Shown one piece after another: positions 1 to 21,568 of a DNA stretch of 21,568 bases; position 1 is the stretch's first letter, and the number at the start of each line of letters is the position of its first letter. The notes under the pieces are model-generated. The model was not told the DNA's origin, did not search any database, and was given only the letters and a program-made list of their open reading frames with translations. This DNA comes from a virus, in the IMG/VR virus record IMGVR_UViG_3300006916_000470, positions 1 to 21,568 of that record. The stretch is one strand, 5' to 3'. Position numbers and translations under genes: made by a program.

Positions 1-268
1 CAAATGCTTGCACCCAAATAGCAAAATAATCTACTTCATTTAATTTATAATATCTATTGTAAGTGTGTAACGTAACATGAATACCACGTGGGACAGATGG
101 CTTTGCTGTTGATTTAATCTGTATTTTTCTCAACTCAAAATTTGGAAGTTCAATGATACAATCATAAGGTGAGGCGTCTAGTAGCGGCATTGATACTTTC
201 AATCCACTTTCCATTGCCATAGTGGCAAATTTATATTCCGCAGTGCAACCAAGTAAGTTAGTATCCAC
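1..268 (-). CDS. PD-(D/E)XK nuclease, homing/group I intron-associated type (partial)
   Basis: The 3' end of this gene lies outside the left edge; about 89 residues are visible. The only in-frame starts are a GTG at 268-266, preceded two codons upstream by a TAG stop, or an internal ATG 16 codons later; I chose the GTG because the conserved N-terminal glutamate region comes before the ATG. The visible part reads NLLGCTAEYKFA (residues 4-15), then a 'Y-D' pair with D36 and a Q50-I-K52 strand. This E / D / QxK arrangement fits the PD-(D/E)XK domain of group I intron-associated endonucleases and related Holliday-junction-type nucleases (family knowledge). A probable role is DNA cleavage, either homing or junction processing; which one cannot be told. 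The gene begins about 15 bases after the U-tract of a terminator-like hairpin, so that hairpin may act as an attenuator. Confidence 0.65.
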   Translation of the reverse strand, partial: MDTNLLGCTAEYKFATMAMESGLKVSMPLLDASPYDCIIELPNFELRKIQIKSTAKPSVPRGIHVTLHTYNRYYKLNEVDYFAIWVQAF

Positions 269-282
269 GTTCTATAATATAC

Positions 283-310
283 AAAAAACCAGACAAATAA
301 TTTTGCCTGG
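283..310 (-). terminator. Rho-independent terminator or attenuator before the nuclease gene
   Basis: On the minus strand CCAGGCAAA pairs with TTTGTCTGG (nine pairs, one a G-U wobble) around a four-base loop, and six T's follow (A-run 283-288 on the plus strand). It lies between the 39-aa zinc-knuckle gene and the left-edge nuclease. The G-U pair would be an A-C mismatch in the opposite direction, so it fits leftward transcription better. Confidence 0.75.
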
Positions 311-410
311 CTTTTTAACTAACTAAAACTAAACAATTAAAAAATTACTTGTTGCTTGTGGAAGCAACTGAAAAAAATAGGATTAATAAGAATAGAAATC
401 CTATTGTGTC
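283..410 (-). ncRNA. Candidate structured small RNA or long structured leader
   Basis: This non-coding stretch has a promoter-like box upstream (417-424) and a terminator hairpin at its end (289-310). In between, on the minus strand, are a perfect 9-bp stem (397-405 with 376-384, 12-base loop, followed by five T's) and a perfect 7-bp stem with a four-base loop (362-368 with 351-357). No ATG-started reading frame is visible in it. It could be a free RNA of about 120 bases, or the leader of the nuclease gene at 268. The sequence shows the hairpins; that it is transcribed is inference. Confidence 0.35.
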
Positions 411-416
411 GTGATA

Positions 417-443
417 CAAATATAACTGTCTTAAACTAAACAA
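417..443 (-). promoter_or_regulatory. Bacteroidota-type promoter candidate upstream of the hairpin region
   Basis: Minus strand TATATTTG (424-417) matches the TAnnTTTG -7 box; TTG (443-441) lies 16 bases upstream, one base below the reported 17-23 range. The TTG sits in an 11-base direct repeat (AAACTAAACAA on the plus strand at 326-336 and 433-443). A 16-base perfect AT palindrome lies just upstream at 458-473. Confidence 0.4.
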
Positions 444-484
444 CAGTAAAGTTGTACATAAAATATATTTTATTAAATCATTAT

Positions 485-604
485 TCATAACATGTCTGCT
501 TCAAAACAATCAATGCAGCAATAATATTGATCTTTTGCCATTGGCTTTTCACAAACGCTGCAAACAAATTCTAAATCTTCAAAAGGCGTATAATAACCGC
601 TCAT
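485..604 (-). CDS. 39-aa zinc-knuckle protein, function unknown
   Basis: I start this gene at the ATG at 604-602 because it overlaps the stop of the upstream gene as ATGA, the usual coupling in this genome. A longer reading from 676 would run far into that gene in another frame. The protein has two cysteine pairs, C15-x2-C18 (CSVC) and C30-x2-C33 (CCIDC, with an additional C29), spaced as in a small treble-clef or zinc-ribbon fold, with acidic residues around. Such tiny zinc proteins often bind nucleic acid or a host protein, but nothing here tells which. It is the last gene of the three-gene cluster 998-485 and is followed by 216 non-coding bases. Confidence 0.6.
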   Translation of the reverse strand: MSGYYTPFEDLEFVCSVCEKPMAKDQYYCCIDCFEADML

Positions 605-840
605 GACGTAAAAAAGTTTATTAAAGACATTCCTACCAAACCAACAAGAAGTATCATAAAAATAACCTTTAAACACTTTCTAAAGTGTAATTCAAGTTCC
701 TTTTCCTCTTGCATAATTTTTAAATCCTGATCTAAATAGATTAAACACTGGTGTTGTTCTTTTTTTGTACAGTATTTATATTTGCTACCGTATCTTTTTT
801 TAGCTATTTTATCTAGCATCATTTCAATAGTTGTTTTCAT
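601..840 (-). CDS. 79-aa single-pass membrane protein, function unknown
   Basis: The first 57 residues are hydrophilic and charged, rich in Lys and Glu, and may form a helix around residues 36-54. Residues 58-77 (core VIFMILLVGLVGMSLINFF) form one clear transmembrane segment ending almost at the C-terminus, so this looks like a tail-anchored protein with its bulk in the cytoplasm. It sits between the 46-aa and the 39-aa genes downstream of the capsid operon terminator. A lysis-related role (holin or spanin part) is possible because no other lysis candidate is visible, but one TM segment with a cytoplasmic domain is not specific, so I leave the function open. Confidence 0.6.
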   Translation of the reverse strand: MKTTIEMMLDKIAKKRYGSKYKYCTKKEQHQCLIYLDQDLKIMQEEKELELHFRKCLKVIFMILLVGLVGMSLINFFTS

Positions 841-857
841 TTTTATTGTATTTGATA

Positions 858-998
858 TTAATTATTTGTTTGTTTTATTGCGTGTGCAACTGCATTGCTA
901 TAAGTTGTATAATTATTTTTTCTAACATAATTATAAAAATGCTCATAAAAATTTACATCTTCTTGCAATTCTTTTTTAGTTGGTTTTTTAAAATACAT
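858..998 (-). CDS. 46-aa small basic protein, function unknown
   Basis: This short frame begins at ATG 998-996 and ends TAA 860-858. The product (start MYFKKPTKKELQEDVNFYEH) is rich in Lys, Tyr and Asn and predicted mainly helical, with no motif I recognise. It is supported by position: a TAnnTTTG box (1028-1035) lies about 30 bases upstream of the ATG, and the next gene starts 17 bases after its stop in the same direction. It would be the first gene of a three-gene transcript after the capsid terminator. Codon use looks like the neighbours, but a frame this short could be chance. Confidence 0.5.
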   Translation of the reverse strand: MYFKKPTKKELQEDVNFYEHFYNYVRKNNYTTYSNAVAHAIKQTNN

Positions 999-1027
999 TT
1001 TAATTGTTTTTAATTGTTATTTGATAA

Positions 1028-1035
1028 CAAATCTA
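1028..1035 (-). promoter_or_regulatory. TAnnTTTG (-7) box before the 46-aa gene
   Basis: Minus strand TAGATTTG matches the Bacteroidota -7 consensus, about 30 bases before the ATG at 998. No TTG is found 17-23 bases upstream. Further up (1049-1067) lies an 18-19-base element also present at the early promoter around 14454-14471. Confidence 0.4.
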
Positions 1036-1048
1036 CAATTCTATATTG

Positions 1049-1067
1049 GATTAAAAAAATATTTTCA
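1049..1067 (-). promoter_or_regulatory. Shared upstream element, copy 1
   Basis: The minus strand reads TGAAAATAT then a T-run and AATC. The same sequence, one T shorter in the T-run, occurs in the same orientation at 14454-14471. Both copies lie between a terminator and the first gene of the next transcript. A shared phage regulatory site is the inference; low complexity makes chance possible. Confidence 0.35.
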
Positions 1068-1108
1068 GTTTTTTTTTAAATATTTTTTCATTTACAGATA
1101 TAAAGAGC

Positions 1109-1134
1109 AAAAAAAAAGGCGCTAAAATAGCGCC
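1109..1134 (-). terminator. Terminator of the head operon
   Basis: Perfect 7-bp GC-rich inverted repeat GGCGCTA / TAGCGCC (1118-1124 and 1128-1134) with a three-base loop. On the minus strand it is followed by nine T's (plus-strand A-run 1109-1117). It begins 24 bases after the capsid gene stop. The plus-strand side also has a T-run (1136-1140), so it could stop transcription from either side. Confidence 0.9.
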
Positions 1135-1157
1135 CTTTTTATTAATAATAACTATGA

Positions 1158-2363
1158 TTATGATGCTGTCATAGATGTTATTGCAGAACTAAATGTACCG
1201 TCAATAATACCTTTTGGCAAGTAAGTAGCTAAAGCAATTCTTTCAACCGCTCTAACAGTAACAAAACCATCTCTTACGTTAGTACCATCTTCTCTGAAGA
1301 ACTCAACAGACAAGTTATCTCTAACCCACATCTGACATGAATTAGCAAAGTCACCAACTAGGAATGTTCCAGCGTTAACTTCAACATTTTGTACAACAGG
1401 CACACCCATAAAGTTAGGCGCAAGTCCTTGATAAACTTGGTCTTTGATATAGTTGTTTGTTGTGTCTTTTGTCAATAAGATTTTATGAAAATCTGTTGGG
1501 TTTAAAAGAATATAATTTGGTCTGTAATTGCTTAAAGCTAACTGATTGATAGCAGCAACTAATACGTCAAATTCATTTGGCGCAGTTACAGCTTGATAAA
1601 AAGCAGCTGAAGAACTTTCATCAAAAGCAGTACCAGAATTATATAAACCTTTAAGATTTGGTGAAACACCGTTTCCGCCTAATAATTGATCATCTTCTAC
1701 TTCCATTAATTTAGCTGGAACTCTGTTTGAAATATAGCTAGTAAGCTGTGGCGTACCAGCTAACATTTCTTCAGAGATTCTTAAATAAGTACCAATTTTT
1801 TCAACATTAACGCTTGTCGCAGTCATATCGAAGTCCGTCTGGGATAGGGTACTTCCTTCAGCCGCAGCTGCTGCACCATTAGAATATCCAGATTCAGAAA
1901 CAAATCTAATAACGTCAGAACTAGTTGAACCACTTGGGATTAACTGTCTAATGTTTTGTGGTCTGTTTGGGTCAAAGTAATAACCAGGAACTCTTTGTGC
2001 TGGAATAACTTCACCAGTGAAGTCAGCACCAACAGTCATGTCAGCTTTTACTTCAAAACTAGCACCTCTTGATGAACCGTTTTTAAGAGCATCAATTGCA
2101 CCTTCATTAATTGACTTAATTAAAGCGCTTTTAAAAGATTTAGATTCTTTTTGAGAATTTAACGAATCAAAGTTTTTCTTGTTAGCAACTTCCATTTCGT
2201 CCATTCTCTCATTAAATTTAGTTGTAAGATTATTGATTTGACTTTTTAAAGTTTCATCAATCTTACCTTCAGCTCTTGTTTGAGCTTGTTCGTTAGCTTT
2301 TTCGATTTTAGCGTCAATAATGCCGCCAAGTTCGTCAAGCTGTTTTTTTACATTTTCTTCCAT
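1158..2363 (-). CDS. Major capsid protein, HK97 fold, with N-terminal scaffold (delta) domain
   Basis: This is the shell subunit. Residues 1-72 are charged and predicted coiled coil, as in the delta domain that serves as internal scaffold in HK97-type capsids and is removed by the protease. From about residue 105 the sequence follows the HK97 capsid pattern: a TVGADFTGEVIPAQ stretch, 'RQLIPSGSTSSDVIRF', the 'EKIGTYLRISEEML' strand and spine region, 'NYILLNPTDFHKI', and a C-terminal part with VGDF and VRAVERIALA. Length (401 aa) is normal for this family. The gene follows the prohead protease with an eight-base gap, as expected for a substrate next to its protease, and is followed by a strong terminator. 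The cleavage point probably lies between residues 75 and 110; I cannot fix it. Confidence 0.93.
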   Translation of the reverse strand: MEENVKKQLDELGGIIDAKIEKANEQAQTRAEGKIDETLKSQINNLTTKFNERMDEMEVANKKNFDSLNSQKESKSFKSALIKSINEGAIDALKNGSSRGASFEVKADMTVGADFTGEVIPAQRVPGYYFDPNRPQNIRQLIPSGSTSSDVIRFVSESGYSNGAAAAAEGSTLSQTDFDMTATSVNVEKIGTYLRISEEMLAGTPQLTSYISNRVPAKLMEVEDDQLLGGNGVSPNLKGLYNSGTAFDESSSAAFYQAVTAPNEFDVLVAAINQLALSNYRPNYILLNPTDFHKILLTKDTTNNYIKDQVYQGLAPNFMGVPVVQNVEVNAGTFLVGDFANSCQMWVRDNLSVEFFREDGTNVRDGFVTVRAVERIALATYLPKGIIDGTFSSAITSMTAS

Positions 2364-2371
2364 AACGAATT

Positions 2372-3058
2372 TTATTTTAAAGAATTGATTAAATAATTAT
2401 ACATGTCAAAATCATCTTTTTTATTATCAACATTCGGCAAAGTGACTTCATCAATCGGCTTTGTGAACTCTATAAATAGAGATTTTAATTTTAAAATTTC
2501 CGCTTCAATAGCATATCCAAGATCATCAGATATGTCACCTTTACGGATTAATTTACAAAGATTGTCATAACGCTTATTTAACTTATCTACATCTACATTT
2601 CCTTTCACATCTAATATTTTAGCTTCTTCATTTGCAGCTAAAGTAACAGCGCTAATTTCATATAATTTAACTTCAGTGATTTCTCTGTAATCACCTCTGT
2701 TTTCTTTTTGCATTGGCATAATACCAACAGAATTTTCAGTAAGTACACCAGATTTCATTAATTCAACAACATCTTTACCTAATTGTGTTTTAGCAATTTC
2801 TGCAACAAATACAAGTCCTTTATCGTCCTCGTACATCTCTTTCATTTTACCAATAGGTTGCATCATGTTGTGTTGATATAAATACTTTACTCTTGAACCA
2901 TTTTCAGCAATAGTTTTTTTGTATGCGCCCTTCATAATAACGTCATTATCAGAATCTTTATTGCCGAAATAAGAGCCATAACCCTTTACAATTCCAGCAT
3001 ATTCATCAGCGTCTAATAATTCACCAATTGGCGCTTGTTTAAATATGATATTTCCCAT
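2372..3058 (-). CDS. Prohead maturation protease, HK97 gp4-like (peptidase S78 type)
   Basis: The serine protease that cleaves the scaffold domain of the capsid protein during prohead maturation. The visible signature residues are H63 in 'YLYQHN', S110 in 'LTENSVGI' and an acidic E134 in 'KLYEISAVTL', in the order and spacing of the U35/HK97 protease family. The N-terminal 'IVKGYGSYFGNKDSDNDVIMKGAY' region (residues 23-46; a common opening of this family) also fits. The last 80 residues are charged and poorly conserved in look, and may carry a capsid-targeting segment. It lies between the Mu F-like gene and the capsid gene. A TAnnTTTG box precedes it. Confidence 0.93.
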   Translation of the reverse strand: MGNIIFKQAPIGELLDADEYAGIVKGYGSYFGNKDSDNDVIMKGAYKKTIAENGSRVKYLYQHNMMQPIGKMKEMYEDDKGLVFVAEIAKTQLGKDVVELMKSGVLTENSVGIMPMQKENRGDYREITEVKLYEISAVTLAANEEAKILDVKGNVDVDKLNKRYDNLCKLIRKGDISDDLGYAIEAEILKLKSLFIEFTKPIDEVTLPNVDNKKDDFDMYNYLINSLK

Positions 3059-3073
3059 AACAAAAATTTATTT

Positions 3074-3081
3074 CAAAGATA
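3074..3081 (-). promoter_or_regulatory. TAnnTTTG box before the protease gene
   Basis: Minus strand TATCTTTG, 15 bases before the protease ATG. No TTG at 17-23 bases upstream. It could give additional protease-capsid transcript within the head operon. Confidence 0.35.
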
Positions 3082-3093
3082 CAATTTTAATTT

Positions 3094-3927
3094 TTAAAAA
3101 GTTGCTTGACCAGCTAGACCAAAACCAATACCCTCTATATCATTTAGACCTTCTGCATTTTCAACAGGAAAAGGCGCAACACTACAACGACAATTAATAA
3201 CGTTTGCAGCACTACCAGCTGGGTCACCTGGGTATTGCATAAACTCACCACCAACTAAAAACTGATCATTATAAGGTATTGGTTCACTAGCGCCAGCTTC
3301 AGCATGTGCATCACGTGTTCTATCATCAAAACTAGCAATCCACTCTTTCATCATTTGTGCGCCTGGAAATATTGATTGTGCGCTTTGCATTGTAGCAAAA
3401 TTTGCAGCAGCAGTAGCTTCAGTTCTTACTAACCTAGTTGCTTGATTTGTAGAATATTGGTTAAATGTATTTCTTAAAATCCTTGCTTGTTCTGCTGCGC
3501 CTAACATCATAAATTCACTGTCAGCCATAAAGCCAGTCAATATTCTTTTTAACGTTTTTTTAGCAGTTCCAGAAACTAATGTTACTCTTTGTGCGCCTAC
3601 TGACATTCCTAAAAACGCAAAACGTTCCGCCCAAAAACTTTCAAATTGATTAGGATTAACACCCTTTTTAATAAACTTATCGAAGTTTCTTGCATACCAT
3701 TTAGCAAACCTTAATCCAATTGTAACATATAAATCTCTGTATATGCTAACTAGACCTTCAGTCATAAATACATTCTCGTAATTTGTAGGATTCATTGCAA
3801 TAAAAGATTCTATTGCCTTGTTGTATTCGGCTTTGTAGTAACGTTTTACGTAAGGGATTGTTTTGCGCTCTGCAATATCCATTTGTTTTTCAAACGCCCT
3901 TTGCCAGTCATCTTTATTCTTTATCAT
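3094..3927 (-). CDS. Mu F-like / SPP1 gp7-like head morphogenesis (minor capsid) protein
   Basis: The C-terminal third carries the Mu F-like signature: 'RLVRTEATAAANFA' and then 'KEWIASFDDRTRDAHAEA', followed by a glycine/proline-rich stretch and 'NVINCRCSVAPFPV', a typical end of the conserved domain with the paired cysteines. Residues 1-180 are largely helical. Proteins of this family are minor capsid components inside or near the portal vertex, and are found directly after the portal gene, as here. The start overlaps the portal stop by 14 bases. The length (277 aa) shows no fused ADP-ribosyltransferase or nuclease tail, which some family members carry. Confidence 0.85.
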   Translation of the reverse strand: MIKNKDDWQRAFEKQMDIAERKTIPYVKRYYKAEYNKAIESFIAMNPTNYENVFMTEGLVSIYRDLYVTIGLRFAKWYARNFDKFIKKGVNPNQFESFWAERFAFLGMSVGAQRVTLVSGTAKKTLKRILTGFMADSEFMMLGAAEQARILRNTFNQYSTNQATRLVRTEATAAANFATMQSAQSIFPGAQMMKEWIASFDDRTRDAHAEAGASEPIPYNDQFLVGGEFMQYPGDPAGSAANVINCRCSVAPFPVENAEGLNDIEGIGFGLAGQATF

Positions 3928-5668
3928 TTTCTAGCTGATTTAATTTTCTTTCAGCATATTTTAACATTGCATTACCACCCCAACCAAGGAATGCCACATA
4001 ACCTTTGTCACGCCAAGGCGTATCTCTATAATCAGGATTTATTTTATCATAACCACCGCCTTTTGTTCTTGATAAGAAACTAAAAGTTCTTTTTAATGTA
4101 GATAAACTTAATTTTTCCCTAGCAATTAATTGGTTCATTCTTGCAAGTCCCACCTCTGTCATTCCCCTAACTTCTTCACGTCCATGTTTTTCAATCCAGT
4201 TCTTTACACGTTTTGCATTGTTAGTGGCGCTTTGTGGGTAATCACCATAAGTTTCTTTTACTACTATTTCTTTAGGTTCTTCTTTTTTTTTTAGAAGTTT
4301 AGCAACATCAATTTCATTATCTACTTCAATATCAGAAACATCATTGTCTTTTACAGGAATAAGGTTTGCTGGAATGTAGTAATCATTTAAAATGTCACTT
4401 TCCTCATCTTCGCCATAATTCATTGCCATTCTTTTTTCATTAGGTGTTAACCACCATGCTTGGCTCATTTGATTTACAACCTTTTCAGTTTCTTCTTGTA
4501 ACTCTGGTATAACAGAAAAATCAAAGTCAATACAAAGTTTCTCACCAAATTGTGGCGCTAACCATCTGTTTAATTCATCACGTATTTTACAAAGTTCAGG
4601 AATGACTGCGTTTTGATATAATGCTTTTTTCGCTTCCTTCATGTTGTTATATGTTGAGGCATCTGTATTGTTAAGCATTTGCACTGGTACATGATAAATA
4701 TTACATAAATCTTTTATAGAAGCATTGTATTGTTCAATTAATGATACATCACTAGCATTTAAACCAAAGTTAACCCAGCTTAATTTTTTTGGTGTTATAA
4801 TAATATCACCAGCGTTGTTTGACCCTTGATGTGCTGATCTAAATTTATCTTTTAATTGTTGTGCTTGTACTTCATTTATGTCACCTTCTTCGCTCATTAA
4901 CACACCTCTTGCTGTTTGGTTTTGTAGATACTTAACACCTGTTTGAACAGCTTCGTTGTTTGTAGTCATAGAGCGTAAACCAGCACGTAATGGTGATTGA
5001 CCATAAAGATGTGAACCAGTACCGTCATAATATGGGTTAAAATCTTTTATGTGACAAATTTGTTCAGCTGGAATATCTACTTGACCGTTGTATTGTATTC
5101 TATAAGATTTAACTGGTTGCATAATACCACCAGAAACTATTTCCATCATTTGTGATGGCATTACATACATTTCTTTGTATTTACCAGCATTAGAACCTGA
5201 TTCAGGCGCTATTCCGTAGATGTATCTATTACCAGTTAGTTTACCAAAAGCTATTACTTCTGTAATAAAACTACTATAAGATTGCATTGGATTTGGTCGG
5301 TCTAATAACATGTGCAATTCAGTATCTTCTATTTCAACTAATGCACGTTTTTTTAATATTTCAGATTTATGTAAAACATTACCATCAACTAAACCAGATG
5401 TCATTGCTTTATATCTTTTGTAATCAGCTTTATTGTCTATTTCATAAACTTGAAATGGAATTGTAGTTGCAGCTTTAGTAATAATATTTATTAATGAATA
5501 AATAGTTGCATTTTTTCTATATCCTTCATTAATGTAAGTGTCGTCATTTTCTGGATTCCATAAAATACTTTCACCCAACCAGTTATAAATCGCTCTGTTA
5601 TATTCAGCTGCTGATTGTTGTGCGTTTTTAGTAATTAAGGATTTAAGACGGTCTAGGATTGATGCCAT
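3914..5668 (-). CDS. Portal protein, HK97 family, with extra C-terminal domain
   Basis: The portal forms the ring at one capsid vertex through which DNA is packaged and to which the tail binds. Residues 1-430 follow the HK97/phage-portal pattern: 'NATIYSLINIITKAATTIP' near residue 55, 'HMLLDRPNP', 'HIKDFNPYYDG', and the 'WVNFGLNASDVSLIEQYNASI…DLCNIYHVP' core around residues 295-335. After an acidic, lysine-rich linker (about 430-470), residues about 473-580 form a separate domain: PQSATNNAKRV, 'MTEVGLARMNQLI', 'LKRTFSFLSR' and finally 'GYVAFLGWGGNAMLKYAERKL'. This resembles a roughly 100-residue module usually seen attached to phage head proteins such as prohead proteases. Its presence on the portal is the odd point. 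Position after the terminase is canonical. Confidence 0.92.
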   Translation of the reverse strand: MASILDRLKSLITKNAQQSAAEYNRAIYNWLGESILWNPENDDTYINEGYRKNATIYSLINIITKAATTIPFQVYEIDNKADYKRYKAMTSGLVDGNVLHKSEILKKRALVEIEDTELHMLLDRPNPMQSYSSFITEVIAFGKLTGNRYIYGIAPESGSNAGKYKEMYVMPSQMMEIVSGGIMQPVKSYRIQYNGQVDIPAEQICHIKDFNPYYDGTGSHLYGQSPLRAGLRSMTTNNEAVQTGVKYLQNQTARGVLMSEEGDINEVQAQQLKDKFRSAHQGSNNAGDIIITPKKLSWVNFGLNASDVSLIEQYNASIKDLCNIYHVPVQMLNNTDASTYNNMKEAKKALYQNAVIPELCKIRDELNRWLAPQFGEKLCIDFDFSVIPELQEETEKVVNQMSQAWWLTPNEKRMAMNYGEDEESDILNDYYIPANLIPVKDNDVSDIEVDNEIDVAKLLKKKEEPKEIVVKETYGDYPQSATNNAKRVKNWIEKHGREEVRGMTEVGLARMNQLIAREKLSLSTLKRTFSFLSRTKGGGYDKINPDYRDTPWRDKGYVAFLGWGGNAMLKYAERKLNQLENDKE

Positions 5669-5702
5669 AGTTTTTACCTATAAAAAATTTTATGTAAAAA
5701 TA

Positions 5703-5729
5703 CAAAAATAAAAAGTAATTAAACTACAA
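5703..5729 (-). promoter_or_regulatory. Promoter-like box before the portal gene
   Basis: Minus strand TATTTTTG (5710-5703) with TTG 16 bases upstream (5729-5727), overlapping the last codons of the large terminase. The spacing is one base under the usual range. The ATG follows 35 bases downstream. Confidence 0.35.
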
Positions 5730-7077
5730 AGAAATTTCTTATCAAATTACGCTCTATTGCATACGATGTAACGTCAATATGTTCATCATGTTTTGCATTA
5801 GGAAAAGTACCTACTTGCTGCAAGTATGCATCATTCCAGCTGTCTTTAATTAAGTAAACTCGACCACCTTCAATAAACGGTGACGATGCTCTTGCTCTTT
5901 CAATTTTACTGTATCTTACAAAATCTGTTTTTAATTCACTTACGTTGTAACCTGTTTCACGCCTTAATAATTGCACTAAAGATTTACCAGACGCTTTTGG
6001 TTCAACTAATATTTGGCTAATATGTACACCACAACTTTTAACAAAAGAAACTATAAATGATTTAAGTTCTGGCATCTCTAAATATTTATCTATGCTTTTT
6101 AGTATATAAAGATTATCACCGCTTTTACCACTTATCTGAATACCTGTTGGGTCATTCTTTGTGTCTTTAGTATAAGCACCATCAATAAACATTTCCCATT
6201 GTATATCGTTAGGCATTTCTGCTTTATTAATTATATTAAACCAATCTTTACGCCATTCACCACCCTCATCTGGCGCTGGGTCTTGCATATATTGACCAGC
6301 AAATGTATATCTATCTGCTTGCCTTATTGATTCTAATTCTTTAAATGAATGCTTACTTGCCCATAACGGTTTATTATCATTATCTATGGCTGATAGTTTT
6401 AAATGATGCCATGGCTCACCGCTGTTACCCTCTAATAAATATCCAGACAAATCATCTTCATGTAAGCGCTGCATTATTACTATAATTGGAACATCTCTAT
6501 CATTTACCCTTGATCTTATTGTTGTATTATATCTGTTATTAATAAATCCACGCCTAACGTCACTTAAAGCGTCATCTGGTTTTAATGGGTCATCAATAAT
6601 TATAGCGCCACCATTACCAGCACCAAAACCAGTTATTGCACCACCACTAGCAGTAGCATATACACCACCGCCTTGTGTTGTGTACCATTTCTTCCTACTT
6701 TGACTGTCCTTCTTTAATGTTAATTGCCATATTTTTTGGAATGCGTCTGATAGTATATATTCTCTAGTCATAGAACTATTATCTAAAGCTAAAGCATCTG
6801 AATAAGATAAGTGAATAAATTTTGCTCTTGGGTTTTTAGCTAGACACCAGCTAATGTACATTTTAACAGCTATTTCTGTTTTGCCATATCTTGGCGGTAT
6901 GTTTATAATAAGGCGTTTTATCTCACCTCTAAAAACAGCTTCTAGGGTTTCTGCTAATTCAATGTGAAAGTTAGCCACTTCAAATTTAATACCAGTATTT
7001 TCTTTAAATATATACCTAGTAAAAAATAATAAAGAACTTTCGCATTTTTCTTTTATTATTCCATTAATATTCTTCAT
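5719..7077 (-). CDS. terL: Terminase large subunit (packaging ATPase-nuclease)
   Basis: The motor that threads DNA into proheads and cuts it. ATPase domain: Walker A PPRYGKT (61-67) after 'RLIINI', Walker B 'GGAIIIDDP' with D162/D163, and motif III 'IIVIMQRLHEDD' (198-209). Nuclease domain with RNase H-like acidic residues: D299 in 'MFIDGAY', E359 in 'ILVEPKASGKSL' and D431/D435 in 'HDEHIDVTSYA'. The 452-residue length is usual. The order small terminase, large terminase, portal is standard, with a 14-base overlap with the small subunit. All catalytic residues seem present, so the protein looks active. The clade and thus the packaging mode (cos or headful) cannot be told from motifs alone. 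Confidence 0.96.
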   Translation of the reverse strand: MKNINGIIKEKCESSLLFFTRYIFKENTGIKFEVANFHIELAETLEAVFRGEIKRLIINIPPRYGKTEIAVKMYISWCLAKNPRAKFIHLSYSDALALDNSSMTREYILSDAFQKIWQLTLKKDSQSRKKWYTTQGGGVYATASGGAITGFGAGNGGAIIIDDPLKPDDALSDVRRGFINNRYNTTIRSRVNDRDVPIIVIMQRLHEDDLSGYLLEGNSGEPWHHLKLSAIDNDNKPLWASKHSFKELESIRQADRYTFAGQYMQDPAPDEGGEWRKDWFNIINKAEMPNDIQWEMFIDGAYTKDTKNDPTGIQISGKSGDNLYILKSIDKYLEMPELKSFIVSFVKSCGVHISQILVEPKASGKSLVQLLRRETGYNVSELKTDFVRYSKIERARASSPFIEGGRVYLIKDSWNDAYLQQVGTFPNAKHDEHIDVTSYAIERNLIRNFFVV

Positions 7078-7444
7078 TTAGAATATCGTCAATTTTCTGT
7101 TGTGCTTCTGGTGATAATTTAGTTGTTGTTACGTCAGCTGTCATCTCAATATTTTGACGCTCTATATAGCCACGTTTACGCCCTCTAGTTTTTAACAGAA
7201 ATATAGTTGCTGTTGTATTGCCTTCCATAATTTGTTGATGCAGATTAGTTTCTGCAAAATCTAACATAACGTTTTCTAAATCCTCAACCTTTTGTTTATA
7301 ATCTTCATCACTCTTTAACCACCTATAATGTGTGCATCTATCAATACCAGCCATAGGTGCAGCAGTTGATACAACACCAAATGTTTTTTCTAGTGCTGCA
7401 ACCATTCTCTTTTTTAGTGTTGCATTATGTGGCTTTTTACTCAT
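7064..7444 (-). CDS. terS: Terminase small subunit
   Basis: The DNA-recognition partner of the large terminase. Residues 8-60 (KKRMVAALEKTFGVVSTAAP followed by MAGIDRCTHYRW) form a helix-turn-helix of the kind found in many small terminases, with the 'a..agi.r.t.yrWl' pattern. 'ATIFLLKTRGRKRGY' near residue 80 and a helical, acidic C-terminus follow; both are usual for this family. Length (126 aa) and the 14-base overlap with terL agree. It is the first gene behind a well-formed promoter located in the 3' end of the upstream 68-aa gene. Confidence 0.88.
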   Translation of the reverse strand: MSKKPHNATLKKRMVAALEKTFGVVSTAAPMAGIDRCTHYRWLKSDEDYKQKVEDLENVMLDFAETNLHQQIMEGNTTATIFLLKTRGRKRGYIERQNIEMTADVTTTKLSPEAQQKIDDILNEEY

Positions 7445-7643
7445 GATTATATTTTAAGTAAAGATACAAATATAATTCCCATATTTTATTTTGCAATTCT
7501 TTTTGACCATAATGGTTTGGTGAAATGATCTTTTTGTTTTTTTCTTTTATCTCAATGTAAATGCCTGATTTTCTGGGCATTGGACTTACAAATATGTCAT
7601 TTGCAAAACACCATTGGATTGCCTTATAATGTTTTTTTGTCAT
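7437..7643 (-). CDS. 68-aa protein of unknown function
   Basis: The start is the ATG at 7643-7641, which overlaps the stop of the primase-helicase gene as TAATG, a coupling that supports the gene. The product is small and basic (MTKKHYKAIQWCFANDIF at the N-terminus), with likely one helix, two short strands (residues about 25-35, GIYIEIKEK) and a C-terminal helix. I do not recognise a family. Its last codons contain the TATATTTG box of the terminase promoter, so this gene is the end of the early module and its 3' end does double duty. Confidence 0.6.
   Translation of the reverse strand: MTKKHYKAIQWCFANDIFVSPMPRKSGIYIEIKEKNKKIISPNHYGQKELQNKIWELYLYLYLKYNHE
7467..7496 (-). promoter_or_regulatory. 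Promoter of the packaging/head operon
   Basis: Minus strand TTG (7496-7494), 19 bases, then TATATTTG (7474-7467): an exact match to the Bacteroidota consensus TTG-N(17-23)-TAnnTTTG. The terS ATG follows about 22 bases later. It is located inside the coding end of the 68-aa gene. Confidence 0.65.
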
Positions 7644-9325
7644 TAAAAAGGAATATTATTGTCTTTAATTACTTCAAATTTTTTGTTTTCACGTGTCAAA
7701 TGTTTGTAAACACCACCACCTTCATAGAAATCTGGTGCTATTTCAAAGTGTCCTAATTGACCGTTTTCTTTACGTTTTACCTTTTCTACATATACAGTGA
7801 CAATATCACTCTTATACTTTGATTTTTGACCGATTTGCCTAAATACTATTAGACCATTATAAGATTTATTAAAAAAATCAGCTGACCCAGAAATATCATA
7901 AAGTGACGGTTTTTTATATTTACCCTCAATTGATTCTATTTTTCTAGGGTGTGCCACTAAAAATAAATGTGTTTTAGTTTGCTGACAAAATTGTGTTATT
8001 TGTGAAAGTATTTTGCCGATATAACTAAAATCTTTTTGCGCTGAATGATCTAACATATTGTAAGGGTCAATAACACAAATATTAATACCTTTTTGCAATA
8101 CAAGCTGTTTAAAGGCATCTAAAATTCCTTTTAATGTTAAGTTCTCTAAATCTATTTTAACCCAGTGAAAGTGTTCTTGTATAAAGTCCTTGGTGTTATT
8201 CAAGTCATCATTAGTACACGTTTTTTCATTTAATTTATTTGCAATACGTTTTATGTGACCCTCGTATGGAAATGATTCAGGTGCAAACATTGCACATCTA
8301 AAGCCATATCTTGTAGCTAGGTTGCAGCATATTTGATCTACAATATCAGATTTACCGCTGTTAGGTATGCCAGTAACAACAGTCCATTCACCAAAAGCCA
8401 TGTTAAAATAATTATCTGATGCGCCCATTCCAATAGAATAGTTTTTTATACCATTTTCATTATAATTTAACACACTATCCCAAATATTATCAATGTTTAA
8501 TATCCCTTCTAGCGGAAAATTTTTAGCATTAATAACAATACTTCTTAAAGTATCTTTATCACCTTTAACTAAAACATCATTTGCGTCTTTATATTCACCA
8601 AAATCAACATATTTACATTTGTAATAACCAAAACGCCTTGCTAATTCATTTCTTAACATTAAACCAGGTGCATCATTATCAGTGCATAAAACTATTGTTT
8701 TTTTGTTTTCAAAGTATTTGTAACAATTGTCAAGATATTCTAATTTTTGACTGCCTTTACTTGCGCCATTAGGTACACTACATACACTGTAAAGACCAGC
8801 TTCATGTAAACTTAATGCGTCCATTTCACCTTCAACAATGTAAACAATGTCTAGTTCTTTTATATTATCTAAACCATAAAATATTAATTCAGCACCAGAA
8901 ACCATTTTAAAGTTTTTTTCTGAATCTCTAAACTTTACATTTATTAATTGATTGTCCCTGAAATAATTAAAATTAATTACACGCCTTTTTTTATTTACTT
9001 GTGGCATGTACTCTAATGATTCACCTATCTGCCAATGTATTAATGTAGATTCTGATATTTTTCTTTGTTCAAACCAGTTTAAAACTCTGGCATTTATTTG
9101 TACATTTTGTCTAGCTGGTACAATATATTCAGGTTTTGTAGAAAACTTTTGCACTGTTCCTGACCAGCCGCAATTATGACAATTGTAGATACCTCTGGTG
9201 ACGTTAACAGATAAACATTTGTCGCTTTTGTTTTTTCTGGTGTGACTGCATTTTGGACATGTTGTTTTGTATTCACCTGACTGTCTTTTAATTTTAATCC
9301 CTAAATTACTTAATTCGTTTATCAT
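7643..9325 (-). CDS. Bifunctional DNA primase-helicase, T7 gp4 / Twinkle type
   Basis: Makes primers and unwinds DNA at the phage fork. Domains in order: zinc-binding domain with C23-x2-C26 and C49-x2-C52; TOPRIM primase with E165 and D169 in 'VYIVEGEMDAL' and the D216-N-D218 motif in 'VLCTDNDAPG'; linker; RecA-like DnaB helicase core with Walker A GIPNSGKS (319-326), E350 in 'FAPES', Walker B 'INICVIDPYN' (D420), and H459 in 'LFLVAHPRK'. All expected catalytic residues are visible and the length (560 aa) matches T7 gp4. The extreme C-terminus is DNNIPF, an acidic/aromatic tip as in gp4, where it contacts the polymerase. No DNA polymerase lies in this window, so the host polymerase or a gene outside must serve. 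Confidence 0.95.
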   Translation of the reverse strand: MINELSNLGIKIKRQSGEYKTTCPKCSHTRKNKSDKCLSVNVTRGIYNCHNCGWSGTVQKFSTKPEYIVPARQNVQINARVLNWFEQRKISESTLIHWQIGESLEYMPQVNKKRRVINFNYFRDNQLINVKFRDSEKNFKMVSGAELIFYGLDNIKELDIVYIVEGEMDALSLHEAGLYSVCSVPNGASKGSQKLEYLDNCYKYFENKKTIVLCTDNDAPGLMLRNELARRFGYYKCKYVDFGEYKDANDVLVKGDKDTLRSIVINAKNFPLEGILNIDNIWDSVLNYNENGIKNYSIGMGASDNYFNMAFGEWTVVTGIPNSGKSDIVDQICCNLATRYGFRCAMFAPESFPYEGHIKRIANKLNEKTCTNDDLNNTKDFIQEHFHWVKIDLENLTLKGILDAFKQLVLQKGINICVIDPYNMLDHSAQKDFSYIGKILSQITQFCQQTKTHLFLVAHPRKIESIEGKYKKPSLYDISGSADFFNKSYNGLIVFRQIGQKSKYKSDIVTVYVEKVKRKENGQLGHFEIAPDFYEGGGVYKHLTRENKKFEVIKDNNIPF

Positions 9326-9343
9326 TATTTCGTTTTTATAAAT

Positions 9344-9847
9344 TTATAAATTTAATTCATCAAATTCTAGCAAGCATTTTTTTTCTAATACAAATGCTTT
9401 TACTCTAGTCATTCTTAAATTATTTTTTTTAAAGATCATTTCATTTGTTGCAAAACCTTCAAATCTGTATTTAGGGTATTTACAAACAAACAAAGCAAAA
9501 ATATTACAATTGGTTTTTGCATATTCTGGAACCATAAATGGATTAGAAACATTTCTGTTAACTTTAACATCTACTGTAAAATTTTTATATACACAATCAT
9601 ATTTATCTGTCCCTAATGTTTTTGATGTATTTAAAATTGTAAAGTCAGGAAATAAATTTAATTCTCTACAAAATATAAATTCAGCGCCAAAACCAACTTT
9701 ATTTAATTCTACATCATTTTTTTTAGCAACTGTTCTGTAACCATTCCAACCAGTTTTTTCTTTATTTAACTGTCTTTCAGTAGCAATAGTCAAAACTATT
9801 TTCTGCTCTAATTCATCTAATGTAAATATTTGACCTTTTTTAATCAT
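9344..9847 (-). CDS. PD-(D/E)XK nuclease-like protein
   Basis: I do not recognise a named family. The fold hint is a 'GFGAEFIFCREL' helix (E56), then 'DKYDCVYKNFTVDVKVNR' with D84 and the D93-V-K95 pair, an arrangement like the active site of restriction-type PD-(D/E)XK nucleases. After this comes a beta strand-rich part ('NCNIFALFVCKY'), and 'GFATNEMIF' as in many such proteins that end with a strand-helix pair. The start lies eight bases inside the stop region of the replication initiator gene, so the two are translationally linked. A role in DNA processing at replication or in host DNA breakdown would fit. Confidence 0.55.
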   Translation of the reverse strand: MIKKGQIFTLDELEQKIVLTIATERQLNKEKTGWNGYRTVAKKNDVELNKVGFGAEFIFCRELNLFPDFTILNTSKTLGTDKYDCVYKNFTVDVKVNRNVSNPFMVPEYAKTNCNIFALFVCKYPKYRFEGFATNEMIFKKNNLRMTRVKAFVLEKKCLLEFDELNL

Positions 9848-10682
9848 TAATAATTATTTTTATTTCATCTTCAGTCAACATTGTTTGTAACATTAGAAAA
9901 TCAATGTCACCATTAATGGTTTTAGCGCCCACTAATGTTTTACCATTGGGGTCATTATATTTATAAAAACTTATATGACCTGGTATTTTTTTTCTTATGT
10001 CATTAATGGTAACAGATTTTTTATACATAAACCTGTCAATATATTTTACTCCATTTTTATCAGTGTTTCTTAATTTAAGTATTGTAAGAAAATTATTTTG
10101 CCAGAAACTATCTGTTCTTAATTCTTTGCATTTTAAATATACCTCACCTAAATCGTATTTATCTATGCGTTGTATTTTGTCTAAACAATCAAGCCAATTG
10201 TTTTTTTGCGCTTTTGTTTTAGGTTGATTTTTTTCTGGAAATAGATTTACAAAATGATCAAAGGCGTTTAAAACCCTATTATCATACTTTATATTACTTT
10301 TATTATTATATATATTATCTATATGTATATTACTTTGTTGTTGATTTCCAGGCAGCGGTTTTCCAGTTAACGGTTTTCCAGTTAGCGGTGTGTCATTTAA
10401 GATATAATTATAACCTTTAAATTTACCTTCGACTTTAACTTGTTCACGTATCATAAATCCAGCAGCTGTTAATTCTTTTATACAAGTTTGTAAGGCATCA
10501 CGTCCATTTTTAAAATGCGCCATAATAAATGTAAACGTAATATCTTGATTTTCTTCATGACTAAACAACCAACAATATAAACCAGTTGCAGCAGCACTAA
10601 TATTTTTAAATCTAAAAATTGCAGACGGTATTATTACAAAACGTGAAAAACGTTTTGGTTTGATTATTTTATTTATTTTCAT
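9840..10682 (-). CDS. Winged-helix replication initiator-like protein (lambda O / DnaD-like layout)
   Basis: Residues 14-95 look like the winged-helix DNA-binding domain found in phage replication initiators: 'RFVIIPSAIF', 'AAATGLYCWLFSHEE', 'FKNGRDALQTCIKELTAAGF' and a strand pair. A short linker then carries PLTGK-type five-residue repeats (98-112), followed by an Asn-rich low-complexity linker (113-135). The C-terminal domain (136-280) begins 'LNAFDHFVNLFPE'; the K-x-R-rich middle resembles DnaD-like domains, which recruit a helicase. The tandem repeats in the DNA lie in the linker, as origin iterons do in lambda O. It sits directly upstream of the primase-helicase cluster, so the proposed job is to open the origin and load that helicase. 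The family call is from layout, not from a specific motif. Confidence 0.65.
   Translation of the reverse strand: MKINKIIKPKRFSRFVIIPSAIFRFKNISAAATGLYCWLFSHEENQDITFTFIMAHFKNGRDALQTCIKELTAAGFMIREQVKVEGKFKGYNYILNDTPLTGKPLTGKPLPGNQQQSNIHIDNIYNNKSNIKYDNRVLNAFDHFVNLFPEKNQPKTKAQKNNWLDCLDKIQRIDKYDLGEVYLKCKELRTDSFWQNNFLTILKLRNTDKNGVKYIDRFMYKKSVTINDIRKKIPGHISFYKYNDPNGKTLVGAKTINGDIDFLMLQTMLTEDEIKIIIND
10278..10335. other. AT-rich stretch beside iterons (candidate duplex unwinding element)
   Basis: About 90% A+T (five G/C in the 50 bases 10281-10330), well above the neighbouring coding sequence, and coding for an Asn-rich linker. It lies immediately next to three 15-bp repeats (10346-10390), the arrangement of origin iterons followed by an unwinding element. 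Confidence 0.4.
10346..10390. repeat. Three tandem 15-bp repeats (iteron-like) inside the initiator gene
   Basis: Units on the plus strand: TTCCAGGCAGCGGTT, TTCCAGTTAACGGTT, TTCCAGTTAGCGGTG, directly adjacent. Each encodes one five-residue PLTGK-like unit. Units differ at few positions, some of them synonymous (for example PLTG encoded with both AACGG and AGCGG). As in-gene iterons they would bind the initiator; as protein repeats they would be a flexible linker. Confidence 0.6.
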
Positions 10683-10688
10683 TTATTA

Positions 10689-11285
10689 TTAGAATAATCT
10701 TTTTTGTGCTTTATGTTGTTCTATTCGTTTCTTTGCTGCTTCAAAGTATTCTTTATCTATTTCATATCCTGTTAGATCAAACCCTAAATTATGACAAGCT
10801 ATAGCTATTGATCCACTTCCTAAATGTGTGTCTAATATTGTATCACCCTCTTTTGCATAATTTAAAAGCAACCATTCATAAAGTTTCACAGGTTTTTGTG
10901 TAGGGTGGATTCGATTTGGGTTTTGTGGGGCAATTTCTATCCATTTAGATGTAGTTCCTAAATTTTCTGACAAACTTGCTATTTCACACATCGACATAGT
11001 AAAATTTTCACTTATTGTTTTTTTCTTCCAAACTACAAAACCTTTCCATTGTGGTTGTTCAAAATTATTAGCACCCCATATTATTTGTTCTTTGCTTACT
11101 CTGTATAACTCTTTCCAATATTCGCTTGTTGGTCTACCTTCTAAACTTTTCATAGAACCGTTTGCTCTCATATCTTTTGTGGGTTGATTTACATCTCTGT
11201 ATGGTGGATCAACAATAGCTAAATCAAACTGATTGTTTGACATATCTTTCATTGCTTTTACACAATCTTTATTATATATTTTCAT
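10689..11285 (-). CDS. Orphan DNA N6-adenine/N4-cytosine methyltransferase
   Basis: Transfers a methyl group from S-adenosylmethionine to DNA. The catalytic DPPY (26-29) comes early, in 'DLAIVDPPYR', followed much later by the 'HPTQKPVKLYEWLL' motif and the SAM-binding loop 'DTILDTHLGSGSIAIACH' (an FxGxG variant with Leu-Gly-Ser-Gly). This order (catalytic motif before the SAM motif) is that of the N6/N4 methyltransferase family found in phages. At 198 aa it is a minimal enzyme with a short target-recognition region, so the target is likely a short sequence. No partner restriction enzyme is next to it. It probably protects phage DNA from host restriction or times replication. The start abuts the stop of the upstream gene. 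Confidence 0.9.
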   Translation of the reverse strand: MKIYNKDCVKAMKDMSNNQFDLAIVDPPYRDVNQPTKDMRANGSMKSLEGRPTSEYWKELYRVSKEQIIWGANNFEQPQWKGFVVWKKKTISENFTMSMCEIASLSENLGTTSKWIEIAPQNPNRIHPTQKPVKLYEWLLLNYAKEGDTILDTHLGSGSIAIACHNLGFDLTGYEIDKEYFEAAKKRIEQHKAQKRLF

Positions 11286-11534
11286 TTATCTATCTAATAT
11301 GACTTTTAATTTATCACAAAAAACTCTTATGTCATTGTAATATTTTAAAAAATCTTTTAATGGAATGTCTTTATCTTCAAACACTTCCCATAACACTTCA
11401 ACTAACAAATCAAATTCTACTCTAGTCATTTTACCAACGTACTCATAATTAATGATCACATCTTCTGAAATGCTTTGTGTCCAGCGAACTTTTTGATTAT
11501 TTGGGTCAAAGTAAACGTAACTATATTTGCTCAT
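11286..11534 (-). CDS. 82-aa acidic protein of unknown function
   Basis: The product starts MSKYSYVYFDPNNQKVRW, and the rest is helical and acidic with many Tyr, Asp and Glu ('EFDLLVEVLWEVFEDKDIPLK'). I see no known family, no membrane segment and no cysteine pair. Its start lies 14 bases inside the VRR-NUC stop and its stop abuts the methyltransferase start, so it belongs to the same transcript and is very likely a real gene. The acidic surface would suit a protein or DNA mimic role, but this is a guess. Confidence 0.6.
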   Translation of the reverse strand: MSKYSYVYFDPNNQKVRWTQSISEDVIINYEYVGKMTRVEFDLLVEVLWEVFEDKDIPLKDFLKYYNDIRVFCDKLKVILDR

Positions 11535-11898
11535 TATTTAAATATTTTTCTATTGTCTGTATGCATTTGTCATAGTCATTAAGCCAAACAGCCAGCCAAT
11601 TATTATTATTAAGTTTTTTTAACCAATCCTTTTGCATTGCTGTCTGTTTATTATAACCAACTTTTAATTCAATTGCAAGTCCACTATAATTTTTATTTGT
11701 TTTAAATATTAATAAATCAGGAATACCAGCTTTACCACCTAAATATTTAAACTTATATCGTTCAAATACAGTTCTTTTACCCTCGTTAGGAACATGTACA
11801 AATAATAAAGTTGGGTGCTGATATTGTAAATATGAAATAACCCTATGCTGTAATTTATCTTCTTTGGTTAGATATTTAAAAAATGGGTTAGTTTTCAA
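11521..11898 (-). CDS. VRR-NUC domain nuclease (PD-(D/E)XK superfamily)
   Basis: The whole protein is one VRR-NUC fold: 'KLQHRVISYLQYQHP' (helix with the first motif), 'FVHVPNEGKR', 'GGKAGIPDLLIF' with D61, 'YSGLAIELKVG' with E77 and K79, and 'TAMQKDWLKKL' with Q89. In characterised members this fold cuts branched or structured DNA such as flaps and Holliday junctions. Stand-alone VRR-NUC proteins are common in phages in the replication-recombination region, as here, between the DnaA-like and the 82-aa genes. It may resolve recombination intermediates made by the RecE-like exonuclease and annealing protein encoded upstream. All catalytic residues appear intact. Confidence 0.9.
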   Translation of the reverse strand: MKTNPFFKYLTKEDKLQHRVISYLQYQHPTLLFVHVPNEGKRTVFERYKFKYLGGKAGIPDLLIFKTNKNYSGLAIELKVGYNKQTAMQKDWLKKLNNNNWLAVWLNDYDKCIQTIEKYLNNEQI

Positions 11899-11918
11899 AA
11901 TTTATTTTTAAAGTTAAT

Positions 11919-12293
11919 TTATTTTTCCATTAATTTTTTATATGCAGCTTCTAATTTTCCAAATTTTAATAATAAGTCATTATATTTTTTTACTAAATCT
12001 TTTAAGGAAACACCCATTTTGCTATGCTTTTGTTGTGTTAAAATTCTTATAAACTGATAATCTTGACTTATTTTTTTATCATATTTCATAATGTATGGTA
12101 ATTCTTTAACGCCATACAATACTGATGCATGATTTTTATCTAATGATTTAGCTATTGCATAATATGTCATTTTTAAATCATTATAACATATATAATAATA
12201 AATATATCTTGGATAAACGTATGTCCTTTTCCTACATTTAACAGAAATATCTATTCCGTAAAATTTTTCTATAATTGCTCTTACTTTTTTCAT
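11919..12293 (-). CDS. DnaA domain IV-like DNA-binding protein with C-terminal coiled coil
   Basis: Residues about 20-66 resemble the C-terminal DNA-binding domain of DnaA: an Arg/Lys basic start ('CRKRTYVYPRYIYYYIC'), 'MTYYAIAKSLDKNHASVLYGV' with the K/D-N-H-x-S-V-L-Y signature of the DnaA-box recognition helix, and a helix after it. There is no AAA+ ATPase domain (124 aa in total). Residues about 80-124 are a probable coiled coil ('LKKYNDLL', 'LEAAYKKL') for dimerisation. It may bind DnaA-box-like sites to guide phage replication, or act on host DnaA-controlled DNA. Start and stop overlap with the neighbours (ATGA with the RecE-like gene), so it is a firm operon member. Confidence 0.75.
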   Translation of the reverse strand: MKKVRAIIEKFYGIDISVKCRKRTYVYPRYIYYYICYNDLKMTYYAIAKSLDKNHASVLYGVKELPYIMKYDKKISQDYQFIRILTQQKHSKMGVSLKDLVKKYNDLLLKFGKLEAAYKKLMEK

Positions 12294-13045
12294 AATAAAT
12301 AACTACCATCATTAGCGTATTGATACCAATTATAACTTGGTATAACACCAGTTTCTAAATACATTTGATAATCTGCAAATGCTTGCTTCCAAGCTAAACG
12401 CCCTTGTTCTATCATTTCTTCGCTTAAAGCATAAACCTCAACAGTAAATGGATAAGTTGATTGTACAGTTATAAATCTAAAATGATTTATTTCTAACATA
12501 TCCATATAAAATGCTGCTTGTAAATGATAAGAATATTTATAAACATCATTCTTAAATGCTTTAGGTGAATTGTCTTGACAAGTTTTAACATCAGCAATAA
12601 AATCTTTATGTCTATTTAAAACATCTGGTCTAATTCTAACATTAGCACCTTGATATTCACCATAATGTGAAAGTTCTATTTGTCCTTTAGAATAATATTG
12701 CGCTAATGTAGATTTTTTAAAATTTTTATTTATAGCATCAATACGATCTTTGTCTTGACCTGGCAACATAATTTTATTTTTAGCTAATTTTTCAGCAGCT
12801 GCAAATTGTTCTTTACCAGCTTTAGTACGCCTATCTATATTATGCAAAACATAATACTCTTTATTAAAATTATCTGGCTCTAAAAGTGCTGTATGTACAG
12901 CTGTTCCAAATGCCATTGATTTAGATTCAAATGGTTTTCTGTTTAAATAATGATAAACAGATTTTTTAAAAATTGTTTTAAGTCCAGAAGCGCTTATGCC
13001 TGGACTTGAATGATATTTTTCATTACTGTCTTTTGCTGTTTTCAC
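12290..13045 (-). CDS. RecE-like 5'-3' exonuclease (PD-(D/E)XK, DUF3799-type)
   Basis: Trims DNA ends to give single-strand tails for annealing recombination. The catalytic core is 'FGTAVHTALLEP' (H51), 'ELSHYGEYQGANVRIRPDVL' with E124 and D141, 'FIADVKTCQDNSPKAF' with D152 and K154, and 'YSYHLQAAFYMDML' with Q176; this is the pattern of RecE C-terminal nuclease domains. Length (251 aa) suits a stand-alone phage version. Upstream in the same early region are an annealing-protein candidate and an SSB-like protein, the expected partner set of an exonuclease-annealase recombination system. It overlaps the 40-aa gene by 23 bases. Confidence 0.9.
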   Translation of the reverse strand: MKTAKDSNEKYHSSPGISASGLKTIFKKSVYHYLNRKPFESKSMAFGTAVHTALLEPDNFNKEYYVLHNIDRRTKAGKEQFAAAEKLAKNKIMLPGQDKDRIDAINKNFKKSTLAQYYSKGQIELSHYGEYQGANVRIRPDVLNRHKDFIADVKTCQDNSPKAFKNDVYKYSYHLQAAFYMDMLEINHFRFITVQSTYPFTVEVYALSEEMIEQGRLAWKQAFADYQMYLETGVIPSYNWYQYANDGSYLL

Positions 13046-13145
13046 CTTTAAGTTTTTTTATTTCTTGTTCTAATGCTTTTACCCTTTGCGCTAAAAAGTC
13101 AATGGTAAAATCTTTACTATCTAAATGTCTTTTATTAGTTATCAT
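13023..13145 (-). CDS. 40-aa coiled-coil protein, unknown function
   Basis: Starts at ATG 13145-13143, overlapping the stop of the DUF3310 gene as ATGA, and ends TAA at 13025-13023, 23 bases inside the RecE-like gene. The product (MITNKRHLDSKDFTIDFLAQ then RVKALEQEIKKLKGENSKRQ) has a heptad pattern over residues 15-36, consistent with a short coiled coil. Both overlaps and the gene-like spacing support it, but such small frames can be chance. No family is recognised; a dimeric accessory protein for a neighbour is possible. Confidence 0.55.
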   Translation of the reverse strand: MITNKRHLDSKDFTIDFLAQRVKALEQEIKKLKGENSKRQ

Positions 13146-13411
13146 TCTGTTCCAGATATTATATGATCTTTTAAATCTCTATTTCTATTATATTGTTGTA
13201 TATATGTAATTCTTTCTAATTCAAACGTCAAATGATCAATAGCTTTTTGTATGTCCTCATTTGGGGTATCATGTTTTTTATATGCTCTTAATATATAAGT
13301 GCAAGCAGTTCCTAAATGATAGTTTAAATTAAAATTATCTACTACTTCTTTTGCTGTATAATCATTTAAACCGTTATAATATTTGGGTGTTTTTACTTTC
13401 GTTTTTGGCAT
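13142..13411 (-). CDS. DUF3310 family protein
   Basis: The pattern 'NLNYHLGTACTYILRAYKK' (residues 28-46) and 'NEDIQKAIDHLTFELERI' (51-68) matches DUF3310, a small helical family common in phage early regions and often annotated, weakly, as a nucleotide kinase. The usual 'GN/GxAxKYixRa' and 'DLkKAxxYL' elements are both present in a variant form. The exact biochemical role is not settled in the literature known to me. It is the first gene after the internal terminator (13424-13448) and its start is 13 bases after the U-tract, so its expression depends on read-through or a promoter I cannot see. Confidence 0.75.
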   Translation of the reverse strand: MPKTKVKTPKYYNGLNDYTAKEVVDNFNLNYHLGTACTYILRAYKKHDTPNEDIQKAIDHLTFELERITYIQQYNRNRDLKDHIISGTE

Positions 13412-13423
13412 AATTATTTAATT

Positions 13424-13448
13424 AAAAAGGGTGGCAAAAGCCACCCTT
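13424..13448 (-). terminator. Terminator within the early operon, after the SSB-like gene
   Basis: Perfect 9-bp inverted repeat AAGGGTGGC / GCCACCCTT (13427-13435 and 13440-13448) with an AAAA loop, and a five-T tail on the minus strand (13428-13424). It lies 10 bases after the SSB-like stop. No TAnnTTTG box follows before the next ATG, so it may lower but not stop expression of the genes behind it. Confidence 0.9.
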
Positions 13449-13457
13449 GATTAAAAA

Positions 13458-13745
13458 CTAAAATGGTAAGTCATCACCATTTTCTTCTGTTTGCTGAACC
13501 TTGCTGTCGGCTTTGTAAGTATTAAAACTCATGCTGCAAGAACCGTCACTATTTTTCCAAAGTGTTGCTCTGTATTGCTCATTGCCTTGATACTCGCCTT
13601 TAGCGTTTTCGATTCCTTTTTGACGTAATGATTCGCCTAATAGCTTTGGTGTAATAATTACATTTGCTACTAGGTTTTCTGGTGCGTTGTCATTAGGTTT
13701 AAAAAACCTTACACCATCTACATAAATTGATTTGTTTTCTGCCAT
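13458..13745 (-). CDS. SSB-like protein (small, acidic tip ending DDLPF)
   Basis: The 95-residue product ends in EENGDDLPF, an acidic tail with a terminal Pro-Phe, the hallmark used by SSB proteins to bind partner enzymes. The N-terminal 70 residues have strand-like patterns ('SIYVDGVRFFKP', 'NVIITPKLLGESL', 'QYRATLWKN') compatible with a compact OB fold. It lacks a classical SSB motif, so it may be a divergent SSB or a replication accessory protein. It lies directly after the annealing-protein candidate (three-base gap) and just before a terminator, a position that would give these two proteins the strongest early expression. Confidence 0.6.
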   Translation of the reverse strand: MAENKSIYVDGVRFFKPNDNAPENLVANVIITPKLLGESLRQKGIENAKGEYQGNEQYRATLWKNSDGSCSMSFNTYKADSKVQQTEENGDDLPF

Positions 13746-13748
13746 AAT

Positions 13749-14228
13749 TTAAATTTTAAATTTTGATTTTATTTGATTTTTATATTCAGTTTTCATTCTA
13801 AATGCATTTAGAACGTTTTCTGCTTTCTTTTTTGTGCCTTTCAAGGTTGCATGAAATTGACTTTCAGTAAGCCATTTCCTGTCATCTTGTTTAGCAATAG
13901 CGCTATTCATTTCATCAGCGCTTGCAATACTAGTATCTAAACCGATACCAAGATTTGCTAATGCTCGACCCCATGCAGAGGTTTCACAATTCTCAACATG
14001 TGATGTTTTATTTACCTTGCTGCTATCTTTTATTTCTTCAGCAGTTCCAGTAGCTAAAACAAAACCATCTTTATTTTTTACAATGGCTTGCATCATGATT
14101 GTGTTTTCGGTTTTTTCAATTACTTCAGTAGTTAATGAATGGTCTTTAAAATTTTCTCTAAAAAATTTAACACGCTCATGAACTTCAACGTAATTTTTAC
14201 CATGAATATTTATTGTTTTCATTTTCAT
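13749..14228 (-). CDS. Single-strand annealing protein candidate (ERF-like superfamily)
   Basis: The core 'MQAIVKNKDGFVLATGTAEE' followed by 'NKTSHVENCETSAWGRALAN' and 'LGIGLDTSIASADEM' (residues about 45-112) has the 'HVENxETSAxGRALAxLGiG' signature of Erf-like annealing proteins and related phage proteins. Such proteins pair complementary single strands during recombination. Here it is in the same early region as a RecE-like exonuclease and SSB-like protein. Length is 159 aa, shorter than P22 Erf. The ATG at 14228 lies 32 bases inside the upstream gene; an alternative ATG two codons later is equally possible. The specific superfamily is my reading from the motif and is uncertain. Confidence 0.6.
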   Translation of the reverse strand: MKMKTINIHGKNYVEVHERVKFFRENFKDHSLTTEVIEKTENTIMMQAIVKNKDGFVLATGTAEEIKDSSKVNKTSHVENCETSAWGRALANLGIGLDTSIASADEMNSAIAKQDDRKWLTESQFHATLKGTKKKAENVLNAFRMKTEYKNQIKSKFKI

Positions 14229-14427
14229 TTATATATTTTAAAATGTTATTAATTAATTGATCAAAACCATTATCTCTTAACAGTATCATTTCATTTACTG
14301 TAAAAGTTTCTGGTTTATAAATTCTTGATTTTAATGTAGGCATTGTGCATTCAAGTATTTCGCACACATCATAACGCCTTAATCGTAGACGTTTTAAATC
14401 GTCTTTAAATGCTTTTTCTATATACAT
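14197..14427 (-). CDS. 76-aa helix-turn-helix protein (early regulator candidate)
   Basis: Residues 16-55 read 'RRYDVCEILECTMPTLKSRI', then 'YKPETFTVNEMILLRDNGF', with the '..vceiLxcsxptlxxr…pxtFtxxEm.xLr' pattern of Cro/XRE-like helix-turn-helix domains. It is the first gene after the early promoter and terminator, a typical place for a Cro-like repressor of its own region. AT-rich palindromes next to the promoter could be its site. The protein has basic residues on the N-terminal side and an acidic tail. No partner repressor or integrase is visible, so a lysogeny switch is not shown. Confidence 0.65.
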   Translation of the reverse strand: MYIEKAFKDDLKRLRLRRYDVCEILECTMPTLKSRIYKPETFTVNEMILLRDNGFDQLINNILKYINENENNKYSW

Positions 14428-14449
14428 GTCATTTTTATTAATTCACTGA

Positions 14450-14481
14450 CAAAGATTAAAAAATATTTTCAATAAAACAAA
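14450..14481 (-). promoter_or_regulatory. Early-region promoter
   Basis: Minus strand TTTG (14481-14478), 19 bases, then TAATCTTTG (14458-14450), a TA-n3-TTTG variant of the Bacteroidota consensus. The ATG of the HTH gene is 23 bases downstream of it. It follows the tail-module terminator. Confidence 0.5.
14454..14471 (-). promoter_or_regulatory. Shared upstream element, copy 2
   Basis: Same sequence and orientation as 1049-1067, differing by one base in the T-run. Here it overlaps the start of the -7 box and spacer of the early promoter. A 14-base perfect palindrome (ATATTTTAAAATAT, 14486-14499) lies just upstream of the -33 box. Confidence 0.35.
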
Positions 14482-14501
14482 AAAAATATTTTAAAATATA
14501 T

Positions 14502-14535
14502 AAAAAAAACCGCCACAACTATAAAGTCATGACGG
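14502..14535 (-). terminator. Terminator of the tail operon
   Basis: On the minus strand an 11-bp stem (14535-14525 with 14520-14510), with three G-U pairs and a TTAT loop, starts CCG and ends CGG, and eight T's follow (14509-14502). It begins 28 bases after the stop of the 672-aa tail protein. Confidence 0.88.
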
Positions 14536-14563
14536 CTTGCAAACAGAAAAGGAAAGCAAGGTT

Positions 14564-16582
14564 TTATTCACTTGTTATTCTAAAATGACAGCTTATATCA
14601 TCATCATCATTTGGTAAATGTGCTATCACTTTTGCGTTTGCTGATTTTACATTATATGTTAATCCATCTATATAACAACTCTGTGGGTCTTGTGCAATAG
14701 AAGTACCAAAATTAAACCATATTCTATTATGCATGCTTACAGGGTCGTTTTCCATATTTCTAAATGTCCCTTCATATCTTACTAAAAACTCTCTATAATC
14801 ATTCATAATGTTTTGTAAATGTCTATGAAACATTGGTTTTACAACAGTATCTCTTGATCTTTTATATGCATATAGTGTAGGTATACCGTTTCCAGTGCTA
14901 AAATAATATGTGCCTGTTATTATTTTTTGGTCACTATAAACGTTGGTTGCAGAAGTTCTTTTTGCAAATTCTATGTATGAACTAGGAATTTGTCTATTAT
15001 CGTTTGGCGCAGCAGCAAGACCAGATGGTTTAAAATAATTACCAATAATACCAACATTATCAAAATAAATTTCTTGAATACCTGAACCTGAATAAGTACA
15101 GTTTAAAACTTGTACACCTATTTGAATACCAGTAAAATTAGTTGGATAACCAGTACCATCAAAACTAATTGATATAGTTTGCCAATTATTAAAAACTTCG
15201 ACTGTTCTAGTAATTGTAGTTTCTGTTGTAGTCCAGGTGCTGTTTTCATCGTCCCAATAATGAAAGTTTGGTGATCTACTAGCAACAATTCTGACTTGTA
15301 CAGTAAAAGATAAAACACTGTTTTCGTCTTTTTCAGCAAATACACCAAATTGTGCTGTTGTTCCAGTAAAGTAATAATTCCAAGATTTTGCAGTTTGACC
15401 AGCATAATCAGAATTAAAAACTAATGTTTCACCACTCGTAGGTGCGTTAACAAATTTAATTGCTTTACGCCCTTGTTGTGAAAAATCATCAGTTACTAAA
15501 CTTGCATAACTAGATAGAACCCAACCATAACTACCATATTCAAATCCAATATTTCTTGTAAATTCATATATGTTATTTTGTGTCGTTGTAAATTTATATC
15601 TAGCTTCATTAATTGGTTGTATGTATTCTCTGACTAAATCACCACCTACATTTTTTAAATTTGTTGGAACTACTTTTAAAACAGATTGATTGCTGTTTGA
15701 CTGATAAACACCAGAAGAATTGTAAATGTCAGTTTGTATTACTTCATCATTAGCGCTAACTAATTGTGATGTTATGCTTGCCTGTATGCCTGTTGGCGTT
15801 GTTCCGCCAGTTGCAGAACTAAATATTGTAGATTTTACATTAGCATCAAAAATATTAGAATTTTCTACAATATACCAACGTCCATAAGATTGAAATATAC
15901 GACAATTGTAATTTTTCAAAATTGCTTCTAATTGTTTTTTACAAGTAGGTAAATCAAATTTATTTATAAGTTCATTACGACCATTGGTAATTAAAGATTC
16001 TTGCATAACTTCTTTACGCATTGGATATGTAGGCGTTCCAAATGTTGTTGTCCATAAATCTGCCTGAACATATATCTCTAATCCTAAATTAAGGTTAGCA
16101 AGTATTGTAGCAATTCTAGTTCTATTAGCTAATCCAGTAGCTTCGTTAAAAGGATTTGTTCCTATTGGTGCATCATAATTATCTAAAGTACCAAGACCAT
16201 CATATGCGTTTAAACTAAATCCAACTGGATTAGCTTTATATTCTTCTTTGAATCTATCAACAACAAGCCAGCCAATCCAATAAGTCCTATAAACGTTAGA
16301 ACTATCTTTATAAGATATTTTTACTTTATATTCTCTTTCATCATGTTCATAAAAATCATCATAACTAACAGTGTCAGTAGTAAATAAATTTAGTGTACAT
16401 ACAGAACCAATAATTGGTGAATTGTATGGGTCATCATTAGCATTCCATTTTATTACGACTGGTTCAGCTTGCCCAACCATTGGCAAAACACTACCTGTAT
16501 AACCATCTTTCCAAATTTCTATTTTTTTACCTTTGGTTAAGACATCACTAAATTCTAATCTATATTTAACACCGTATGCCAT
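14564..16582 (-). CDS. Tail-tip / receptor-binding protein with carbohydrate-binding-like domain
   Basis: Comes directly after the tape measure with a one-base overlap (TAATG), the place of distal tail and receptor-binding proteins. The first about 150 residues ('RLEFSDVLTKGKKIEIWKDG', 'YKDSSNVYRTYWIGWLVVDR') look like a distal-tail-type beta domain. In the middle, about residues 343-508, a jelly-roll module starts with 'NIGFEYGSYGW' and ends with 'EIYFDNVGI', the edges typical of carbohydrate-binding modules of the CBM4/9 kind; inside is a Trp/Tyr-rich part ('NFHYWDDENSTWT'). The C-terminal 160 residues return to a tail-like mixed fold. Binding of a cell-surface sugar polymer is a reasonable inference. 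I cannot name a close relative. Confidence 0.7.
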   Translation of the reverse strand: MAYGVKYRLEFSDVLTKGKKIEIWKDGYTGSVLPMVGQAEPVVIKWNANDDPYNSPIIGSVCTLNLFTTDTVSYDDFYEHDEREYKVKISYKDSSNVYRTYWIGWLVVDRFKEEYKANPVGFSLNAYDGLGTLDNYDAPIGTNPFNEATGLANRTRIATILANLNLGLEIYVQADLWTTTFGTPTYPMRKEVMQESLITNGRNELINKFDLPTCKKQLEAILKNYNCRIFQSYGRWYIVENSNIFDANVKSTIFSSATGGTTPTGIQASITSQLVSANDEVIQTDIYNSSGVYQSNSNQSVLKVVPTNLKNVGGDLVREYIQPINEARYKFTTTQNNIYEFTRNIGFEYGSYGWVLSSYASLVTDDFSQQGRKAIKFVNAPTSGETLVFNSDYAGQTAKSWNYYFTGTTAQFGVFAEKDENSVLSFTVQVRIVASRSPNFHYWDDENSTWTTTETTITRTVEVFNNWQTISISFDGTGYPTNFTGIQIGVQVLNCTYSGSGIQEIYFDNVGIIGNYFKPSGLAAAPNDNRQIPSSYIEFAKRTSATNVYSDQKIITGTYYFSTGNGIPTLYAYKRSRDTVVKPMFHRHLQNIMNDYREFLVRYEGTFRNMENDPVSMHNRIWFNFGTSIAQDPQSCYIDGLTYNVKSANAKVIAHLPNDDDDISCHFRITSE

Positions 16583-18987
16583 TAAATTAATCTGTTACGT
16601 GTACTGTTTGCTCTTTCAAGTGCAACCACTAAATCTTGTCCTTTAATCTCAAATGAACCGCCAACTTGTACTTGTTGAACGCCACCTGTATTACCTATCA
16701 TATTTTTTAATTTATCTAATGGCGCAATAACTTCAGGATTGCTTCTCGCACCAGGATATTCACCCATTAAACCTAAAGTTGGTGCGCTTACAATACCACC
16801 TTTTGCAAAAGCTGCTGGTTTTTGTTGTGCAATTTTTTGTGATTGACTACTTGCAAATTTACCTAAAGCAACAAGCGCAATACCAGCGGCAATAGCAACA
16901 GCTGGATTTAAAGATTCTAATGCTTTTTTTATACCTTTTACACCTAAACCTATATGAATTGCTAATTTACCCATTTGTGTCGCCATTTGACCTAATGAAC
17001 CTAATAAAACACTGCTTAAACTTTTGGCTAAATTACCACCGCCACTAATTGCTGCGCCTAATGCTTCACCAATACCAACAGCCATATTGTTTAATCCTTC
17101 AGTCATTATACCGCCTAATTCTTGGTTAAATGCTTTTGCATTAGCTATCATTTGATCTTGTTTTTCCATCAATGATTTTTGTGCGTCAGTTAGTTGTGTT
17201 ACAACGGGATTTTCACCACCACCACCACCAGCGTCACTTACAGTTGGTGCTTCAACAGAACCACCACCGCCACCAGAAAACATGTTACCTAGTAAATTAG
17301 TTCCAAAACCTTTAAACTTTTCAACCACATTGTCTAAACTTCCTTGAACTTGGTCAACTGTTTTATGTTCTAACTGACTTGATAATGCTTTTATATAACT
17401 ATCAGTAAAATCGTCTGCTATTTTTTCACCAGCTTTATCAGATATTTTTTCTGCTTCTTCAAAACCTTCTTCTAAAATGTCACCAAAAGAACCTTTTATG
17501 CCTTTTTCAGAAAATTCTTTAATTAGTTTCCATAGTGTTTTAAATGTGTTAACAAATTGATCAACATAAGACCTTATTTTAGTAAATACTGCTCTAAAAC
17601 TTGCGCCAACACCAGCAATAATAACACGAAGCAAAACAGATGAATTATATAAATCGACAAATCTATTGTATAAACCAACAACAACTGGTAACACTTCACC
17701 CCAGTTTTTATATATAACATAAGCAACAGCTGCTAATCCAGCGGCAATTAAACCTATTGGTGACATTAACAAACTTAAAGCAGTTGTTAATCCACCTACC
17801 AAAGTTATTATAGTTGGTAATGCAACTGCAATACCGCCAAATGCTAGTATTAATTTTTGTGTTGTTGGATTTAATTCTCTAAACCTATTATATAAATTTT
17901 TTATAAAGCCAACAGCTTTTTGTATTGCTGGCACAACTGCAACTAATAATTGTTGACCTAAACTAGTTAAAGTTTCTTTTGCGCCATTTAATGCTTTTTG
18001 AAATTGAAAACTTGCTGACTTTGACGTTATATCAAATGCTTTAGCAGTTGCACCAGCGCTATTTGATAACTCATCAAAAATTTCTTTAGCATCTTCCATA
18101 CCAGCACCAGTCAAATCTAAAACTCCTTTTAACGCTCTTATGTTAGGAAATATACTTGAAATGTCAACACCAAACTCTTGTGTTCTGTTTTTTAACATTT
18201 CTAATGTAGCCATTAAACCATCTTCAGCTAAACTTTGCTGAACTTGGTCTGTACTCATACCCATGTTAGATAATGCTTGAACAGCTTGATCAGTTGGTTT
18301 TTTTAATGATGCTAATATTGCTGTTAGTTGTGTTGCGCCTGTTGCAGCGTTTGTACCTGTTCTGGACATAGCAGCCATCGCAGCACCTACCTCGTGAAAC
18401 TCAACACCCATATTTGATGCAATTGGTATAACACCACCCATTGCGCCAGCTAGTTCACTAGATTCTAGTTTACCTTCACGAACAGCTGCCGTTAAAACAT
18501 CTGTTGCAGCGGTTGCATTTAATGTATCAGAACCATAAGCATTCATTGCAGATGTTGCTAGATCAGCAATTGTTTTAGTTTCACCTAAACCTGACGCAGC
18601 TGCTTTCGTTGCTATTTCTAATGCTTCCATTGAATTTTTAGCATCAAGACCAGCAGAAGTTATAAAGAATAAAGCGTCACCAGCTTCTTGACTTGAAACA
18701 CCAGTTTCTAATGCCATTTTTTTTGCATGTTGACCAAGTTTGTCAACTTCAGCAGCAGACATTCCTACAAGCGCTTTTATTTTAGTCATTGACTTATCAA
18801 AGTCCAATGCCATTTTTACACCAGCGCCACCAATTAAACCCATTGGAATTGCAATAGCTTGTAAAGAACTTCCTAGTCCTTTTAACTTACTTCCAAAAGA
18901 TTTTAGTTTACCTTGTGCGCTAGACATTGCTTTATTCAAGCCACTAGCATCACCATTAATTTTTACTTTAAGTGGTTGTGTTGCCAT
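16582..18987 (-). CDS. Tape measure protein (TP901 family)
   Basis: Sets tail length and passes through the tail into the host. The N-terminal half (about 50-330) has the TP901 core pattern: repeated Ala/Gly/Met helices such as 'ALFFITSAGLDAKNSMEAL', 'AVREGKLESSELAGAMGGVI' and 'AMAAMSRTGTNAATGATQL'. A hydrophobic block of about 50 residues at 379-429 ('LILAFGGIAVALPTIITLVG' and 'GLIAAGLAAVAYVIY') probably contains two membrane segments. Further on is a Gly-rich stretch (about 560-590). At about 1.5 Å per residue the 801 residues predict a tail near 120 nm, a siphovirus length. A TAnnTTTG box lies just upstream, and the tail-assembly chaperone gene lies upstream as always. Confidence 0.93.
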   Translation of the reverse strand: MATQPLKVKINGDASGLNKAMSSAQGKLKSFGSKLKGLGSSLQAIAIPMGLIGGAGVKMALDFDKSMTKIKALVGMSAAEVDKLGQHAKKMALETGVSSQEAGDALFFITSAGLDAKNSMEALEIATKAAASGLGETKTIADLATSAMNAYGSDTLNATAATDVLTAAVREGKLESSELAGAMGGVIPIASNMGVEFHEVGAAMAAMSRTGTNAATGATQLTAILASLKKPTDQAVQALSNMGMSTDQVQQSLAEDGLMATLEMLKNRTQEFGVDISSIFPNIRALKGVLDLTGAGMEDAKEIFDELSNSAGATAKAFDITSKSASFQFQKALNGAKETLTSLGQQLLVAVVPAIQKAVGFIKNLYNRFRELNPTTQKLILAFGGIAVALPTIITLVGGLTTALSLLMSPIGLIAAGLAAVAYVIYKNWGEVLPVVVGLYNRFVDLYNSSVLLRVIIAGVGASFRAVFTKIRSYVDQFVNTFKTLWKLIKEFSEKGIKGSFGDILEEGFEEAEKISDKAGEKIADDFTDSYIKALSSQLEHKTVDQVQGSLDNVVEKFKGFGTNLLGNMFSGGGGGSVEAPTVSDAGGGGGENPVVTQLTDAQKSLMEKQDQMIANAKAFNQELGGIMTEGLNNMAVGIGEALGAAISGGGNLAKSLSSVLLGSLGQMATQMGKLAIHIGLGVKGIKKALESLNPAVAIAAGIALVALGKFASSQSQKIAQQKPAAFAKGGIVSAPTLGLMGEYPGARSNPEVIAPLDKLKNMIGNTGGVQQVQVGGSFEIKGQDLVVALERANSTRNRLI

Positions 18988-19002
18988 GTGTAAGATTTAA
19001 GA

Positions 19003-19010
19003 CAAAAATA
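19003..19010 (-). promoter_or_regulatory. TAnnTTTG box before the tape measure gene
   Basis: Minus strand TATTTTTG, 15 bases before the ATG at 18987. No TTG at the right distance. It lies in the 38-base gap after the chaperone T frame. Confidence 0.3.
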
Positions 19011-19025
19011 CAAAAAACATAACAG

Positions 19026-19732
19026 TTATTTTTTCTTGCTAATACCTTTAACTTTAGCAGCAAATTTTTCGTATTGTTCACGTGTAGATTTTGGTTTACC
19101 ACGTTCTAAATAAACGTCTTGTGGTAATGGAAAAAGTTTGTCTGGTGTTATCATATTTGCACGTTTATCAACATTAATATTAAATAACATCATAGCAATA
19201 TAACGTGTGCGTTCCCATTCTAAATTTTGTTTGATTTGATACGATTCGCCAAGCAGTTGATTTTCCTTCCAGGTATTTGTCCAAAAGTCATTTGGCGTAA
19301 TTCCAACTTGTCCAATGTAATAATCAAATAAGTCGTCCCAACTTATGGACTTTTTTACTTTCCCTTTTTTGTGGTTTTAGTAACTGTTCTTTTTATTCCA
19401 ACATTAAGATCGTTGCCAAGAATTTTAGATTCCATCATTGCCGAAACTATATCTTCTATTTTTTCTGCTGGCATTTCATCTAACCATGAACCAACTGTAT
19501 AAACATTATAATCTATTTCATTGTTGTTTTCTTGGTCAAATGCCAAAAGCGCTGAATATATCAGCGCTCTAATTGTTGACAGATTAATTCCTTGTTGAAA
19601 TATTTCACCAATCTTATCAATTGGTATTTCTAGTAAATCGGTAAAGTTCGTCCAAAAATTCATTGAAAAATGCATGGTACGATTTTTACCCCCCAATTTT
19701 ATTGAGTAATAACCCCTTTTCCTGTTTGCCAT
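19026..19732 (-). CDS. Tail-assembly chaperone GT fusion made by -1 frameshift
   Basis: The T frame has no start codon of its own near its beginning (first codons after a stop are GGG AAA GTA) but is open for 112 codons. It is in the -1 frame of the upstream gene and joined at the slippery heptamer at 19370-19364. A shift after residue 123 of the G gene gives a 235-residue fusion. The T part reads 'KSISWDDLFDYYIGQVGITP', 'DFWTNTWKENQLLGES' and 'YEKFAAKVKGISKKK', with Trp/Tyr-rich helices. Position (directly before the tape measure) matches gpG/gpGT of lambda, where the fusion guides tail assembly. Slippery heptamer, frame and gene context agree, so I consider it firm despite no RNA data. Confidence 0.88.
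19355..19732 (-). CDS. Tail-assembly chaperone G (zero-frame product)
   Basis: The unshifted, more abundant product. The 125 residues are helical ('MHFSMNFWTNFTDLLEIPID', 'STIRALIYSALLAFDQ', 'PAEKIEDIVSAMMESKI') with a basic tail, as in small phage tail chaperones. They lie between the tail-tube gene and the tape measure gene. The stop is only six bases after the slippery heptamer. Chaperones of this type coat the tape measure protein while tube subunits assemble. The G/T pair is therefore a complete functional set. Confidence 0.85.
   Translation of the reverse strand: MANRKRGYYSIKLGGKNRTMHFSMNFWTNFTDLLEIPIDKIGEIFQQGINLSTIRALIYSALLAFDQENNNEIDYNVYTVGSWLDEMPAEKIEDIVSAMMESKILGNDLNVGIKRTVTKTTKKGK
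19364..19370 (-). promoter_or_regulatory. Programmed -1 frameshift site (A AAA AAG)
   Basis: In the G frame the minus strand reads ACA AAA AAG GGA AAG TAA; A AAA AAG is the heptamer used in E. coli dnaX and many phages. A modest hairpin (GTCC / GGAC, 19350-19347 and 19338-19335) begins 13 bases downstream. The stimulating structure is weak; the heptamer and open -1 frame are the strong evidence. Confidence 0.85.
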
Positions 19733-19743
19733 TTTTTTAACTA

Positions 19744-20151
19744 TTAATTAGTAGATTTTGCAATGCTGCCAGTTAATGTAATTGAACCTGAATAACTTAC
19801 TGGTGATTCCATTTCAGCAGATTGCTCTAGTGAACTTAAAAATCCTTCAGCAGTATAAACAGCATCACCTGTTTCAGCTGTTCCAAAAACACATGTTAAT
19901 TGTGTTCTAGCTAAAAGGTAATCTGCCATTTCAATTGCATTGGCTGCATCACTATAATCAACTAAACCTTCAAAAGATATTTCACCACTAATAACACCAG
20001 CAATAACTTCTTGGAATCCGCTAGAATCCTTTGTTGTAGCTTCTGGCAAGTCATTAGACAATGTAAGTGAACAACTAGTAGTGTGTCCTAGTGTTGCTGT
20101 TTCAATCTTTAGAATTAAATTAGTTCCATTAAAAACTGATGTTGTAGCCAT
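19744..20151 (-). CDS. Tail tube protein 1 (TP901-1 type major tail protein)
   Basis: The protein whose rings form the inner tube of the tail. The signature is 'LGHTTSCSLTLSNDLPEATT' followed by 'KDSSGFQEVIAGVISGEISF' and 'EGLVDYSDAANA', the beta-sandwich pattern of the TP901-1/phage tail tube family. It aligns over nearly its whole length with the gene directly upstream (20204-20671). At 135 residues it is small but within the range for tube proteins. It has its own promoter-like element in the 52-base gap (20184-20211), with TTG and TATATTTG 17 bases apart, the best of the tail module. Position just before the chaperone genes is usual, so this is the more likely main tube subunit. Confidence 0.85.
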   Translation of the reverse strand: MATTSVFNGTNLILKIETATLGHTTSCSLTLSNDLPEATTKDSSGFQEVIAGVISGEISFEGLVDYSDAANAIEMADYLLARTQLTCVFGTAETGDAVYTAEGFLSSLEQSAEMESPVSYSGSITLTGSIAKSTN

Positions 20152-20183
20152 TTTTTATTTTTTAAATGATTAAATATTAGTTA

Positions 20184-20211
20184 CAAATATACAATTTTTT
20201 TAATTAAGCAA
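20184..20211 (-). promoter_or_regulatory. Promoter before tail tube gene 1
   Basis: Minus strand TTG (20211-20209), 17 bases, TATATTTG (20191-20184). Both boxes match the Bacteroidota consensus. The ATG follows 32 bases later. Confidence 0.55.
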
Positions 20212-20671
20212 CTTGCCATTCAAAGTTGGCGTTTTCCCATAAAACATCAGTTGTATTCCAGTATCGATCAGTCCCTTCTTGTTGTATGCTAAACAATCCA
20301 GTCAATTGTATTTCAACGTCAAAAGTTACAGCGGTTTCAGATTCAGCTGTTTCTTCAACGTTTAATAAAATACCGTTTCCTATTAATAATAAACCATCAA
20401 ATGCTGATTGTTCAAAAACAAATTCACTTTGCTGACGTGTTAATACCATGTCAGCTAATTGTTCAAAATTTAAAGTATCGGAATAATCTGTAAGACCAGA
20501 AACTGATATTGTGCCTGATCTTACACCAGCAATGACTTGCTTAAACCCAGCTGATTCTTTAGTGGTGGATTCAGGCAAGTCAACGCTTAATGAGAATTTA
20601 GTTTGTGTGGAATGTCCAAGTATATTGCCGTCATGGAACAAACCAAAAGATGTTCCATTTATTAACGCCAT
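20204..20671 (-). CDS. Tail tube protein 2, paralogue of the next gene
   Basis: Matches its downstream neighbour along the shared core: 'LGHSTQTKFSLSVDLPESTT' versus 'LGHTTSCSLTLSNDLPEATT', and 'KESAGFKQVIAGVRSGTISV' versus 'KDSSGFQEVIAGVISGEISF', then 'GLTDYSD' versus 'GLVDYSD'. About 30 extra C-terminal residues (Trp-rich, 'YWNTTDVLWENANFEWQVA') are absent in the neighbour. A tandem tail-tube pair can give a main and a minor subunit, or one copy may act as a tail terminator-side or decoration variant; both are inference. It is coupled to the upstream gene by TAATG. Confidence 0.8.
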   Translation of the reverse strand: MALINGTSFGLFHDGNILGHSTQTKFSLSVDLPESTTKESAGFKQVIAGVRSGTISVSGLTDYSDTLNFEQLADMVLTRQQSEFVFEQSAFDGLLLIGNGILLNVEETAESETAVTFDVEIQLTGLFSIQQEGTDRYWNTTDVLWENANFEWQVA

Positions 20672-20910
20672 TACTCTTGATTTTCTTCTTCAACAACTGT
20701 ATAACTACCGTCTTTTAAATCTACGTTTATTTTACCATATTTTTCAACTAGTTCTTCACGAAAAGTTTGCATATCATTTTCCAGATTTTCAAACGCTTTA
20801 TGTAGTTTTTTAGTTTGTGTAGCCATTGCACCAATGTCAAATAAAATTGCATTTTTTGCAGCTTCATGTTGTTTTAATTTTTCAAATTCTTGTTCTTCTA
20901 AATTTGCCAT
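20671..20910 (-). CDS. 79-aa coiled-coil protein in the tail module
   Basis: The N-terminal 55 residues form an uninterrupted helix with heptads ('EEQEFEKLKQHEAAKNAILF', 'TKKLHKAFENLENDMQTFRE'), then a short 'KYGKINVDLKDGSYTVVEEE' hairpin. Similar small helical proteins are encoded next to fibre genes in many phages, but I cannot name a function. The stop overlaps the start of tail tube 2 by one base. It may be a structural accessory, such as a fibre trimer or chaperone, or an assembly factor. Confidence 0.65.
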   Translation of the reverse strand: MANLEEQEFEKLKQHEAAKNAILFDIGAMATQTKKLHKAFENLENDMQTFREELVEKYGKINVDLKDGSYTVVEEENQE

Positions 20911-20932
20911 TTTTCTGTTTTTAAATTAATTA

Positions 20933-21259
20933 TTATTCACTATCACTTGGCAGTGGTAATGTTTCTGTTGTTGGGTTTTCCATTTCAGCTATTTGTGCAT
21001 CAATGTTAGATTTCATTTCAACAACGTCCATTTCAGGTTCAATCCAAGCAACTACGTCATCTTTTGTTAAATCTGCAAAAGGTGTAAAGTTGTCTGGGTC
21101 TGGTGCGCCCACTGATTGTGTGCCAATTATAGTAGCAACGTTACCGTTACTATCTTCACCATTAAAACGCCAATGGACATTATATACAACGGTTGACAGA
21201 TCACCTTCAGTTGGTCTGCAATCAACAGCTGGAATATCCCATGTGTAAGTATTTGCCAT
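20933..21259 (-). CDS. 108-aa conserved-type phage protein near fibre genes
   Basis: The pattern 'MANTYTWDIPAVDCRP', 'VVYNVHWRFNGED', 'IIGTQSVGAPDP' and 'FADLTKDDVVAWIEPEMD' resembles a widespread family of about 100-residue phage proteins of unknown function ('TWxIxxLdcxP…vVfxvHWR…GtxsV…ytdLTexqVvxWv'). Family members are usually next to tail fibre genes, as here. I infer a structural or assembly role, without proof. A promoter-like element with TTG and TATATTTG 17 bases apart lies 15 bases upstream of the ATG. Confidence 0.7.
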   Translation of the reverse strand: MANTYTWDIPAVDCRPTEGDLSTVVYNVHWRFNGEDSNGNVATIIGTQSVGAPDPDNFTPFADLTKDDVVAWIEPEMDVVEMKSNIDAQIAEMENPTTETLPLPSDSE

Positions 21260-21274
21260 AATATATATTTTTTA

Positions 21275-21303
21275 CAAATATACTAATTTAATTATTTTCC
21301 AAA
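21275..21303 (-). promoter_or_regulatory. Promoter before the 108-aa gene
   Basis: Minus strand TTTG (21303-21300), 17 bases, TATATTTG (21282-21275). The TTTG lies in the last codons of the fibre gene. The ATG is 15 bases downstream. Confidence 0.5.
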
Positions 21304-21568
21304 GCGCTTACTCTAGCTTTAAGCGCTAAATTTTCATCTTTTAATTCTTGTACAGATTTTATTAGTAATGGCACTAATTTAGAATAGTCAACGCATTGCA
21401 TATCTTCTGCATCTTTTTCACCTGTAACTGCGCCAGGAACTACTTGATCTAATTCATGTGCAATAACACCATAACTTCTGTCATCTTGATTTTTCCATTT
21501 AAAGTCATAAACATCAATGTCAGATATTATATTAAGCCCATTAAAATCTCTGTAATCTTCTTTTAATC
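21288..21568 (-). CDS. Tail fibre/spike C-terminus: S74 intramolecular chaperone (partial)
   Basis: Reading on from the right edge gives a C-terminal fragment of about 93 codons. It contains 'VYDFKWKNQDDRSYGVIAHE', followed by 'LDQVVPGAVTGEKDAEDMQC', 'VDYSKLVPLLIKSVQEL' and a terminal coiled coil 'KDENLALKARVSALENN'. This is the conserved second half of the peptidase S74 (endosialidase-type) chaperone domain, which folds fibre trimers and then cleaves itself off. The catalytic SD..lK motif would lie upstream, outside the window. The fibre itself is therefore a large receptor-binding gene on the right. The frame is clear from the family match and the coiled-coil end. Confidence 0.9.
   Translation of the reverse strand, partial: LKEDYRDFNGLNIISDIDVYDFKWKNQDDRSYGVIAHELDQVVPGAVTGEKDAEDMQCVDYSKLVPLLIKSVQELKDENLALKARVSALENN

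What the first reader, a model, noticed from the sequence alone, without database searches (positions are those of the whole stretch)
19026..19732. Programmed -1 frameshift in the tail-assembly chaperone, including a T frame that starts-based gene calling misses
The minus-strand G gene contains ACA AAA AAG GGA AAG TAA, a dnaX-type slippery heptamer (A AAA AAG at 19370-19364) two codons before its stop. The -1 frame then stays open for 112 codons up to the tape measure gene and has no start codon of its own near its beginning. Seen directly: heptamer, frame, length. Known: lambda-like gpG/gpGT. Inferred: the 235-residue fusion. Without it 330 bases would be called empty.
Basis: partly seen in the sequence, partly recalled or inferred. 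Interest (0 to 1): 0.75.

Follow-up and report, generated by a model that had tools for sequence, protein, structure and literature searches.

The report
Lambda-type frameshift in tail chaperone
This phage makes its short and long tail-assembly chaperones from one gene by a -1 ribosomal frameshift, as phage lambda does; the feature is real and conserved but of a known kind, and the conserved slip site is lambda's own GGGAAAG, not the A-rich heptamer first proposed.

Summary
The G gene (19355-19732, minus) and an open, start-less -1 frame (T, to 19026) lie between a tail-tube gene and the tape measure, as described. The frameshift is strongly supported by comparison. In all 94 distinct G-T regions found (143 fetched sequences), T lies in the -1 frame of G. 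T evolves as a protein in that frame, and none has ATG/GTG/TTG ahead of T's conserved start. The G fold matches annotated tail-assembly chaperones, and T matches the frame between chaperone and tape measure in Cellulophaga phage phi39:1.

The slip site needs correcting. In all 70 the codons are GGA-AAG although each is used about 15% of the time elsewhere, and the preceding codon, for eight different amino acids, always ends in G. Lambda has the same heptamer in the same frame. Both sites would give the same 235-residue fusion. The other 24 use A AAA AAA or A AAA AAC. Verdict: a real, ordinary member of the lambda G/GT kind.

The parts
19355..19732 (-). G: 125-residue tail assembly chaperone, zero-frame product
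   Evidence: PHROG 2115 'tail protein' E 4.6e-6; AlphaFold model (pLDDT 80) matches BFVD proteins named tail assembly chaperone
19026..19364 (-). T: -1 frame, 112 codons plus stop, no start codon near its beginning; C-terminal part of the fusion
   Evidence: PHROG 16333 E 1.6e-7; substitutions concentrated at third codon positions of this frame; -1 relative to G in all relatives
19358..19364 (-). G GGA AAG: conserved slippery heptamer, most likely the slip site
   Evidence: 70/94 distinct loci; 70/70 codon-level conservation, and same heptamer and frame in lambda G; only in-frame copy in the window's genes
19364..19370 (-).
   Evidence: 21/94 loci, always with G GGA AAG; three changes on the tree; broken in L005, L011, L028, L037
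19355..19357 (-). zero-frame TAA stop, directly after the heptamer
16582..18987 (-). tail length tape measure protein, directly downstream of T
   Evidence: PHROG 991 E 5.2e-71, Pfam PhageMin_Tail E 4.8e-26
19744..20151 (-). tail tube (major tail) protein, directly upstream of G
   Evidence: PHROG 1407 E 7.7e-24; Pfam PF06199 E 2.8e-11

Best explanation
The locus encodes a lambda-type tail assembly chaperone pair. Most ribosomes stop at TAA and make G (125 residues). A minority, with tRNA-Gly and tRNA-Lys on G GGA AAG (19364-19358), slip back one base to GGG AAA and read on through T, making a 235-residue G-T fusion. By analogy with lambda, many G and few GT would coat the tape measure, with T recruiting the tail-tube protein. 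Shown by comparison: conserved frame relation, coding selection on T, nucleotide-level conservation of the heptamer, tail context, chaperone fold of G. Inferred: that slippage is ribosomal, its efficiency, and the assembly role.
For: T is -1 to G in every relative, with no in-frame fusions (143 sequences, 94 distinct). Every one of the 94 has an X XXY YYZ heptamer in the required frame and space; 70 have G GGA AAG. In these the codons are always GGA and AAG, against GGA 143/960 of Gly and AAG 98/661 of Lys codons elsewhere in G; the codon before is AAG, AGG, GTG, CAG, ACG, TCG, GCG or GAG, always ending in G. Other conserved Gly columns in G show 0.97-1.82 bits of codon variation. In L011, L028 and L037 the -1 frame opens only one codon ahead of G GGA AAG, leaving no other listed heptamer. 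T-frame differences against the window fall on codon positions 1/2/3 as 6/7/33 (L010) and 6/4/31 (L012). None of 94 has ATG/GTG/TTG before T's conserved Trp. Lambda G has GCG GGA AAG in the same frame; G_GGA_AAG is highly shift-prone in E. coli and is the g-t site of haloarchaeal virus HCTV-5 (PMC5009743). A distant relative, L153, also has G GGA AAG in frame with T at -1.
Against: No direct evidence of either product. No conserved downstream RNA structure (two invariant pairs, -0.18 kcal/mol), and the window's own fold is not unusual (z -1.1 to -1.9); whether lambda has a downstream stimulator was not looked up. G and T show no sequence similarity to lambda gpG or gpT. The T model is of low confidence (pLDDT 65). 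The loci are related, so 70/70 is not 70 independent observations.
Confidence: 0.88

Rival explanations
1. The ribosome slips mainly at the reader's A AAA AAG (19370-19364), with G GGA AAG incidental.
For: A AAA AAG is a known strong site in E. coli (PMC5009743); it is in frame in 21/94 loci, including most close relatives; it gives the same fusion.
Against: Broken in L005, L011, L028, L037 with T intact; never found without G GGA AAG; 4.6% likely by codon choice alone; three changes on the tree while G GGA AAG persists.
Confidence: 0.08
2. Both overlapping heptamers are used in this phage, A AAA AAG adding to a core G GGA AAG site and raising the GT:G ratio. This is a variant of the best explanation, not exclusive of it.
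For: Three phased overlapping heptamers (A AAA AAG, A AAG GGA, G GGA AAG) lie in a row with one common product; the arrangement also occurs in the separate lineages L015-L027 and L071/L074.
Against: No measurement; the A-rich site is poorly conserved and cheap to gain in an AT-rich, Lys-rich tail.
Confidence: 0.3
3. T is a separate gene, started by re-initiation after the G stop from a non-standard codon.
For: T directly follows the G stop; 43 of 94 loci have some CTG/ATT/ATC/ATA codon before the conserved Trp.
Against: None of 94 has ATG/GTG/TTG there and 51 lack even the weak starts; the slippery heptamers and -1 phase would be unexplained.
Confidence: 0.03
4. The frame break is a sequencing or assembly error and G-T is one ordinary gene, or T is a decayed remnant.
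For: The junction is A-rich.
Against: The same -1 break in 94 distinct regions from many assemblies; T under coding selection.
Confidence: 0.01

Closest known systems
Phage lambda gpG / gpGT tail assembly chaperones
   Same: Same gene order (tail tube, G, T in -1 frame, tape measure) and the same heptamer G GGA AAG in the same frame near the end of G.
   Different: No detectable sequence similarity of G or T; here the stop directly follows the heptamer, whereas lambda G runs on for several codons; T has no start of its own, whereas in lambda T is annotated as a CDS from a position in the overlap.
Haloarchaeal viruses HCTV-1, -2, -5 g-t frameshifting (PMC5009743)
   Same: -1 frameshift; [quoted passage not shown]
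   Different: Hosts are archaea; sequence relation not tested.
Cellulophaga phage phi39:1 gp19 and gp20 (L150), and contig L153
   Same: Chaperone-sized gene then T-like frame before the tape measure; T matches with hhalign E 3.5e-5 and shares PHROG 16333; L153 has G GGA AAG with T at -1.
   Different: In phi39:1 itself T lies in the +1 (or -2) frame after an A8 run and is annotated from an internal Met as a shorter gene.

Membership tests
lambda-type G/GT frameshifted tail assembly chaperone | Two overlapping frames between the tail tube and tape measure genes | tested here: met
lambda-type G/GT frameshifted tail assembly chaperone | Second frame at -1, conserved among relatives | tested here: met
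   All 143 sequences, 94 distinct
lambda-type G/GT frameshifted tail assembly chaperone | In-frame X XXY YYZ slippery heptamer in the overlap, conserved at nucleotide level | tested here: met
   94/94 loci have one; G GGA AAG in 70, invariant at codon level
lambda-type G/GT frameshifted tail assembly chaperone | G has the tail assembly chaperone fold | tested here: met
   BFVD match A0A8S5M2L5, named tail assembly chaperone, E 5.3e-4, TM 0.63-0.66; N15 gpGT only E 0.083; nothing significant in the PDB. Support rests on predicted structures with annotated names.
lambda-type G/GT frameshifted tail assembly chaperone | Sequence homology to lambda gpG and gpT | tested here: not met
   not a defining feature, since the frameshift is conserved despite low sequence similarity (PMC5009743)
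lambda-type G/GT frameshifted tail assembly chaperone | Both products made, the fusion at a few percent | not testable with these tools
   Needs protein data
   21/94 loci; broken in L005, L011, L028, L037
   Window fold z -1.1 to -1.9; no conserved structure in 32 relatives

The most novel reading that the evidence does not exclude
Within this one phage family the way of making GT has changed: a widespread G GGA AAG ribosomal site gave way in one nested clade to a run of nine A (C AAA AAA AAA C), where RNA polymerase slippage could replace ribosomal slippage, and the window's lineage has stacked a second overlapping heptamer on the old one.
Probability: 0.2. Interest if true: 0.45.

Novelty: new member of a known kind. 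Interest (0 to 1): 0.27.

Why it matters
It gives an uncultured phage family a correct tail-chaperone annotation, restores about 110 codons that a start-based caller loses or cuts to a 55-residue fragment, and provides 94 natural variants showing which slippery heptamer selection keeps. PHROG 16333 seems to be built from T proteins cut at an internal Met (its first position matches residue 26, a Met, of the phi39:1 frame), so the same truncation is present in reference data.

Tried and rejected
Close relatives among 50,697 cultured phage records: none for G or T. Sequence homology to lambda gpG and gpT: none. PDB fold match for G: none significant. Pfam for G and T: no confident family; DUF5484 and Phage_TAC_11 only weakly in some G members. 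Conserved downstream stem-loop: none. Bacteroidota-type promoter count as a host clue: 4 found, 3.4 expected, so not used; the host stays unresolved. Sequencing error and separate initiation of T: rejected. The T model was too poor to search by fold. In one search the row for L028 is out of register because of an indel and is not used.

Full report
Observation. The minus strand reads ACC ACA AAA AAG GGA AAG TAA at the end of a 125-codon gene, G (19732-19355). A AAA AAG lies in frame at 19370-19364. The -1 frame is open for 112 codons to a stop at 19028-19026, close before the tape measure gene at 18987. No ATG/GTG/TTG ORF of 60 residues or more covers it.

The missed site. The next two codons form a second in-frame heptamer, G GGA AAG (19364-19358), sharing one G with the first and directly followed by the stop. 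Slippage at either gives the same protein (...TKKGKVKKSISWDD...), so the 235-residue fusion stands whichever is used. A AAA AAG is cheap in this sequence: three genes of the window have one in frame, and 4.6% of synonymous recodings of the junction give it. G GGA AAG is in frame once in the window's genes and arises in 0.34% of recodings.

Relatives. Scans of IMG/VR with T and G gave 146 loci; some are one contig fetched by both scans. In all 143 sequences carrying both parts (the window among them), T is -1 to G; none is fused in frame. Removing identical sequences leaves 94 distinct G-T regions. In these last three the -1 frame opens only one codon before G GGA AAG, leaving no room for another site.

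Selection on the heptamer. Choosing the loci by protein (a Gly-Lys near the end of G) rather than by DNA, all 70 use GGA and AAG, against 143/960 GGA and 98/661 AAG elsewhere in the same genes. The preceding codon encodes eight different amino acids yet always ends in G, a base found at 13% of third positions. Other conserved Gly columns vary by 0.97-1.82 bits. The loci are related, so these counts are not independent trials, but the pattern of free amino acid and fixed third base is hard to explain without selection on the nucleotide sequence itself.

T is a protein, and has no start. Differences from the window fall on codon positions 1/2/3 of the T frame as 6/7/33 in L010 and 6/4/31 in L012. 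None of 94 loci has ATG, GTG or TTG before the conserved Trp, and 51 lack even CTG/ATT/ATC/ATA.

Identity. G matches PHROG 2115 (tail protein, E 4.6e-6). Its AlphaFold model (pLDDT 80) matches viral proteins named tail assembly chaperone (best so named: E 5.3e-4, TM 0.63-0.66). T matches PHROG 16333 (E 1.6e-7) and the frame between chaperone and tape measure of Cellulophaga phage phi39:1 (hhalign E 3.5e-5; local score 100 against a shuffled mean of 27.7). The neighbours are a tail-tube protein upstream and a tape measure downstream.

Mechanism. Best supported: -1 ribosomal slippage at G GGA AAG making a minority G-T fusion. Lambda G has the same heptamer in the same frame. The review PMC5009743 lists G_GGA_AAG, and A_AAG after A_AA, as highly shift-prone in E. 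[quoted passage not shown] No conserved downstream structure was found. Ribosomal slippage, its level and the assembly role are inferred.

Standing. A real and conserved feature, a new member of the lambda G/GT kind, with the slip site corrected. G and T have no detectable sequence similarity to lambda's, as the review says is common for this gene pair. Interest is modest.

Noticed in passing
L150:1785-2511 (Cellulophaga phage phi39:1): The T frame lies +1 (or -2) relative to gp19, after a run of eight A, while the relative L153 has T at -1 with G GGA AAG. It could be -2 or +1 frameshifting, polymerase slippage, or an error in the A run.
   Followed up: partly
21 distinct loci, e.g. L059, L092, L095, L112, L132, L137: A clade with C AAA AAA AAA C at the junction in place of G GGA AAG; a nine-A run could also act by transcriptional slippage.
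   Followed up: partly
19744-20151 and 20204-20671: Two adjacent genes both match tail tube families (PHROG 1407, Pfam PF06199), a possible duplicated tail-tube protein.
   Followed up: no
L148 (PBPJ01000031.1): A 35.8 kb contig filed under a Woesearchaeota metagenome-assembled genome carries a close relative of this T (92%); probably a phage contig binned with the wrong organism.
   Followed up: no
PHROG 16333, against L150:2146-2508: The profile begins at an internal Met of the phi39:1 T frame (its residue 26), so the reference family appears to be built from truncated T genes.
   Followed up: partly
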